Assembly (NCBI RefSeq): GCF_900129195.1
Contig: NZ_FQUY01000002.1
Coordinates: forward strand, 1 to 64,000
DNA from: Desulforamulus putei DSM 12395
GTDB lineage: Bacteria > Bacillota > Desulfotomaculia > Desulfotomaculales > Desulfotomaculaceae
Length of the DNA: 64,000 nucleotides
Reading direction: 5' to 3'
Part shown: piece after piece, positions 1 to 64,000 of the stretch
How positions within the stretch are numbered: position 1 is the stretch's first letter
Layout: every line of letters begins with the position of its first letter
Translations under genes and position numbers: made by a program
Notes under the pieces: model-generated
Seen by the model: the letters and a program-made list of their open reading frames with translations, nothing else
Told to the model about the DNA's origin: nothing
Database searches by the model: none

Positions 1-316
1 TGGCATGACTTGAAGCACCTTGCTTTATCAAGTAGGTGACCCCGTTTAGCCGGAGTACGGGAACAACCGGTAGGCCGCATCTAACAGATCGCGGGAAGCA
101 GAGCCGCAAGGCTTTCGCTGGACGGTCAACGCAAGACGGAAACCCCCGTGGTTTTCCATATGGCCGCGTTTTGCGCCCGTAAAGCGCTGTTTTTCCGTCC
201 GGGTGAGACTCCCGGGGCCGAGGTCCCCTGTCACCCCAGGGAAAATTTTCCATGGAGGTGTAAAGCCTGGTCATGGGGGGCCGGGTTTACAAAAATCTAA
301 CTTATTGTTAGGTATT
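1..316. other. Unassigned GC-rich left edge with many short hairpins
   Basis: No convincing gene is seen here. The stretch is rich in short inverted repeats: CACCT/AGGTG near 17-38, CCCGT/ACGGG near 41-61, AGCC-GCAA-GGCT (a GNRA-type tetraloop) near 104-115, and GGG/CCC and CCTG/CAGG pairs between about 200 and 242. Just before the downstream gene lies the dyad CTAAC-N5-GTTAG at 297-311, which could be an operator. The density of stems suggests structured RNA, possibly part of a mobile intron or a long leader whose beginning is outside the window. The family could not be recognised. Confidence 0.3.
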
Positions 317-1270
317 GTGAACTTTTTTGAACCAGGTAAAACCTTGAGAAAGTCAGCGCTACTGGTTACTCTCATATTCTTCATTACTTTGATTATCGGT
401 GGTTGTGGTACTGCATCTGAGCAAAGTTCTGAGACCAAAGAACAGCTAAAGGTATATACCGGTATTTACCCACTCTATGATTTTGCCAAGCATATTGGTG
501 GAGACAAAATCTTTGTTAAAAATATTGTACCCGCAGGGGCTGAACCACACGGCTGGGAGCCCAGCCCACAGGATGTGGCAGATATTAGTAATGCTGATAT
601 TTTGATACTTACCGGCTCAGGCATGGAAGCCTGGGCCGACAAGGTACTCAGTGTAATAGATAAGAACAAGGTTACAGTTATCTATGCCGGTCAAAACATT
701 GAATTAATTGAGGGAATACAACATGAAGAACATAATCATGGCGGCAAGGACCCGCATATTTGGCTTGATCCCCTGTATGCCAAAACTATGGTGGATAACA
801 TTTTAGCCGGCCTGGTGAAGGTAGATGAGAAAAACAAGGCCATATACGAGTCCAATGCCGAGGCTTACAAAAAAGAACTTGATAAGCTCCATGAAGAATA
901 TCAAACGGGCCTTGCCACTGCAAAGATAAAAGAATTTGTTACGTCCCATGCAGCCTTTGGATATCTGGCCAAACGATACAATCTGATCCAAGTACCGGTC
1001 AGGGGACTTACAGCTGAAAGTGAACCCAGCCCGGCCGATATGGCTGCTGTCGTAAAACTGGCCAGAGAAAAAAATATCAAATATATCTTCTTTGAGACAC
1101 TGGTAAGCCCCAAAGTTTCCGAGGCCATTGCTGCCGAACTGCAGGGTCAAACCCTTGTGCTGAACCCTCTGGGAAGTTTATCCGAACAAGATATTGCCGC
1201 AGGCAAAGATTATCTTTCTGTTATGCGGGAAAACCTCAAGAACTTAAAAATTGCCTTGGGAGCGGTATAA
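317..1270 (+). CDS. Zinc/manganese-type ABC transporter substrate-binding lipoprotein (ZnuA family)
   Basis: Cluster A-I metal-binding lipoprotein that delivers Zn2+ or Mn2+ to an ABC permease outside the membrane. From the GTG at 317 the product is 317 residues: a hydrophobic signal ending in a lipobox-like IIGGC, then a mature ZnuA fold. Metal-ligand motifs in the family order are visible: PHGWEPSP (first His), DPHIWLDP (second His), TSHAAFGY (third His) and ETLVSP (acidic ligand). A short His-rich stretch EEHNHGG follows the first domain, shorter than in typical ZnuA. The frame stays open upstream to 203, but a signal peptide must begin at 317 or at the TTG at 344; both have weak ribosome sites. 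No permease or ATPase follows on this strand, so the partners lie elsewhere, probably left of the window. Zn versus Mn specificity cannot be decided. Confidence 0.85.
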   Translation: MNFFEPGKTLRKSALLVTLIFFITLIIGGCGTASEQSSETKEQLKVYTGIYPLYDFAKHIGGDKIFVKNIVPAGAEPHGWEPSPQDVADISNADILILTGSGMEAWADKVLSVIDKNKVTVIYAGQNIELIEGIQHEEHNHGGKDPHIWLDPLYAKTMVDNILAGLVKVDEKNKAIYESNAEAYKKELDKLHEEYQTGLATAKIKEFVTSHAAFGYLAKRYNLIQVPVRGLTAESEPSPADMAAVVKLAREKNIKYIFFETLVSPKVSEAIAAELQGQTLVLNPLGSLSEQDIAAGKDYLSVMRENLKNLKIALGAV

Positions 1271-1312
1271 AGGACATGTATATATTTTCAGGGGAGTTTT
1301 TGTACCGGGTTA

Positions 1313-2698
1313 TCAGGATAAACTAACATCCGCTCCCAATACGCCGATGACCTCCTTGCCCCGGTAAACAGGCACCGACACCGTCAGGCATGGTTGCCGC
1401 GTAATGGCCGATATATAGACAGGTGATATAAATGTTTCACCCTTCATGGCCCTTTGCCACCATTCCCTGACTTTGGCGTTGGCGAGACCGGCGGCCGGTT
1501 CGGAGAAGAGAAAAACACCTTCTGTATCATTGGACCAAATGGCTTCAATATCGGGGTTGTCCCCTTTTAACCGGGAAAGTACACTCTTATGCCGGGCCGG
1601 ATCCAGACTGATGATGTGATGTTGGCCGGCTGTTTGAGTGAGCTGGGATTTAATGTGTTCGATGCGGGAAACCGCTTCCTGCTGAATGACGTAGGTTAAT
1701 TGACTGCCCGAGGCGGCCTTTTCCAGGTCATCGGCCAGGTTGGCCATGAGTTTTCCCGTATTAACCACCGATTCCAGATCACGTTTTCTTAATTCCAAGA
1801 CGGACGCCACCTGCTGCAGGCTGCTGTTAATCTCACACAATGTTTCCCGGGCGGTGTTGTTTACTTTGTAGATAAAATCAAAACTACGGGTAAAAACCTT
1901 TTGAACGTTATTTAACTGGTCAGCGGCGGTTTGGGAAGAATCCATGCTTTCGGTGATACTGCCAACTACGGTTGCCACATCTTGTTTGATTTGTTCTAAA
2001 ACATCGGAAGTTTGTTTAACTGCACCGGCCGTCAGATCGGACAACTTTCCTATTTCCTCCGCTACCACACCGAATCCCCGGCCATGCTCGCCGGCCCTGG
2101 CAGCCTCAATGGCGGCATTTAAAGCCAGCAGTTTGGTCTGGCCGGATATTTCACCGATGTTTTGGGAGATCAATCTCACTTGTTCCACTGCTTCCTTTAA
2201 TGTGCTAATCTGATGATTCAGCCGGTTATTGCTGCTTGTAATACCGCCAATGGCTTTATTTACTGACTCGATGGCATTGATGCTTTCTTGCACCGCCTTT
2301 TCGCTGGCCAGGAAGTCCTTTTCCAAAACATCACCGGTGGTTTGCACAGTGGCGGCGATGTCCTGTATTTGCATAAAGGCAGAAGAAATATCTGAAGCGG
2401 AGCGAACCGAAACATCCAATTGACTGGAGGCGGCCCGTACCTGCTGGGATGTCAATTGAATTTCCTGGGCCAGGTGTCTTACTTTACCGGTCAAACCGCA
2501 AACTGCATTACTTAACCGGGAGAATTCCTTTGTATTGTCAATCCGGCAGACGGGAGGCAGTTCCATCCGATGCCAGTGGGCGGTTTCCTCTTCGATCCTG
2601 GTAATTATGGTGGCATAGCGTTTTTTCAGCCGGTGGAAAGCAGCGGCGCCACCGATGGATGCCAAGGCAAAACCACAAACAAATTCATAAACTGCCAT
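1313..2698 (-). CDS. Methyl-accepting chemotaxis protein with C-terminal Cache-like domain
   Basis: Chemoreceptor of 461 residues. One N-terminal hydrophobic segment (about 2-22) is followed by a short linker and a long coiled-coil signalling domain with the conserved hairpin tip ([22 protein letters not shown], split here as [14 protein letters not shown] then AGEHGRGF). After it, about residues 370-461 resemble a PDC/Cache-type sensor: [34 protein letters not shown]. The sensor therefore sits after the signalling domain and, with only one membrane segment, probably in the cytoplasm. The start was moved to the ATG at 2698 because GGGGGTG lies just upstream; six more codons are open. The leader carries a two-hairpin ANTAR target and an overlapping hairpin (2720-2781), linking the receptor to the nitrogen regulon. 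Its ligand is unknown; an amino acid or other nitrogen compound is only an inference. Confidence 0.85.
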
Positions 2699-2719
2699 GT
2701 TTTCACCCCCAAACAATAA

Positions 2720-2781
2720 GCGCCCATCTCCCGAAGGAGACAGGCGCCAGTGCCTTAGCTTAAACGATACGTCATTGTATC
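2720..2781 (-). promoter_or_regulatory. ANTAR target leader (P1, P2 and terminator-like hairpin) of the chemoreceptor gene
   Basis: Read on the minus strand. P1 at 2781-2766 is GATAC-AATGAC-GTATC. P2 at 2754-2743 is GGC-ACTGGC-GCC, 11 bases later. Both loops have six bases with A at 1 and G at 4, the ANTAR recognition pattern. P2 shares bases with a 12-pair hairpin (2747-2720) capped by a UUCG loop and followed by TTATTGTTT, so P2 and that hairpin exclude each other. Two of the 12 pairs are G-U on the minus-strand RNA but mismatches on the other strand, which supports function in the chemoreceptor transcript. The U-tract is weaker than in the glnA leader, and the hairpin sits close to the ribosome site, so control of translation is an alternative. 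Confidence 0.7.
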
Positions 2782-2854
2782 AAAGATAATAATACCATAG
2801 TCTAACCATGGTGGAAGAGTTTGGGGAGAAAAATACATAATACTTCAAGAACGC

Positions 2855-4699
2855 CTATTTTATTACCACGTTATATGCCTTGAGCCAGGCATTGACCTGG
2901 TACAGGTAGGCAAAGAGTTGCGGGCCGGTCATCAGTTGACCGAACCAGGGCCTGCTGAAACCGTCATCTGTAAACTGGGCCATGGACCGGACGGCGTCAA
3001 CGTTGATGAGCTGCAGCATGGGGGAAGAAGGTTCGTTTAAAATATTCAGCAGCAGGTTGCGCACTGCCGACAGGTAAGCCGGGTTGTGGGTTTTGGGGTA
3101 TGGACTCTTGCGGCGTTCCAGCACATCTTCCGGCAGCACGCCGGCCAGGGCCAGGCGCAATAGTCCTTTCTCCCGGCCGTTAAAGTTTTTCATGAACCAG
3201 GGAACGTTCCACACATATTCCACCAGGCGGTGATCACAGAAGGGAACCCTTACCTCCAGGCCGGTGGCCATACTCATGCGGTCCTTGCGGTCCAGCAGGG
3301 TCTGCATAAACCACACCATATTCAAGTAAAACATTTCCCGCCTTCTGGCCTCCAAGGGGTCTTCGCCGGGCAGTTTGGGGACCTCCGCCAGGGTTTCCCG
3401 GTAGCGGGCGGCTGCATAATCCTCGGGCTTGATGGTATGGGCCAGTTCGGGGGAGAGCAGCAGAGTTCTCTCGCGGATGGACTGGGACCAGGGGAAGGTG
3501 TTGGCATTTAAGTCTTCTTCCCGGTGGAACCAGGGATAACCGCCGAATACTTCGTCGGCGCACTCACCGGACAGGGCCACGGTGGCGCCTTTTTTAATCT
3601 CCCGACAAAACAGGTACAGGGAGGCATCCACATCGGCCATCCCGGGCAGGTCCCGGGCCAGCATGGCGATTTTTAAAGACTCCACCAGTTTGGGCGTATC
3701 AAGGAAAACATAATGATGTTGGGAGCCCAGGAAATCGGACATGCGCTTTACCCAGGGGGCATCGGCATTGGGTTGAAAAGCGCTGGCCTTAAAATAACGG
3801 TCGTTGTCAACATAATCCACCGAGTAGGTGTGCAGGGGCCCCAGGCCCTGCTTTTTATAAGCGTCGGCGGCAAAGGCTGACAGGGCGCTGGAGTCCAACC
3901 CCCCGGACAAAAAGGTACAAACCGGTACGTCCGCCACCAACTGCCTGGAAATGGAGTCCTCCAACAGTTCCCGCACCTTGTTAACGGTGGTGTACAGGTC
4001 ATCTTCATGGGGACGGCTGACCAGACTCCAGTAGCGGCGGATGGAAAGAGTATCATCCTTAAACATCAGGGAATACCCGGGTCGCAGTTCGTAGACATCC
4101 TTAAACACCCCGTGGCCGGGGGTACGGGCGGGGCCCAGGGCAAAGATTTCTGCCAGACCGTCCGCAGCTACCTCAGGTTTCACCAGGGGGTGGGCCAGCA
4201 GGGCCTTTAATTCGCTGCCAAAGATAAAAGCATTGCCCCGCCGGGCATAAAACAGGGGTTTTACGCCCATGCGGTCCCGGGCCATGAACAGGCTTTGCTC
4301 CGCCTCGCTCCAAATGCCAAAGGCAAAGATGCCGTTGAATTTCTCTACGCATGCGGGACCCCACTCAATATAAGAGGTCAGCAGCACCTCGGTATCCGAA
4401 TGCCCCCGGAAGATGTAGCCCCGGTATTCCAATTGCCGGCGCAGTTCCGGGGTGTTGTACAGCTCGCCGTTATAAACAATGACATAGGTCTTATCCCCTT
4501 GGGTTCGGACCATGGGCTGAGTGCCGCCTGCAGGGTCAACCACCGAAAGGCGCCTGTGGCCCAGGGCAGCCCGGGAAGAATACCAGTATCCTTCGGCATC
4601 AGGCCCGCGATTGGATAAAGTGGCGGTCATGGCTTCCAAAAGGACACGGTCCCGGGGCAGCTGAATTTCACGGTCTACCCATCCGGCAATACCACACAT
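2855..4699 (-). CDS. asnB: Asparagine synthetase, glutamine-hydrolysing
   Basis: Converts aspartate, glutamine and ATP to asparagine and glutamate in the cytoplasm. It has 614 residues, normal for class B enzymes. The N-terminal class II glutaminase begins MCGIAGWVD, so Cys2 becomes the catalytic nucleophile after Met removal; RGPD and NGELYN motifs follow. The synthetase half carries the PP-loop SGGLDSS near residue 265 and the ECADEVFGGYPW motif further on. The ribosome site AAGGAGGA lies about 8 bases before the ATG. The gene stands alone on the minus strand, divergent from the first ANTAR gene, and has a promoter and an ANTAR-type attenuator in its leader. This fits control by nitrogen status. 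Confidence 0.95.
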   Translation of the reverse strand: MCGIAGWVDREIQLPRDRVLLEAMTATLSNRGPDAEGYWYSSRAALGHRRLSVVDPAGGTQPMVRTQGDKTYVIVYNGELYNTPELRRQLEYRGYIFRGHSDTEVLLTSYIEWGPACVEKFNGIFAFGIWSEAEQSLFMARDRMGVKPLFYARRGNAFIFGSELKALLAHPLVKPEVAADGLAEIFALGPARTPGHGVFKDVYELRPGYSLMFKDDTLSIRRYWSLVSRPHEDDLYTTVNKVRELLEDSISRQLVADVPVCTFLSGGLDSSALSAFAADAYKKQGLGPLHTYSVDYVDNDRYFKASAFQPNADAPWVKRMSDFLGSQHHYVFLDTPKLVESLKIAMLARDLPGMADVDASLYLFCREIKKGATVALSGECADEVFGGYPWFHREEDLNANTFPWSQSIRERTLLLSPELAHTIKPEDYAAARYRETLAEVPKLPGEDPLEARRREMFYLNMVWFMQTLLDRKDRMSMATGLEVRVPFCDHRLVEYVWNVPWFMKNFNGREKGLLRLALAGVLPEDVLERRKSPYPKTHNPAYLSAVRNLLLNILNEPSSPMLQLINVDAVRSMAQFTDDGFSRPWFGQLMTGPQLFAYLYQVNAWLKAYNVVIK

Positions 4700-4737
4700 A
4701 CGCTGTCATCCTCCTTGAAAAGGTATATTATGGAACA

Positions 4738-4794
4738 AAAATAAACGCCACCCGTTAAAGAGAAGAACATCTTTAACCAAGTGGCGCCATTGCC
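4738..4794 (-). promoter_or_regulatory. ANTAR-type attenuator upstream of asnB
   Basis: On the minus strand, P2 at 4794-4783 is GGC-AATGGC-GCC, with a six-base loop having A at 1 and G at 4. Its 3' side overlaps a strong intrinsic terminator: stems 4786-4781/4751-4746 and 4777-4770/4761-4754, then a T-rich run (4745-4738). A first hairpin (P1) with a canonical loop was not found. The nearest candidate, around 4815-4800, is GTCAC/GTAAC with loop CGGAGT and does not fit the rule. About 40 bases separate the terminator from the asnB start. Confidence 0.75.
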
Positions 4795-4836
4795 CTGGTG
4801 TTACACTCCGGTGACGGTTTTCATTTGTCTTACTTC

Positions 4837-4866
4837 ATAGTACGCTTACGGCTGTGAAAATGTCAT
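4837..4866 (-). promoter_or_regulatory. Probable sigma-A promoter for asnB
   Basis: On the minus strand ATGACA (4866-4861), an 18-base spacer and TACTAT (4842-4837). Transcription would begin roughly 30 to 35 bases before the P2 hairpin, so the attenuator lies in the leader. Two bases of the hexamers deviate from consensus. Confidence 0.5.
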
Positions 4867-4995
4867 GCAACCTGCCAAGGCAATTTATGGCACTCAACAG
4901 TATTGATTGAAAAGTTAGAAAAAGGATCGCCTTCTGGACTTTCCTTGTGAATGGTTTTACAATTATTATTCAATAGAGTTTTGGGGGTATGAAAA

Positions 4996-5577
4996 TTGTT
5001 TGGAAGGCGCGTCCTGCTGGTGGATCCGGACCCGGAGTTCAGGAAAAAACTGAAAGATTTGCTCCAACAGCATGGCTACCTGGTGGTTGCTGAAACAGAG
5101 GATGGCAGGAGCACCCTGCAGGCTGCCTTTCAGAGTCAGCCCGATATCATTATTATGGAAGGGAAAATCCCGGGCTGCAAAGGGCTGGAAGTGGCCAGGG
5201 TGATTGAGGAGCACCACCTGGCGCCGGTGGTTTTGGTAACTTCCCACTGCCACCGGGAACTTATTGAAGAAGCCAAATTTTCCTCGGTGCTTGGTTATTT
5301 GACCAAACCCATTGACGACGTAAACCTCATACCTACCCTGGAAATGGCCCAGGCCACCTTTAAACGGTTGGTTAGAATGGAACAGGAGAACCGCAAGCTG
5401 AAAAAAATGTTGGAAGAAAGGAAACTAATAGACCAGGCCAAGCGGCTGCTTATGGAAAAAAAGGGGCTTAGCGAACAGGCGGCCCACCGCCATATGCAGA
5501 AATTAAGTATGGATCACAGCAGTTCCCTGGCCAAAGTGGCCCATCGAATTATCATTTCCCTGTCCAGAGATCAATGA
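4996..5577 (+). CDS. ANTAR-domain antiterminator with degenerate receiver (first copy)
   Basis: 193-residue cytoplasmic RNA-binding regulator of the NasT/AmiR/EutV class. Residues 1-120 form a response-regulator receiver: DPD near 10-12, GLEVARVI, and KP at the conserved lysine position. The phospho-acceptor site reads PDIIIMEGKIPG, so the usual Asp is Glu55, which cannot be phosphorylated and may mimic the active state. Residues about 125-190 are an ANTAR domain after a coiled coil (EERKLIDQAKRLLMEKKGLS, then EQAA). The start is TTG 4996 with GGGGGT seven bases upstream; an ATG at 4989 is out of frame. The degenerate GS gene follows, and asnB is divergent. ANTAR proteins bind paired hairpins with A1/G4 hexaloops and prevent termination; such RNAs occur in several leaders here. 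No cognate sensor kinase is nearby. Confidence 0.9.
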   Translation: MFGRRVLLVDPDPEFRKKLKDLLQQHGYLVVAETEDGRSTLQAAFQSQPDIIIMEGKIPGCKGLEVARVIEEHHLAPVVLVTSHCHRELIEEAKFSSVLGYLTKPIDDVNLIPTLEMAQATFKRLVRMEQENRKLKKMLEERKLIDQAKRLLMEKKGLSEQAAHRHMQKLSMDHSSSLAKVAHRIIISLSRDQ

Positions 5578-5617
5578 ATGCCAATAAAATGTATACAATA
5601 TATCTACTGTCGGTTTA

Positions 5618-5646
5618 TTGACTGATTAACCGCGAAAAAGTATATT
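5618..5646 (+). promoter_or_regulatory. Sigma-A promoter for the degenerate GS operon
   Basis: TTGACT (5618-5623), a 17-base spacer and TATATT (5641-5646). The predicted start near 5653 leaves a short leader containing P2 and the terminator at 5669-5734. An imperfect dyad CGGTT/AACCG (5611-5615, 5628-5632) overlaps the -35 region and could be an operator. Confidence 0.65.
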
Positions 5647-5668
5647 AATTGTCAGGTAAATATCTTCA

Positions 5669-5734
5669 GGGGCAAAGGCGTCCCAACCGGATCTTTGGGA
5701 AACACCAAGGATCCGGTTGGGGCGTTTTTGTTTT
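5669..5734 (+). promoter_or_regulatory. Attenuator with ANTAR-type P2 hairpin before the degenerate GS gene
   Basis: P2 at 5669-5684 pairs GGGGC with GTCCC around the loop AAAGGC (A1, G4). Its 3' half overlaps a very stable terminator: CCCAACCGGATC (5682-5693) with its complement at 5710-5721, extended inward by TTGG/CCAA and outward by three pairs, then TTTTTGTTTT. P2 and the terminator exclude each other. No clear P1 hairpin lies between the predicted start point and P2, so this is a partial match to the dual-hairpin consensus. Confidence 0.65.
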
Positions 5735-5760
5735 AATACGGTACACTTAGGAGGGTTAAG

Positions 5761-7059
5761 ATGCAGCCTGTTACCGCCCAGGAAGTGATGGAAAAGGCCC
5801 AGGAATACCATGTAAAATTTGTGCGCCTGCAGTTTACCGACATCCAGGGCTCTTTTAAAAACGTTGCAGTTACCGTTGAGGAACTGGAAAGGGCTTTGAA
5901 CGCTAAGGTAGGCTTTGACAGCGCTGTGTTGGAGGGTCAATACGGTCCCCGGCAAAGGGATGTATTTTTAAAGCCGGACCCCATGACCTTTCAGGTATTT
6001 CCCTGGCGTCCCCGGGAAGGCGCAGTGGCCCGCTTGATCTGCGATGTGGTTGGGGCGGACGGCAAGCCTTACCCGGGGTGCGTACGCAGTAAACTGAGGG
6101 AATCCCTGCAGGTGTTTGAAAAAACAAAGTTGGAGCTTTCCGTAGGCGCTGAAATAGAATTTTTTCTTTTTAATACCGACCAGCAGGGCCGCCCCCTTCC
6201 CCAGCCCCATGACAACGGGGGGATTTGTGATTTGACCCCGGTGGACCTGGGAGAGAATGCCCGCAGGGATATGGTGCTGACTCTGGAGGAAATGGGCTTT
6301 CAAATTGTTTCCAGTCACCATGAAAATTCACCGGGCCAGCACGAAATTGTGCTAAGGGAAGAGAGCCCCTTGAGTATGGCAGACAAAATTGCCACCTTCA
6401 AGTTTGTGGTCCGGACCATTGCCCAGCGCCATGGTTTGCATGCTTCCTTTATGCCCAAACCACTGCCGAAGCATAGTGGTTCCGGTATGGCTTTAAACCT
6501 GTGTTTGTGGCGGGAGGGAGAAAACGCCCTGTTTGACCCGGCAAGCCCCTGTGGGCTGAGCGCGCTGGCGGGCGGTTTTATTGCAGGCATCACCGATCAT
6601 GCCTCTGCCATTACGGCGGTGGCCAACCCGCTGGTAAACTCCTACAAGCGCCTGGGCAACTCCGAATTGGACCGGGTGTTAAAGGGATGGTCCGAAGGAA
6701 ACAGAAACTCCATGATCCGGGTACCGGCCCGGCGGGGCCAGGAGACCCGCATTATTCTGCGCAGCCCTGACGCCACCTGTAATCCTTATTTGACCTTGTC
6801 CTTGATTATGCAGGCGGCGTTAAAAGGGATGGAACAGAGACGCCCCCTGCCGGTTTCTCTGGATGAGGATGTTATTCAGGACCGGGTGCCGAGAAACTTG
6901 GGCGAAGCATTGGAAGCCCTCAGTCAGGACGAGTTTGTCCAACAAGTTCTGGGCAGCCATATCTTTGAACGCTACATGGAAATAAAACGACAGGAGTGGG
7001 ATGAGTTTCACTATGATGTTCATCCCTGGGAATTGGAAAGATACCTTACCAATTACTAA
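5761..7059 (+). CDS. Glutamine synthetase-like protein lacking key active-site residues
   Basis: 432-residue homologue of GS type I, clearly related to the two intact copies downstream. The metal ligands of EIEFF and of the HHE/PGQHE motif remain. Others are lost: the FDGSSI loop is FDSAVL; GSGMH is GSGMA (His to Ala244); the flap PGYEAP is replaced by GNSELD, with Leu303 at the flap Glu position; and TRVELR is TRIILR (metal Glu to Ile332). In the enzyme these residues bind glutamate or metal or close the active site, so normal GS activity is doubtful. The ATG follows AGGAGGGTT. Placement right after an ANTAR gene and before an FMN glutamate synthase suggests a nitrogen-sensing or regulatory role, for example binding glutamine without turnover. 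A gamma-glutamylation enzyme with another substrate is the alternative. Confidence 0.85.
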   Translation: MQPVTAQEVMEKAQEYHVKFVRLQFTDIQGSFKNVAVTVEELERALNAKVGFDSAVLEGQYGPRQRDVFLKPDPMTFQVFPWRPREGAVARLICDVVGADGKPYPGCVRSKLRESLQVFEKTKLELSVGAEIEFFLFNTDQQGRPLPQPHDNGGICDLTPVDLGENARRDMVLTLEEMGFQIVSSHHENSPGQHEIVLREESPLSMADKIATFKFVVRTIAQRHGLHASFMPKPLPKHSGSGMALNLCLWREGENALFDPASPCGLSALAGGFIAGITDHASAITAVANPLVNSYKRLGNSELDRVLKGWSEGNRNSMIRVPARRGQETRIILRSPDATCNPYLTLSLIMQAALKGMEQRRPLPVSLDEDVIQDRVPRNLGEALEALSQDEFVQQVLGSHIFERYMEIKRQEWDEFHYDVHPWELERYLTNY

Positions 7060-7116
7060 GCAGGATCTGAAGGTTTAACCTTCTCAGAAAATAAACCATT
7101 TAGGAGGTAATTTGTC

Positions 7117-8694
7117 ATGACATTCAGTAAAGGCACCAACGCCAGCACTGCCACCCTGACAAAACTGCGCACCCCCGAGAGCTACTGCCCCTTCAGCGGC
7201 ATGTGCGCCACCTGTTTGGACGGCTGCCCGGGCTTCTGTGAAATCGGTAAGTCCGCCGTTCGGGGCAAGGAAGTTCTTTATCCCCAGCCCTTTGGCAAAA
7301 CCACTTCCGCTTCCCAAAAGGATTACCCCATTGATTACTCCCATTTCAATATCATGGGTACTGCCGTAGGGGCCCATGGTATCGAAGCAGATCCCGATAA
7401 AGCCATTTTCCCGGCAGTAAACCTGGAAACCTACCTGGGCGCCAATAAAGACCTGAAGCTGACCACTCCCATCGTGGTGGCTGCCATGGGCTCCACCAAC
7501 GTTGCTGCAGACAACTGGGATCACCTGGCTGCCGGTTGTGCCATCTCCGGCGCCGGCATCGCCATCGGCGAGAACGTCTGTGCCATGGACCCCAATGTGG
7601 AAATCAAAAACGGCCGTGTGGTTCATTCCCCCAACCTGGCCAAAAGGGTGAAGGACTTCCAGGAATGGTCCCAGGGCGCCGGTTTTATCGCCGTGCAGGC
7701 CAACGTTGAAGATACCAACCTGGGCGTTCAGGAATATGCTCTGGAAAAACTGGGCGTCGAGGCTGTGGAAATAAAATGGGGCCAGGGCGCCAAGGACATC
7801 GGCGGTGAAGTAAAGCTGAACACCCTGGAGCGGGCCCTGCAGCTAAAGAGCCGCGGCTATATCGTACTGCCCAACCCGGAAGATCCGAAGGTTCAAGAAG
7901 CTTACAAAGCCGGCGCCTTTAAGGAGTTTGAACGTCACTCCCGCATCGGCATGGTCACCGAAGAAGGCTTCCTCAAGCGGGTAGAAGAACTGCGGGCCGC
8001 CGGAGCCAAATATGTTTTCCTGAAGACCGGCGCTTACCGCCCTGCTGATCTGGCCCGGGCCGTAAAATTTGCCTCCCTGGCCAGGATCGACCTGCTGACC
8101 GTTGACGGCGCAGGCGGCGGCACCGGCATGAGCCCCTGGAGGATGATGAATGAATGGGGTGTGCCCACCGTTTACATCCAGTCCCTGCTGACCCAATATT
8201 GCGACAAGCTGGCTGCCAGGGGTGAATATGTGCCTCCTATTGCCATCGCCGGCGGCTTCACCCTGGAGGATCATATGTTTAAGGGCTTTGCCATGAGCGC
8301 TCCCTATGTGAAGGCCATTGGTATGGCCCGCTCCGCTCTCACCGCCGCCATGGTGGGCAAAAACATCGGTGAAATGATAAAGAGCGGCAAGGTGCCCAAT
8401 GAGTACAAAAAATACGGTGAAACCCTGGAGCAAATCTTCATTAACGCCTCGGTGCTGAAGGATAAACTGGGGGATCGTTTTGCTGCTCTGCCGGTAGGCG
8501 CCATCGGCGTTTACACCTACTTCGAACGTTTATCCCAGGGTCTGCGCCAGTTTATGTGCGGCGCCCGCAAGTTCAGTCTGGAATATATCACCCGTGACGA
8601 CCTGGTGGCTTTAACGCCGGAAGCAGCCCGGGTAAGCGGCATCAAATACATTATGGAAGCAGATGCCGATGAAGTGGAGAAAATTCTTGGCTAG
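7117..8694 (+). CDS. FMN-binding glutamate synthase family protein (synthase domain only)
   Basis: 525 residues corresponding to the FMN/glutamate-synthase barrel of GltB, without an amidotransferase or GXGXG domain. The N-terminus carries a cysteine cluster (Cys24, 30, 33, 37, 41: CPFSGMC, TCLDGCPGFC) suited to an iron-sulfur centre. The barrel shows VVAAMGSTN, VEIKWGQGAKDIGG, TVDGAGGGTGMSPW and AIAGGF, the FMN and 2-oxoglutarate region of the family. Such stand-alone proteins are thought to use ammonia delivered by a partner and an outside electron donor; neither partner is proven here. It lies 57 bases after the GS-like gene with AGGAGG before its ATG, so the two are probably cotranscribed. 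A small hairpin (AGGTT/AACCT, about 7071-7081) lies between them. Confidence 0.88.
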   Translation: MTFSKGTNASTATLTKLRTPESYCPFSGMCATCLDGCPGFCEIGKSAVRGKEVLYPQPFGKTTSASQKDYPIDYSHFNIMGTAVGAHGIEADPDKAIFPAVNLETYLGANKDLKLTTPIVVAAMGSTNVAADNWDHLAAGCAISGAGIAIGENVCAMDPNVEIKNGRVVHSPNLAKRVKDFQEWSQGAGFIAVQANVEDTNLGVQEYALEKLGVEAVEIKWGQGAKDIGGEVKLNTLERALQLKSRGYIVLPNPEDPKVQEAYKAGAFKEFERHSRIGMVTEEGFLKRVEELRAAGAKYVFLKTGAYRPADLARAVKFASLARIDLLTVDGAGGGTGMSPWRMMNEWGVPTVYIQSLLTQYCDKLAARGEYVPPIAIAGGFTLEDHMFKGFAMSAPYVKAIGMARSALTAAMVGKNIGEMIKSGKVPNEYKKYGETLEQIFINASVLKDKLGDRFAALPVGAIGVYTYFERLSQGLRQFMCGARKFSLEYITRDDLVALTPEAARVSGIKYIMEADADEVEKILG

Positions 8695-8730
8695 TTAACC
8701 AGGTATATATTGTATACTTGCCAAAACCTA

Positions 8731-8759
8731 TTGACTGGTTGATAAAGGTACCCTATAAT
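8731..8759 (+). promoter_or_regulatory. Sigma-A promoter for the second ANTAR gene
   Basis: TTGACT (8731-8736), a 17-base spacer and a perfect TATAAT (8754-8759). Transcription would start about 15 bases before the first ANTAR hairpin, so the whole P1-P2-terminator unit is in the leader. Confidence 0.85.
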
Positions 8760-8780
8760 ACAGCTATAGTTGAATACAAA

Positions 8781-8848
8781 AGGATACAATGATGTATCCT
8801 ATCACGGCAATGTTGCCCAGACAGGTAGTGTACCTGTCTGGGTTTTTT
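8781..8848 (+). promoter_or_regulatory. Canonical ANTAR dual-hairpin attenuator before the second ANTAR gene
   Basis: P1 (8781-8800) is AGGATAC-AATGAT-GTATCCT. P2 (8806-8817) is GGC-AATGTT-GCC, five bases later. Both hexaloops have A at 1 and G at 4. The terminator (8816-8842) is a perfect 11-pair stem around a five-base loop followed by six T. Its first bases are the 3' side of P2, so the two structures cannot coexist. This is the clearest copy in the window and implies autoregulation by the product or by the first ANTAR protein. Confidence 0.9.
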
Positions 8849-8868
8849 GCATTTGTGAGGTGATCCCG

Positions 8869-9453
8869 GTGGCCAATCCACGTATCGTCATCGTCGATGC
8901 GGATGAGGCGTGGTGCAAGCATTTAAAGACCATGTTAGGTAAACTGGGCTATCTTGTTGTGGGAGATGCCTCAGACGGCCCCGGCGCGCTGAAGTTGGTG
9001 CGTACCCGCCACCCGGATTTGCTGATCATCCAGGATCATTTGCCTGGCCTCAGCGGTCTGGAGGTAGCCCGTATTATGTATGAAGATCAACTAGGGCCGG
9101 TCATCATAACCACCGATTACATGCAGCAGGACTTAATTGAGAAGGCACGGGAAGCTAGGGTATTCAGCATTCTCCTGAAGCCGGTGGAAGAACATGCTTT
9201 GCTGCCTGCGGTGGAACTGGCCATGGGTAATTATCAAGAAATCATTAAATTGGAAAAGCAGGTCAAAGAATTGAGAGATACCCTGGAAACCAGGAAACTG
9301 GTGGAAAAGGCCAAGGGCATCTTGATGAGGACCATGAAACTAAGCGAAGAAGAAGCCTATAAACGCATCCAAAAGCAAAGCATGAACAAGCGCATTTCTA
9401 TGCGGGCGGTGGCCGAGGCGGTCATACTTGCTCACAATATTAACCAAGACTAA
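8869..9453 (+). CDS. ANTAR-domain antiterminator with degenerate receiver (second copy)
   Basis: 194-residue paralogue of the protein encoded at 4996. The receiver begins ANPRIVIVDADE. At the phospho-acceptor site it reads LLIIQDHLPG, so Gln takes the Asp position with an Asp one residue later; the conserved Lys is in LLKPVEE. A coiled coil and the ANTAR domain follow (LETRKLVEKAKGILMRTMKL, then SEEEAYKRI). The start is GTG 8869, preceded by AGGTGA; the frame is open back to 8770, but that part is the leader with its terminator. The gene sits behind its own ANTAR attenuator and 142 bases before an intact glnA with another. It probably binds those RNAs when glutamine is low. What releases it is unknown, since no kinase or NasS-like sensor is nearby. 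Confidence 0.9.
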   Translation: MANPRIVIVDADEAWCKHLKTMLGKLGYLVVGDASDGPGALKLVRTRHPDLLIIQDHLPGLSGLEVARIMYEDQLGPVIITTDYMQQDLIEKAREARVFSILLKPVEEHALLPAVELAMGNYQEIIKLEKQVKELRDTLETRKLVEKAKGILMRTMKLSEEEAYKRIQKQSMNKRISMRAVAEAVILAHNINQD

Positions 9454-9474
9454 CGGAAGGGACAACTGAATGAT

Positions 9475-9560
9475 AACCGGTACAATGATGTCCGTTCAGG
9501 CAATGGCGCCTTTTATGAGGGGGTTTTCTATTCCTTTTTTATAAAAGGCGTTTTTATTTT
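9475..9560 (+). promoter_or_regulatory. ANTAR dual-hairpin attenuator before the first intact glnA
   Basis: P1 (9475-9496) has the loop AATGAT closed by AC/GT and, past single-base bulges, GGC/CCG and AA/TT. P2 (9499-9510) is GGC-AATGGC-GCC. Both loops obey A1/G4. The terminator stem CGCCTTTTAT (9507-9516) pairs with 9541-9550 across a 24-base loop and is followed by TTTTTATTTT. It shares the 3' bases of P2. No promoter was recognised in the gap, so this may control readthrough from the ANTAR gene into glnA. Confidence 0.85.
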
Positions 9561-9595
9561 AAAAAACACCCAAATTAATCAAGGAAAGGTGGATC

Positions 9596-10933
9596 ATGAT
9601 GGACGCTGCTGTTAAAAAGGAAGTATTAGAAAAGGCCAGGGAGATGGGGGTAAAATTTATCCGCTTGCAGTTCACGGATATTTTCGGTGTATTGAAAAAC
9701 GTAGCCATTACCGTAGAACAACTGGAAAAGGCCCTGGACGGCGAGTTAATGTTTGACGGTTCCTCTATTCACGGTTTCACCCGTATTGAAGAATCCGACA
9801 TGTACCTCCGTCCGGACCCCTCTACCTTTGCGGTATTCCCCTGGAGGCCCCGTGAAGGCGCAGTTGCCCGTTTGATCTGTGACGTTTATAATCCCGACGG
9901 CACTCCCTTTGAAGGCTGCCCCCGTTATGCCCTGAAAAAGGTTCTGGCCGAAGCCAGGGAAATGGGTTACACCATGAATGTCGGTCCCGAGTGTGAGTTT
10001 TTCCTCTTCCATGTTGATAAAGACGGCAATCCCACCACCCATACCCACGACCAGGCCGGTTACTTTGATATGACTCCCATTGATATGGGTGAAAACGCCC
10101 GCCGTTTCATGGTGCTTACTTTAGAGGAAATGGGCTTTGAAATTGAGGCCTCCCACCACGAAGTGGCGCCCGGCCAGCACGAAATTGACTTTAAATATTC
10201 CGAGGCCCTGGATGTGGCCGATAAAATCATGACCTTTAAATTTGTGGTTCGTACCATTGCCCAGCGGCACGGTCTGCATGCCACCTTTATGCCCAAACCC
10301 ATCTTCGGCATCAACGGTTCCGGTATGCACATGAACCAGTCCCTGTTTACCTTAGACGGTGAGAATGCTTTCTACGACCCCAGCACACCGGATCAACTGA
10401 GCGAAACTGCCAAATATTACATTGGGGGTCTGATCAAGCACGCCCGGGCCTTTGCCGCTCTGACCAACTCCAGCGTAAACTCCTACAAGCGCCTGGTTCC
10501 CGGTTATGAGGCTCCCTGCTATGTGGCATGGTCTTTAGCTAACCGCAGTTGCTTAATCCGCATTCCTGCCAAACGCGGCATGTCCACCCGCGTGGAACTG
10601 CGCAACCCCGACCCGGCCTGCAATCCCTACCTGGCCATTGCTGCCGCATTGAAGGCTGGTCTGGACGGGATTAAGAACAAAATTGCGCCGCCTGCCCCCA
10701 CAGAGAGCAACATTTACCATATGGATGCCGCTCAAAGGTCGGCGGAAGGTATTGTGAGCCTGCCCGCCAGCTTGCATGAGGCTGTTATGGAACTTCAGGC
10801 CAACCCGGTTATTTCATCCGTTCTCGGCGACCATATCCTGAGCCGCTTTGTGGAAGGCAAAATGGAAGAGTGGGATGAGTTCAGAACCACTGTACACGAA
10901 TGGGAAATTAAGAAGTACCTGACCATGTACTAG
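9596..10933 (+). CDS. glnA: Glutamine synthetase type I (first intact copy)
   Basis: Makes glutamine from glutamate, ammonia and ATP as a cytoplasmic dodecamer. It has 445 residues, the length of the GSI-alpha group, which lacks the adenylylation insert. Active-site motifs are complete: [51 protein letters not shown] and TRVELR. The Arg of [12 protein letters not shown] matches the residue linked to glutamine feedback inhibition in Bacillus GSI-alpha. AGGTGG lies just upstream of two adjacent ATG codons (9596, 9599); either may be used. It is preceded by an ANTAR attenuator and followed by a terminator, so it can be expressed alone or with the second ANTAR gene. Confidence 0.95.
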
Positions 10934-10959
10934 GATTTAAGTTAAAACCGGTTCTAACA

Positions 10960-11010
10960 GGGCAAACTTTACTCCGCAAGGGGTAGGGTTTGCCTTTTCT
11001 TGCTTTTTTT
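10960..11010 (+). terminator. Intrinsic terminator after the first intact glnA
   Basis: GGCAAAC (10961-10967) pairs with GTTTGCC (10988-10994), extended inward by ACTCC/GGGGT around a GCAA loop, then TTTTCTTGCTTTTTTT. Confidence 0.85.
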
Positions 11011-11051
11011 AAAAGTATACATAATTCTTCGGGCTAAGGTATGGATTTCTG

Positions 11052-11080
11052 TTGAGAATTTGCTATACTGTTATTACAAT
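11052..11080 (+). promoter_or_regulatory. Sigma-A promoter for the second intact glnA
   Basis: TTGAGA (11052-11057), a 17-base spacer and TACAAT (11075-11080). The predicted start lies a few bases before the P1 hairpin, so P1 would be at the very 5' end of the RNA. A repeat CTGTTGA/TCAACAG flanks the promoter (11050-11056, 11081-11087) and may be an operator. Confidence 0.7.
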
Positions 11081-11088
11081 TCAACAGA

Positions 11089-11168
11089 AAGCACAATGGC
11101 GTGCTTACTTATTGGGCGACGAGGCCTGCAGCGGGTAAGATTTTTGGTACCTTGCGTGTAGGTTTTTT
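11089..11168 (+). promoter_or_regulatory. ANTAR-type attenuator with variant P2 before the second intact glnA
   Basis: P1 (11089-11106) is AAGCAC-AATGGC-GTGCTT, a perfect A1/G4 hexaloop hairpin. P2 (11114-11127) is GGGC-GACGAG-GCCT: six-base loop, G at 4, but G instead of A at 1. The terminator starts at 11125 inside P2, with CCTGCA pairing to TGTAGG and inner GGTA/TACC, then seven T. The stem is less regular than in the other leaders. Confidence 0.7.
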
Positions 11169-11223
11169 TGTTTCTGTGATATAATACTTCTTGTAGATTT
11201 CAGCAGAAGAAAGGTGTGTTATT

Positions 11224-12558
11224 GTGGCTAAACTGACTAACGACGATGTTAGGCAATTATGCAAGGAACTCCATGTAAAGTTTATCCGACTGCAGTTCAC
11301 CGACATCTTTGGGGTATTAAAAAATGTGGCCATCACCGTTGAGCAGCTGGATAAAGCCCTGGAAGGAGAGCTGATGTTTGACGGCTCCTCCATTGAAGGA
11401 TTTGTACGCATTGAAGAATCGGATATGTATCTTCGTCCGGACCCCAATACCTTTGTGGTATTCCCCTGGAAACCCCGGGAAGGTGCGGTGGCTCGTCTGA
11501 TTTGTGATATCTACAATCCCGACGGCACACCTTTTATCGGTGATCCCCGTTATGCCCTGCGCCGGGCCATTGCCGAGGCGGAAGAAATGGGCTACATCAT
11601 GAACGTTGGGCCCGAGGCTGAATTTTTCTTGTTCCATGTGGACAGCGACGGACGCCCCACCACCAAAACCCATGATCGGGCCGGTTACTTTGATATGACT
11701 CCCATCGACCTGGGGGAAGATGCCCGCAGAGACATGGTCTTAACCCTGGAACAGATGGGATTTGAAATAGAAGCTTCTCACCATGAAGTGGCTCCGGGAC
11801 AGCATGAGATAGACTTTAAGTATTCCGATGCCCTGGATGTAGCGGATAAAATTGTAACTTTTAAGCTGGCGGTACGGACCATTGCCCAGCGCCACGGTCT
11901 GCATGCCACCTTTATGCCCAAACCGGTCTTTGGTATGGCAGGTTCCGGGATGCACTTGAACCAGTCCTTGATTACCAAGGAGGGCAAAAACGCCTTTTAT
12001 GATCCCAATGCCCCCATCGGCATGAGTGAAGTGAGCATGCATTATATTGCAGGGTTGATGAACCATATCCATGCCATTTCTGCCATCACCAACCCCACCG
12101 TAAACTCTTACAAGCGCCTGGTATCCGGTTACGAAGCCCCGGTCTATGTAGCCTGGTCCTCCCGGAACCGCAGTCCCTTGATCCGCATTCCGGCCAAGCG
12201 GGGTATGTCCACCCGGATTGAATTACGCAGTCCGGACCCTTCCTGCAACCCCTACCTGGCCTTGGCGGTGTGTCTGAAGGCCGGTCTGGACGGCATCAAG
12301 AAAAAGATGGTGCCGCCGCCGCCCTGTGACAGAAATATCTACGAAATGACCCTGGCGGAGCGTCAGGCGCTGGGCATCGGCAGCCTGCCGGAGAACCTGG
12401 CCGAAGCCTTAAAGGCGCTGGCTGCCGATGAAGTGATCAAAGAAGCTCTGGGGCCCCACATTTTCGAAAGATATATGGAGGCAAAAACCATCGAGTGGGA
12501 TCGCTACCGCATGCAAGTAAGCCCCTGGGAACTGGAAGAATACCTGACAAAATTCTAA
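11224..12558 (+). CDS. glnA: Glutamine synthetase type I (second intact copy)
   Basis: 444-residue GSI-alpha enzyme, closely similar to the copy at 9596 over its full length. All catalytic motifs are intact: [50 protein letters not shown] and TRIELR. The start is GTG 11224 with AAGGTG about eight bases upstream. It has its own promoter, ANTAR-type leader and terminator, so it forms a separate transcription unit in front of gltB. Two near-identical synthetases with different leaders suggest differential expression rather than different chemistry; which is dominant cannot be told. Confidence 0.95.
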
Positions 12559-12591
12559 TACCCCTCCATTGATATAGATGTGAAGGTTTTG

Positions 12592-12643
12592 CCCGGGTAG
12601 CGCTGCTTCGAAAAAGGGTTTGCCTTAACCCGGGTTATTTTTG
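12592..12643 (+). terminator. Terminator between the second glnA and gltB
   Basis: CCCGGGT (12592-12598) pairs with ACCCGGG (12628-12634) and is followed by TTATTTTTG. The loop is 29 bases, so it may also act as an attenuator for gltB, but no A1/G4 hairpin is visible. Confidence 0.7.
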
Positions 12644-12715
12644 TCTCTAAATATAGACAGAATATTCCAAAAAAATTATTTGTTTAGCTTATTGGAAAGG
12701 GTAGGTGTTTGCGCA

Positions 12716-15700
12716 ATGAGTCTTTATGGATTGCCCCCCCAACAAGGCATGTACGACCCAAAATTTGAGCATGATGCCTGCGGTATTGGTTTTGTGGCCA
12801 ACATTAAAGGAAAAAAATCAAATGATATTTTGCGTCAGGCTCTGACCGTTTTGGTGAATCTTGACCACCGCGGTGGGCAAGGGGCCGAAACCAATACAGG
12901 TGACGGCGCGGGAATTCTGATGCAGATACCGCATATTTTCTTTGAAAAAGAATGTGCGAAATTAAATATTCAACTGCCGCCTGCCGGCCAATATGCTGTT
13001 GGTATGCTTTTTCTGCCCAATGACAGTGGTCAACGGGAAGGCTGCCGGCGTATTTTGGAGCGGGTGGTTCAGGAAGAAGGCCAAACTTTGCTGGGCTGGA
13101 GAGAAGTCCCCGTTGACGACTCTATGATCGGTGAAACAGCAAAGCTGGCCCAGCCCTCAATATTTCAAGTTTTTATTGCGGCAAATCCTGATTTAAAAGA
13201 CAGCCTGGCCTTTGAGCGTAAGCTTTATGTAATCAGAAAACGTGCCCGGAAGGAAGCTCGCCGTTCCCTGTTAAATGACGGGGAGACCTTCTACTTTGCC
13301 AGCCTGTCCTCCCGGACCATCGTCTACAAGGGAATGCTGACCCCCGAACAGTTGGACCGGTTTTACCTTGATTTGCAGGATCCGCATATAGAAATTGCCC
13401 TTGCCCTGGTGCATTCACGGTTTTCCACCAATACCTTTCCCAGTTGGGAACGTGCTCACCCCTACCGGTACTTAATTCACAACGGTGAGATTAACACGCT
13501 GCGCGGCAATGTGAACTGGATGCATGCCCGCCAGGCCATGTGCCAGTCGGAACTGTTTGGCGAAGATATTAAAAAGATTCTGCCGGTGATTGACCAGGAG
13601 GGCAGCGACTCCTTAATGTTTGATAACACCCTGGAGTTCCTTTATCTGGCGGGACGTTCCCTGCCCCATGCGGCTATGATGATGATTCCCGAGCCATGGT
13701 CCCACCATGAAAGCATGAGTGATGAAAAGAAAGCTTTTTATGAATACCACAGCTGCCTGATGGAACCATGGGACGGCCCCGCCGCCATTGCCTTCACCGA
13801 CGGCAGAATCATCGGCGCGGTACTGGACCGCAACGGTTTGCGGCCTTCCCGTTACTATGTAACCAAGGATGACATGATTGTCCTGGCTTCCGAAGTGGGT
13901 GTCCTGGACATAGCGCCGGAGAAGGTGGCCTATAAAGATCGTCTAAAGCCGGGGAGAATGCTGCTGGTGGATACCGAGGAGGGCCGCATTGTTTCGGATG
14001 AAGAGTTAAAGCAGCGTATTGCCACCGAGTATCCCTACCGCCGGTGGATCAATGAATATATGGTCAGCCTGGAAGACCTGCCGGAGGCTCCCGAAGTTCC
14101 GCAGCCGGCCTGTGAAAACTTTACCCAGCTGCAGCAGGCCTTTGGTTATACCCATGAGGACCTGGTGAAAACCCTGGAACCCATGGCCAAAAACGGCGTT
14201 GACCCGGTGGGCGCCATGGGCCATGACGCTTCACTGGCAGTGCTGTCGGAAAAACCACAGCTTATGTATAACTATTTCAAGCAGTTGTTTGCCCAGGTTA
14301 CCAATCCTCCCATTGACGCCATCCGGGAGGAAATTGTCACCGCCACGGAAACCACCCTTGGTTCCGAAAAGAACCTTATTAAACCGGAGCCTGACAGCTG
14401 CCGGAGAATCAGGATCAAAACACCCATTTTAAGCAATGAAGACCTGGCCAAACTTCGCTGCATTCAGAAAGAAGGATTTAAGGCCGTCACCCTGCCAATC
14501 CTGTACAACGTTTCAGAGGGGGCCCCGGGACTGGAAAAGGCGCTGGATGACCTCTTTCGGGCAGCAGACCTGGCCGTTGCGGACGGTGCCAACCTGCTGA
14601 TACTGTCGGATCGGGGCGTGGACAAGGAGCATGCTGCCATGCCTGCCCTCCTGGCTGTATCCGGCCTCCATCACCACCTGATCCGGGAAGGGACCCGTAC
14701 CCGGGTAAGCCTGTTGTTGGAATCCGGAGAACCACGGGAAGTACACCACTTTGCTGTTTTGCTGGGATATGGCGCCAGCGCCATCAACCCTTACCTGGCC
14801 ATTGAGACTTTGCAAAACATGATTTGCCAGGGATATATCAGTGGTCTGAGCCCCCAAGATGCTGTCAAGAATTACATCAAGGCAGCCACCAAGGGTGTCG
14901 TTAAGGTTATGTCCAAGATGGGCATTTCCACCATTCAAAGTTACTGCGGCGCACAGATCTTTGAGGCCGTCGGGATTCATCAGTCAGTTATTGACAAATA
15001 TTTTACCTGGACACCTTCACGTATTGGCGGCATTGACATGGATGCCATTGCCCGGGAAGTGGAACTTCGTCACCGGCGGGCCTATGCAGGTCATGATAAC
15101 ACCCTTGATTCAGGGTCTGCTCACCAGTGGCGGCATGACGGCGAAGACCACATGTATAACCCCAAGGTGATCTACTATTTACAGCAGGCTTGCCGCAACG
15201 GCGACTATGGCCTGTTTAAAGAATACTCGACTCTATTGGACCGTGAAGCGCAAAGGAGTTGTACGATACGGGGCTTGTTTGCCTTTAAATCGAACAGGCA
15301 GCCCGTACCCATCGATGAAGTAGAATCGGTGGAATCCATCTGCCGCCGTTTCAAAACCGGGGCCATGTCTTTCGGCTCCATCAGCAAAGAAGCCCATGAA
15401 TGCCTGGCCATTGCCATGAACCGCATCGGCGGCAAGAGTAATACCGGCGAAGGCGGGGAAGACCCTGCCCGCTTTATTCCCGATGCCAACGGGGACTCCA
15501 GGCGCAGCGCCATCAAGCAGGTGGCCTCCGGCAGATTTGGTGTCACCAGCAACTATTTGGTCAATGCGGATGAAATTCAAATCAAGATGGCCCAGGGGGC
15601 TAAACCGGGTGAAGGCGGTCAGTTGCCCGGCGGCAAAGTATATCCCTGGGTTGCGGAGGTACGGGGTACCACAGCCGGCGTAGGGCTGATCTCACCCCCG

Positions 15701-17305
15701 CCGCACCACGATATTTATTCCATCGAAGACTTGGCTCAGTTGATCCACGATCTTAAGAATGCCAACCCGCGGGCCAGAATTAACGTCAAACTGGTGTCCG
15801 AGGTGGGTGTGGGCACCATTGCCGCAGGGGTCGCCAAGGGCCGGGCCGATGTGGTGCTGATCAGCGGTTATGATGGCGGCACCGGCGCATCCCCGCGGAC
15901 CAGTATAAGGCATGCCGGGTTGCCCTGGGAGTTAGGTTTGGCGGAAACCCATCAAACCCTGGTGCTGAACAAACTGCGTGACAGAATCGTGGTAGAAACC
16001 GACGGCAAGCTGATGACCGGGCGGGATGTGGTCATTGCCACCCTGCTGGGCGCTGAAGAATACGGTTTTGCCACCGCCCCCCTGGTTGCCATGGGCTGCG
16101 TTATGATGCGGGTCTGCAACCTGGATACCTGTCCGGTGGGTATTGCCACCCAAAACCCGGAATTGCGTAAGAACTTCAGCGGCAAACCGGAGCATGTGAT
16201 AAACCTCATGCGTTTTATTGCCCAGGAGATGCGGGAGATTATGGCTCAACTGGGATTCCGCACCGTCAATGAAATGGTGGGCAGGACCGACGTCCTTGAG
16301 GTCAGTGATGCCGTTAACCACTGGAAAAGAAAAGGGCTGGATCTTTCACCGCTGCTTTACCAACCGGATGTTCCCGAAACCGTGGGAAGATACTGCCGCA
16401 TCGCCCAGGATCACGGGCTGGAAAAATCCCTGGACATGCAGCAGCTTTTGCACATCTGCCGGCCTGCCCTGGAGCGTGGAGAACCTGTGCGGGCCAGATT
16501 ACCCATTCGCAATATCAACCGGGTGGTAGGCACCATTTTGGGCAGCGAGGTCACCAGGCGTTACGGAGCGGCAGGCCTGCCTGAAGATACCATTCAGCTG
16601 ACCTTTGAAGGCAGCGCCGGGCAAAGTTTCGGAGCCTTTGTTCCCAAAGGAATTACACTGGTCCTGGAAGGCGATGCCAACGACTACATCGGCAAAGGTC
16701 TTTCTGGCGGCAAAATTATTGTTTTCCCGCCGGCCAGGTCTACCTTTGTACCCGAGGAAAACATCATTATCGGCAATGTAGCCTTTTATGGCGCAACCTC
16801 CGGCGAAGCCTATATCCGCGGTGTGGCGGGTGAAAGGTTCTGCGTCAGGAACAGCGGTGTCCGGGCAGTTGTTGAAGGTGTAGGCGATCACGGTTGTGAA
16901 TATATGACCGGCGGGCGGGTGGTTGTCCTTGGTCCCACCGGCAGGAACTTTGCAGCAGGTATGTCAGGCGGCATTGCTTACGTGCTGGATGAAGACGGAA
17001 CGTTCCCCAACCGGTGCAACATGGAAATGGTTCTTCTGGAAAAGCTGGAAAATGCTGAGGAAATCAAAGAGGTTCAAGACCTGATCAAGCAGCATTTGAA
17101 CTATACCCAAAGTAAGGTCGCTCAAAGGGTATTGGATAATTGGGATCACCTGCTGCCAAAGTTTGTACGGGTGATTCCCAAGGACTACAAACGCATGATG
17201 GAAGCCTTGGCGCGGGCCTATGAGATGGGTTTAAGCGGTGAAGAAGCAATTCTGGTTGCTTTTGAAGAAAACAAAAAAGACAAATCCCGGGTCAGCGGCA
17301 ACTAA
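12716..17305 (+). CDS. gltB: Glutamate synthase large subunit
   Basis: 1529-residue NADPH-type glutamate synthase alpha subunit, transferring the glutamine amide to 2-oxoglutarate. The start is ATG 12716 after AGGGTAGGTG; the 25 earlier open codons run through a terminator and are dismissed. A short propeptide precedes the class II amidotransferase, whose catalytic Cys22 lies in [10 protein letters not shown] central domain and FMN barrel follow ([37 protein letters not shown]). The 3Fe-4S cysteines lie in [15 protein letters not shown]. The C-terminus is the GXGXG beta-helix ([21 protein letters not shown], cut here after GGRVVVLG). gltD follows after 29 bases. Together with the glutamine synthetases this completes the GS-GOGAT cycle. 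Confidence 0.96.
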
Positions 17306-17334
17306 CCGGGAACATTGGTTGGGGGGTAAAGGAC

Positions 17335-18819
17335 ATGGGTAAACCTACCGGATTCATGGAATATCAACGGGAACTGGCCGCCAATCGTGAACCCCTGGAA
17401 CGGGTAAAGGATTGGCAGGAGTTTTATAATCGCTTACCGGAAGAAAAACTTATCAAGCAGGCAGCACGCTGCATGGACTGCGGTACGCCCTTTTGTCACA
17501 GCGGCATGATCATTAACGGGATGGCTTCCGGCTGTCCCAACCATAATGTGCCTTCGGAGTGGAATGATTTAGTGTACCGGGGCTTGTGGCAGGAAGCCCT
17601 CAAGCGTCTGTTGAAAACAAACAATTTCCCGGAGTTCACCGGCAGGGTCTGCCCGGCCTTGTGCGAGGGGGCATGTACTGCGGGACTTGTTGGTGCGCCG
17701 GTAACCATCAAAAGCATTGAATGCGCCATTATTGACAGGGCCTTTGCAGAGGGGTGGATGGTACCGCAGCCCCCTGCCCAACGCACAGGCAAAAGAGTTG
17801 CCGTGGTGGGCTCGGGTCCCGCCGGGCTGGCCTGCGCGGCCCAGTTGAACAAAGCCGGCCACTGGGTCACGGTCTTTGAGCGGGCTGACCGCATTGGCGG
17901 GCTGCTGATGTATGGCATCCCGAACATGAAGCTTGACAAGCGGATCGTGCAGAGAAGGGTTGATCTCATGGCCGCAGAGGGTGTCACCTTTGTCACCAAT
18001 ACCGAAGTGGGCAAGGATGTGCCTGCTGAACAACTGCTGAAAGAATTTGACGCTGTGGTTCTCTGCGGGGGCGCCACCAAACCCCGTGACCTGCCTGTGG
18101 AAGGACGCAGCCTCAAGGGCATTCACTTTGCGGTGGAATTCCTCGGCGCCAATACCAAAAGCCTGCTGGACTCCAACCACCGGGATGGTAATTTTATTTC
18201 CGCAGCAGGAAAAGATGTCATTGTCATCGGCGGCGGTGACACCGGCACAGACTGTGTTGGCACTGCTTTGCGACATCAGTGCCGCAGTGTTGTCCAGCTG
18301 GAGATTATGCCACAGCTTCCTTTGCAAAGGACTCCCGATAACCCCTGGCCCCAGTACCCCAGAATACACAAGGTGGATTACGGCCAGCAGGAGGCGGCAG
18401 CCCTTTATGGAGAGGATCCGCGGCAGTATTGCATCATGACCAAGCGGTTTGTGGGAGACGATCAGGGGCACGTCAAAGAAGTGCATACCGTCAATGTTGA
18501 GTGGATAAAGAATGACCAGGGACGCTTTGCGCCCAGGGAAATTCCCGGCACCGAAAAGGTTTGGCCCGCCCAACTGGTGCTACTGGCCATGGGATTTGTC
18601 GGCCCCGAGGATACCCTGCTTGACCAATTGGGCGTGGAACGTGACCCGTCCACCAACGTCAGGGCTGAATACGGCAAATTTGCCACCAATGTGCCTGGTG
18701 TATTTGCCGCCGGGGATATGCGCCGGGGTCAAAGCCTGGTTATCTGGGCTATCAATGAAGGACGCGGGGCAGCCCGTGAGTGCGATCGTTATTTGATGGG
18801 TTTTACGAACTTACCTTAA
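17335..18819 (+). CDS. gltD: Glutamate synthase small subunit
   Basis: 494-residue beta subunit that passes electrons from NAD(P)H through FAD and 4Fe-4S clusters to GltB. The N-terminal cysteine motifs are visible: [15 protein letters not shown], and CPALCEGAC. They are followed by the FAD site [15 protein letters not shown] and the NAD(P) site [13 protein letters not shown]. The C-terminus has [15 protein letters not shown], the second FAD contact. GGGGGG-type ribosome site before ATG 17335. It is cotranscribed with gltB and followed by a hairpin at 18841. Confidence 0.96.
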
Positions 18820-18840
18820 ATAAATGCGAATACATTATGG

Positions 18841-18875
18841 ACGCTCCCTTTAATGGGGAGCGTTATACTTTATCC
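18841..18875 (+). terminator. Hairpin terminator after gltBD
   Basis: ACGCTCCC (18841-18848) pairs with GGGAGCGT (18856-18863), followed by a mixed T-rich tail. The remaining bases to lpdA at 19045 hold no gene; an open frame at 18780-18980 only extends across this hairpin. Confidence 0.65.
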
Positions 18876-19044
18876 AGCCTCAGGAAGGTTTTGCGGCCAT
18901 TAAGTCGAAGTACAAGAGCAGAGGTTGCATTCCTATGTTTTGTTAAGAAGATTAACGGACAAATTATCTTCATAAAATGAGGTTTTACGCTTTTTTCTCG
19001 CCTCCAACCTCTTACATCCCACTTCTCAAAAGGAGGGTAATTTC

Positions 19045-20424
19045 TTGAGTTACAAGGTGGTTATCATCGGCGGCGGGCCAGGGGGCTATGTAGCCGCCAT
19101 CCGGGCTGCTCAAATGGGGGCCAGAGTAGCCCTGGTGGAAAAGGACGAGGTAGGGGGCACCTGCCTCAACTGGGGCTGCATTCCTACTAAGGCCCTGGTG
19201 GCCGGAGCGGAGATCCTGCATAGGATTCGCCGGGCCGAAGAGTTCGGCATCCGGGTCGGGGAAGTGAGCATTGATTACGCCAGGCTGGTGGAGCGCAAGG
19301 ACGCCGTTGTAAATAAACTGGTATCCGGTGTTCACTATCTCCTAAAAAAGAACAAAGTTGAATTCATCCGCGGAACGGCCAAACTGGCCGGTCCGGGAAA
19401 AGTGGTTGTGAGCTTACAGGACGGCAGTACCGCTGAACTGGCTGCGGAAAATATCATTTTGGCCACCGGTACCAGGCCGGCCTTAATTGACGCCTTTGGT
19501 TATGACGGGGATAGGGTTATCACCTCCAACGAAGCCCTGTCCCTGAAAGAAATTCCCGGTGCAATGCTGATCATCGGCGGCGGGGTGGTGGGCTGTGAAT
19601 TTGCCTGTATCTTTGCTGAAATGGGTTGCCGAGTGACCATTGCAGAGGCCATGCCGAGCATTTTACCCTTGATAGAGCGGGATGCCTCCCGGCAGATGCA
19701 AACCCTGCTCAAACGCAAGGGCATTAACATTAAAACCAAAGTAAAGATCGAGAAGGTGGAAAAGTCTGGGGATAAGGTTACCGCCATTTTGGAGGGCGGG
19801 GAGACCATAGAGGCAGATAAAATTCTTATTTCCATCGGCCGGGTTATGAACACCTCCGGCCTGGGACTGGAAGAAGCGGGAGTGCGGCTGGGGCAGCGGG
19901 GTGAGGTGCTGGTGGACGAACATTTAGCCACCGGTGTTCCCGGCATTTATGCCATCGGGGACATCACAGGCAAGATCCAACTGGCCCACGTGGCTTCCGC
20001 CCAGGCCCTGGTGGCTGTGGACAACATCATGGGGCAGCCCCGTCAAATGAACTACGATGTAGTTCCCAACTGCATTTTCACCATGCCCGAAGTGGCCGGC
20101 GTGGGGCTGACCACTCAACAATGTGAGGAGAAGGGCATCAAACCCAGGGTCGGAAAATTCCCCTTTATGGCCTCCGGCAAAGCCGCTGCCATGGGAGAGA
20201 CCGACGGTTTCGTCAAAATCCTGGCGGACCCGGCAACGGACAAGGTGCTGGGAGTACACATCGTCGGGCCCCATGCCACCGACCTGATTGCTGAAGCTGC
20301 CCTGGCCATGGAACTGGGGGCTACAGTGGAGCAAATGACACAGGTTATCCATGCCCATCCCACCCTGGCGGAATCCATTTTGGAGGCCGCCGAAGCGGTG
20401 CACGGGCGGGCCATACATATCTAA
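19045..20424 (+). CDS. lpdA: Dihydrolipoyl dehydrogenase
   Basis: 459-residue FAD flavoprotein that reoxidises dihydrolipoamide with NAD+, serving 2-oxoacid dehydrogenases or glycine cleavage. It has [14 protein letters not shown] (FAD), the redox disulfide [15 protein letters not shown], the NAD site [27 protein letters not shown] and the C-terminal catalytic HAHPTLAE. The start is TTG 19045 with AGGAGGG eight bases upstream. lipA follows after 13 bases, so lipoate synthesis and its oxidoreductase are coexpressed. The lipoyl-bearing partner is not in the window. Confidence 0.95.
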
Positions 20425-20437
20425 ACGGAGGAATACC

Positions 20438-21322
20438 ATGGCAGGTCAGTTTCCTGAGTGGATGCGGCGAAAAGTAACCTACACGGCGGATCTACCCCGT
20501 ACCCGAGAATTGTTAAAGGACTTGTCCTTGCATACGGTTTGCCAGGGGGCCCGCTGCCCCAATTTGTCCGAGTGTTTTTCCCGCCGTACTGCCACGTTTA
20601 TGATTTTAGGAGGCACCTGCACCCGGGGCTGCCGTTTTTGCGCGGTTCAGAAAGGGGTCCCGGGAGCGGTGGATGAAGGGGAACCGGCACGGGTGGCGGA
20701 AGCCGCCTACCGTATGGGATTAAAACATGTGGTGATCACCTCGGTCACCCGGGACGACCTGCCCGACGGCGGGGCAAACCAGTTTGTGCAGACCATCCGG
20801 GCCATCCGGCATCGGTTGCCGCAAGCTACGGTGGAGGTTCTGACACCGGACTTTGGGGGCAACAAAGAAGCCATTCTGCACGTGGCCCGGGCCAGGCCGG
20901 AAGTTTACAACCACAATGTGGAAACAGTGCCTAGGCTTTACCCGGAAGTGCGTCCCCAGGCCAACTACCGGCGTTCCCTGGAGCTCTTGAAGTTGGTCAA
21001 GGAAACGGATCCCCGTATTTTGACGAAATCCGGACTCATGGTGGGATTGGGCGAAACCAGAGAAGAAGTGCTGGGGGTCATGGAGGATTTAAGGAAGGTT
21101 CATTGTAACCTGTTGACCATCGGACAGTACCTTAAACCGGGGGACGGTCACCTGGCAGTGAAGGAGTACGTGACCCCGGACACCTATACCTTTTACTGCC
21201 GGGAAGGACGCAACATGGGATTTCAACAGGTGGCAGCCGGGCCCTATGTACGGAGTTCTTACCGGGCGGAGGATGTTTTTGAGCCGGCGGAAACAAAAGA
21301 AAAAGAAAAACCACAGGGATAA
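20438..21322 (+). CDS. lipA: Lipoyl synthase
   Basis: 294-residue radical SAM enzyme that inserts two sulfurs into protein-bound octanoate. The auxiliary cluster cysteines are in [12 protein letters not shown], and the radical SAM motif CTRGCRFC follows. Downstream are [12 protein letters not shown] and the [10 protein letters not shown] region typical of LipA. The start is ATG 20438 with GGAGG six bases upstream; the frame is open further into lpdA but that part is unrelated. Its end faces a convergent gene across a shared terminator. Confidence 0.95.
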
Positions 21323-21337
21323 ATTTATAAATCCACC

Positions 21338-21388
21338 AAAATAGCCCCGGAGGAGCTACCGATTGTTCGCTACCACCGGGGCTATTTT
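21338..21388. terminator. Bidirectional terminator between lipA and a convergent gene
   Basis: Perfect inverted repeat: AAAATAGCCCCGG at 21338-21350 and its complement at 21376-21388. It has A/T tails on both sides. Its right arm lies within the last codons of the minus-strand gene ending at 21356. Confidence 0.85.
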
Positions 21389-21670
21389 GGCGGGTTCCCA
21401 AGCCACATAATGCATGCTCTTAGCCTTCTGCAGCAAGGCAATGTAGCGTTTTTCGCAGGCGGTGGTCTTTAAAATCGCTGCTTCCAGCAGGTCTTTGTCC
21501 GCCCATTGCATCTGTTCCTGGGCGATGAGCCAGGCTTGTTTTGCCTGCTCAATCTGCCTCTCCAGGGTAAATTCATGATCACGGGTTTTATTAAGGAAAA
21601 TTGCTTTTTTCAGTTTTCTCCAGGAAAAATCTTTTACCAAGCATTGAAAAATTTGTCTGTCAACTTTCAT
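21356..21670 (-). CDS. DUF2508 (YaaL-like) family protein
   Basis: 104-residue small, soluble, charged protein. The core (residues about 37-85: LERQIEQAKQAW, EAAILKTTACEKRYIALLQKAK) resembles the DUF2508/YaaL family, with its two helices and a conserved AAxxxxxCEKRYxxLL-like pattern. Function is unknown in the family. The N-terminal 30 residues are basic. ATG 21670 follows GGAGGTG. The gene lies alone; its 3' end overlaps the shared terminator. Confidence 0.6.
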   Translation of the reverse strand: MKVDRQIFQCLVKDFSWRKLKKAIFLNKTRDHEFTLERQIEQAKQAWLIAQEQMQWADKDLLEAAILKTTACEKRYIALLQKAKSMHYVAWEPAKIAPVVANNR

Positions 21671-21814
21671 CAGAACACCTCCTTGTCCTACTTGTTAATG
21701 TTTATTACCAATGGTTAACCGGTAGTACAGAAAAATAAAAAATATTAAAAATAAAAACAATTCGGTATCCGAATTAGATGACTTATTTTACAATTTTGAT
21801 TAGGGTTGGAGATA

Positions 21815-21843
21815 TTGAACCGATCCCCGGGGTTTGTTATAAT
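21815..21843 (+). promoter_or_regulatory. Sigma-A promoter for the 45-residue gene
   Basis: TTGAAC (21815-21820), a 17-base spacer and TATAAT (21838-21843). The ATG of the small gene is 33 bases downstream. Confidence 0.75.
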
Positions 21844-21876
21844 TTTCTCAAGCAAGAGAACCAGGGGGTGGCAATA

Positions 21877-22014
21877 ATGGCAAAATTAATCGGTAAAATT
21901 AAAATAGTAAACGGGAAGGTTGAACTGATTCGGATCGGTGAAGGTGAAAAGAAGCTTAAGACGGGTTGCGCGTACAAGATGTATGCGGCCTTACGCAGGA
22001 TTAAAGGTGCATAG
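21877..22014 (+). CDS. Small basic hypothetical protein (45 residues)
   Basis: A 45-residue lysine-rich protein with a beta-like start (MAKLIGKIKIVNGKVELIRI, then GEGEKKLKTGC). It is supported as a gene by its own consensus promoter, the GGGGGTGG ribosome site and the strong terminator right after it. A single Cys lies in the C-terminal third. The family was not recognised and no function is proposed. Confidence 0.6.
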   Translation: MAKLIGKIKIVNGKVELIRIGEGEKKLKTGCAYKMYAALRRIKGA

Positions 22015-22028
22015 AATTCTTCCGATGA

Positions 22029-22060
22029 TTTGGGAAGTTAATCCCAAATTTTTTTTATTT
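22029..22060 (+). terminator. Intrinsic terminator after the 45-residue gene
   Basis: TTTGGGA and TCCCAAA flank a six-base loop and are followed by eight T and a further T-rich run. Confidence 0.85.
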
Positions 22061-22121
22061 TTATTTCAAATTTGTTATAATCGCAAATGATGCATAATAC
22101 AATTAGGGAGTGTTTTTGTCG

Positions 22122-22430
22122 ATGGTGAGCCATAACGATTTATTGAAAATGACAGAACAGGATAGAGAAAACTATTTGGTAGAAGTGCTGCAGCGTAAAC
22201 TCAATGAACTGAAAAACACTGTAAACCATAGTGAGGAGGCAGCGGAAGAACACCGGCACGGACCGGAATTTCACAGGGGTATGATAGCCGGTTTTGTATC
22301 CGGCCTTGGCTTTGCTACACGCCTGCTGGCGCCGGAAAAAGCAGTTTGCTTACAGGTATTGGAACTTCTCCGGGAATACAATGACTGGGCCCAGAATTTT
22401 AACCGACGTGGCCGGCAGGATTTTACATAA
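22122..22430 (+). CDS. Hypothetical protein, 102 residues
   Basis: Unrecognised. The first half is strongly charged and helical (EQDRENYLVEVLQRKLNELK). It is followed by a His-containing linker EEHRHGPEFHRG and a more hydrophobic segment FVSGLGFATRLLAPEKAVCL. ATG 22122 is preferred because GGGAGTG lies nine bases upstream; GTG 22110 is also in frame. A TATAAT at 22076 suggests an own promoter, but its -35 is poor. Confidence 0.55.
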   Translation: MVSHNDLLKMTEQDRENYLVEVLQRKLNELKNTVNHSEEAAEEHRHGPEFHRGMIAGFVSGLGFATRLLAPEKAVCLQVLELLREYNDWAQNFNRRGRQDFT

Positions 22431-22520
22431 AACAGAAAATGTAGCAGCCGGGCAAATGCACGCATAGCATATCTTAACCATACTGTTACCGAATGGATCC
22501 CGATCTTATGGGGGAGCGCT

Positions 22521-23027
22521 ATGGGTGGAGTAATTATTTATCCCGAGATTATCGGAACACTGGCAGATAGTTGTTTTCTTGTAGTTCCGGCCCTAAAAAA
22601 AGAAATGGCCCGTTATGCGGAGCGCCGTGCCCTAGGGGAAGAAGTGGGCTACCGAATCGATTGGAATCTTGTAATTGTCAGATCCCTGGAGATATGTATA
22701 ATCACGCTGGATATCCTCTGGGATGACGGGAACATTACCGTCATAGGCTTTCACTCGAAAACCTGGGATCAACTGAGCCAGTTTATGCATTTTAGTAACC
22801 TGCTTTTGTTACCGGACCGGGGATTGATCGGGGAGGATAACAACCTGATCAGCCCTGTGGCTGCCCAGGAAGGTTTTTTAATCAAAGGAATTGATAAGGG
22901 ACTGGTCAGCCTGGCCAACAAAGCGGCCAATATATCCCCGGATTTAAATGTTCGAGGTTTGATGACATACCTCAGCGATATTTTGAACGTGGCCAGAAAA
23001 ACCGGCAGGGACCTTTTTTTGAGCTGA
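22521..23027 (+). CDS. Hypothetical protein, 168 residues
   Basis: Unrecognised soluble protein with mixed alpha/beta character and no signal peptide or membrane segment. It starts at ATG 22521 after GGGGAGC and ends 10 bases before the endonuclease/exonuclease/phosphatase-family gene, so the two probably form an operon. The middle (RSLEICIITLDILWDDGNIT) looks like buried beta strands. No catalytic motif is visible. Confidence 0.6.
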   Translation: MGGVIIYPEIIGTLADSCFLVVPALKKEMARYAERRALGEEVGYRIDWNLVIVRSLEICIITLDILWDDGNITVIGFHSKTWDQLSQFMHFSNLLLLPDRGLIGEDNNLISPVAAQEGFLIKGIDKGLVSLANKAANISPDLNVRGLMTYLSDILNVARKTGRDLFLS

Positions 23028-23036
23028 CCGGAGGGG

Positions 23037-23771
23037 ATGGGTTTGCAAAGTATCAGGGTTGTCAGTTACAACATTCGTCATGCCCGGGGGCTGGATAATA
23101 AGGTGGATCTGAACCGGGTAGCGGAGGTGCTTTGCCGTAGCAACGCCCAGTTAATAGGTCTCCAGGAAGTGGATAAATACTTGCCCCGCAGTCATTTCCA
23201 ACACCAGACAAAAATCCTGGGCCGTACTCTAAATAAATTTTGGGCATTTGCTCCCAATCTTCACTGGGGAGCAGCCCAGTACGGCAATGCTGTACTAAGC
23301 CACTGGCCTATTCTTCAATATAAGCAGTATTTGCTGCCCAGCAAGGGTGAACAAAGGGGACTGTTGGAAGCGGAGATTCAAATGGGACATCGCAGGATAA
23401 GCTTTTTTTGCACCCATCTGGGACTTAACCGGGAAGAACGGTTGGAACAGACACAGGAGATTATCCGCGTTATCTCGCAAACTCCCTGTCCTGTTATTTT
23501 AGCAGGGGACTTTAATGACGTACCTACCTCCCCGGAATACAATCTCTTAACCTCTGTATTACTGGATGCCACCAGCGCTGTGGGAGGTTTTGGAACCTAT
23601 CCCGCCAACCGGCCGGAGGAGCAAATTGATTTTATTTTTATTTCCCCGGAATGGCAGGTTCTATCAATCTTTCCAATAAAATCAGACGCATCGGACCATC
23701 TGCCTGTACTGGCGGAACTGCAGCCGGCCTGGGAGAATGATGAAAACTATAATAATATTAAACTTTTATAG
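23037..23771 (+). CDS. Endonuclease/exonuclease/phosphatase family hydrolase
   Basis: About 244 residues of the metal-dependent EEP fold, covering phosphodiesterases such as nucleases and sphingomyelinases. Motifs in order: VVSYNIRHARG (Asn), IGLQEVD (Glu metal ligand), FCTHLGL (His), LAGDFNDVP (Asp/Asn) and SDHLPV (Asp-His). No signal peptide, so probably cytoplasmic; the substrate cannot be told. The start may be ATG 23037 or TTG 23043; the GGAGGGG site fits the TTG better. Convergent with the sleB-like gene across a terminator. Confidence 0.85.
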   Translation: MGLQSIRVVSYNIRHARGLDNKVDLNRVAEVLCRSNAQLIGLQEVDKYLPRSHFQHQTKILGRTLNKFWAFAPNLHWGAAQYGNAVLSHWPILQYKQYLLPSKGEQRGLLEAEIQMGHRRISFFCTHLGLNREERLEQTQEIIRVISQTPCPVILAGDFNDVPTSPEYNLLTSVLLDATSAVGGFGTYPANRPEEQIDFIFISPEWQVLSIFPIKSDASDHLPVLAELQPAWENDENYNNIKLL

Positions 23772-23779
23772 GAAGCAAT

Positions 23780-23807
23780 AAACGCACTGGCAACAGCCAG
23801 TGCGTTT
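23780..23807. terminator. Bidirectional terminator
   Basis: AAACGCACTGGC (23780-23791) and GCCAGTGCGTTT (23796-23807) form a 12-pair perfect stem with a four-base loop, between two convergent genes. Confidence 0.85.
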
Positions 23808-23818
23808 ACATTGGTTAA

Positions 23819-24652
23819 CTAGCGTTTGGCGTAAATCATCTGACCATAGGTAGCGGAAACCGGCAAGGAACGCAGGAAAGAGTTTCTTGTAGAGTTATCA
23901 TAGAAATACAGCGCTCCGTTGGTAGGATCACTGCCGTACAGGGCCGCTTTGGCTGCCTGAATGGATGATTCTGTGGCAGGACGATTGATCCAACCGTTAC
24001 GAACAGGTGTAAACTGATTGGGAGCGTAGATAACATCTCGGATGGTATCCGGGAAAAGATCGCTTTTCACCCGGTTAATGACCACCGCTGCAACCCCTAT
24101 CTGTGCTTCCATAGGTTCCCCGCCTGCCTCGGCATTAACCAGGCGTGCCAGCAGGTCCAGGTCCTCATCGGTATAGGGGATGACCGGTCGCTTTGCGCTG
24201 CGGCTTACTTCTACAGCCATGGATGTGGCGCTGCGGGTGGCGGCAATGGGAACAATTAATTGCTGTCCGGGGTAAATTAAAGTTCCGCTGAGACTGTTGG
24301 CAAGAATTAATGCTTCCACCCTGATATTATATTTCTGGGCGATCACATAAAGGCTGTCCCCGGGTTTTACGGTATAGGTGGTATTCCCCTGTGGCCTAGC
24401 CGTTTGAGGCGCCGTGGCTGCAGGTTTTCCGTCGGGAATGTTTAAGACCTGACCCGGATAAATCATATCCCCGGAAAGATTGTTGGCAGCCTTAATTTTA
24501 TCAATTCCCACACCGGTTTTCTTACTGATGAAATAGAGAGAATCACCCGGGACCACTGTGTAATTGTAGGCCCAAACGGCCGTCGCCGGTAACAGCGTCC
24601 CTAAAAGACACAACAATACAATGGCCCGTCGAAAACGGACAAACATTTTCAT
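23819..24652 (-). CDS. LysM-SleB cell wall hydrolase
   Basis: 277-residue exported hydrolase. A signal peptide (RFRRAIVLLCLLGTLLPATA, then VWA) is followed by two LysM peptidoglycan-binding repeats (YTVVPGDSLYFISKKTGV; YTVKPGDSLYVIAQKYNI). The C-terminal SleB/hydrolase_2 domain begins at DLDLLARLVNAEAGGEP, with the catalytic Glu in NAEA. The family includes spore cortex-lytic enzymes and lytic transglycosylases of vegetative walls. ATG 24652 follows AGGAGGG; upstream open codons overlap the riboswitch. The leader is a c-di-AMP riboswitch, as is usual for wall hydrolases. Confidence 0.9.
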   Translation of the reverse strand: MKMFVRFRRAIVLLCLLGTLLPATAVWAYNYTVVPGDSLYFISKKTGVGIDKIKAANNLSGDMIYPGQVLNIPDGKPAATAPQTARPQGNTTYTVKPGDSLYVIAQKYNIRVEALILANSLSGTLIYPGQQLIVPIAATRSATSMAVEVSRSAKRPVIPYTDEDLDLLARLVNAEAGGEPMEAQIGVAAVVINRVKSDLFPDTIRDVIYAPNQFTPVRNGWINRPATESSIQAAKAALYGSDPTNGALYFYDNSTRNSFLRSLPVSATYGQMIYAKR

Positions 24653-24672
24653 ATTTACTTTTACCCTCCTTT

Positions 24673-24812
24673 GGCCTTCGAGGTTAGTTGACGGGTTCGG
24701 GTTGAAGGGTACCCCTACCGCACCTTTTGACACCCCCAAAAAGGTTGGCGGATTCACCCCAAAATAAAATTGGTCCCCCGTACTCCGGTGCCACCGGAGA
24801 TTCGGCCTTTTT
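24673..24812 (-). ncRNA. c-di-AMP riboswitch (ydaO-yuaA) upstream of the SleB gene
   Basis: Read on the minus strand it contains the conserved blocks in order: GGCCGAATCTCCGG, GGGGGACC, TTGGGGTGAATCC, GTAGGGGTACCC, GAACCCGTCAACTAACCTCG and a closing AGGCC. These match the ydaO consensus, including the near-invariant CCCGTCA-CTAACCTCG core. High c-di-AMP would lower expression. The ribosome site begins a few bases after the aptamer, so control may act on translation or on an unseen terminator. Confidence 0.92.
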
Positions 24813-24955
24813 TGATAGACTTATGCAATATTGTACAAGGTTTTCACTAATTCGTCCATTCATAAATTCTGGAAAAAAATGCGAGACATAGTATGTTATT
24901 TGGAGGAAATACTATTTTTGTGCTGCAAAAGAAAAATAACCGGGGAGTGAACAAG

Positions 24956-25900
24956 TTGGAACAAAAGAAAGGGGTAAAAATAACTATCGTCGGCACAGGG
25001 GTGGTGGGAGCCTCCGCTGCCTTTGCCATCATGTCCAGCGGGTTGGCCAGCGATCTGGTACTGGTGGATATCAATAAAGAGAAGGCCGAGGGTGAAGCCA
25101 TGGATCTGGGGGACGCCGCGGCCTTCATCAAACCCATTAATATTTTTGCCGGAACCTATGAAGATGGTAAGGATTCCAATATCATCATTTTCACCGCCGG
25201 CGCCAACCAAAAACCGGGGGAGACCCGGTTGGATTTGCTTCACAAAAATGTGGCCATTTTAAAAGAGAGCCTGCCCCAGTTGCTGAAACACAGCCCGGAC
25301 TCCATCTATTTAATGGTTTCAAACCCTGTAGATGTTTTAACTTATGTTTCTCTTAAAATTTCCGGGCTGCCCACCAACCGGGTTTTCGGTTCCGGTACGG
25401 TGCTGGATACATCCCGGTTCAAAGCAGAATTGTCGGAATACTGCGGGGTTGACCCCCGTAATATCCATGCTTATATCGTCGGTGAGCACGGTGATTCCGA
25501 GGTAGCACTGTGGAGTACCGCCAGTGTTGCCGGCATGGGGATGGAACAGTTTTCCATACTAAAGGGCCTTGAGCCCGTAGACAGGCAGGAAATCGCCAAA
25601 CGGGTGCGCACCGCAGCCTATGAAATCATCCGGCGTAAAGGGGCCACCTACTACGCCATTGCCCTGTCTATTAAACGAATTTGTGAGGCCATATTACGAG
25701 ACGAGAATTCCATCCTGACTGTATCCGGTCTGGTGAATGGTATTTACGGCATTCAGGACGTCTGCCTGAGCCTCCCCTGTATCGTTAACGGCTCCGGCAG
25801 GGACAAAGTGCTGGCCGTTCCAATGTCGGTGGAAGAGGAAGATGCCCTGAGAAATTCCGCACAGATTTTAAAACAGGCTATACAACAGGCGGGGTTTTGA
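24956..25900 (+). CDS. ldh: L-lactate dehydrogenase
   Basis: 314-residue NAD-dependent enzyme converting pyruvate to lactate. It has [16 protein letters not shown] (NAD site), the catalytic His in IVGEHGDSE and NPVDVLTY. Gln in [10 protein letters not shown] is the LDH-type specificity residue (Arg in malate dehydrogenases). TTG 24956 is chosen for the GGGGAGTG site eight bases upstream; GTG 24947 is also in frame. Monocistronic, with a hairpin behind it. Confidence 0.93.
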
Positions 25901-25910
25901 GAACAAAAAT

Positions 25911-25938
25911 GCCCATCGTTTCACATAATACGATGGGC
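25911..25938 (+). terminator. Hairpin after ldh
   Basis: GCCCATCGT (25911-25919) pairs with ACGATGGGC (25930-25938). No proper T-run follows, so termination strength is uncertain. Confidence 0.55.
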
Positions 25939-26048
25939 TGGTGCATTTGGCAGGTATTGATCAGTTAACCAAAAAAAGAATATTGATTTTTAATGGGCAA
26001 CAATGTTATTATATAAAAGTTGACTCAGGGTATCTGACTTTGTAACAC

Positions 26049-26076
26049 TTGCAAAAATCTAAAATATTGCTATAAT
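26049..26076 (+). promoter_or_regulatory. Promoter of the tRNA-Arg gene
   Basis: TTGCAA (26049-26054), a 16-base spacer and TATAAT (26071-26076), 20 bases before the tRNA. Confidence 0.75.
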
Positions 26077-26096
26077 AAAATAGCGTAAACAAATAC

Positions 26097-26171
<75 letters not shown>

Positions 26172-26175
26172 GTTA

Positions 26176-26215
26176 ATAACCTCTAATCTCTTAAATTATA
26201 AGGGTTAGAGGTTAT
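26176..26215 (+). terminator. Inverted repeat after tRNA-Arg
   Basis: ATAACCTCTAA (26176-26186) and TTAGAGGTTAT (26205-26215) form an 11-pair stem just after the tRNA, with an AT-rich tail. Probably the tRNA terminator. Confidence 0.7.
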
Positions 26216-26241
26216 AATTATTATAAGGAATGGTGCCAAAC

Positions 26242-26283
26242 CACCAATAGGACAACAAAGTCGGCGGATTGGTGACTTTTTTT
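26242..26283 (+). terminator. Second terminator-like hairpin between tRNA-Arg and the phosphate cotransporter
   Basis: CACCAAT (26242-26248) pairs with ATTGGTG (26268-26274) and is followed by ACTTTTTTTG. It lies before the promoter at 26304, so it insulates the next gene. Confidence 0.7.
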
Positions 26284-26303
26284 GACAATCAAATGTCTAC
26301 TGT

Positions 26304-26332
26304 TTGACACTAATTAACGAATGAATTACAAT
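26304..26332 (+). promoter_or_regulatory. Sigma-A promoter for the Na/Pi cotransporter gene
   Basis: Perfect TTGACA (26304-26309), a 17-base spacer and TACAAT (26327-26332). Confidence 0.8.
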
Positions 26333-26371
26333 ACAAGTATTAAATTTATGTTAAGAAAGAATAAAAAATGA

Positions 26372-26398
26372 CAGTAGCGTTTTGCTACTACTTTTTTT
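26372..26398 (+). terminator. Attenuator-like hairpin in the leader of the Na/Pi cotransporter gene
   Basis: AGTAGC (26373-26378) pairs with GCTACT (26384-26389), then AC and seven T. It lies about 40 bases after the promoter and 57 before the ATG, so it would stop transcription before the gene unless bypassed. Confidence 0.6.
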
Positions 26399-26454
26399 GC
26401 AAATGCTTGTGAAATTTTTTTTAAGTTCCTGCGGAGAAAGGTGGAGGAGGCAAG

Positions 26455-28170
26455 ATGTCCTGGCAATCAGCTGTTTTAAGTATGATTGGTGGCATGGGCC
26501 TGTTGTTATACGGCATGTATGTGCTGAGCGATGGTCTGCAAAAAATTGCAGGGAAAAGACTTCGGGAAGCCCTGACTCAATTGACCAAGAATCGAATTGT
26601 CGCCATGGGGTTAGGGACTCTGGTAACAGTACTGTTTCAGAGCAGTACGGCTACCACTGTGATTTTAGTCAGTTTAACCAGCGCTTCAATTATTAGCTTA
26701 AGGCAGACCCTGGCGGTAATCCTGGGGGCGGACATTGGCACCACCGTAACCGCCCAACTGATTGCGTTAAAGGCCACGGAAATTTCTCTGCCCATCGTCG
26801 GTATCGGGGCCACCATCATTTTCTTTTCCAAGAGGCATAAACACAAGCGAATTGGCCAGGTGCTAATGGGTTTTGGCCTGCTGTTCCTGGGGCTGAAAAT
26901 TATGGCAGATACCATGCATCCCCTGCGGGATGATCCCATGTTTGGGAAGTTGCTGCTGCAAATGAGCGACAAACCCCTTTTGGCTATGATTGTGGCAGCT
27001 ATTTTTACTTTTTTGGTGCACAGCAGCGCTGCCACCATCGGTATCATTATGCTGCTGGCCATGCAACATATGATTGCACTGGAGCCTGCCATTTACCTGC
27101 TTTTCGGCGCCAATGTGGGCACTGCTTTTACGGCGGTCTTATCCAGTCTCGGTTCGTCCCGGGAATCCCAACGGGTGGCCACGGCACATTTGCTTTTTAA
27201 AGTGGTGGGTGTGCTGTTATTCCTGCCCTTTGTCGGTCCCCTGGCCAAGGTAATGACTGCATTGACGTCCAATGCAGGTTTTCAGGTGGCCAACGTGCAT
27301 ACTTTCTTTAACATTGCCATTGCAGTGCTTTTTGCGCCCTTTATCTCCCAGTTTGCCCGGCTGCTGGAGTTTATTGTACCGGAAAAGAAACAACCGGATG
27401 CCGACGTTACGCCCAAATACCTGGATGAAACCTTATTTAACACTCCGGAAGTGGCCATTGGCATGGCTACCAAGGAAATTATGCATATTTCCGACCTTGT
27501 TTCCGACATGACAAAGGATATTTATTCCCTGCTGAAGTCCTACGACCCCGATCTGGCGGAAAAAATGCACCAAAAGGAAAATCATATCGATTCCCTTGCT
27601 TCGGCGACCAATAAATACTTGACCCACCTTTTAAGACAGCAACTGAGCAAGGATGAATTTAACAAAACCATGGGCCTTGTGCATATTGTCAGGGATTATG
27701 AATATATTGGCGACATCATCGAGAAAAACCTGATGTATAAAGCAGAAAGCAAATACGTCAACAATTTGGATTTTTCTGCCGAAGGCCATAAAGACATCAT
27801 TACCATGCATAACAAAATCGTTGAATTGCTTTATATTGTTAATACCGCTTTTGCCACCAACAGTTGCATGTTGGCCGAGAAGGCCAAAACGCTGCAGGAG
27901 GATATCGTGGATCTGGAGTTTCGTTTGCGGATGAGCCATATTGCCCGTATGCAAAGGGGGACTCAGGAAACAGAAAATACCAGCTTCATTCACATGGATG
28001 TCATTAATGCCTACCTGAGGATCAGCGAGCACTTAAAGAATATTGCCATGGCCCTGACGGATGAAGTTTCCTGTACCTGGCATGACGAAGCCCTGATTTT
28101 AACCCCTCCGTCCGAAATGTGGGAAGTAAACGGCAGCGGTAAACAACAAAGTGTCAGTAAAGCAAACTGA
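26455..28170 (+). CDS. Na+/phosphate cotransporter with PhoU-like domain
   Basis: 571-residue membrane protein of the NptA/YjbB (PF02690) family importing or exporting phosphate with sodium. The N-terminal 300 residues hold about eight or nine hydrophobic helices with two repeated QSSTATT/HSSAATIG motifs (FQSSTATTVIL near 62, VHSSAATIGI near 185), the hallmark of the family. Residues about 340-550 are a PhoU-like helical bundle (ASATNKYLTHLLRQQLS, VHIVRDYEYIGDIIEK). GGAGG precedes ATG 26455. A promoter, an attenuator-like hairpin and a downstream terminator make it a single-gene unit. Confidence 0.92.
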   Translation: MSWQSAVLSMIGGMGLLLYGMYVLSDGLQKIAGKRLREALTQLTKNRIVAMGLGTLVTVLFQSSTATTVILVSLTSASIISLRQTLAVILGADIGTTVTAQLIALKATEISLPIVGIGATIIFFSKRHKHKRIGQVLMGFGLLFLGLKIMADTMHPLRDDPMFGKLLLQMSDKPLLAMIVAAIFTFLVHSSAATIGIIMLLAMQHMIALEPAIYLLFGANVGTAFTAVLSSLGSSRESQRVATAHLLFKVVGVLLFLPFVGPLAKVMTALTSNAGFQVANVHTFFNIAIAVLFAPFISQFARLLEFIVPEKKQPDADVTPKYLDETLFNTPEVAIGMATKEIMHISDLVSDMTKDIYSLLKSYDPDLAEKMHQKENHIDSLASATNKYLTHLLRQQLSKDEFNKTMGLVHIVRDYEYIGDIIEKNLMYKAESKYVNNLDFSAEGHKDIITMHNKIVELLYIVNTAFATNSCMLAEKAKTLQEDIVDLEFRLRMSHIARMQRGTQETENTSFIHMDVINAYLRISEHLKNIAMALTDEVSCTWHDEALILTPPSEMWEVNGSGKQQSVSKAN

Positions 28171-28171
28171 G

Positions 28172-28200
28172 AATCCTGCTTAACAGCAGGGTTCTTTTTT
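28172..28200 (+). terminator. Intrinsic terminator after the Na/Pi cotransporter gene
   Basis: An ATCCTGCT/AGCAGGGT stem with a short loop is followed by TCTTTTTT. Confidence 0.8.
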
Positions 28201-28311
28201 AAGCCCCGGGTTATGAAAATTAAGAGGTCTGTATCCTTTGTGGTATAAAAAGGAAATTGACCTTCCTTGCAGAATTCTATGCAACGAACTCATTGGCAGG
28301 AGGGGGCGGAA

Positions 28312-29037
28312 ATGAAAAAACAACCGAAACAAGATTCAGTGAAACTGGGCGAGCAAATGGTTTCTTACCGGGTGAAAGAAAGTAATCGGGCCAGAAACAT
28401 CCTACTAAAAATCAGCCCGGACAAGGGGCTGGAGGTTGTGGTGCCCTCAAAGTATCCATTGTCCGGCATCGAATCGCTGTTAAAAAGCCGGGAGACATGG
28501 ATCCTGCAAAAATTAGACCTGATGAGTCAAAAAGCGCGGCAGAGAAAAGAAAACAGCCTGGTGGAGAGGCAGGCTGTCAGCTTTCTTGGCAAATCCTATC
28601 GATTGGTTACCGTATTTCAAGAAGGGCCTCCTGTGGTGGAACCGGTAGGGGATAAAATCCTGGTGATATTGCCACAGGATCATAAAGATAAGATATTTCA
28701 AATACTGGAAAACTGGTTCAGACAGCAGGCCAGAGAAATTATCGTCGAGAGATTGGAAAGGGCAAGAAGGAAAATAAAAATCAATTATAACCAGGTCTTC
28801 ATTAAAGATCAGAAAACCCGCTGGGGCAGTTGCTCCAGCCAGGGGAATCTGAACTTTAATTACCGCCTGGTGATGGCCCCGCTGCCGGTGATCGATTACC
28901 TGGTGGCCCATGAGTTGGCTCACCTGGTGGAAATGAATCATTCAAAAAAATTCTGGACCCTGGTGGAGAGCATTTGCCCGGACTACCGGATCCACCGGCA
29001 GTGGCTAAAGGATCACGGGGCGGAACTAACCCTTTGA
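28312..29037 (+). CDS. YgjP/DUF45-type zinc metalloprotease-like protein
   Basis: 241-residue cytoplasmic protein of the YgjP (PF01863) M48-like family. The zinc motif is HELAHLVEMNHSKKFW (HExxH with the third His about six residues on), preceded by the family signature KTRWGSCSSQGNLNFNYRL. No signal or membrane segment. Function is unclear; fusions and neighbours elsewhere point to a protease role in restriction-linked or stress contexts. ATG 28312 is preferred after AGGAGGGGGCGG. It converges on the lipoprotein gene with one base between stops. Confidence 0.88.
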   Translation: MKKQPKQDSVKLGEQMVSYRVKESNRARNILLKISPDKGLEVVVPSKYPLSGIESLLKSRETWILQKLDLMSQKARQRKENSLVERQAVSFLGKSYRLVTVFQEGPPVVEPVGDKILVILPQDHKDKIFQILENWFRQQAREIIVERLERARRKIKINYNQVFIKDQKTRWGSCSSQGNLNFNYRLVMAPLPVIDYLVAHELAHLVEMNHSKKFWTLVESICPDYRIHRQWLKDHGAELTL

Positions 29038-29038
29038 T

Positions 29039-29860
29039 TTATAACTTAACCTCGGCCAGAGGTTTGTCATTGTTATCGCACAGGGTCAGGGTCACGGCTT
29101 TATACCGGCCCCTTTCCATTTTGTAGGTAGTTTTCAACAGGCCGATGGTATCCGCATGGGCTACGCCAATCACCCTTTGGATGGTCACAATTTCTTTGAC
29201 TCCGTCTCCGTTGTGATCCACCAGGCTGTAATCCACAATGGGGTCGATCCAGGTGGAGATGCCCTGTAGCATGTGTTCAATGCCTTTATACCGGGCTTTG
29301 TCCAGCTGGATGGTTGACTTTAAACCGGTCTCTTTATCCTCGAAACCGGCATAATAATTACCCATGTACTTCACTTCAAATCTTTTATCATCCGCTTCCG
29401 TGGTATTGTTAACTGAGAACAACTCCTGCCAGTTCTCGCCGGTGGTTTTATAAATGTTCAATCCCCTGGCTCCCGCACTGCCGCTGGACTGCCGGTACAA
29501 CAGAACCTCTTCTTTTTGATCCCCGTCTACGTCTGCAAATTTGACTTCAGCAAAGGAATAAAGACCGTCCTCGGGAGACAGTTTCACCTTTTCGATGCCG
29601 TTGACCACCAAGGACCAGGATAAGGGCATGCCGTCCTTTGACTGCTCCGCGTATAATACTACCTTTTCCTTTACCGGGTCCCCCACAAGGTCCTGTTCCA
29701 GGGTTTGTAAGACATGTGTATTTTCCGTTTCTACAAAGGTTTGTATCTGTTGGGTTTTGAAGGCGCCGGTTTCTTCTTTTGCTTTAGGAGAAGAGGTGCA
29801 GCCGGCTAGAAGAGAGAGTACAAAGACCGGGACCAAAAGGGTACAGGTTATTTTTCTCAT
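29039..29860 (-). CDS. Lipoprotein with calcium/FG-GAP-like repeats
   Basis: 273-residue putative lipoprotein: signal RKITCTLLVPVFVLSLLAGC with the lipobox LLAGC, then a polar linker. Two DxDGDxxxE-type loops (ADVDGDQKEEVLLY, DHNGDGVKEIV) resemble VCBS/FG-GAP or dockerin-like calcium sites. Function is unknown; exported and anchored is the only safe statement. Start ATG 29860 follows GAAGGAGC; longer frame upstream lacks a signal. It is divergent from the transporter pseudogene. Confidence 0.75.
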   Translation of the reverse strand: MRKITCTLLVPVFVLSLLAGCTSSPKAKEETGAFKTQQIQTFVETENTHVLQTLEQDLVGDPVKEKVVLYAEQSKDGMPLSWSLVVNGIEKVKLSPEDGLYSFAEVKFADVDGDQKEEVLLYRQSSGSAGARGLNIYKTTGENWQELFSVNNTTEADDKRFEVKYMGNYYAGFEDKETGLKSTIQLDKARYKGIEHMLQGISTWIDPIVDYSLVDHNGDGVKEIVTIQRVIGVAHADTIGLLKTTYKMERGRYKAVTLTLCDNNDKPLAEVKL

Positions 29861-29961
29861 GACATTTATGCTCCTTCGATTGTTGGTAGGTTCATAAAGA
29901 AAGACGTTCTTGTTTACAAAGTGTTTCGCCACGGGCGCAAACAAATTATTAGATAGTTTTA

Positions 29962-30302
29962 TTGACAGTGGGCAGCACTTTGGGCGTTATTGCAGCCACC
30001 CTGGGTTCCGCCGTGGGTCTGGCTTTCTTTAAACTGTCCGTAGGCATGGGCGCCATGACCACCTACGGCAGTTACATTGGCAAAGACGAAAGTCTTATCG
30101 GCACAGGCGTTAAGGTAGTGCTGGCGGACACACTGGTTTCGATGCTGGCCGGTATGGCCATCTTTCCGGCTGTGTTTGCCTTTGACTTCAGTCCCGACAA
30201 AGGGCCCTCGCTGTGCGCTATTACTTGTTTGTGGTCAGGTATGTGGTGCCCATTGCCATAATCATTGTACTGTTAAACGGGCTGGGCTTTATTAAACTTT
30301 AA
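29962..30302 (+). pseudogene. Remnant of a sodium:neurotransmitter symporter (NSS) gene
   Basis: Three pieces of one NSS/SNF transporter are joined with most of the gene missing. The first helix (STLGVIAATLGSAVGLA) runs straight into the middle of the protein (FFKLSVGMGAMTTYGSYIGK, then the LADTLVSMLAGMAIFPAVFAF helix). After GPSL the frame shifts, and the C-terminal helix continues from about 30212 as VRYYLFVVRYVVPIAIII, ending in GLGFIKL and a stop at 30302. An intact member has about 450 residues with 12 helices. No proper ribosome site remains. Decayed, probably non-functional. Confidence 0.85.
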
Positions 30303-30311
30303 ATGCTAATT

Positions 30312-30348
30312 AAAACCCCACCGGCATTAACTGAACCGGTGGGGTTTT
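30312..30348. terminator. Bidirectional terminator
   Basis: AAAACCCCACCGG (30312-30324) and CCGGTGGGGTTTT (30336-30348) form a perfect stem with an 11-base loop, between the pseudogene and the convergent phospholipase-like gene. Confidence 0.85.
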
Positions 30349-31039
30349 AATTTGGTTTAACCCTTTGTATGAAGAAATGCAAAAAACCGGCGGTGGTTCT
30401 TTGGGCCCTCTGCAGAAGTAACCCGCACACCTTTTCAACAGCCGGGGCATTATCTTCCATGACTTCCGGCAGGTAACCGGCTGCAACCATGGCATTTTGC
30501 TTTACCCAATCGCCGGCGCAGCCGCCTAGATCATAAAGGCCCCCAAGGCTGGTGGCAAAATCTTCATAGTGATCCCTGGCCCAGTCTTCAAAGTATTTAT
30601 GGCCGCTAAACACCAGACCTCCGGCATGATGGGGTACACATAGGTCCTGCAAGATGTGACCGGCGGCGCCCAGGTAAAAGATGGCTTTTTCCCGTCTGCC
30701 CCGGCGCCAATGTTTAATGGCCCGGTTAAAATAGTACCGGCATTCGGTGGGAGCATCCGGGCCATGCCACAGTCCGGTATTCTCCCGGTAGTTGTAATAA
30801 TGGCTGATATTTTTAAAACCCCTGTCACTCCAGGAGGAACCATGGTTTAAAACATCCAAATAGGACTGAAAAAACAGCGCCTCGCTTTGCAGACCATCCC
30901 GTCTCAGGATCTGGACGGCCTGCCGGTTACAAAAGTGATGGGTGTTTCTTGGTCGACGGGTTTTAATCATCACTTGCAAAGGCGAGGTCAGGGCCAGCAT
31001 TACTTTGGCACAGTTCCATGTGGCCTGGGTGAGGGTCAT
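30347..31039 (-). CDS. Zinc-dependent phospholipase C family protein
   Basis: 230 residues matching the PF00882 zinc phospholipase C/alpha-toxin N domain. Ligand motifs: NTHHFCNRQAVQIL, LNHGSSWSDRGFKNISHYYN, LGAAGHILQDLCVPHHA and GHKYFEDWARDHYEDF, with the expected His and Asp residues. No signal peptide is visible, unlike secreted toxins, so a cytoplasmic or unconventional role is likely. ATG 31039 follows GGAGAACC. The upstream region to 31233 holds no other gene. Confidence 0.8.
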   Translation of the reverse strand: MTLTQATWNCAKVMLALTSPLQVMIKTRRPRNTHHFCNRQAVQILRRDGLQSEALFFQSYLDVLNHGSSWSDRGFKNISHYYNYRENTGLWHGPDAPTECRYYFNRAIKHWRRGRREKAIFYLGAAGHILQDLCVPHHAGGLVFSGHKYFEDWARDHYEDFATSLGGLYDLGGCAGDWVKQNAMVAAGYLPEVMEDNAPAVEKVCGLLLQRAQRTTAGFLHFFIQRVKPN

Positions 31040-31233
31040 TGAAGGTTCTCCTTTATGTGAACGGTACAAAGTTATAAGTCAAGCATCAAAAATTATTGCC
31101 AAAAACAGGATAAATTATGAGCAGAAAATCAAATGGGCTTTTGTCTCAAATTGCCTTGTAATTGCGAAGAAAATCTCTTTTTGAGCAGGAAAATGGAAAC
31201 TTTCGGCGAATTTGGTAATAGGCTAAAATAAAA

Positions 31234-31340
31234 ACGCCTAATTTCCAAATGAAAACGGGGGAACCGTTCTTTTGGGGTGAACTACCATTGGTAGCGGGCT
31301 AACTTTCGGTCCGAACCCGTCAGCTAACTCCGTAGGCGTA
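31234..31340 (+). ncRNA. c-di-AMP riboswitch (ydaO-yuaA) upstream of the NlpC/P60 gene
   Basis: Conserved blocks in order: ACGCCTAATTTCC, ACGGGGGAACC, TTTTGGGGTGAA, TAGCGGGCTAAC, CCGAACCCGTCAGCTAACTCC and GTAGGCG closing P1 with CGCCTA (the core is cut here as CCGAACCCGTCA then GCTAACTCC). It lies directly before the ribosome site of the hydrolase gene. Confidence 0.93.
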
Positions 31341-31359
31341 GAAAGTGGGGAAGGTGAAG

Positions 31360-32007
31360 TTGTCCATTGGGAGAAAACTGGCAGCGCTGGTCACATCGGT
31401 TTGCCTGACAGCCGTTGTATGGACCGGTTCTGCCGAGGCGGCTCAGGTTTCGGTGGGCCAGGGAGATACACTGTGGGCCATTGCCCAAAAAAATGGCACC
31501 ACCGTAGAAACTATTAAAAAATTAAATAATTTAACCAGTGATAACTTGCAAATCGGTCAAGTTTTAACCATTCCGGATCAACCAACCAACCAGGCAGCAA
31601 GACCTTTAACCGCCTCTCCAAATGTTTCCAGGGGCATTGCAGACAGAGCCATGGCGGTTTTGGATTATGCCAAACAATATATTGGCGTAAGGTATCGTGC
31701 CGGCGGGGAAAGCCCTGCGGGTTTTGATTGCTCCGGTTATGTACGGTATGTATTTAAAAACTTTGGCATTGACCTGGTCCATACCGCAGCAGGCCAGTAC
31801 AGTGCCGGCACTGCCATTGCAAAGGATGAGTTGCGCCCCGGCGACCTGGTTTTCTTTAATACCGGCGGTCATGGTATCAACCATTCCGGTATCTATATCG
31901 GGAATAATGAATTTATTCACGCCTCCAGTTCCAGGGGAATTAAGATTGATTCTCTAAATGACAGTTACTGGAGCGCCAGGTACCGGGGAGCCGGCAGAAT
32001 TCTATAG
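31360..32007 (+). CDS. LysM-NlpC/P60 cell wall endopeptidase
   Basis: About 215 residues. The signal peptide (RKLAALVTSVCLTAVVWTG, then SAEAA) is followed by one LysM repeat (VGQGDTLWAIAQKNGT) and a C-terminal NlpC/P60 domain. Catalytic Cys is in FDCSGYVRYV, His in GGHGINHSGIYIG and the third polar residue in NEFIHASS. It cleaves peptide cross-links in peptidoglycan outside the membrane. TTG 31360 fits the GGGGAAGG site and the signal peptide; GTG 31345 and 31354 are in frame. Control by the c-di-AMP riboswitch ties wall turnover to osmotic state. Confidence 0.92.
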   Translation: MSIGRKLAALVTSVCLTAVVWTGSAEAAQVSVGQGDTLWAIAQKNGTTVETIKKLNNLTSDNLQIGQVLTIPDQPTNQAARPLTASPNVSRGIADRAMAVLDYAKQYIGVRYRAGGESPAGFDCSGYVRYVFKNFGIDLVHTAAGQYSAGTAIAKDELRPGDLVFFNTGGHGINHSGIYIGNNEFIHASSSRGIKIDSLNDSYWSARYRGAGRIL

Positions 32008-32017
32008 TGTTGTGCAA

Positions 32018-32044
32018 GGACCCTATTTTTTATAGGGTCCTTTT
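32018..32044 (+). terminator. Intrinsic terminator after the NlpC/P60 gene
   Basis: GGACCCTAT (32018-32026) and ATAGGGTCC (32032-32040) with a T-rich loop, then TTTT. Confidence 0.85.
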
Positions 32045-32049
32045 ACTTG

Positions 32050-32130
32050 CCAATTCAAGTTGGGGACGGTTCTTGACTTGAATTCCAGATTTTTGAATTC
32101 AAGTCAAGAACCGTCCCCAACTTGAATTGG
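32050..32130. repeat. Perfect 36-bp inverted repeat (REP/RAYT- or MITE-like palindrome)
   Basis: The left arm 32050-32085 and right arm 32095-32130 are exact reverse complements with a nine-base spacer. Each arm itself contains AATTCAAGT and its complement around GGGGACGG. The GGGGACGGTTCTTGAC core resembles palindromes found near REP-associated tyrosine transposases in clostridia. No transposase is near. It lies between convergent genes, directly after the NlpC/P60 terminator. Confidence 0.85.
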
Positions 32131-32144
32131 GAAAACATTTAGGA

Positions 32145-33545
32145 TTAATTCTGGTATTTAAATGCTATGGCTTTATCTTGATCCAGGGTGAAATCCTTAA
32201 TGATATCATCACTGAACCATATTGTATACACTTCCCCGTCTTCCAGGCTGTCATCGGCATCAAGGGTAACGGTTAATTTATTGCCACTGACGGTGGCGGC
32301 GTCAACATCCAGCTCGCGATCTCCGTCCACTACATGAATGCCGTTGCCGCTGGCGTCAAAGTCTTCCCCTTTGCTGATATTCTGATTGAACGCGACCACC
32401 ACGGTGGTGGCGCCGGTGGCTTTCACCTCGTCCACCGCCAGCGCCGCCCCTTCGGTGATGAAGGTCCACTGGCCCTTATCAATTCCTGAAAAGGCGCTGT
32501 CATCATCATCTTTCTGCAGAATGCCGCCGGCCACGGTGATGCAGTATTTAGCGTTATGGTCCAGGGTTGCGCTGCTATCCAATTTAACTGTCAGTTCATC
32601 ATCGCTCTCCTTAAAGACGATAGCATATTCCAGACCGGCATCTACCCATTTGCTGTTCTGATACTTGAAAATCTTAACGGCTTCAGGTAAATCCTCCATG
32701 TCTTTGCCGTCTACAAAGACCATTGCTTCCTTAAACTTAATTGTAAACTCATCGGTATCCACAGCTACCCTGGAGTTGCTGGCAGGGTTCAAAGTTTCAA
32801 TAAATTCTTCGCCGTTGTTGACATCATCCCTGTTGTCGTCCATGTCTGCAGAATCGATGAACCGGGAAATCATTACCGCAAACTCGCCTCTGGAGATGGG
32901 CTTGAAGGGATTTAAATAACCGTCGGGAGTGCCTCTCATAATTCCTCTGTTGTACATGGCCGCAGCGTATATTAATTCGTCCTTGCTCAGTTGATTAGCA
33001 TCTTTGGCAAAAGAAAGCATCTCTTTTAATGAAACATTTTTATCACCGGCGGCACGGCACAACCACATGGCCACTTCAATACGGGTGGCGGGTTTATTGC
33101 CGTTCCATGCCATAAGCTCCCAGTCCGCGATAATGCCGGCATCATAGGCCTGCAGCGGGGCTGCGCCCATCCAGCCGGGAAAGACCTTTTTAATAAGCCC
33201 GGCCTTATCGGTTGAAGTTTCTTTGTGGTCAACCACTCGCATAATGATTGCGATGGCTTCGTTTTTGGTTACCGGTTGTTGGGGTTTAAATTGCTTGCCT
33301 TCATAGCCTTTCATAATTCCCTTTGACTGCATTTTTTCGATTTCTTTCTTAGCCCAGTGATTTTGAATATCGACAAAACCATAGACAAAGGTCATCTGAG
33401 GCATGAGTTGCTGCTTTTTCTGCAGGCCCGGCGGCCAACGGTTTTCTTTCGCCCGGGACGGGCTAGCCCAGGCCGCACTTGCCAACAGGGCGGTAAGCAG
33501 GCACACGGAAAGTAAGGTGATCATTAGTTTGGTTATCTTTTTCAT
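32145..33545 (-). CDS. S-layer homology (SLH) domain surface protein
   Basis: 466-residue exported protein. Signal peptide (MKKITKLMITLLSVCLLTAL, cleavage near AAWA) is followed by three SLH repeats (about residues 57-240: VDIQNHWAKKEIEKMQSKGI, PATRIEVAMWLCRAAG, PFKPISRGEFAVMISRFI), which anchor to wall polymers. The C-terminal 220 residues are beta-rich, with SbsA/Ig-like features and many acidic residues. AGGAGA precedes ATG 33545. Upstream, a hairpin CCATTATTGG/CCAATAAATGG (about 33584-33612) lies in the leader. Role: structural or S-layer-associated. Confidence 0.9.
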   Translation of the reverse strand: MKKITKLMITLLSVCLLTALLASAAWASPSRAKENRWPPGLQKKQQLMPQMTFVYGFVDIQNHWAKKEIEKMQSKGIMKGYEGKQFKPQQPVTKNEAIAIIMRVVDHKETSTDKAGLIKKVFPGWMGAAPLQAYDAGIIADWELMAWNGNKPATRIEVAMWLCRAAGDKNVSLKEMLSFAKDANQLSKDELIYAAAMYNRGIMRGTPDGYLNPFKPISRGEFAVMISRFIDSADMDDNRDDVNNGEEFIETLNPASNSRVAVDTDEFTIKFKEAMVFVDGKDMEDLPEAVKIFKYQNSKWVDAGLEYAIVFKESDDELTVKLDSSATLDHNAKYCITVAGGILQKDDDDSAFSGIDKGQWTFITEGAALAVDEVKATGATTVVVAFNQNISKGEDFDASGNGIHVVDGDRELDVDAATVSGNKLTVTLDADDSLEDGEVYTIWFSDDIIKDFTLDQDKAIAFKYQN

Positions 33546-33812
33546 GGTATTCTCCTTTCAAAGATCATGGAATCCAAAGTAGAAGCCATTTATTGGGGCG
33601 CCTTCCAATAATGGGTTTCTTGGTTTATACTCTCTATTACGTGCGGCTAAATAAAATTTAGAGGGTGCTGAAGTTAGAAAATGAACAGAGGTGTCGCGAA
33701 ATTTTATCGAAAATATTGACCTGGACAACGACTATAGCCATTTTGCCAGGAATATGTTAAACTGTGACTTGTTTGTGAAGTTTAACAAAGGGAGGTTTGA
33801 AACAGGTAAATC

Positions 33813-34334
33813 ATGAAAAGAGCTGTATTGTTTTTAATTTTGATCCTGTCCCTGGCCTTTACCGGCTGTACCGGCAGCGTCCTCAAGGAGCAAGAACAGC
33901 CAAAGAGCCAGGCGGAAACTCAGGTCCAAACCCCGGCCCGGGAAAAGGTCAAGGTAACCCTTTATTTTGCCAATGAAAAGGCCGATGCCCTGGTGCCGGT
34001 GGTGAGAGAAATTGATAAGCCCAATGATATGGTGGTGGCATTAATTCAGGAACTGAATAAGCCCGGAAATTATGCACCGGTACTGCCTGAAGGGACCGAG
34101 CTGGTCTTCTATAAGACCGAAGGGGATACCCTGGTGCTCAATTTTAACCAGGCCTTCGGCAACCTGCAGGGTTCCACCGGAGAGTTTATTGCCATCAACT
34201 CCCTGGTCAATACCCTGACGGAACTGCCCCAGTACAAGAGTGTAAAGCTGCTGGTGGACCGCAAACCCCTCACCACCGGCCATGCCATCTATGACAAACC
34301 CATCCCCAGAAACGAAAGTATCATCCAAAAATAA
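33813..34334 (+). CDS. GerMN-domain lipoprotein
   Basis: 173 residues: lipoprotein signal (KRAVLFLILILSLAFTGC), a polar linker, then one GerMN domain (VTLYFANEKADALVPVVREI; LNFNQAFGNLQGSTGEF; SVKLLVDRKPL). GerM proteins of Bacillus have two copies and act in spore engulfment and germination; single-domain lipoproteins are common in clostridia with unclear roles. GGGAGG lies about 16 bases before ATG 33813, farther than usual. Confidence 0.85.
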   Translation: MKRAVLFLILILSLAFTGCTGSVLKEQEQPKSQAETQVQTPAREKVKVTLYFANEKADALVPVVREIDKPNDMVVALIQELNKPGNYAPVLPEGTELVFYKTEGDTLVLNFNQAFGNLQGSTGEFIAINSLVNTLTELPQYKSVKLLVDRKPLTTGHAIYDKPIPRNESIIQK

Positions 34335-34337
34335 GAC

Positions 34338-34376
34338 AGCAGCCCCTGAGTCAATCAGGGGCTGCTGTTTTTTATT
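34338..34376. terminator. Terminator between convergent genes
   Basis: CAGCAGCCCCTGA (34338-34350) and TCAGGGGCTGCTG (34355-34367) then TTTTTTATT. It overlaps the end of the ABC permease gene. Confidence 0.85.
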
Positions 34377-35106
34377 CAACCTTATGGCTGGCCCGCAGGC
34401 CCCATACAATAAATACAACCAGATAAAGTAACTGCAGTGCGGGGGCATACCAGGACAATTCTTGTCCCAGGGCCAGGGAACGCAGCCCTTGACTGGCCGG
34501 CGTCAGGGGTAAGGCTTTAATCAACAACTGTAACGGGGCCGGGGTATGCTCCGGGGCAAAGAAAGTGCCGCATAAAAAAATCATGGGAGTGATGACGAAA
34601 CTGTTGAACCGGGTCATATCCGGGTGAGACTGTATCTTAAGCGCCACCAGGTAGCCCAGGCTGGCAAAAACCAGGCAGTTTAAAAAGGCCAGCAGCAGAA
34701 AAAGCCCGCTCAGCTTGCAATTGGCTCCCAGGACAAAGGCCACGGCCAAAAGTAAAAGGCCCACATACATACCCCGCAGGGCCCCGGCAAGGATTTTTCC
34801 CGCTGCAAAGGAATAGAGGGTGATGGGGGACACCAGATATTCCTCCAGCGTTTTGTCATACAACCGGGCGATGGACAGGGGCGTTGATACGGCGTTAAAG
34901 CTGGCATTCATGGTACTGAGGGCCAGGATACCGGGCACAATGAAATCAATATAGGCAACCCCGGCCATGTTAACGGCTCTCCCCAGGCCCCAGCCAAAGG
35001 CAGTCAGGTAAAGCAGGGGGGCTACCAGTGAACTGCCTGTAATGGACCAAATCCTTTTTTTGAAGTATAAATACTCCCGCCACAATACCGCCAATATACC
35101 GTTCAA
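34372..35106 (-). CDS. ABC-2 type permease
   Basis: 244 residues with six hydrophobic helices, of the ABC-2/DrrB-NodJ family exporting drugs, polysaccharides or lipids. FIVPGILALSTMNASFNAVS and MIFLCGTFFAPEH are family-like segments. It overlaps the ATPase gene by four bases, so the two form a half-size exporter. Substrate unknown. The operon continues from cbiL upstream, but a role in cobalamin metabolism is not indicated by sequence. Confidence 0.88.
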   Translation of the reverse strand: MNGILAVLWREYLYFKKRIWSITGSSLVAPLLYLTAFGWGLGRAVNMAGVAYIDFIVPGILALSTMNASFNAVSTPLSIARLYDKTLEEYLVSPITLYSFAAGKILAGALRGMYVGLLLLAVAFVLGANCKLSGLFLLLAFLNCLVFASLGYLVALKIQSHPDMTRFNSFVITPMIFLCGTFFAPEHTPAPLQLLIKALPLTPASQGLRSLALGQELSWYAPALQLLYLVVFIVWGLRASHKVE

Positions 35107-35945
35107 TGGTTTTCCACTCTTTCGCCGGTCATTTTAACAAATACATCTTCCAGGGAAGTCTGCCGGATGGTAAACTCCTCCGTCAGGCCGGAAGCAAAAT
35201 CCAGGGCCCCTGCTTGATCCCTGAAAAAATACAGCCGGGTCCGATCCCGGGCAAATACTTCCACCACCACCGGCCCCACCATATTGCGCAGCTGCTCCAC
35301 ACTGCCGGTCATGATTAACCTGCCCTTTTTCAGCAGGCCGATCCTAGAGCACAGATGTTCCGCCTCCTCCAGGTAATGGGTGGTTAACAGGATGGTGATG
35401 CCTCGGGTATTTAAGGATTTAATCAAATCCCAGACCCGGCGGCGGGAAAAAACATCCAGTCCCACCGTCGGTTCATCCAACAGCAGTAAACTTGGATTGT
35501 GCATCAGGGCCCGGGCAATCAACACTTTGCGCTTCATGCCGCCGGACAGGGTGTTGGCCAGAGCATGTCTTTCTGCCGTTAATTCCGTAAACTCCAGCAA
35601 CTCTGCAAGCCGCCGGTTGATCTCATCCCTTTTCATGTTATACAACATGCCGTGCAGCCGCAAGTTTTCCTCAACGGTCAGTTCCGGTTCCAGATTGACG
35701 TGCTGGGGAACCAGTCCGATTTGCCCTTTAAAGACCGTGTTGTTTCTGCTGACCGGGTGACCGTTGATCGTGATCTGACCCACGGAGGGGGGAGTCAGGG
35801 CTGTAATCATGCGCAGGGTGGTTGTCTTGCCGGCTCCGTTGGGTCCCAGCAGACCAAAAAACTCCCCCGGTTTAATATGCAGACTCAAATGATCGACGGC
35901 CACTTTGTCCCCGTGCAGTTTCGTGACTCGGTCCAGTATAATCAT
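35103..35945 (-). CDS. ABC transporter ATP-binding protein
   Basis: 280-residue ATPase partner of the permease at 34372. Walker A GPNGAGKTT near residue 35, Q-loop LVPQHVNL, signature LSGGMKRK, Walker B LLLLDEPTVGLD and switch His in LTTHYLEEAEHLC. Classified with the multidrug/antibiotic DrrA-like exporters. It starts four bases after the cbiL stop, indicating translational coupling. Confidence 0.92.
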   Translation of the reverse strand: MIILDRVTKLHGDKVAVDHLSLHIKPGEFFGLLGPNGAGKTTTLRMITALTPPSVGQITINGHPVSRNNTVFKGQIGLVPQHVNLEPELTVEENLRLHGMLYNMKRDEINRRLAELLEFTELTAERHALANTLSGGMKRKVLIARALMHNPSLLLLDEPTVGLDVFSRRRVWDLIKSLNTRGITILLTTHYLEEAEHLCSRIGLLKKGRLIMTGSVEQLRNMVGPVVVEVFARDRTRLYFFRDQAGALDFASGLTEEFTIRQTSLEDVFVKMTGERVENH

Positions 35946-35949
35946 GTTC

Positions 35950-36660
35950 TCACATCCCGGTGGGGTGTTTTCTGGCCAGAATGGTGGAGAGATAAACAGG
36001 TTTTAAATCTGACACTTCATTTATATTATAATGGATGGATTCGTCGGGGTGCCCGCACTTGCTAACCATTACAGCATGTTCAGATAAACCCTTGCTTTGC
36101 ATCAGTTTAATAAGTTCAGGGGTATTTCTGGATACCTTCATGAGTACCACATTGTCTGAAACAGCCAGGGCCTGGCTTAATTTATCCCGGTCACAGGTGG
36201 CGGGGATAATGGTAAGGATATCGTCTCCCTCCGCCAGGGGAAAGCCCGCCCGGCTGGCTGCAGCGCAAAAGGAAGTGATCCCCGGTATGGTTTGCATATT
36301 TACCCGGTGTTTGGCCAGCAGGCGCAGCATATAAATATAAGTGCTGTAGAGCATCGGGTCCCCCAGGGTGAGAAAGGCCACCCGCTTGCCCTGCTTCAAT
36401 AAAGACAGAATGGTCTTTTTATTATTTTCCCAGGCACTGTTTAATTCATCGCTATCATCCACCATGGGAAAAGTTAATTCCAGAATCTCTGTGTCATGTC
36501 TTAAATGGGGCCGGGCGATGTGCAAGGCGGTGCTGTTGGCTTTGTTACCGGTGCGGGGAGCGATCACCACATCAATGTCTTTTAACAGGTTCGCAGCTTT
36601 AAGAGTAATAAGCTCCGGGTCACCGGGCCCGACGCCGATACCATAAAATGTTCCTTTCAC
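35950..36660 (-). CDS. cbiL: Cobalt-precorrin-2 C20-methyltransferase
   Basis: 236-residue SAM-dependent methyltransferase of the corrin ring family, forming factor III from factor II. Motifs: FYGIGVGPGDPELITLKA, VAFLTLGDPMLYSTY, IPGITSFCAAASRAG, all typical of CbiL/CobI. GTG 36660 follows CAGGAGGT. The frame is open for 59 more codons, which do not resemble a methyltransferase. It is the one ring methylase missing from the main operon at 54630, and sits here beside cobalt uptake genes. Confidence 0.92.
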   Translation of the reverse strand: MKGTFYGIGVGPGDPELITLKAANLLKDIDVVIAPRTGNKANSTALHIARPHLRHDTEILELTFPMVDDSDELNSAWENNKKTILSLLKQGKRVAFLTLGDPMLYSTYIYMLRLLAKHRVNMQTIPGITSFCAAASRAGFPLAEGDDILTIIPATCDRDKLSQALAVSDNVVLMKVSRNTPELIKLMQSKGLSEHAVMVSKCGHPDESIHYNINEVSDLKPVYLSTILARKHPTGM

Positions 36661-36893
36661 TTGTACCTCCTGTAAGCCATGTATTATTATGAGCGCTTTA
36701 TTCAGAATTAGATATTCTGGTTCCGTGGCAGGACTCCTGCTGAACATACGCAACAGGGATAAGAATCGGTTGCCCATAAAAACGGAAGGGTATGCTGCCT
36801 TTGCGTACAGATACCCCAACCATAAGAAGTATAACAATTACTGAAACTGTGTGAGAGTTTGCCTTCAGGCAGATAGCCATGCGGCTACGTCAA
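36661..36893 (-). other. Gap between cbiN and cbiL without recognisable gene
   Basis: In many genomes cbiQ and cbiO follow cbiN here; neither is present. On the minus strand a hairpin GGGTAT-CTG/CAG-ATACCC lies near 36785-36815 with ACGCAAAGG in its loop, and GCAGGAGTCCTGC near 36735. These may be leader structures for cbiL. No riboswitch class could be matched. Confidence 0.4.
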
Positions 36894-37205
36894 TTATTTG
36901 CCGCTCCTTTTCCCCTGCCTGAAACCGAAATAATAACCGATAAAACCTGCTCCCACAGCGGCCTGCAATGCAAACAGCAGGCTTTCGATTTCACCGCTGG
37001 GTGGTTCCCACAGGGGTTGGAACCAGGGTTGATAACCAGCGTTTATTTCAGCAATGGCTTCTTCCGCCTGGCCGTCGGCGCCGCCGAATTCTGCATCATG
37101 CGTCATAAACAAGGGTAAGACAGAAAGGGCTACCACCACTGCTAACAACAACAGGTTGATTACGAGTCTGTTTTTAGAGCAATGCCCCTTAGTTATTGTA
37201 CTCAT
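36894..37205 (-). CDS. cbiN: Cobalt ECF transporter accessory subunit CbiN
   Basis: 103 residues with two membrane helices ([40 protein letters not shown]) joined by an acidic extracellular loop containing [12 protein letters not shown], as in CbiN. It assists cobalt loading of CbiM. GAGGAGG precedes the ATG; the gene overlaps the end of cbiM by 17 bases. Confidence 0.93.
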
Positions 37206-37950
37206 ATTTCTCCTCCTCAGATAAAAGATAAAGTGACTTAAGCTCGTTGCTGCTGTAAACGGTCAAAAGGTTAAAGATTAATACCGTAAGAAGGCCTTCG
37301 CTGATGGCCAGGGGTACCTGGGTTAAGGCAAAGATACCCATGAACTTTGTTAAAGAAGCCATAACCCCTCCCGTTTCGGCGGGAAAGGCCAGAGCCAGTT
37401 GGAAAGAAGTCGTAACGTAGGTAAGCAGGTCACCCAGTGATGCTGCCAGAAAAACTGCCAACCACCTGGGACCGCCAAGCCCTTTGACCAATTTGAAAAT
37501 ACCGTAGGATACAAAGGGTCCCACCACAGCCATGGAAAAGGTATTGGCCCCGAGGGTGGTAAGGCCGCCGTGGGCCAGCAGAAGGGCCTGAAATACCAAT
37601 ACAATACAGCCCAGTACACTCATGGTGACGGGGCCAAACAGAATTGCTCCCAGTCCTACCCCGGTGGGGTGGGAACAACTGCCGGTCACCGAGGGAATCT
37701 TCAGGGCGGAAAGGACAAAGGCAAAGGCCCCGGCCAGACCCAGAAGCATTTTTATTTGAGGGTTTTTGTTAATGTTTTTTTGGATGGAAATCAGTCCCAG
37801 GATAATAAAGGGGACAGACAGAACAAACCAAAGGAGACACCATTTGGCGGGCAAAAAGCCTTCCATAATGTGCATGGCGTAGGCTGTATCGGGTGTCAAA
37901 AGGAAAAAGGATAACATGAAGGCCCAAAATACTGTATTCTTTAAGGTCAT
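37189..37950 (-). CDS. cbiM: Cobalt ECF transporter substrate-binding subunit CbiM
   Basis: 253-residue membrane S-component that captures Co2+. A cleavable N-terminal segment ends just before MHIMEGFLP, whose Met-His form the metal site. Later [16 protein letters not shown] is the conserved block. About seven helices. ATG 37950 is favoured over 37959, which is too near AGGAGTG. Part of the riboswitch-controlled cbiK-M-N unit. CbiQ and CbiO are absent from the window. Confidence 0.94.
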
Positions 37951-38003
37951 TTCATTCACTCCTTGATTAACTCATGTTTTATACAACTATGAAAGCAATC
38001 AGG

Positions 38004-38834
38004 TTAATCGGTATCTAACTTGGCAAAAGCTTCCTGCAAATGTTTTATATATATTTCAATAATTTTCTCATTATCCAAAAGGCCTGTTAGATCGGTGAAA
38101 ACCGTGTACCTGTGGGCCAGCTCATTTTTCCAGGAATCCGGCTCGTCACCTGCCAAATCGTTAATGGCGTGGTCCCCGGCGATGTTCATAAATGGCATGA
38201 GGGTAACCCGGTGGAAATTCTTCCTTGCCAAATCGGATTTTACTTCATCCAATGAGGGGTAGCCTTCCACCGTGCCCAGAAAGACGTTTTCAAAGGACTG
38301 CCGGAGCATATCATTGAGGCAGCCGTAGGAACTGAAAGTATGGTGGCCGCTGCCATGGCCCACCAAAACCAGGGCATGATCTTCATCGGCCGGGACATAG
38401 GATTTTAATGCTTCTACCACTGCCCTGTAATCCGCCGGTTTATATAGGAGGGGTGTACCCAGGGTTAATTTATGAAAACCAAATTTTCCGATCCTGGTTT
38501 GAAAATGTTTGCCCGCAGAACCATGAAAACGGGCCATGTTGTCCACCACATTAACCAGGTCATAAAATTCCTGGCCCGGCAAAATGTGGACAGACTGTAC
38601 GGCTACCCTGGTGTAACCTTCATCCTGCAGTTTAGCCAGAGCAGTGATGGGACTGTCCACCGCCTTTCCCTGTTTTGCCAGGGCGGAACGGATGGTTTTT
38701 GCGGTATAGGACCAGCGTACTTCTACGCCGGGAAATGCTTCTCTTACTTTGTTCTCCAGGTTGTTAAAAGATGCTGCGGCCCTGGTAACGTTGGTGCCAA
38801 AGGTGACCAGCAGGATTGCTTTGTTTTCAGCCAT
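38004..38834 (-). CDS. cbiK: Sirohydrochlorin cobaltochelatase CbiK
   Basis: 276-residue anaerobic cobaltochelatase inserting Co2+ into sirohydrochlorin. VTFGTN at the start, QSVHILPGQEFYDL with the catalytic His, and LVGHGSGHHTF with a second His match CbiK. No signal peptide, so cytoplasmic rather than the periplasmic heme-binding type. ATG 38834 follows AAGGTGGG. First gene after the minus-strand cobalamin riboswitch. Confidence 0.93.
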   Translation of the reverse strand: MAENKAILLVTFGTNVTRAAASFNNLENKVREAFPGVEVRWSYTAKTIRSALAKQGKAVDSPITALAKLQDEGYTRVAVQSVHILPGQEFYDLVNVVDNMARFHGSAGKHFQTRIGKFGFHKLTLGTPLLYKPADYRAVVEALKSYVPADEDHALVLVGHGSGHHTFSSYGCLNDMLRQSFENVFLGTVEGYPSLDEVKSDLARKNFHRVTLMPFMNIAGDHAINDLAGDEPDSWKNELAHRYTVFTDLTGLLDNEKIIEIYIKHLQEAFAKLDTD

Positions 38835-38860
38835 TGTACATTTCCCACCTTTCATGCAAA

Positions 38861-38890
38861 ATAAAAAACCTTAACGGGCAAGCGTTAAGG
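38861..38890 (-). terminator. Riboswitch-linked terminator before cbiK
   Basis: On the minus strand CCTTAACG (38890-38883) pairs with CGTTAAGG (38876-38869), then six T. It lies between the aptamer and cbiK and is the likely off-state structure. Confidence 0.85.
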
Positions 38891-38961
38891 TGACAGGTCA
38901 AAAAAGACATGAGTATGCCTCTGGTAACTGCTTGCCTCTCCTCGGGAGGTGATCAGTTAAG

Positions 38962-39120
38962 CGTCAGGCAGGTCTCCTGACTGAGGCGTAAGCGCTAGTT
39001 TCGACCTTCCCGGTATCACCAGTGGTGTAAATGAAACTAACTAGCCATCACAGTGGCCGGACCGTTCGGGATTTGCACCCGATTCCCTTTTAAACCCCCC
39101 TGGCAAGGGGTACCTGACAC
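38962..39120 (-). ncRNA. Cobalamin riboswitch controlling cbiK-cbiM-cbiN
   Basis: On the minus strand: a P1 strand GTCAGG, then GGGAATCGGGTGCAAATCCC, the near-invariant CGGTCCGGCCACTGTGA block, and GTCAGGAGACCTGCCTGAC closing the aptamer. Matches the B12-box consensus with one change (CCGGCC for CCCGCC). Terminator at 38861. Confidence 0.95.
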
Positions 39121-39212
39121 TTCCAAATATATGTAGTTCTTATGCCATAATACCATTTAACAGGTATAATGTCTATACAAAATCCTATTGAGCATGAATA
39201 TGTTAAGTGATA

Positions 39213-39241
39213 TTGCCAGTTGTTTCATTTAGCATTACAAT
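39213..39241 (+). promoter_or_regulatory. Promoter of the cobT transcript
   Basis: TTGCCA (39213-39218), a 17-base spacer and TACAAT (39236-39241), about 20 bases before the aptamer. A divergent candidate for cbiK (TAGACA, 17 bases, TATTAT on the minus strand) lies near 39140-39175. Confidence 0.7.
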
Positions 39242-39261
39242 ATTTTTTATCATAAAATCTT

Positions 39262-39424
39262 CTTACAGGTGCCCCCCGGGGAGAATAGGGAATCGGGTGC
39301 AAGTCCCGAGCGGTCCCGCCACTGTAAACGGTGAGCCGATACCAATTCTAAGCCACTGGCCGGCAGGTTGGGAAGGCAGGTATTAAGGCAGTGACCCGTA
39401 AGCCAGGAGACCTGCCTGTAGGAA
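39262..39424 (+). ncRNA. Cobalamin riboswitch controlling cobT
   Basis: Conserved blocks: TTACAGGTGCC, GGGAATCGGGTGCAAGTCCC, GCGGTCCCGCCACTGTAA, GCCACTGG, and GTAAGCCAGGAGACCTGCC with TGTAGG closing P1. A textbook match. A terminator follows at 39455. Confidence 0.97.
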
Positions 39425-39454
39425 GTTTTATTATCTGAGGATGATGGTAAAGTT

Positions 39455-39485
39455 CTCAGCCTGTTTGGGCTGGGATTTTTTATTT
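39455..39485 (+). terminator. Riboswitch-linked terminator before cobT
   Basis: CTCAGCC and GGGCTGGG flank a short loop and are followed by TTTTTTATTTT, 55 bases before the cobT start. Confidence 0.85.
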
Positions 39486-39541
39486 TATCAATCAAAATCC
39501 ATCATTTTTTGATGAGATTATTAAAAGTTAGGAGGATATCA

Positions 39542-40600
39542 ATGGAATTACTTCATCAAACACTGGCAAAGATTACGCCCCCTGACCGGGCATGTGAAGG
39601 TTTGGCGCAGCAGAGGTTGGATAACCTTACGAAACCTCCGGGCAGCCTGGGTGTGCTGGAGGACATTGCCCGCAGGCTGGCGGGCATCCAGGGAAAACCC
39701 CTGCCGGAACTGCCCCGGGAGAAAGTATCCCTGGTGCTGGCCGGCGACCACGGGGTGGTGGCCGAAGGAGTCAGCGCTTTTCCCCAGGAAGTAACCCCCC
39801 AGATGGTGCTGAATTTCCTGCGCGGCGGGGCAGCCATCAATGTGCTGGCCCGCCGGGCGGGGGCCAGGGTGGTGGTGGCAGATATCGGTGTAGCCGGGCC
39901 CCCTCTGGAACAGGAAGGGCTCATTGCCTGCCGGGTCAAATCCGGTACGGAAAATTTTGTGCTGGGCCCCGCCATGAGCAGGCAGGAAGCTGTAAAAGCA
40001 GTGGAGACAGGAATTGCCCTGCTGCAGCAACAGGTGAAGGAACGACCGGCCCTGGTGGGCATCGGCGAAATGGGGATCGGCAATACCACGCCCAGCACTG
40101 CCATTTTAGCTGCTTTCAGCGGGCTGCCCGCTGATCAATTGACCGGGCGGGGCACGGGGATTGATGAAGCCCGGCGGCAGCATAAAGCCTTTGTGGTGAC
40201 CCGGGCCCTGCAGGTGAACCGGCCGGATGCCCGGGATGGGCTGGATGTCCTGGCCAAAGTGGGGGGCCTGGAAATTGCGGGGTTGGCCGGCATCATTTTG
40301 GGCTGTGCCGCCGAGGGGATCCCGGTGGTGCTGGACGGCTTTATCTCCGGGGCCGCAGCCCTGGTGGCCCACTCCCTGGCCCCCCTGAGTCGAGAGTATA
40401 TGCTGGCCTCCCATCTGTCCCAGGAACCGGGTCATCGTATCATGTTGGAGATGTTGGGGTTAAAACCGATTCTGCATATGGAGATGAGACTGGGCGAGGG
40501 GACCGGGGCGGCCCTGGCCTTCCCCATCATTGAATCGGCCATCTGCATCATCAATGAAATGGCCACCTTTGCTGAGGCAGGAGTCAGCCAGGGAGAATAA
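39542..40600 (+). CDS. cobT: Nicotinate-nucleotide:dimethylbenzimidazole phosphoribosyltransferase
   Basis: 352-residue enzyme making alpha-ribazole phosphate for the lower ligand. LTKPPGSLG near the start, AGDHGVVAEGVSAFPQEVT, GEMGIGNTTP and the C-terminal MRLGEGTGAAL with the catalytic Glu are all present. ATG 39542 follows GGAGGATATC. Single gene under a cobalamin riboswitch. Confidence 0.96.
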   Translation: MELLHQTLAKITPPDRACEGLAQQRLDNLTKPPGSLGVLEDIARRLAGIQGKPLPELPREKVSLVLAGDHGVVAEGVSAFPQEVTPQMVLNFLRGGAAINVLARRAGARVVVADIGVAGPPLEQEGLIACRVKSGTENFVLGPAMSRQEAVKAVETGIALLQQQVKERPALVGIGEMGIGNTTPSTAILAAFSGLPADQLTGRGTGIDEARRQHKAFVVTRALQVNRPDARDGLDVLAKVGGLEIAGLAGIILGCAAEGIPVVLDGFISGAAALVAHSLAPLSREYMLASHLSQEPGHRIMLEMLGLKPILHMEMRLGEGTGAALAFPIIESAICIINEMATFAEAGVSQGE

Positions 40601-40645
40601 AACCTGAGGGTGAAGTTTTTAAACTTCACCCTCGGGTTTTTTAGT
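40601..40645 (+). terminator. Terminator after cobT
   Basis: Long stem of AACCTGAGGGTGAAGTT and its near complement with a small loop, then TTTTTTAG. It also covers the 3' end of a possible minus-strand small gene. Confidence 0.85.
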
Positions 40646-40735
40646 TAACAAGTGTTTTTTTAAATAGCTTTTTAAGGAGAGATTAAAGACAAAGAGACTT
40701 ATGGAAGTCAACAGGGCCAGTAAATCATCTTCCAT
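40619..40735 (-). CDS. Possible 38-residue membrane peptide
   Basis: A short frame divergent from the DtxR-family gene. It has a good AGAGGTG ribosome site seven bases before its ATG (40735), one hydrophobic helix (LLALLTSISLFVFNLSL) and a lysine-rich tail. Its 3' end lies in the cobT terminator. Support is limited to the ribosome site and the amphipathic pattern; no homologue was recognised. Confidence 0.35.
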   Translation of the reverse strand: MEDDLLALLTSISLFVFNLSLKSYLKKHLLTKKPEGEV

Positions 40736-40863
40736 TCTTTTCACCTCTGTCAAACAGCGCTATCTGATTGGGACAAAAAACCTTTTTATTTTTTAACCAC
40801 AACCTATCAAAGAGGTAATAAAAAACGCTGTCCTTTATATGTTGAATAAAGGGGGTGTTAGGG

Positions 40864-41316
40864 ATGCTGTCTCCCAGTTTGGAAGATTACCTGGAGGAAA
40901 TTTACAGGCTGAGCCGGAGCGGTGAAGCCGTACGGGTGACAGATATTGCTGCTTGCTTAAACGTAAGCTTGCCTTCGGTAACCAGGGCCCTGCAAAAGTT
41001 AAACGAAAGCCAGCATATTCATTACCGTCCCTATAAAGACATAGTGTTAACCGAAAAGGGGAAGCAGTTGGGCCATTTTTTAGTAGAAAGGAATAGATTT
41101 ATACGGGAATTTTTGCGTTTGATCGGTTCCCAATGCGATGTGGCGGCGGAGGCCGAGGCCATGGAACACTATCTTTCTTTGCCAACCCTGACGGCCATCA
41201 TCAACTTTGTTAAATTCACGGAGCAGCACCCTTCCTGGCTGGACGAATTTAAAACATACTGCAGGAAGGAAGATGCCAAACAAAAGGACAGGGCTGAATC
41301 CCTGCCGCTCATTTAA
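40864..41316 (+). CDS. DtxR/MntR-family metal-dependent transcriptional regulator
   Basis: 150 residues: winged helix (MLSPSLEDYLEEIYRLSRSG, then VTDIAACLNVSLPSVTRAL) followed by the metal-binding dimerisation domain (ERNRFIREFLRLIG, EAEAMEHYLS). No C-terminal SH3 domain, so MntR-like in length. ATG 40864 follows GGGGGTG. It converges on the feo operon with a four-base overlap, so it is a candidate Fe2+ or Mn2+ sensor for feoAB; the dyads upstream of feoA fit such a regulator. Confidence 0.88.
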   Translation: MLSPSLEDYLEEIYRLSRSGEAVRVTDIAACLNVSLPSVTRALQKLNESQHIHYRPYKDIVLTEKGKQLGHFLVERNRFIREFLRLIGSQCDVAAEAEAMEHYLSLPTLTAIINFVKFTEQHPSWLDEFKTYCRKEDAKQKDRAESLPLI

Positions 41317-42707
41317 ACCAAACCCAGAATCCTTGCCGTCTGGGCTGCTATAAAACAAACCGTGCAGGCAATACCCAGGGGGATGAAAGCAGCCAGACAA
41401 GCCCACTTGACACTTCCCGATTCTCGCCAAATGGTCCAGAGGGTGGTGCCGCAGGGAAAGTGCAGCAGGGAGAACAGCATCATACAAACAGCGGTTACCC
41501 AGGTCCAGCCGTGCTGTACCACAAAAAGATGGTACAAATCTTGTAAACTCTCCAATTCAGTCATGGCGCCGGCAGCCAGATAGCCCATAATAAGGATGGG
41601 CAGCACAATTTCGTTGGCCGGCAATCCCAAAATAAAGGCCATCAGAATAAAACCGTCCAAACCCATTTGTTGGGCCAAAGGGTTTAACCAGTTGGCGCCA
41701 TGGGCAAGGAGGCTCAGATTCCCTATACGGATATTGGCCAGCAGCCAGATGACCGCACCGGCCGGAGCTGCCACACACACCGCCCGGCCCAGGACAAACA
41801 AGGTGCGGTCGAAGATGGAGCGAACAATGATTTTGCCTACTTGGGGTTTTCGATAAGGCGGCAGCTCCAGAGTAAAAGAAGAGGGAACTCCCTTCAGCAG
41901 GGTTTGGGAGAGAACCCAGGACACTGCCAGTGTAACGGCGATCCCAAACAGGACAACCCCTACCACGACGGCTGTGGTGGCCAGGGAATTCCCCAGTCCG
42001 AAAACCAGGAGTCCGGCCAGCGCTATGAGGGTGGGAAAACGTCCGTTGCAGGGCACAAAATTGTTGGTCAGCATAGCAATCAAACGTTCCCGGGGCGATT
42101 CGATGATCCTGCAGGCCACCACCCCTGCGGCGTTACAGCCAAACCCCATGCTCATGGTAAGGGCCTGCTTTCCGTGGGCGCCGGCAGTTTTAAAAAAACG
42201 GTCCAGGTTAAAGGCGACTCTTGGCAGGTATCCCAGATCTTCCAGTAAGCTAAAGCAGGGGAAAAAAATGGCCATTGGCGGGAGCATTACGGAAACCACC
42301 CAGGCCAGGCAACGGTACATACCTTCCACAAAAAAACCCTTTACCCAGGCGGGCGCCTGTAACCAGTAAAGAAAATCGCTCAGGCGGTCCTGGCCCCAGA
42401 AAAGCGCCGATGCAATGACCTGCGAAGGATAATTGGCGCCGGCCACCGTAAGCCAGAATACCACCCCCAGTAACAACAGCATGGAGGGAAATCCCCACAC
42501 CCTGGAGGTTAGAATATTATCCAGTTTTTCATCCCAATCGACTCCTGGTTTTTCCCTCCGGGTAACAACCCTTTGCGTGATTTCTTCCGCCTTATGGTAG
42601 ATCTTGCTTACAACGGCATCGTTAATTTTCAACGAACCGTTGGGGTTCAGGATACTTACTTCCCTTAAAATATAATCCAGACCATTCAATTGAGACCTTT
42701 GTCTCAT
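41313..42707 (-). CDS. feoB: FeoB membrane domain (split FeoB)
   Basis: 464-residue transmembrane half of the ferrous iron transporter. About nine helices with the two Gate motifs (FGCNAAGVVACRIIESPRER; LGLPANEIVLPIL) and conserved Cys in NNFVPCNGR and HFPCGTTLWTIW. It lacks the G domain, which is a separate gene overlapping by four bases (ATGA). ATG 42707 follows GGAGGTG. Together the two encode a full FeoB. Confidence 0.92.
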   Translation of the reverse strand: MRQRSQLNGLDYILREVSILNPNGSLKINDAVVSKIYHKAEEITQRVVTRREKPGVDWDEKLDNILTSRVWGFPSMLLLLGVVFWLTVAGANYPSQVIASALFWGQDRLSDFLYWLQAPAWVKGFFVEGMYRCLAWVVSVMLPPMAIFFPCFSLLEDLGYLPRVAFNLDRFFKTAGAHGKQALTMSMGFGCNAAGVVACRIIESPRERLIAMLTNNFVPCNGRFPTLIALAGLLVFGLGNSLATTAVVVGVVLFGIAVTLAVSWVLSQTLLKGVPSSFTLELPPYRKPQVGKIIVRSIFDRTLFVLGRAVCVAAPAGAVIWLLANIRIGNLSLLAHGANWLNPLAQQMGLDGFILMAFILGLPANEIVLPILIMGYLAAGAMTELESLQDLYHLFVVQHGWTWVTAVCMMLFSLLHFPCGTTLWTIWRESGSVKWACLAAFIPLGIACTVCFIAAQTARILGLV

Positions 42708-43492
42708 GCAAGAATTTCACCTCCTGCTGCGGCCCTGACACGCGTCCCTTCCGCCAGCCATTTTTTGAGGGAACGAATGACGGTTTCATCACCATCCAAT
42801 AACCGTAAGGCCAACCAGCGGCTGTTGAATTGCTCTCCCACCAATTCCTTCAGTTTTGGCTCCAGCTTTCGGATGCAGTGCTCAATCGCCTCATCATACT
42901 TCACAATGTATGGCGAGGTTTTTACAGTGCCGTCGGCTATTCCTGCAACTGCCTGTTGTAATGCTGCCAGGCCTGCGCCTTCCCGGGCGGTGGCAGCCAC
43001 CACCGGTACCCCCAGTTCGGCAGACAGGGACTCAATATTAATTTCGATGTTTTTCCTTTTTGCTTCGTCCATTAAATTTACACAAACGACTACTTTGGCA
43101 GTGATTTCAAGAACCTGCAGGACAAGGTTAAGATTTCTTTCTAAACAAGTGGCATCTACAACCACAATGGTTGCGTCGGGTTTGCCAAAACACAGGTAAT
43201 CCCTGGCTACCTGCTCTTCTGCCGAATGGGCTAACAGGGAATAGGTTCCGGGCAGATCAATTAAATTATAAACCCGTCCCTGAAAAATAAATTTGCCCTC
43301 GGCCCGCAGGACGGTTTTTCCGGGCCAGTTGCCGGTATGCTGGTTTAAGCCGGTCAAGGCATTAAACAATGTACTTTTGCCGGTATTTGGATTGCCAGCC
43401 AGGGCAATTACGTAGGCCGCCCCGGGAACCATACCCCGCTGAAAAATTTCCCGGTTTACACCGCTGCCGCAGGACTGGTGTGTCAAGCCCAT
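42704..43492 (-). CDS. feoB: FeoB GTPase domain (split FeoB)
   Basis: 262-residue soluble GTPase half of FeoB. G1 AGNPNTGKSTLFNAL, G2/G3 GNWPGKT and DLPGTYSL, G4 NLMDEAKR, then the helical GDI-like region. The extra N-terminus has a Cys in HQSCGSG. GGAGGATT before ATG 43492. It lies two bases after feoA, so feoA, G domain and membrane domain are one operon. Confidence 0.93.
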   Translation of the reverse strand: MGLTHQSCGSGVNREIFQRGMVPGAAYVIALAGNPNTGKSTLFNALTGLNQHTGNWPGKTVLRAEGKFIFQGRVYNLIDLPGTYSLLAHSAEEQVARDYLCFGKPDATIVVVDATCLERNLNLVLQVLEITAKVVVCVNLMDEAKRKNIEINIESLSAELGVPVVAATAREGAGLAALQQAVAGIADGTVKTSPYIVKYDEAIEHCIRKLEPKLKELVGEQFNSRWLALRLLDGDETVIRSLKKWLAEGTRVRAAAGGEILA

Positions 43493-43494
43493 GT

Positions 43495-43764
43495 TTAATC
43501 CTCCTTAAGGTTCACCAGTATTTTTGATCCCTCTTCCCGCCGAAAGGCAATCACTGTCCCCCGAATTTTATAAGCCTTGGGGTCCCCGGCAGGACTGATG
43601 CGAAGGGCTTCCACCCGGGTTCCCGGCACCAGACCCAGATCCATCATCCTCCGCCGTGTCATCCCCTCCGCCTGAATGGAATTGATAACGGCTGATTTCC
43701 CCACCGGCAAGTCACAAAGGGAAATGATATGTTCCGCCGAAAAAATGCCCCGGTCACTTTGCAT
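43495..43764 (-). CDS. feoA: FeoA family protein
   Basis: 89-residue SH3-like protein that assists FeoB: LCDLPVGKSAVINSI, MTRRRMMDLGLVPGTRVEAL, GDPKAYKIRGTVIAFRREE. First gene of the feo operon, downstream of three TTAG/CTAA dyads. Confidence 0.94.
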   Translation of the reverse strand: MQSDRGIFSAEHIISLCDLPVGKSAVINSIQAEGMTRRRMMDLGLVPGTRVEALRISPAGDPKAYKIRGTVIAFRREEGSKILVNLKED

Positions 43765-43780
43765 AAGGATTCCCCCCGAG

Positions 43781-43901
43781 TAAGTTAGAAGTGTTTAACT
43801 AAATTAGTCCCGACTAACAATAGGCCAAGGCATCAGTGAAGCATTTTGAAGAAAGGGATCGGTGATGAAACGCAGCCCCATAGTTAGAGCCGGCTAACTG
43901 T
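43781..43901 (-). promoter_or_regulatory. Candidate DtxR-family operators upstream of feoA
   Basis: Three dyads of the type TTAG-N-CTAA: AAGTTAGAAGTGTTTAACTAA (43781-43801, shown as AAGTTAGAAG and TGTTTAACTAA), TTAGTCCCGACTAACA (43803-43818) and AGTTAGAGCCGGCTAACT (43882-43899). They resemble the iron-box consensus TTAGGTTAGCCTAACCTAA. The promoter between them is not certain. Confidence 0.6.
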
Positions 43902-44061
43902 CAGGCGGGTTCTACCATCATGCTATGACCGGCGGTAACTCTTTGTTACAAAAAACTTGGTCCGAGGGCCAAAAAGGAAACAGACCCCATTTGTGGTATG
44001 GTATTGCCGAAAAATGTCCGGTTAAAGTACAATTTAAAGGAATATGAAAAGAGGTGGAGAG

Positions 44062-45222
44062 ATGAAGCGATTTATCCTGTGGCTGATGGCCGTTTTATTA
44101 ATGCTTTTTACCGGACAAGCTTGTTTCGCCAATGAAACGGATACAGCGGGCGGCATGGAGGCGGGCAAGGAAATTATCGTCCGGGCCCGGATATTGGAAG
44201 TAACGGAAGGGAAGGACCATGCGCCGGATCTGGAGGGCTGGGTCCAGGGAAAAGAGCAGCTGGTTACGGCCAAAGTGCTGAGCGGCCCTTACAAAGGACA
44301 GGAAGTGAGCTTTTTTCATGTGGTGCCGGACCAGCCCGGCATGGCAGTAAACGTTAAGCCCGGTGATGAAGTGATTTTATCGGTGGAAGTTGAGGGAAAC
44401 AAGATTACCAATGCCTTTGTTGCAGACCATGCCCGGGACAAAAAGCTGTATTACCTGGCCGGTGCTTTTGCCCTGCTGATGGTTGCGGTGGGGGGGATCA
44501 AGGGGGCCAAATCGGTTCTGTCACTGGCTTTAACAGGGGTGGGCATCTTTTATGTGCTGCTCCCCCTCATGTTTAAGGGACACAGTCCCCTTTTAATGAC
44601 GGTGCTGGTGGCTGCTGTCATGACCACCGTTACCATGGTGCTGGTGCATGGTTTTAACCGCAAAACCCTGGCGGGGGTTATCGGCACCACCAGCGGTGTC
44701 ATAACGGCAGGTTTTTTGGCCATGCTGGTAGGTACCGCGGCCAAACTTACCGGCTTTAGCAGCGAAGAAATGCAAATGCTGTTGTACATCCCGCAGCAGG
44801 TAAAATTTGATTACCAGGGCCTGTTGTTTGCCGGGATGATTATCGGCGCCCTGGGTGCCGTGATGGATGTGGCCATCTCCATTGCCTCCGCTGTGGAGGA
44901 AGTAAAAAGGGCCAACCCCTCTCTGGATACCCGGGCCTTGATCCGGGCGGGCATTAATGTGGGCAGGGATGTCATGGGCACCATGGCCAACACCCTGATC
45001 CTGGCATACACCGGGGGAGCCATTCCGTTAATCCTTATCTTCATGGCCTACGACATGCCCTTTTTAAAAGTCATTAACCTTGACCTGATCGCCACGGAAA
45101 TTGTCCGGGCCTTAACGGGCAGCATCGGATTAATCCTGGCCATTCCCGTTACCTCCCTGGCCGCCGGCCTGTTGTTTACCCGCCTCAAGCGGTTAGAAAA
45201 AAAGACAGATCTTGCAAATTGA
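44062..45222 (+). CDS. YibE/F family membrane protein
   Basis: 386 residues: signal-like N-terminus (KRFILWLMAVLLMLFTGQAC), an extracytoplasmic beta-rich domain of about 100 residues (VTAKVLSGPYKGQEVSFFHV), then seven or eight helices with the family blocks GVIGTTSGVITAGFLAMLVG and GALGAVMDVAISIASAVEEV. Function of the family is unknown; linkage to metal or surface processes is only suggested. ATG 44062 follows AGGTGGAGAG. Confidence 0.88.
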   Translation: MKRFILWLMAVLLMLFTGQACFANETDTAGGMEAGKEIIVRARILEVTEGKDHAPDLEGWVQGKEQLVTAKVLSGPYKGQEVSFFHVVPDQPGMAVNVKPGDEVILSVEVEGNKITNAFVADHARDKKLYYLAGAFALLMVAVGGIKGAKSVLSLALTGVGIFYVLLPLMFKGHSPLLMTVLVAAVMTTVTMVLVHGFNRKTLAGVIGTTSGVITAGFLAMLVGTAAKLTGFSSEEMQMLLYIPQQVKFDYQGLLFAGMIIGALGAVMDVAISIASAVEEVKRANPSLDTRALIRAGINVGRDVMGTMANTLILAYTGGAIPLILIFMAYDMPFLKVINLDLIATEIVRALTGSIGLILAIPVTSLAAGLLFTRLKRLEKKTDLAN

Positions 45223-45268
45223 GGTGAATGCCTCGATTTTTTATAACCAAAATTTTTCAACAGGTCTG

Positions 45269-45297
45269 TTGACGTGGCCGGCAGGAAACAGTAGAAA
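45269..45297 (+). promoter_or_regulatory. Probable promoter of the Wadjet operon
   Basis: TTGACG (45269-45274), a 17-base spacer and TAGAAA (45292-45297), 47 bases before the jetA ATG. Confidence 0.6.
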
Positions 45298-45343
45298 TAT
45301 GACAAAAATGTACTAAAGAAGACACTTGGCGGGGGAGATGATC

Positions 45344-46840
45344 ATGGACGACAATTTACTAAAACCTGTACCGGAAGTTACTTATTTAACATCGAACATC
45401 GCCTGGCGATACCGGGCCATACTCCGCTATTTTTATTTACAGCATGAGCAGCTACGCTATTACTTGTTTCCCGAAGAAGTGCTGGAATACCTTAAGGAGA
45501 GCCCGCATTTTGCTGATTACACCGAAGAAAACCTGCAGCAGGATTTAAACCAGCTGGTCAATTGGAAGAACCTTATTCCCCGACAGGATACGGGAAAGGT
45601 ATACAGCATTGAGGATTTTAAAAAGAAAAGATTCCGCTATCAGTGTACCCCCTACACCATTGAAATTGAACGGATGGTACAAAGGTTGGAGCAAATGGGC
45701 CAGTCCTTTGGCGGGTCCCTGGAAAAGACCTTCTTTATTCGCATTCTGGAAGCCCTCCTGAAACTAACCCCTGACACCGGTGAAGATATCTACCGGAAGA
45801 TTAACAAGTTATCGAATGAAGAATTAAATATGGTTTGGGATGACCTGCAGGGCAACTTTAAGAACCTGACGGAAAATGCCGCCGACTATTTGGCTTACCT
45901 GCAGAGTGAAAAAATAGAAGAAATGATGATGACGGAGGCGTTCCTGGCTTACAAAGACGCCCTTACGGAGTATCTCCGGAATTTTATGACGGTCTTACAG
46001 CGCACCTCCTTTCGCATCGAGGTACTTCTGGAACGTATACCGGCGGAATTAATTGAACTAATTGCCGGCCGCCTGGCGGACCACTATTTAAGCATCCCGC
46101 GGCTGGAAGAACAACCGTCCAGGGATAAACTGGTACAAAACTATCTTTTGCAGTGGCAGGGATTTAAAAATTGGTTTTTGGGGCGGGAAGGCCGGGACGG
46201 CGACCTGGTCTTCCTGCAAAATGCCACCACCGAAACCATCCGCCGCATTACGCGCTTTGCCCAGCGGCTGGGGGAAAGACACCATAATTTTAAAAGCCGC
46301 CGCCGGGACTACCTTCACCTGGCAGAATGGTTTAACAGGTGCCGGGATTTAAAAGAAGCCCATAAACTTTCGGCTTGTGTTTTTGGCGTGTTTCACAGCC
46401 GCCATCTCTATGCCGGGGTAAAGGAAACCGAGAATATTTACGCCGAGATATGGCATGAAAAGCCCACTGAACTCACCTTGAAGCCCAGGGTCAGAACCTA
46501 CCGGGAAAAAACAAAAACCGGCGCAGTGGAGAGTCATCAGGAAGAAAAACAACAACTGCTGGAACAATACCTGCGGGAAAAGGAAACGGAACAAAGGCTG
46601 ATAGACCAGATCATCCAGGGGGACCGCATTGTGCCGGCCGAACTTCCCCAGATAGACCCCTTTATCAGAAAGACTTTGCTGAACTGGATTGGCAAGTGTA
46701 TGACCAACCCCCAGCTGACAGGAAAGACGGAAAACGGCCGCCTGATCCGTCTGTCTTTGATCGATGACCGTGAAATCACCCTGCGGTCCCCGGACGGGGA
46801 TTTACGGATGCCAAACTACTTGATCCAATTTTTAAACTAA
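45344..46840 (+). CDS. jetA: Wadjet protein JetA (DUF2397 / TIGR02677 family)
   Basis: About 498 residues, kleisin-like subunit of the Wadjet SMC complex that restricts plasmid DNA. The N-terminus (TYLTSNIAWRYRAILRYFYL) and the ELTLKPRVRTYREKTKTG region match the TIGR02677 family. Mostly helical with winged-helix-like ends; no catalytic motif expected. ATG 45344 after GGGGGAG; TTG 45326 also in frame. First gene of a four-gene operon with short gaps or overlaps throughout. Confidence 0.9.
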   Translation: MDDNLLKPVPEVTYLTSNIAWRYRAILRYFYLQHEQLRYYLFPEEVLEYLKESPHFADYTEENLQQDLNQLVNWKNLIPRQDTGKVYSIEDFKKKRFRYQCTPYTIEIERMVQRLEQMGQSFGGSLEKTFFIRILEALLKLTPDTGEDIYRKINKLSNEELNMVWDDLQGNFKNLTENAADYLAYLQSEKIEEMMMTEAFLAYKDALTEYLRNFMTVLQRTSFRIEVLLERIPAELIELIAGRLADHYLSIPRLEEQPSRDKLVQNYLLQWQGFKNWFLGREGRDGDLVFLQNATTETIRRITRFAQRLGERHHNFKSRRRDYLHLAEWFNRCRDLKEAHKLSACVFGVFHSRHLYAGVKETENIYAEIWHEKPTELTLKPRVRTYREKTKTGAVESHQEEKQQLLEQYLREKETEQRLIDQIIQGDRIVPAELPQIDPFIRKTLLNWIGKCMTNPQLTGKTENGRLIRLSLIDDREITLRSPDGDLRMPNYLIQFLN

Positions 46841-46851
46841 ACAAGTGATGG

Positions 46852-48069
46852 GTGAATATTGTGCGAATTGATAAACGGGACCACACCTTTGATGAAACAG
46901 CCAAAGAAGCGGCGGAACACCTGCTGGAGCAATTCTGGATTTTGCGGGATAAAGAACCGGACAAATACCAACTGGTTCGGCAGCGGGAACAGGTATTGCG
47001 CACCTACTTTCTGGAGAAAATGGGCTTTCGATTAATTTTACACCGGCACTTCGCCAAACTGGAAAAAGTACCCGCCGAACCGGAGCCCTGGATGGGCATT
47101 CAATCCTTTAAGGATACCAGGGATTATGTCCTTCTTTGCTGCTTGATGGCCTGCCTTGAGAATAAAGCAGTGGAAGAACAATTTTTGCTTTCCAACCTGT
47201 GCGAAGAATTGCAGGGGCTTTATCCCGGTGAAGAAGGGTTGGACTGGACCCATTACGAACACCGCAAATCCCTGGTGCGGGTGCTGCAGTTTGCCACCGA
47301 ACACGATGTTGTAAAGGTGGTGGAGGGGGACGTGAGCGACTTCAGCTATACCGAGACCCATGAAGTGCTTTACGAAGTTCCCATAACCGCCCGCTATTTT
47401 CTCCGCTCCTTTCCCAGGGATTTATTTCAATTGCAAACTGTTGAGCAAATTCTGGCGGCAGAAACCATGGGACAAGAGGAAACCACCGGGGCTTCCAGAA
47501 GGCACCGGGTTTACCGGATGTTGTTCTTATCGCCGGCCATGATGATGAAAGGGGCAGAGGATGCCGACTTTTTATACCTGCGCAATTACCGCCATCGTAT
47601 CCGGGAGGATATTGAGAAGCATACGGATTTTCAGTTTGAACTCTATAAAAACACGGCCATGCTTACCTTGACCGAGCGCAAGTCACGTTATACCTTGTTT
47701 CCCGATAACCGGGCCATCTGTGACATTGCCCTGCAATTTGCCTCTGTGGTGCGCCGGCAGCAGGAGGAAGAAAAGTTTTCCCTGCTGCCTGACGGCAGCA
47801 TCTATCTGACCCCGCTGGAATTTTTGCATTGGCTGAGCCTTTGCCGGGACCGGTATGGAGCGGGTTGGAGCAAACAATATCGGGAGATGGATATTGCCGA
47901 GGTGGGCAGGGAACTGCTGGAACTGCTGGTGGAATGGAAAATGGCCGCGGAGGATGAGGAGACAGGTGTCATTTATCTCTACCCTCTGCTGGTAAGAACC
48001 ACCGGCAGCTACCCCGGGGACTTCAAGCCCGAGGCAGCGGAAGGAGAGGTATTCTATGAAGAAGAATAA
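46852..48069 (+). CDS. jetB: Wadjet protein JetB (DUF2398 / TIGR02678 family)
   Basis: 405 residues, KITE-like subunit that joins JetA and the SMC protein. EQFWILRDKEPDKYQLVRQR at the start and TLTERKSRYTLFPDNRAICD later fit TIGR02678. Starts at GTG 46852, 12 bases after jetA, and overlaps jetC by 14 bases. Confidence 0.88.
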   Translation: MNIVRIDKRDHTFDETAKEAAEHLLEQFWILRDKEPDKYQLVRQREQVLRTYFLEKMGFRLILHRHFAKLEKVPAEPEPWMGIQSFKDTRDYVLLCCLMACLENKAVEEQFLLSNLCEELQGLYPGEEGLDWTHYEHRKSLVRVLQFATEHDVVKVVEGDVSDFSYTETHEVLYEVPITARYFLRSFPRDLFQLQTVEQILAAETMGQEETTGASRRHRVYRMLFLSPAMMMKGAEDADFLYLRNYRHRIREDIEKHTDFQFELYKNTAMLTLTERKSRYTLFPDNRAICDIALQFASVVRRQQEEEKFSLLPDGSIYLTPLEFLHWLSLCRDRYGAGWSKQYREMDIAEVGRELLELLVEWKMAAEDEETGVIYLYPLLVRTTGSYPGDFKPEAAEGEVFYEEE

Positions 48070-51000
48070 ATGGCATTTACACCGGGCAGGTGTCTTGAAT
48101 TTTTGGTACTACGATGAAGAGGAGTTTGCCTTTGCCAATGGCAAACTGCTGCTCAGAGGGAGCAACGGGTCAGGGAAATCTGTGACCATGCAGAGCCTCA
48201 TCCCGGTGTTGCTGGATGGTAAAAAAAGCCCCGACCGCTTGGACCCCTTTGGCTCCAAGGCAAGAAAAATGGAGGATTACCTCTTAGGTGAAAAAGGAGT
48301 GGTGGACCGGGAAGAACGGACCGGCTACCTCTACCTGGAATATAAGCGGGAAGGATTGGAACAATATCTGACCACCGGCATGGGTCTTCGGGCCAAAAGG
48401 CACAGCAACCTGGAATCCTGGTATTTCGTTTTGTTCGACAACCGCCGGATTGGTCGGGATTTGCTTTTATATGAAACGGTCTTCAGTGTGGAGGACGGCA
48501 AAGAACAAAAGATACCCCTTTCACGGAGACAGCTGGAAAACCGGGTGGGGAACGGCGGGCGGGTGGTTAAGACCCAGCAAGAATACCTGGATCTGGTCAA
48601 CAAGCATCTCTTTGGCTTTGAAAACCCCGATGCCTTTGAAGAACTGGTCAAACTGTTAATTCAATTGCGCAGTCCCAAACTGTCCAAAGATTTTAAGCCC
48701 ACGGTCATCTATGAAATTTTAACCGATGCCCTGCCTCCCCTTTCCGATGAGGAATTACGTCCCCTGACGGATACCATTGAGAATATGGATCAAACCAAGC
48801 AGCAGTTGGACCAGCTGATGCGGGAACAGCGGTCTTTAAAAAGGCTTTGTCACCAGTACGATCAGTATAACCGGTATGTTTTGGCTGAAAAGGCCGATGG
48901 TCTCCAGAGAGCCCGGCGGGACTTGGATAAACTTCTCAACCGCCGGCAAGAAGTGCAAACAGCCCTGCAACAAAAGCAGGATCAATTGGACCGGCTGAAC
49001 GAAAAAATGGAGCAGGTCAAGCTGGAAAGGGATGTCCTGACGGAGGAAGAAAAAAGTCTCCGGGAGCATGAGGCCTTTAATGCCGAAGAAGAACGGGCAG
49101 CCATTGAGAATAAAATATCCTCCCTGCAAAAAAACATCCAGCAAAAGAAAGACAGCCTGGAACAAAAGCAGCGGAAAGAACGGCAGTATCAGGAAAACCT
49201 TTCTGGCCTGACAAGCCAGGTACAGAAAACCGAGCGGGACATGGAGAACCTGCTGGACGAACTGGAACTGGACGCGGCGGAGGCTGACTTTACCAGTCAC
49301 CCGCCGCTGGCGGAGGAATTTAAGAAAAACTATCAAAAGGGTTATGGCTTTGAACTTTGGAAGCAAGAATCCCGTGCTTATAAAAATCTTTTGGAAAATA
49401 TCTTGAAAACCCTGGGGGAACAAACCAGGGCCGGCGAAAAATACAAAGAGGCCGAGCGGGAGCTGGCGGAAGCCAGTAAAAAACTGGATTTAGCTAAAGA
49501 AGAGGAAAGAAAGTGGACCCAGCTTTTTGAGGAAGAAAAGGACAACCTGCTGGCGCAGTTCCACCGGTGGGTAAAGGAAAACAGTGAGTTTTTGCTGTCC
49601 CCGGAAGAAATCCAAGTGGTTTCCCAGCGGATCATGCAAATATTTGAATACTACCAGGGGGAGGAAGTCAAGGAGCCGGTCCAAAGGGCCTATGAAAAAT
49701 GGTTTGGCGCCCTCCAGGAGCAGCTTAGCCAGCAAGACCATAAGATTACCGTCCTGCGTGAGGAAATTGCCGCCAAAGAAAAGGAACTACATGAATGGAA
49801 GAAAAGGAAAGACCCCGAGCCGGAGCGGCACCCGGACACTGCAGCGTCACGGGAGAAACTGGCGGCAGCACAAATTCCCCATGTGCCCTTCTACGCAGCG
49901 GTGGAGTTTCACGACCATATCCAGCCTGCACAGCGGGAACGGATTGAGGCAGCCATTACTCATATGGGTCTGTTGGATGCCCTCATTGTGCCGGAAGCCT
50001 ATCTTGACCGGGTGGGTGAGTATGACCGGGTCATCAAACCTTCCCCCCATATCTTTGCCTATACCCTGGCAGACTTCCTGTACCCCACCCCGGTGGAGGG
50101 AAGCGCTGTCAGGGCCGAGGACATTGACAATGTGCTGCGCAGCATTTTAATAGATGATACCGGCCAGGGAGCGGCCGTGGTACGGGAGGACGGCTCTTAC
50201 CAACTTTCACTGCTGCAGGGCCATGCCCCCGGGGCTAAATCCATCTACATCGGTCAGGAATCCAGACGCCGCTATCGCGCGCAAGTGATTGAAGAATTAA
50301 AAAGCCAACTTCTTCAACTGGAGCAGGAATTAAACAAACTGATAGAGCAAAAGGAACAGCTTGCGGAACGGAAACAGCGCCTGGTGGCAGAGAACCGTCA
50401 ATTTCCTTCCTTCCGAGATGCCAGAACCGCTTACGATACCCGGCAGGACATGTCCCGGCAGGTGAAACTGCGGCAGGAGGACGTAGAGCGAAAAAATGAC
50501 CTGGTCAAAAAAGCCTATGGCAAGCTGCAGGACATTAAAAACACGCTGCGCCGGTTAACGGCAGAAATGAACCTGCCAACCACGGAGGAAGCTTATCAAA
50601 TTGCCTGGCAGCGTATGCAAAATTATATAAATCTGCTACATAATTTGGAACTGGTTCACAAAGACCACATGAACTTGCAAAAAAACATCGGCCACTTGCA
50701 AGGGGAACTCCATGACCTGATGGCCGATGTGGATGAACTGAAGGGCGACCTCAATGTGTTGGAGGGGGACCTGAAGAAAAATGAAGTCAAACTCAAGCAG
50801 GTGCTGGAGCGCCTGCAGGAACTTGGCGCAGAGGAAATTCGCGCCCGCATGGCACAGGTGCTGCAGCGTTTACAGGAAATCCCTGATGAACTGATGCAGC
50901 TGGCCCGGCAGATTGAAGGAACCCGGCGTGATATGGAAGACGCGGCAAAGGAGATAGCGACCATAGGGGAAACCCTGTCTTACACCAACAGGCTGTACAG

Positions 51001-52207
51001 CGCCTGGCAAAGGGTATTCCTGGAAGATTTAAAACTGGGCTATGTGACGGAAGCCGAAGCAGAAACAGACACCGGGGAAGCGGGACTGATGAAAAAAGCA
51101 AAGGAGGTCCTGCAGGCCTACGGGCATCTTCTGCAGGATAAAACCATCGACCGGGGCAAAGTTGAAAACCGGTTAAATCAAGTCTTTTACCAGGAGCAAG
51201 GGGTTCTGGTGGAATACCGGTTGACCCAGGAAGAAAGCCTGGAAGTTACAGACCTTCCGGAAGTGGAAGATGGGTCGCTGAGGGTCCGGTTTGAACAACT
51301 GCGGCAGAAGTCCCGCCGGGTTGTACTCCTGATGGAGTATAACGGTAAAAAGGTCAGTGTTTATTACGTCCTTCAACAAATGGACAAAGATATTGATCTG
51401 CAGAAAATGATCCTCAACGAAAAGGATCGGGAATTGTACGAAGAGGTCATCTTGAACAGTGTGGGCCGGGTGATTAAGCGCAGGATAAACCGGGCCGAAG
51501 AATGGGTTAGGCAAATTGACGAATTAATGAAGCAAAGGGATACCTCCAGCGGGCTGACCTTTTCCATTCAGTGGAAGCCCCGCACCGCAGAACACGAAGA
51601 AGAAATGGACACCCGGGACCTGGTGGAGCTGCTGCGTTCAGACCCGCGCCTTTTAAAGGAACAGGACGTGGAACGGGTTACCCAGCATTTTCGCTCAAAG
51701 GTGAACCGGGCCAAAGAAGTGCTGGCCGATAAGGGATACGGCGAATCCTTCCACCAGATCATTAAAGAAATGCTGGACTACCGCCAGTGGTTTTCTTTTA
51801 CCCTCTACTACCGTCGGGAGGGAGAACCCCGCAAAGAGCTGACCAACAATGTTTTTTATACCTTCAGCGGCGGGGAAAAGGCCATGGCCATGTACATCCC
51901 GCTGTTTTCCGCCGCCTACTCCCGCTACCTGGAGGCCCGGGAAGACGCCCCTTACATCATCTCCCTGGATGAAGCCTTTGCCGGGGTAGATGAAAACAAT
52001 ATCCGGGATATGTTCGACCTGGTGGAAAAACTGGGGTTCGACTATATCATGAACTCCCAGGCCCTCTGGGGCGACTACGACACGGTGTCCTCCCTGTCCA
52101 TCTGCGAATTGGTGCGGCCCAAAAACGCTCCCTATGTGAGCGTAGTCCGTTATTACTGGGATGGCAGGGCAAGACATTTGTTGCACAAACGGGAGAGTAA
52201 TCTATGA
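48056..52207 (+). CDS. jetC: Wadjet SMC-like ATPase JetC (TIGR02680 family)
   Basis: 1383-residue condensin-like ATPase. Walker A GSNGSGKS at 35-42; long coiled coils at about 270-450 and 745-960 with a hinge-like centre near 600-720; signature TFSGGEKA near 1268 and Walker B YIISLDEAFAG near 1302. Known Wadjet complexes extrude DNA loops with ATP and trap small circular DNA for cleavage. Cytoplasmic. Overlaps jetB and jetD. Confidence 0.93.
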   Translation: MKKNKWHLHRAGVLNFWYYDEEEFAFANGKLLLRGSNGSGKSVTMQSLIPVLLDGKKSPDRLDPFGSKARKMEDYLLGEKGVVDREERTGYLYLEYKREGLEQYLTTGMGLRAKRHSNLESWYFVLFDNRRIGRDLLLYETVFSVEDGKEQKIPLSRRQLENRVGNGGRVVKTQQEYLDLVNKHLFGFENPDAFEELVKLLIQLRSPKLSKDFKPTVIYEILTDALPPLSDEELRPLTDTIENMDQTKQQLDQLMREQRSLKRLCHQYDQYNRYVLAEKADGLQRARRDLDKLLNRRQEVQTALQQKQDQLDRLNEKMEQVKLERDVLTEEEKSLREHEAFNAEEERAAIENKISSLQKNIQQKKDSLEQKQRKERQYQENLSGLTSQVQKTERDMENLLDELELDAAEADFTSHPPLAEEFKKNYQKGYGFELWKQESRAYKNLLENILKTLGEQTRAGEKYKEAERELAEASKKLDLAKEEERKWTQLFEEEKDNLLAQFHRWVKENSEFLLSPEEIQVVSQRIMQIFEYYQGEEVKEPVQRAYEKWFGALQEQLSQQDHKITVLREEIAAKEKELHEWKKRKDPEPERHPDTAASREKLAAAQIPHVPFYAAVEFHDHIQPAQRERIEAAITHMGLLDALIVPEAYLDRVGEYDRVIKPSPHIFAYTLADFLYPTPVEGSAVRAEDIDNVLRSILIDDTGQGAAVVREDGSYQLSLLQGHAPGAKSIYIGQESRRRYRAQVIEELKSQLLQLEQELNKLIEQKEQLAERKQRLVAENRQFPSFRDARTAYDTRQDMSRQVKLRQEDVERKNDLVKKAYGKLQDIKNTLRRLTAEMNLPTTEEAYQIAWQRMQNYINLLHNLELVHKDHMNLQKNIGHLQGELHDLMADVDELKGDLNVLEGDLKKNEVKLKQVLERLQELGAEEIRARMAQVLQRLQEIPDELMQLARQIEGTRRDMEDAAKEIATIGETLSYTNRLYSAWQRVFLEDLKLGYVTEAEAETDTGEAGLMKKAKEVLQAYGHLLQDKTIDRGKVENRLNQVFYQEQGVLVEYRLTQEESLEVTDLPEVEDGSLRVRFEQLRQKSRRVVLLMEYNGKKVSVYYVLQQMDKDIDLQKMILNEKDRELYEEVILNSVGRVIKRRINRAEEWVRQIDELMKQRDTSSGLTFSIQWKPRTAEHEEEMDTRDLVELLRSDPRLLKEQDVERVTQHFRSKVNRAKEVLADKGYGESFHQIIKEMLDYRQWFSFTLYYRREGEPRKELTNNVFYTFSGGEKAMAMYIPLFSAAYSRYLEAREDAPYIISLDEAFAGVDENNIRDMFDLVEKLGFDYIMNSQALWGDYDTVSSLSICELVRPKNAPYVSVVRYYWDGRARHLLHKRESNL

Positions 52208-53559
52208 ACCTGCAGCAGGCAGTTGCCTACTTTAAACAGGAAAAGGGGTTTCACCGGTTATTGGACCTGTTTACAAAAAAATATCAATCTTTGGGCAGAA
52301 TTGGGGGAAGTGTAAGGCTTGACTCCTTAACCCGGGCAGAAAGAGAGGCCCTTTCTTCCTTGCTGCGTCGGGATTTTGGCAAACAAGATTCTGTCACCGT
52401 AACTTTGGAGGATTTTGAGCAAGCCCTGCAAAAAACAAGGTTCAGCGGCGTAGGCCTGAAGGAACTGCTGGAAGGTTATTTCGGGCAAGACATCCTCACC
52501 CGGGAAGACATGGAAACTCGTTATCAAAGCCAAAAGAAACAATTCTGGCAAGAACTCTATGATCAACATAGCCATGAAAACTGCCGCCTGTGGCTGAGAC
52601 ACATTGAAAATAAAGGCAAGGGAACCCGGGGCATTCACCGGGTCTATGACCGAGATGCGATGCTGTTAAAACGCCAGCTGGCAGCTGTGTTAACGGCGCT
52701 GGCCCAACTGCCCGGGGACGGTAAGGAGGTCCGCTACGAAAGACTGCCCTTTTTTGCCAGCCGCATTACCGGCGATCCCCACGGTTTTGACTTGGACACC
52801 GACCAGGGCAGGCTTTTACTGTCCGGGTTACAGTTTCTGCGCTGGCAGCAAAATAAGGACTACCCCATCCAGCCGTCCCTCAGTTCCGAGGATAAAACGG
52901 AGCTGCTGGGGCATTTTGGCATCGTCAGAGATGACCTGCTGAATTTTGCTACCTGCACAGGTATCCTGGGTTTTCGGGAACATGAAACAGAACCGGCGTT
53001 ACTTTGGCGATGCGCCATGGAAGAGGGGGTGGTGCTGAATGCCCCCTTGCGGGAAATCATTAAAATGGAACGGTTCATGCCCGGCATCTCCTATTACCAC
53101 CCGGACAAAGAGGAAGTTGTGTTCGTGTCGGAAAATTCCGGTGTCTATTCACAATTGTTAGATCATTTTACGACCAGGGAAACGCCGCCGATTCTTTGCA
53201 CCCACGGGCAAATTAAACTGGCAACCTTGATTTTGTTGGATAAACTTGTCCAAAACGGTGCCATGATATATTATTCCGGTGATTTTGACCCGGAGGGGCT
53301 TTTCATGGCGCAACGACTGCTCATCCGCTATGGTTCAAGGGTAAAACTCTGGCATTATAGTTTGCGTGATTATACGGGCGCTATATCGGAAGTGGAGCTG
53401 GATGACGCCAGATTAAAGAAATTGCAGGGGATTTCGAATTTAGAGCTGGCCCCGGTAAAGAATGAAATGCTGCAGCAGCGCAGGGCCGCTTACCAAGAGC
53501 ATTTGATTAAAGGCCTGGTGGCAGATATTGAAACCTATCTAACTTCAGGATGTCTCTGA
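52204..53559 (+). CDS. jetD: Wadjet nuclease subunit JetD (DUF2399 / TIGR02679 family)
   Basis: 451 residues. The C-terminal half has a TOPRIM-like core: conserved Glu region VSENSGVYSQLLDHF and GDFDPEG (about 358-364) with metal-binding Asp residues, as in JetD nucleases that cut plasmids held by the complex. The N-terminal half is the arm domain. ATG overlaps the jetC stop by four bases. Active-site acids look intact. Confidence 0.92.
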   Translation: MNLQQAVAYFKQEKGFHRLLDLFTKKYQSLGRIGGSVRLDSLTRAEREALSSLLRRDFGKQDSVTVTLEDFEQALQKTRFSGVGLKELLEGYFGQDILTREDMETRYQSQKKQFWQELYDQHSHENCRLWLRHIENKGKGTRGIHRVYDRDAMLLKRQLAAVLTALAQLPGDGKEVRYERLPFFASRITGDPHGFDLDTDQGRLLLSGLQFLRWQQNKDYPIQPSLSSEDKTELLGHFGIVRDDLLNFATCTGILGFREHETEPALLWRCAMEEGVVLNAPLREIIKMERFMPGISYYHPDKEEVVFVSENSGVYSQLLDHFTTRETPPILCTHGQIKLATLILLDKLVQNGAMIYYSGDFDPEGLFMAQRLLIRYGSRVKLWHYSLRDYTGAISEVELDDARLKKLQGISNLELAPVKNEMLQQRRAAYQEHLIKGLVADIETYLTSGCL

Positions 53560-53613
53560 CAATGCTGGAAACCACTCGCTTTTGGGCATATAATTGTATG
53601 CTGGAAGTAAAGG

Positions 53614-53646
53614 AAACCCTGTGACGGTTGAGCTGCACAGGGTTTT
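53614..53646. terminator. Bidirectional terminator between jetD and lgt
   Basis: AAACCCTGTG (53614-53623) pairs with CACAGGGTTT (53636-53645), with T-rich ends on both strands. Confidence 0.8.
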
Positions 53647-53649
53647 ATA

Positions 53650-54402
53650 CTATTGTGTTTTGTTGCGGGTCCGCTTGCCCAGGTAGATATAACCGATCAC
53701 AGCAACGGTGATGAGAAGGACACTCATCACCTGGGCGGCCCGCAGGGGGCCGATCATCAAGCTGTCGGTACGCAGCCCCTCAATAAAGAATCTTCCCAGG
53801 GAATAGAGGGCCAGGTAGATCATAAACAACTGCCCCTCGGCATGTTTTCTTCTTCGCACCAGTAAGATGGCAAAAACCAGCAAATTCCACAACGATTCAT
53901 ATAAGAAAGTGGGATGACGGTAGGCCCCGTCGATATACATGGCCCAGGGCAGATCCGTGGGATAGCCGTAGGCCTCCTGGTTGAAAAAATTGCCCCAGCG
54001 GCCAATGGCCTGTCCCAGGGGGAAGCTGGGGGCCACGATGTCGGCCACTTGCCAGAACCTTAACCCCCGGACTCTGGTGAAGATATAGCCGCACAGGATG
54101 GCTGTGATCAATCCCCCGTGGATGGCCAGCCCGCCATGCCACAGTTTGGGGATTTCTGTGAGGTTTTGACCGTAGTAGTCCCATTCCATGATTACATAAT
54201 ACAGCCGGGCCCCCAGCCAGGAAATGGGCGCGCAGATTAATACCATGTCGATGATGTCATCTTCCCTGACTCCCAGCCGGCGGGCCTCCCGCAGGGCCAG
54301 CCAGGTGCCCAGCAGCACCGCCACCATCATCAACACGCCGTACCAGCGCACGGTGATGGGGCCCCAGGTGAAAATATACGGGCTGATATCTGAGTAGGTC
54401 AT
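53650..54402 (-). CDS. lgt: Prolipoprotein diacylglyceryl transferase
   Basis: 250-residue membrane enzyme that puts diacylglycerol on lipobox cysteines. Seven helices, with [23 protein letters not shown], the signature [14 protein letters not shown] and RPTFLYE-like [11 protein letters not shown] 54402 after GAGCGGTG. Three lipoproteins in this window would be its substrates. Monocistronic. Confidence 0.95.
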
Positions 54403-54551
54403 ATTATTCACCGCTCTTTCACAGGTTGTCATGTCTTTTATTTTAACCGTCTCCAGACTAATTTCTCAAGAATATATCATTTATATTTCGGTGGAGTACC
54501 TTTGCCAATGAAACGAGCAGGAAGATTGTCATGGCTGACCTGATTTCTTCC

Positions 54552-54580
54552 TTGTATTCCCAGTTTGGTTGTACTATAAT
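54552..54580 (+). promoter_or_regulatory. Probable promoter of the cobalamin operon
   Basis: TTGTAT (54552-54557), a 17-base spacer and TATAAT (54575-54580), 50 bases before cbiA. No cobalamin riboswitch is seen in this short leader, unlike cbiK and cobT. Confidence 0.65.
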
Positions 54581-54629
54581 TTCTCTGACCCCTTTCCGGG
54601 GGCAAGAAGGTTGAAAGCAGGAGTAAGCC

Positions 54630-56021
54630 ATGAAAATACCCAGAATTGTGATGGCAGGGACCCACAGCGGGGTCGGCAAAACCACCTTGACGCTGGGGCT
54701 GCTGGCTGCCCTGGGCCGGCGAGGGCTCCGGGTGCAGCCCTTTAAAGTGGGGCCCGATTATATAGACCCGGGTTTGCACAGGGCGGCAGCCGGGCAAATT
54801 TCCCATAACCTGGACAGCTGGATGGGCTCCCCGGAGGAAGTCCGGCAGCTCTTTCTCAAGCATGCCCTGGCAAGTGATCTTGCGGTTGTTGAGGGGGTCA
54901 TGGGGTTATTTGACGGCGCCAGGGGGCAGGGGGAGGCCGGCAGCACCGCCCAGGTGGCAAAAGTATTAAAGGCCCCTGTGGTGCTGATTTTTTCGGCCAA
55001 AGGGCTGGCCCGCAGTGCAGCGGCGCTGGTCAAGGGTTACCGGACCTTTGACCCGGAGTTAAATATTTGCGGAGTGATTGCCAATGGCGTCAGCAGTGAA
55101 CGGCACCGGCAGTTGATCCGGGAAACCATTGCAGGGGAACTGGGGATTCCTCTGCTGGGAGCCCTGGACAACCGGCAGGAAATTGTCATGCCCCAGCGCC
55201 ACCTGGGCCTGCTGCCGGCAGAGGAAAACAACGATTTACATAACATACTCCGGCAGTTGGCCACCATCATCGAGGAACAAATTGATATTGATGCCCTTTT
55301 GCAGCTGGCCCGGCAGGCGCCGGACCTGGATGCAGGGGCCGTTTTGCCTGCGGCCGGACCCTTTACCGGGGTTCGCCTGGCCGTGGCCAGAGATGAGGCC
55401 TTTAACTTTTACTACCAGGACAGCCTGGACTATCTGACGGAACTGGGAGCGGAGGTACAATTCTTCAGCCCCCTGAAGGATGCGGCTCTGCCCGAAAATA
55501 TACACGGCATTTATATCGGCGGCGGTTTTCCGGAACAGTTTTTGCCCGCTTTGTCCGCCAACCGTTCAATAAAGGAACAGATTTACCTGGCCTGCCGGAA
55601 CGGTATGCCTGTTTATGCGGAGTGCGGGGGACTGATGTACCTTTGCCGGAGCGTCTGTACTTTATCCGGGGAACGGTATGACGGCGTGGGACTGGTGCCG
55701 GCCGGGGTCAGGATGGGGAACCGGCTGGCTGCCCTGGGGTATGTCAGGGCCACAATAATCCGTCCCGGCATTTTGGGAGGGGCGGGGTTGGAACTTAAAG
55801 GACATGAATTTCACTGGTCCAGCCCGGAGGATTTTCCGGAGGAGTTTTCGGCCTACCGGCTTAGCGGGGGGAGGGGCCAGGACGGTCGCACCGAAGGCTA
55901 TGCCAGGGACAATTTGCTGGCCTCTTACGTGCACCTGCATTTCAGGTACAACCAGGAGGCGGCAAGGAATTTGCTTGCTGCCTGTGCAAACTATAAAGAG
56001 TTTGGGAGACAAGTCAAATGA
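54630..56021 (+). CDS. cbiA: Cobyrinate a,c-diamide synthase
   Basis: 463 residues amidating cobyrinate at a and c with glutamine and ATP. P-loop GTHSGVGKTT at the N-terminus, KVGPDYIDPGLH, and the class I-like amidotransferase with Cys in VYAECGGLMYL and His near the end (LASYVHLHF). ATG after AGGAG. Heads the operon; overlaps cbiD by four bases. Confidence 0.96.
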   Translation: MKIPRIVMAGTHSGVGKTTLTLGLLAALGRRGLRVQPFKVGPDYIDPGLHRAAAGQISHNLDSWMGSPEEVRQLFLKHALASDLAVVEGVMGLFDGARGQGEAGSTAQVAKVLKAPVVLIFSAKGLARSAAALVKGYRTFDPELNICGVIANGVSSERHRQLIRETIAGELGIPLLGALDNRQEIVMPQRHLGLLPAEENNDLHNILRQLATIIEEQIDIDALLQLARQAPDLDAGAVLPAAGPFTGVRLAVARDEAFNFYYQDSLDYLTELGAEVQFFSPLKDAALPENIHGIYIGGGFPEQFLPALSANRSIKEQIYLACRNGMPVYAECGGLMYLCRSVCTLSGERYDGVGLVPAGVRMGNRLAALGYVRATIIRPGILGGAGLELKGHEFHWSSPEDFPEEFSAYRLSGGRGQDGRTEGYARDNLLASYVHLHFRYNQEAARNLLAACANYKEFGRQVK

Positions 56022-57121
56022 ACGCTGAGTTGAGGACCGGTTATACCACCGGCAGTTGTGCTGCCGCAGCCGCCAAAGCAGCGGCCCTGGCCCTGGTTTA
56101 CGGCACGGTGGCCCATCATGTAACCATATCCCTGCCCCGGGGAGGGCGGGTGACCCTGGAGGTATCCCGGGTGGAAATAGGGGAACACTGCTGCCGGGCA
56201 GAGGTTATCAAAGACGCCGGGGATGACCCGGATGTCACCCACGGCCTGACCATTGCGGCGGAGGTTAGTTTACAAGAGGGAGAGATTTTTATTACAGGGG
56301 GGCCGGGGGTTGGTACCGTCACCAAACCCGGCCTGGCGGTGCCCGTCGGGCAGGCGGCCATTAACCCGGTACCCAGGCAGATGATTGAGCGGGAGGTCCG
56401 GGAGGTACTGGGCCCTGGCAGGGGTGCCAGGGTGGTGATCAGCGCCCCCGGCGGGGAGGAAGTGGCGGCCCAAACCATGAATCCCCGGCTGGGCATTGTG
56501 GGCGGCATCTCCATCCTGGGCACCGGCGGCATTGTGCGCCCCATGTCCGAGGAAGCGTACCGCCGTTCCCTGGTTCCCCAGATTGACCAGGCCCTGGCCC
56601 TGGGGTACCGGCGGCTGGTATTAACACCCGGCCGGCTGGGTGTAAATAAAGCCGGGGAATTGGGGTTACCCCCGGCAGCCGTCGTTGAAACCAGCAATTT
56701 TATTGGCGCCATGCTGGAGGAGTGTGCCCAAAGACCGGTGGAGGCGGTCCTGTTACTGGGTCATCTGGGCAAACTGGTAAAGGTGGCGGCAGGGATTTTT
56801 CATACGCTGGGCAGGCTGGCCGACGCCAGGCGGGAGACCATTGCCGCCTATGCGGCCCTGCAGGGGGCGCCCCGGCATGTTATTGAAGCATTGATGACCA
56901 TGAATACGGCGGACGAAGCGGTGGAAATACTGAAAAACTGCGGCCTGTCCCGGGTGTTCCACCGGCTGGCCGCCGCTGCCAGCCGGCGGGCCGCCTGGTA
57001 TGTCCGGGATAAGTTCAGGGTGGGCACCCTGATGTATGCACTGAGCGGGGAGATTGTGGGGTACGATGAAGGGGCCAGGCAGATCGGGGGGCAACTGGGA
57101 TGGCAAATCGAATTAAAATAA
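56018..57121 (+). CDS. cbiD: Cobalt-precorrin-5B C1-methyltransferase
   Basis: 367 residues catalysing C1 methylation in the anaerobic pathway. RTGYTTGSCAAAAAKAAA, GDDPDVTHG, NPVPRQMI and ILGTGGIVRPMSEEAY match CbiD. Starts by ATGA overlap with cbiA. Confidence 0.96.
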   Translation: MNAELRTGYTTGSCAAAAAKAAALALVYGTVAHHVTISLPRGGRVTLEVSRVEIGEHCCRAEVIKDAGDDPDVTHGLTIAAEVSLQEGEIFITGGPGVGTVTKPGLAVPVGQAAINPVPRQMIEREVREVLGPGRGARVVISAPGGEEVAAQTMNPRLGIVGGISILGTGGIVRPMSEEAYRRSLVPQIDQALALGYRRLVLTPGRLGVNKAGELGLPPAAVVETSNFIGAMLEECAQRPVEAVLLLGHLGKLVKVAAGIFHTLGRLADARRETIAAYAALQGAPRHVIEALMTMNTADEAVEILKNCGLSRVFHRLAAAASRRAAWYVRDKFRVGTLMYALSGEIVGYDEGARQIGGQLGWQIELK

Positions 57122-57726
57122 TCGGGGTTGGACCCGGCAGCCCCGATTTTTTAACCGCTGCCGGGGCTGCCGCGCTGCAGGAAGCCGACATACTGGTGGG
57201 TTCCCGGCGCCTGCTGCAGGATTTTGCCCGTCCCCACCAGGAGGTTTTTCCTCTGGGACCGGACCTCGAGGAAGCCGTTCGGTTTATCCGCCGGTGTTAT
57301 GAAGAAAGACAGGTGGCGGTCCTGGTGTCCGGGGACACAGGTCTATACAGTTTTGCCTCCTATCTGGCCGGCAAATTCCCCGGGGATCGCTTGGAGTTTA
57401 TCCCGGGCATCAGTTCGGTCCAATTGATGTTTGCCCGGTTAAAAATACCCTGGCAGGATGCGGTGGTGCTGAGCCGCCACGGCAGAGAAGACAATCGTTT
57501 GCTGGGAGCTGTGCGGGCAGGGTTGGTGGTTGCAGTCTTGACGGATGCGAAAAACAATCCGCAGGGTCTGGCAGAGGAACTGCTGGCGGCCGGCTGTTCC
57601 GACCTGCCGGTGTCCGTGGGCTGTAATCTTTCTTATGCTGATGAAGTGCTTTATAGAGGAACTTTGCGTTCCTTAAAAGAATGTAAACAAAAATTCCTCA
57701 ACTGCGTGGTGGTTATCGGTGTCTAG
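57100..57726 (+). CDS. cbiE: Cobalt-precorrin-7 C5-methyltransferase
   Basis: 208-residue tetrapyrrole methylase: IIGVGPGSPDFLT, VLVSGDTGLYSF, FIPGISSVQLMFARLKI. CbiE acts with CbiT, the next gene, which often is fused to it (CobL). Overlaps cbiD by 22 bases and cbiT by eight. Confidence 0.94.
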   Translation: MANRIKIIGVGPGSPDFLTAAGAAALQEADILVGSRRLLQDFARPHQEVFPLGPDLEEAVRFIRRCYEERQVAVLVSGDTGLYSFASYLAGKFPGDRLEFIPGISSVQLMFARLKIPWQDAVVLSRHGREDNRLLGAVRAGLVVAVLTDAKNNPQGLAEELLAAGCSDLPVSVGCNLSYADEVLYRGTLRSLKECKQKFLNCVVVIGV

Positions 57727-58321
57727 AATAGATTGGCCCTATGTTACGCCGGGGATTCCGGATCATCTGTTTAAAAGAGCCGGCGGGATTCCTATGACCA
57801 AACAGGAAATCAGGATGATCGTGCTGGGGAAGCTGAGGCTTTTTCCCGGTGCGGTGGTTTATGATGTGGGAGCGGGGACCGGCAGTATTACCGTGGAGTG
57901 CGCCATGCAGGTCAAGCATGGCACGGTCTATGCTTTGGAAAAGGACGGCAGCGCCGATGAACTGGTGGAGGCCAATGTGCGCCGGTTCGGGTTGAACAAC
58001 ATTAAGCTGGTGCCGGGATTGGCCCCGGCCACCATGGAAAAACTGCCGGCGGCGGACCGGATTTTTATTGGTGGCAGTGCCGGGGCTTTGCCGGAGATTT
58101 TGCAGACCGCGGACCGGAAATTAAAGCCCGGGGGGTGGCTGGCGGCCACTGCCGTTACGTTGGAAACCGGGCCGCTGGTGCTGAAGTTCCTGGAGGAGCA
58201 GGGGTACCAGCAGGTGGAGGCCGTCAGCGTTACGGTGGCGGAGGCCAGGCAGGCGGGCAAGGCTCATATGTGGCAGGGGCAGAATCCTGTGGTTGTGGTT
58301 AGTGGGCAGAAGCCGGAATAG
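57719..58321 (+). CDS. cbiT: Cobalt-precorrin-6B C15-methyltransferase (decarboxylating)
   Basis: 200-residue Rossmann methyltransferase: YVTPGIPDHLFK start, SAM site YDVGAGTGSITVECA, IGGSAGALPEIL. Starts at GTG 57719 within cbiE. After it comes the only sizeable gap in this operon until the break before cbiX. Confidence 0.94.
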   Translation: MSRIDWPYVTPGIPDHLFKRAGGIPMTKQEIRMIVLGKLRLFPGAVVYDVGAGTGSITVECAMQVKHGTVYALEKDGSADELVEANVRRFGLNNIKLVPGLAPATMEKLPAADRIFIGGSAGALPEILQTADRKLKPGGWLAATAVTLETGPLVLKFLEEQGYQQVEAVSVTVAEARQAGKAHMWQGQNPVVVVSGQKPE

Positions 58322-58469
58322 GGTAGGCGATTGCGGTTTGCACAGAGGTCCTGCGCGAAGTCGTTCGCTAAGGATCACCTGGCCCCTAGGGTATGCCGTG
58401 CGTGAAAGGCTAGTGATTTCAGGTTGGTTAAGGTTCGTTTTGTTTATTATGATTTGGGGATGGTTTTGC
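58322..58469. repeat. 148-base spacer with an imperfect palindrome inside the cobalamin operon
   Basis: All other junctions from cbiA to cobK overlap; here 148 bases intervene. Near 58346-58380 AGGTCCT and GCGAA pair with TTCGC, AGGAT and ACCT around GTCG. It may be an inserted repeat or an RNA-processing or attenuation element. The frame of cbiF is open across it but its translation is not methylase-like. Confidence 0.5.
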
Positions 58470-59216
58470 ATGATTTACTTTATCGGTGCCGGGCCGGGAG
58501 ACCCGGAGCTGCTTACATTAAAGGCCCATCGGCTGCTGAAGCAGGCGGATCTGGTGCTTTACGCGGGTTCTTTGGTGCCGCTGCAGGTGATGGACTGCTG
58601 CCGGGAGGATGCTGTGAAGGTTGACAGCGCTCCCATGGTGTTGGAGGATATTGTGGCCATGATGACGGACTATCACCAACGGGGTAAACTGGTAGTCCGC
58701 CTGCATACCGGGGACCCCAGTTTGTACGGGGCCATTGGAGAGCAGATGGAGGCTTTGGATAAGCTGGGGGTGCCATATGAAATTGTGCCGGGGGTCAGTT
58801 CCTTTTTGGCGGCGGCAGCGGCGGTGAAAAGGGAGTATACGGTGCCCGGCGGGTCTCAGACGGTGATCATCACCCGGCTGGCGGGCCGTACGCCGGTGCC
58901 GCCGGAACAGTCGCTGGCCGGTTTGGCCCGGCACAGAGGGTCGATGGCCATCTTTCTGTCGGTGGGGATGGCCCGGAGGGTGCAGGAGGAACTGCTGCAG
59001 GGATATGATGCGGCGACGCCGGTGGCTGTGGTGGAACGGGTTTCCTGGCCGGAAGAAAGGGTTGTTCAGGGAACCCTGGGTCAGCTGGCCCGGCTGATTG
59101 AGGAGGCGGGCATTACCCGCACCGCTTTGATTTTGGTGGGGGATTTTCTTGTCTCCCGGGGGCGGTCTTTACTCTATGATGCGGGGTTTGTACATGGATA
59201 TCGTGAGGGAGAATAG
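58470..59216 (+). CDS. cbiF: Cobalt-precorrin-4 C11-methyltransferase
   Basis: 248 residues: MIYFIGAGPGDPELLTLKA, LVLYAGSLV, VRLHTGDPSLYGAIGEQ and IVPGVSSFLAAAA match CbiF. ATG 58470 is chosen at the conserved start, with GGGGATGG about six bases upstream; the 59 earlier codons are spacer. Confidence 0.95.
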   Translation: MIYFIGAGPGDPELLTLKAHRLLKQADLVLYAGSLVPLQVMDCCREDAVKVDSAPMVLEDIVAMMTDYHQRGKLVVRLHTGDPSLYGAIGEQMEALDKLGVPYEIVPGVSSFLAAAAAVKREYTVPGGSQTVIITRLAGRTPVPPEQSLAGLARHRGSMAIFLSVGMARRVQEELLQGYDAATPVAVVERVSWPEERVVQGTLGQLARLIEEAGITRTALILVGDFLVSRGRSLLYDAGFVHGYREGE

Positions 59217-60258
59217 GGTTGCCATACTGGCCCTTACAAAAGGAGGCGCCCGGTTGGCCGGTACTTTATGTAAGCTGCTGGGGGATGTTCAACTGTATAT
59301 TCCCGGGCGGCTGTACAGCGCAAGCCTGCCGCCTGACACCCGTTATTTTGACAACTGGCAGCAGGCGGCAACGGAGGCCTTTCAGCGGTATAACCGGTTA
59401 ATTTTTATCATGGCCGCCGGTATTGTGGTGCGGACACTGGCGCCGCTGGTCCAATCTAAAAAAACCGACCCCGCGGTGCTGGTTTTGGACGAGAAGGGGC
59501 GGTTTGCGGTGAGTTTGCTTGCCGGACACCTGGGTGGGGCCAATCAGTTGGCCCAAAGGGTGGCCGGGCTTTTAAGGGGGACGGCGGTCATTACCACCGC
59601 CACCGATGTGAACGGTGTGCCGGCGGTGGAATTGCTGGCCCGTGAATTGGACTGCGAAATTTATCCGGCGAAAGGGATTAAGCTGTTTAACCGATTGCTG
59701 GCAGAGGGAGAAAGGGTAACCCTTTGCTCCCGCTGGCGCCTGAAGCCCGAATATAGGGTGGGATTTACTTACATAGAGGGGGAAAAAGCAGGGGTAACCG
59801 GGCCTGTAGTTTACATAACCAATCAATTGGTGCAGCCAACGCAGGGGCCCAGGATGATGCTGCGGCCCCGCAACCTGGTGGCCGGTGTGGGCTGCCGCAA
59901 AGGGGTCAGCCGGCAGCAGGTGGTGTCTGCGGTAAAAGCAGCCTGCAAGCTGGGAGGCTTTAGCCTGCTGTCTCTCAAGTCACTGGCCACAGTGGATCTC
60001 AAAATGCGGGAACCGGGGCTGCTGGAGGCGGCCAGATACTTTAACGTTCCCCTGGTGGAAGTGACCCGGCAGCAAATAGAACGTTTGGCCGGGCAATTTA
60101 CACCCTCAGATTTTGTGAAGGATCGGATAGGAGTTGGTGGCGTATGCGAACCGGCTGCCATAACAGCCAGTGCCATGGGGCGGCTGAAGGTAGCAAAACA
60201 GAAGCTGGGACCCGTTACAGTGGCCATCGCGGAGGCCAAATTGTGGTGGTGGGATTAG
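59194..60258 (+). CDS. cbiG: Cobalt-precorrin-5A hydrolase
   Basis: 354 residues opening the lactone ring and releasing acetaldehyde. AILALTKGGARLA, MAAGIVVRTLAPLVQSK, SLLAGHLGGAN, and the C-terminal VAGVGCRKGVS domain match CbiG. ATG 59194 overlaps cbiF by 23 bases; ribosome site weak. Confidence 0.93.
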   Translation: MDIVRENRVAILALTKGGARLAGTLCKLLGDVQLYIPGRLYSASLPPDTRYFDNWQQAATEAFQRYNRLIFIMAAGIVVRTLAPLVQSKKTDPAVLVLDEKGRFAVSLLAGHLGGANQLAQRVAGLLRGTAVITTATDVNGVPAVELLARELDCEIYPAKGIKLFNRLLAEGERVTLCSRWRLKPEYRVGFTYIEGEKAGVTGPVVYITNQLVQPTQGPRMMLRPRNLVAGVGCRKGVSRQQVVSAVKAACKLGGFSLLSLKSLATVDLKMREPGLLEAARYFNVPLVEVTRQQIERLAGQFTPSDFVKDRIGVGGVCEPAAITASAMGRLKVAKQKLGPVTVAIAEAKLWWWD

Positions 60259-60953
60259 GACCCGGCAACAGGGACTGTTTTACCCCGGAAGCCCTGGCGG
60301 CCATAAAATCTGCCCAGGTGGTGGTGGGTTATCATACCTATTTGGATTTAATACCCGATTTAATCCAGGATAAAGAAAAAGTAGCCACTCCTATGCGGGG
60401 GGAGGTTGAGCGGGCCCGGCAGGCGGTGGAACTGGCCGCGGCAGGGAAAACCGTGGCGGTGGTCAGCAGCGGCGACCCGGGCATCTATGGTATGGCGGGC
60501 CTTATCATTGAAGCGGCTGGGGGCCGTGTGCCGGTCCGGGTGATCCCCGGCATAACCGCAGCCTCGGCGGCGGCGGCCAGCCTGGGGGCGCCGCTGATGA
60601 ACGATTTTGCCGTCATCAGTTTAAGTGATTTGCTGACCCCCTGGGAAACCATGCTGAAGCGGCTTGAAGCTGCGGCAGCGGGGGATTTTGTCATCGTGCT
60701 GTACAATCCCCGCAGCCATGGGCGCCCGGACCATATCAAGACGGCCCGGGAGATTATGCTAAAATATAAATCACCTGCGACCCCGGTGGGGATTGTGCGC
60801 CAGGCCCGGCGGGGCCAGGAGCAAAAAACCCTCACCACCCTGGGGGACATGTTAAACCATGAAATTGATATGTTAACCACCGTCATCATTGGCAATGCCC
60901 AGACCCGGACGGAGGGAGATTTTATGGTAACACCCAGGGGGTATAGACTGTGA
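60243..60953 (+). CDS. cbiH: Cobalt-factor III C17-methyltransferase
   Basis: 236 residues: VVVGLGPGNRDCFTPEA, VVGYHTYLDLIPDL, VVSSGDPGIYGMAG, YNPRSHGRPDH match CbiH/CobJ. GTG 60243 has GGAGG seven bases upstream inside the end of cbiG; longer upstream frame is dismissed. Confidence 0.95.
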   Translation: MVVGLGPGNRDCFTPEALAAIKSAQVVVGYHTYLDLIPDLIQDKEKVATPMRGEVERARQAVELAAAGKTVAVVSSGDPGIYGMAGLIIEAAGGRVPVRVIPGITAASAAAASLGAPLMNDFAVISLSDLLTPWETMLKRLEAAAAGDFVIVLYNPRSHGRPDHIKTAREIMLKYKSPATPVGIVRQARRGQEQKTLTTLGDMLNHEIDMLTTVIIGNAQTRTEGDFMVTPRGYRL

Positions 60954-61720
60954 TCCTGGTGCTGGCGGGCACCCTGGAAGGAAGAGATACCGCCGCCCTG
61001 CTGCAGCGGGCGGGATTTAACGTAACGGCTTCGGCGGTTACCGGCTATGGCTGCCACCTGCTGCAAAAACAGGGGCTGACCCGCATCCTGACAGGCGCCC
61101 TGGATGAAGCCGCGTTAACCGGCATTCTTCGCCAGGGGATACGGCTGCTGGTGGATGCCACCCATCCCTTTGCTGCCCTGGCCTCCCGTACTGCCATGGC
61201 TGCGGCCCGGGCCGCGGGGGTTCCTTACCTGCGCTTGGAAAGACCGGCCGCCGAACTGCCGGCCCATCCCCTGGTTTACAGGGCGAAGGATTTGGAAAGT
61301 ACCATCGGCCAGGCCCTGTCTCTGGGGAAGGTGTTGTTTTCCACCCTGGGCAGCAAATCCCTGTCCTCCCTGCTGGCAGCCGCCCGCCAGGCCGGGGCGA
61401 AGGTGGTCGCAAGGGTGTTGCCGGACAGCAAGGTTATCCTGCACTGCTTGCAACTGGGTTTAAACCCCGGCGAAATCATTGCCCTGCAGGGACCCTGCAG
61501 TGTGGAATTAAACATTGCCTTATACCGGCAGTATCAGGCGGAAGTTGTACTGACCAAGGACAGCGGCAGTACGGGGGGTGTGGAAGAAAAGGTTGCCGCG
61601 GCCATTGAAGCGGGCATACCTGTGGTGGTGTGGCAGAGGCCGGGGCTGGACTACCCCCTGGTCTTGCACAGGCCGGAAGAGGTGCTGCAATATTGCTTAA
61701 ACCATCTACCAAAGGGGTAA
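60950..61720 (+). CDS. cbiJ: Cobalt-precorrin-6A reductase
   Basis: 256 residues: ILVLAGTLEGRDTAALL, VDATHPFAALASRTAMAA, YLRLERPA and VLTKDSGSTGGVEEKVAAA match CbiJ/CobK. NADPH-dependent ring reduction. GTGA overlap with cbiH. Confidence 0.94.
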   Translation: MILVLAGTLEGRDTAALLQRAGFNVTASAVTGYGCHLLQKQGLTRILTGALDEAALTGILRQGIRLLVDATHPFAALASRTAMAAARAAGVPYLRLERPAAELPAHPLVYRAKDLESTIGQALSLGKVLFSTLGSKSLSSLLAAARQAGAKVVARVLPDSKVILHCLQLGLNPGEIIALQGPCSVELNIALYRQYQAEVVLTKDSGSTGGVEEKVAAAIEAGIPVVVWQRPGLDYPLVLHRPEEVLQYCLNHLPKG

Positions 61721-61753
61721 TGCAGCGGCACAAGGTTCTTAAGGAGGGTGTTC

Positions 61754-62125
61754 ATGCAGGAAGGCATTATTATCCTGGGACATGGCAGCCGTCTCCCGGA
61801 GGCCAACCAGGAGGTTTTTGAGATTACCGAGCAGGTCAAGGCCGCAGGCCGGGAGGCTCTTTATGAAACCTGCTTTTTACAATTCGGAGAACCTGACCTG
61901 CCCCGGGCCATTGAGAAAATGAACCGGGCCGGTGTGAAAAAAATAACCGTCATTCCACTGCTGCTGGTGGTGGGCAGCCACATTCAGGCGGACCTGCCGG
62001 CCTTGCTGCGGCAGCAAAAAAAACTTTACCCCCATATTACGTTTGTTTTAGCGCCTCACCTGGGCGCTGACCGCCGGATCGCCGAAATTGTCATAGACCG
62101 CATGGAGCAAGGAAGTGAAATATAA
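61754..62125 (+). CDS. cbiX: Small cobaltochelatase CbiX
   Basis: 123-residue single-domain CbiX: GIIILGHGSRLPEAN with the catalytic His, and VIPLLLVVGSHIQADLP with the second. Such short forms act as homodimers. It duplicates the activity of CbiK at 38004. AAGGAGG precedes ATG 61754. Confidence 0.93.
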   Translation: MQEGIIILGHGSRLPEANQEVFEITEQVKAAGREALYETCFLQFGEPDLPRAIEKMNRAGVKKITVIPLLLVVGSHIQADLPALLRQQKKLYPHITFVLAPHLGADRRIAEIVIDRMEQGSEI

Positions 62126-62127
62126 CA

Positions 62128-62754
62128 TTGGATATTTTTGAAGGTGTTCTCTGGCATCCCAGGGAAATTGAACGTGAAAGCATGCGCCTGGTGGAGGAAT
62201 TTTTGCGGCCTTTGCGGCTGTCACCGGGCGAGAAGGCGGTGGTGGGCCGCATCATACATACCAGTGGCGACCCGGATTTGGCAAAGCAGGTCCGTTTTCA
62301 TCCCCGGGCGGTGGAAGCGGGGGTGGCGGCTTTAAAAAGGGGCGCTCATGTTTATACCGATGTCACCATGCTGGGGGCCGGCATTAACAGCAGCCGGCTG
62401 AGCCGGTGGGGCGGGGCTGTGCATTGTGCCGTGCACAGCCCGGCAGTGGTGGCGGAGGCAAAGGCCAGGGGAATCACACGTTCCGCCGTGGCCATGGAGA
62501 GGTTTGGCGAAAAATTGAACGGCCAGGTGGTGGCCATCGGCAATGCCCCGACGGCCCTGTTCGTCCTCCTGGGGATGATCCGCCGGGGGCTGCGACCCGC
62601 CCTGGTGGTGGGTATGCCGGTGGGCTTTGTGGGGGCGGCCCGGTCCAAGGAATTGTTAATGCAGGCGGACGTCCCCTATATCACCATCCGGGGCACCAGA
62701 GGGGGCAGCCCCCTGGCGGCCGCCACTATTAATGCCTTGTTGTATATTGACTAA
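62128..62754 (+). CDS. cbiC: Cobalt-precorrin-8 methylmutase
   Basis: 208 residues moving the C11 methyl to C12. IIHTSGDPDLAKQVRFHP with the catalytic His, VYTDVTMLGAGIN, AIGNAPTALFVLL match CbiC. TTG 62128, two bases after cbiX; ribosome site weak (GGAAG). Confidence 0.95.
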   Translation: MDIFEGVLWHPREIERESMRLVEEFLRPLRLSPGEKAVVGRIIHTSGDPDLAKQVRFHPRAVEAGVAALKRGAHVYTDVTMLGAGINSSRLSRWGGAVHCAVHSPAVVAEAKARGITRSAVAMERFGEKLNGQVVAIGNAPTALFVLLGMIRRGLRPALVVGMPVGFVGAARSKELLMQADVPYITIRGTRGGSPLAAATINALLYID

Positions 62755-62787
62755 ATAAAAACCATTCCTGATGGGAGGGAACCCTCC

Positions 62788-64000
62788 TTGGCTCTTGCAA
62801 AAACAATTATGATTCAAGGCACCTCTTCCCATGTGGGAAAGAGTTTGCTTTGTGCCGCCCTTTGCCGGATTTTTAAACAGGATGGCTTCCGGGTGGCGCC
62901 CTTCAAGGCCCAAAACATGGCCCTTAACAGCTATGTCACCCTGGACGGGGGCGAAATCGGCAGGGCCCAGGGGGCCCAGGCGGAGGCTGCCGGTGTAACG
63001 GCCACGGTGCAAATGAACCCTATTTTGTTAAAACCAAAGCAGGATTTAAATGCCCAGGTGGTGGTACTGGGGAAACCCCTGGCAGATATGAGCGCCAGGG
63101 ACTACCGGCAGCATTTTTTGCCCCGGGCGGTCAGTCTGGTGAAACAATGCTTGGAGGACCTGCGGCGGCAATATGACGTGCTGGTTATCGAAGGGGCAGG
63201 CAGTCCCGCTGAGGTAAACTTAAAGGACCGGGACATTGTCAATATGCGGACCGCTTTTTTGGCGGAGGCGCCGGTGCTCCTAGCTGCCGACATCGACCGG
63301 GGAGGTGTTTTTGCTTCCCTGGTGGGAACCCTGGAACTTTTGGAACCCTGGGAGCGTCAAAAGGTGGCGGGGTTTATCATCAATAAATTCCGCGGCGACC
63401 TTGAACTTTTGCGGCCGGGCCTGGAATTTTTGGAGCAGCGCACCGGCATACCGGTGCTGGGGGTCGTGCCTTATCTGCATGGGCACGGTATTGAAGAGGA
63501 AGACTCCGTTTCTCTGGCCGGGACACCCAAAAACCCGGCCGGGGCCGAACTGGATATTGCCGTTATTCAGCTGCCAAGGATTTCAAATTTTACCGACTTT
63601 GACCTTCTGGGACGGGTACCGGGTGTGGCCCTCCGCTTTGTGGGCCCCGCAGATGCCCTGGGTCAGCCGGACGCAGTGATTCTCCCCGGCACCAAAAATA
63701 CCGTGGCGGATTTGCTTTACCTGAGGGAGAAGGGTTTGGACAAAGAAATCATGGTCCTGGCCCAAAGGGGCGTCCCCTTGGTGGGCATTTGCGGCGGTTA
63801 TCAAATGATGGGGAAAATGCTCTATGACCCCCTGGGTACCGAAGCCGGCCTGGGCAATGTGCCCGGATTGGGCTTGTTGGATATCGAGACCACTTTTGCG
63901 GCGGCAAAACAGACCCACCGCTGCAGCGCCAGAATCACCTGCCCGGAACTTGGCTGGTGTAAAACCGAACGGGAAATAAAGGGTTATGAAATCCATACCG
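62788..64000 (+). CDS. cbiP: Cobyric acid synthase, 3' truncated by window end
   Basis: First 404 residues of CobQ/CbiP, which amidates b, d, e and g side chains. P-loop IMIQGTSSHVGKSLL, APFKAQNMALNSYVT, DIDRGGVFASLVGT, and amidotransferase Cys in LVGICGGYQMMG. The start is TTG 62788 with GGAGGG nine bases upstream. The window ends about 100 codons before the usual length of about 500. Confidence 0.95.
   Translation, partial: MALAKTIMIQGTSSHVGKSLLCAALCRIFKQDGFRVAPFKAQNMALNSYVTLDGGEIGRAQGAQAEAAGVTATVQMNPILLKPKQDLNAQVVVLGKPLADMSARDYRQHFLPRAVSLVKQCLEDLRRQYDVLVIEGAGSPAEVNLKDRDIVNMRTAFLAEAPVLLAADIDRGGVFASLVGTLELLEPWERQKVAGFIINKFRGDLELLRPGLEFLEQRTGIPVLGVVPYLHGHGIEEEDSVSLAGTPKNPAGAELDIAVIQLPRISNFTDFDLLGRVPGVALRFVGPADALGQPDAVILPGTKNTVADLLYLREKGLDKEIMVLAQRGVPLVGICGGYQMMGKMLYDPLGTEAGLGNVPGLGLLDIETTFAAAKQTHRCSARITCPELGWCKTEREIKGYEIHT

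Follow-up and report, generated by a model that had tools for sequence, protein, structure and literature searches.

A chemoreceptor gene located next to nitrogen assimilation genes in Desulforamulus putei DSM 12395 is preceded by RNA hairpins that resemble binding sites of ANTAR proteins, raising the question of whether a component of the motility apparatus belongs to a nitrogen regulon. Nitrogen metabolism genes are known targets of ANTAR control; if such control extends to a chemotaxis receptor, it would join motility to nitrogen status. We analysed the window (the whole stretch of 64,000 nucleotides at the start of contig NZ_FQUY01000002.1) together with orthologous receptor loci. Our main reading, to which we assign a probability of roughly 0.8 from sequence comparisons, is that an ANTAR-responsive transcription attenuator controls the receptor gene and would switch the receptor on together with the nitrogen genes.

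Anatomy of the receptor leader

The receptor gene and its leader comprise the following elements:

1313..2698, minus strand: receptor (MCP) gene, ATG at 2698; membrane anchor, MCP signalling domain and C-terminal dCache_1 half
2710-2704, minus strand: GGGGGTG, receptor ribosome site, outside P1, P2 and the terminator
2709..2718, minus strand: T-rich terminator tract, TATTGTTTGG, only moderate in quality
2719..2748, minus strand: intrinsic terminator hairpin, 13 bp, UUCG loop, 3' arm of P2 in common
2742..2755, minus strand: ANTAR hairpin P2, AGGC[ACTGGC]GCCT, stem of 4 bp, with covariation support
2766..2781, minus strand: ANTAR hairpin P1, GATAC[AATGAC]GTATC, stem of 5-6 bp, with covariation support
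2789..2797, minus strand: extended -10 promoter element, TGGTATTAT, 7 nt upstream of P1, without a good -35

Read along the minus strand from 2797 to 2696, the order is TGGTATTAT, 7 nt, P1, a linker of about 11 nt, P2, the UUCG hairpin, TATTGTTT, GGGGGTG and the receptor ATG. Thus, two hexaloop hairpins followed by an overlapping terminator occupy positions 2781-2719. The original prediction described canonical P1 and P2 hairpins with the loops AATGAC and ACTGGC, and both are present on this strand; each has a hexaloop, with A as its first and G as its fourth base, closed by a stem of at least 3 bp. The prediction also holds for the overlap of P2 with a UUCG-capped hairpin: the 13-bp stem at 2748-2719 uses the 3' arm of P2 and ends 20 nt upstream of the receptor ATG. 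This hairpin was further said to pair fully only in the sense RNA owing to two G-U pairs, and indeed, these two adjacent pairs become a 2x2 mismatch on the opposite strand, where the folding energy is -17.4 kcal/mol compared with -23.8 kcal/mol for the sense strand. Together with the compensatory stem changes described below and the presence of ANTAR proteins in the genome, the A1/G4 loops and the P2-terminator overlap are the features expected of an ANTAR target RNA. The combination of P1 and P2 has a folding energy of -10.3 kcal/mol versus -28.0 kcal/mol for P1 and the terminator, so the terminator should win unless P2 is held, as an attenuator requires.

A sigma-70 pattern scan found no full promoter before P1 in the window; an element of the form TGnTATTAT occurs at the same distance from P1 in two orthologue leaders (L005 and L006), and in five orthologue leaders, a perfect TTGACA-17/18-TATAAT promoter is located 17-22 nt upstream of P1.

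The leader folds with a z score of -3.9, and only 1 of 200 shuffled sequences folds as well or better. The receptor leader yielded no Rfam match at the gathering thresholds. A search for tandem hairpins without a terminator returned 3 matches in the window, where 2.75 would be expected by chance; on their own, tandem hairpins would therefore carry little conviction, and the case rests on terminator overlap and conservation. A fixed rule demanding P1, P2 and an overlapping terminator was passed by 35 of 2700 shuffled upstream regions (1.3%) and by 30 of the 308 gene-upstream regions in the loci fetched. These 30 regions precede nifH, amtB, glnA, ANTAR genes, a nifV-like gene and the receptor, with few unrelated genes among them.

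Conservation of the leader among orthologous receptors

We drew receptor orthologues from 28 genomes, including that of the window. Orthologues without the two hairpins would have spoken against the original prediction, but P1, P2 and the terminator are all present in 16 receptor leaders, that of the window included (12 under the strict rule and 4 near-canonical), spanning ten genera and six families of the order, and the stems covary. P1 stems occur as GATAC/GTATC, AATAC/GTATT, TTATC/GATAT, GTATC/GATAC and TCATC/GATGT, and P2 stems as GGC/GCC, AGC/GCT and GAC/GTC. In the covariation alignment, 94.5% of cells are paired and 26 are double-changed, a score reached by none of 500 shuffles and far above that of the slid controls, in which sliding the stem partners abolishes pairing. 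The stems for this alignment were chosen by eye and the linkers omitted, which favours pairing; this choice does not account for the double changes in two helices across families or for the rule-based matches.

Some leaders retain the element only in part. Five (L020-L023 and L025) keep P2 and the terminator without a clear P1, which fits later work showing that one hexaloop is the minimal ANTAR site (PMC8934654), and four orthologue leaders (L007, L015, L027 and L028) lack a recognisable element. The covariance model R1 misses four more (L024, L026, L030 and L031) because their stem sequences differ; three of these pass the structure rule, and the element of L026 is seen by eye only. A contig scan for further receptors mainly retrieved general MCPs through matches to the signalling tip. 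Among its results, L066 from Paenibacillus is closest; it adjoins an ammonium transporter gene and has no element by eye. Distant receptors of the phylum (L176-L192) are mostly without a convincing element among the matches listed; among these matches, L183 satisfies the rule, and P2 with a terminator can be seen by eye in L175, L178 and L179. At one further locus (L232, G019:C9:46365-46800), a deletion has left only the Cache end of the receptor gene behind an intact ANTAR leader.

In many genomes, the receptor has amtB, glnK, glnA, asnB or nif genes as neighbours, although the gene names in genomes other than that of the window were read from sequences and not all were checked against models:

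L050 and L051: asnB and an ANTAR gene beside the receptor
L052: glnA, amtB, glnK and an ANTAR gene beside the receptor
L055 and L059: amtB and glnK beside the receptor
L054: nifH beside the receptor
L065, L198 and L199: nif genes and a nifV-like gene beside the receptor

These contexts bear on the simplest alternative, namely, that the hairpin is no more than the usual terminator of asnB, the gene upstream, and that the small hairpins are accidental. The local geometry would allow it: asnB and the receptor share a strand, asnB ends at 2855, and the terminator hairpin falls between the two genes. The frequency of tandem hairpins without a terminator, which are not rare by chance, would allow it too. 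However, the block is kept where asnB is not adjacent (L052, L053, L055, L056 and L058), the P1 and P2 stems covary, and orthologues have their own promoter just upstream of P1. We rejected the asnB-terminator reading on the orthologue gene contexts and consider it very improbable. A different kind of alternative accepts the ANTAR site and has the protein act on translation instead of termination. Ramesh et al. 2012 provide a possible precedent, a single MCP whose ribosome site is covered by a candidate ANTAR site. Here, however, neither hairpin nor the terminator includes the ribosome site at 2710-2704, and P2 shares sequence with an intrinsic terminator in the manner of classical attenuators, which leaves translational control with an equally slim chance.

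The nitrogen regulon and its ANTAR proteins

We ran a covariance model built from 13 leaders, the receptor leader among its seed sequences, on the whole 3.1 Mb genome. Within the window, the elements and ANTAR genes are:

4745..4795 (approximate), minus strand: P2-like hairpin GGC-AATGGC-GCC overlapping a terminator in the asnB leader, seen by eye, without a clear P1
4996..5577, plus strand: ANTAR-domain response regulator no. 1, with Glu instead of the phosphoacceptor Asp
8783..8819, plus strand: ANTAR leader element of ANTAR gene no. 2, best match of the genome, in the seed
8869..9453, plus strand: ANTAR-domain response regulator no. 2, with Gln instead of the phosphoacceptor Asp; assumed GTG start at 8869
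9479..9512, plus strand: ANTAR leader element of glnA (9596), E 0.02, not in the seed
11090..11128, plus strand: ANTAR leader element of glnA (11224), in the seed

The receptor leader is the second-best match in the genome (37.7 bits), its own sequence being in the model seed. Elsewhere in the genome, matches outside the seed precede nifH (C29:77768, E 0.001) and amtB-glnK, the latter directly after the third ANTAR gene (C17:64147, E 0.001, and a weak match at C17:63982, E 0.8). The amtB-glnK leader (L048, G000:C17:63982-64250) carries several ANTAR-like hexaloop hairpins and terminators in series, apparently stacked attenuators. The window contains, in this order, asnB, ANTAR, glnA-like, glutamate-synthase-like, ANTAR, glnA, glnA, gltB-like and gltD-like, the last two named from sequence. 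Because of this gene set and the non-seed matches before nifH, amtB-glnK and glnA, the window is, as judged from its sequence, in the core of a nitrogen ANTAR regulon. Across 113 genomes of the order, the model has matches in 87 of the 99 genomes with ANTAR proteins versus 2 of the 14 without (Fisher p 4e-8, uncorrected for kinship). Beyond the ANTAR elements, the window contains two adjacent, divergent cobalamin riboswitches (38950-39132, minus strand, and 39250-39433, plus strand) and two c-di-AMP riboswitches (31225-31354, plus strand, and 24659-24817, minus strand).

The genome encodes three ANTAR proteins, all above the Pfam cut-off, two of them within 7 kb of the receptor leader. The third, on contig C17, retains the phosphoacceptor Asp of its receiver, whereas the position is occupied by Glu in no. 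1 and Gln in no. 2. EutV-type activation by phosphorylation thus cannot apply unchanged to these two regulators, and with Asp replaced in two of the three receivers, ANTAR activation may proceed without phosphorylation. No sensor kinase gene was seen adjoining the nearby ANTAR regulators. The receptor and ANTAR co-occur in 28 of 28 genomes, which is weak evidence given that 99 of the 113 genomes of the order carry ANTAR.

Altogether, conserved leaders, the ANTAR proteins of the genome and the elements before nifH, amtB-glnK, glnA and an ANTAR gene lend support to the central claim of the original prediction, an ANTAR switch before the chemoreceptor gene. Since similar leaders precede nifH, amtB-glnK, the glnA genes and an ANTAR gene, the receptor can be counted, on sequence and conservation, as a member of the nitrogen regulon, and its expression is probably tied to nitrogen supply. 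With the element in front of nifH, amtB and glnA, production of the receptor during a shortage of fixed nitrogen is the most likely direction of control. The scheme that we infer, from start site through ANTAR binding and antitermination to the nitrogen signal and its direction, the ligand and the effect on motility, would be as follows. Transcription would begin just upstream of P1, and by default, the 13-bp terminator would fold using the 3' arm of P2, ending transcription before the receptor gene. An active ANTAR response regulator, as a dimer, would bind the P1 hexaloop and then P2, keeping P2 folded; with P2 held, the terminator would be blocked and the receptor made. The receptor could then inform CheA of a cytoplasmic ligand, which may be an amino acid, and so bias swimming. 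The dual-hairpin antitermination mechanism on which this scheme is modelled is established for EutV (PMC3369931, PMC8934654).

The receptor and its relation to known systems

The encoded protein is an MCP by its signalling domain (PF00015, E 2e-25). It has a single N-terminal hydrophobic anchor and no second one, and the C-terminal dCache_1 half is therefore predicted to be cytoplasmic. The profile of the C-terminal domain matches amino-acid receptors such as PctA (E 2e-5), and five residues, R411, W413, W414, Y428 and D457, are invariant among 22 receptor sequences. The amino-acid dCache_1 motif was taken from PMC10104139, according to which a related Cache domain is rarely used inside the cell. 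We aligned the receptor with the PctA motif positions, which we take to be R126, W128, Y129, Y144, D173 and Y121. The five invariant residues align with the first five of these positions; the sixth, Y121 of PctA, corresponds to position 406 of the receptor, which is Ala in nearly all sequences. With no aromatic residue at this position, the receptor is a relative, not a member, of the amino-acid dCache_1AA sensors, and amino-acid sensing is a lead. An AlphaFold prediction from the single sequence was poor (mean pLDDT 45.9).

In known MCPs, the signalling tip binds CheA and CheW. The window genome encodes both, and the receptor probably drives chemotaxis. The main competitor to this reading keeps the ANTAR attenuator and makes the protein an MCP-like cytosolic nitrogen sensor with other partners, such as an EAL protein or the ANTAR regulators lacking Asp. 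Several observations are compatible with such a sensor: few parts of the protein are as well conserved as the C-terminal Cache end, which exceeds most of the signalling hairpin in this respect (22 sequences); EAL genes adjoin the receptor in several families; two ANTAR receivers lack Asp; and in G075, a 92%-complete assembly, the receptor is present with CheA and CheW undetected. Nonetheless, the CheA/CheW-binding tip is strongly conserved in the same 22 sequences and CheA is found in 26 of the 28 receptor-bearing genomes, and we regard the cytosolic sensor as unlikely, if far less so than the alternatives considered for the leader. The EAL neighbours are those of L054, L059, L062, L179, L183, L196 and L197, and one of them contains a YkuI_C domain; this suggests a link to c-di-GMP. 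At less than even odds, the ANTAR-controlled chemoreceptor could represent a family of receptors that is widespread among anaerobic Firmicutes and absent from the papers searched, in which an amino-acid Cache domain has moved to the cytoplasm and the protein is made under nitrogen starvation, such that the internal amino-acid pool would steer motility and, via the EAL neighbours, c-di-GMP.

The literature searched contained no paper on a conserved chemoreceptor under ANTAR control. A conserved receptor in the nitrogen regulon, if real, would mean that nitrogen shortage changes the signals read by the swimming machinery, via transcription elongation. Because the sensor keeps most of the amino-acid motif yet is predicted to face the cytoplasm, the locus also poses a testable receptor-ligand question. 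Compared with PctA-type amino-acid receptors, with which it shares the five motif residues and the profile match, the protein differs in having a partial dCache domain that is C-terminal and predicted to be cytoplasmic, with a non-aromatic residue at the Y121 position.

The ANTAR RNA class, its mechanism and the nitrogen regulons of Desulfotomaculum were described by Ramesh et al. 2012 (PMC3369931). The nitrogen regulons of D. acetoxidans and D. reducens in its Fig. 9 likewise include glutamate and glutamine synthases, an ammonium transporter, P-II and nitrogenase; the text considered here names no chemoreceptor in the Desulfotomaculum regulons, and the supplementary tables may list one. The eut, nas and ami targets of EutV, NasR and AmiR (PMC3369931, PMC8934654) have the same architecture as the receptor leader, that is, two A1/G4 hexaloops, short stems and linker, and P2-terminator overlap. 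Unlike in those systems, the target here is a chemoreceptor, no adjoining sensor kinase gene was seen, and the two nearby regulators lack the receiver Asp. The closest parallel is the MCP with a candidate ANTAR site in Fig. S3 of the same study (PMC3369931), also a methyl-accepting chemotaxis gene as a putative target. There, site and ribosome site overlap, and control at the level of translation was proposed, whereas the leader analysed here is a predicted transcription attenuator conserved across genera. What is new is thus a conserved chemoreceptor leader within an already known ANTAR RNA class.
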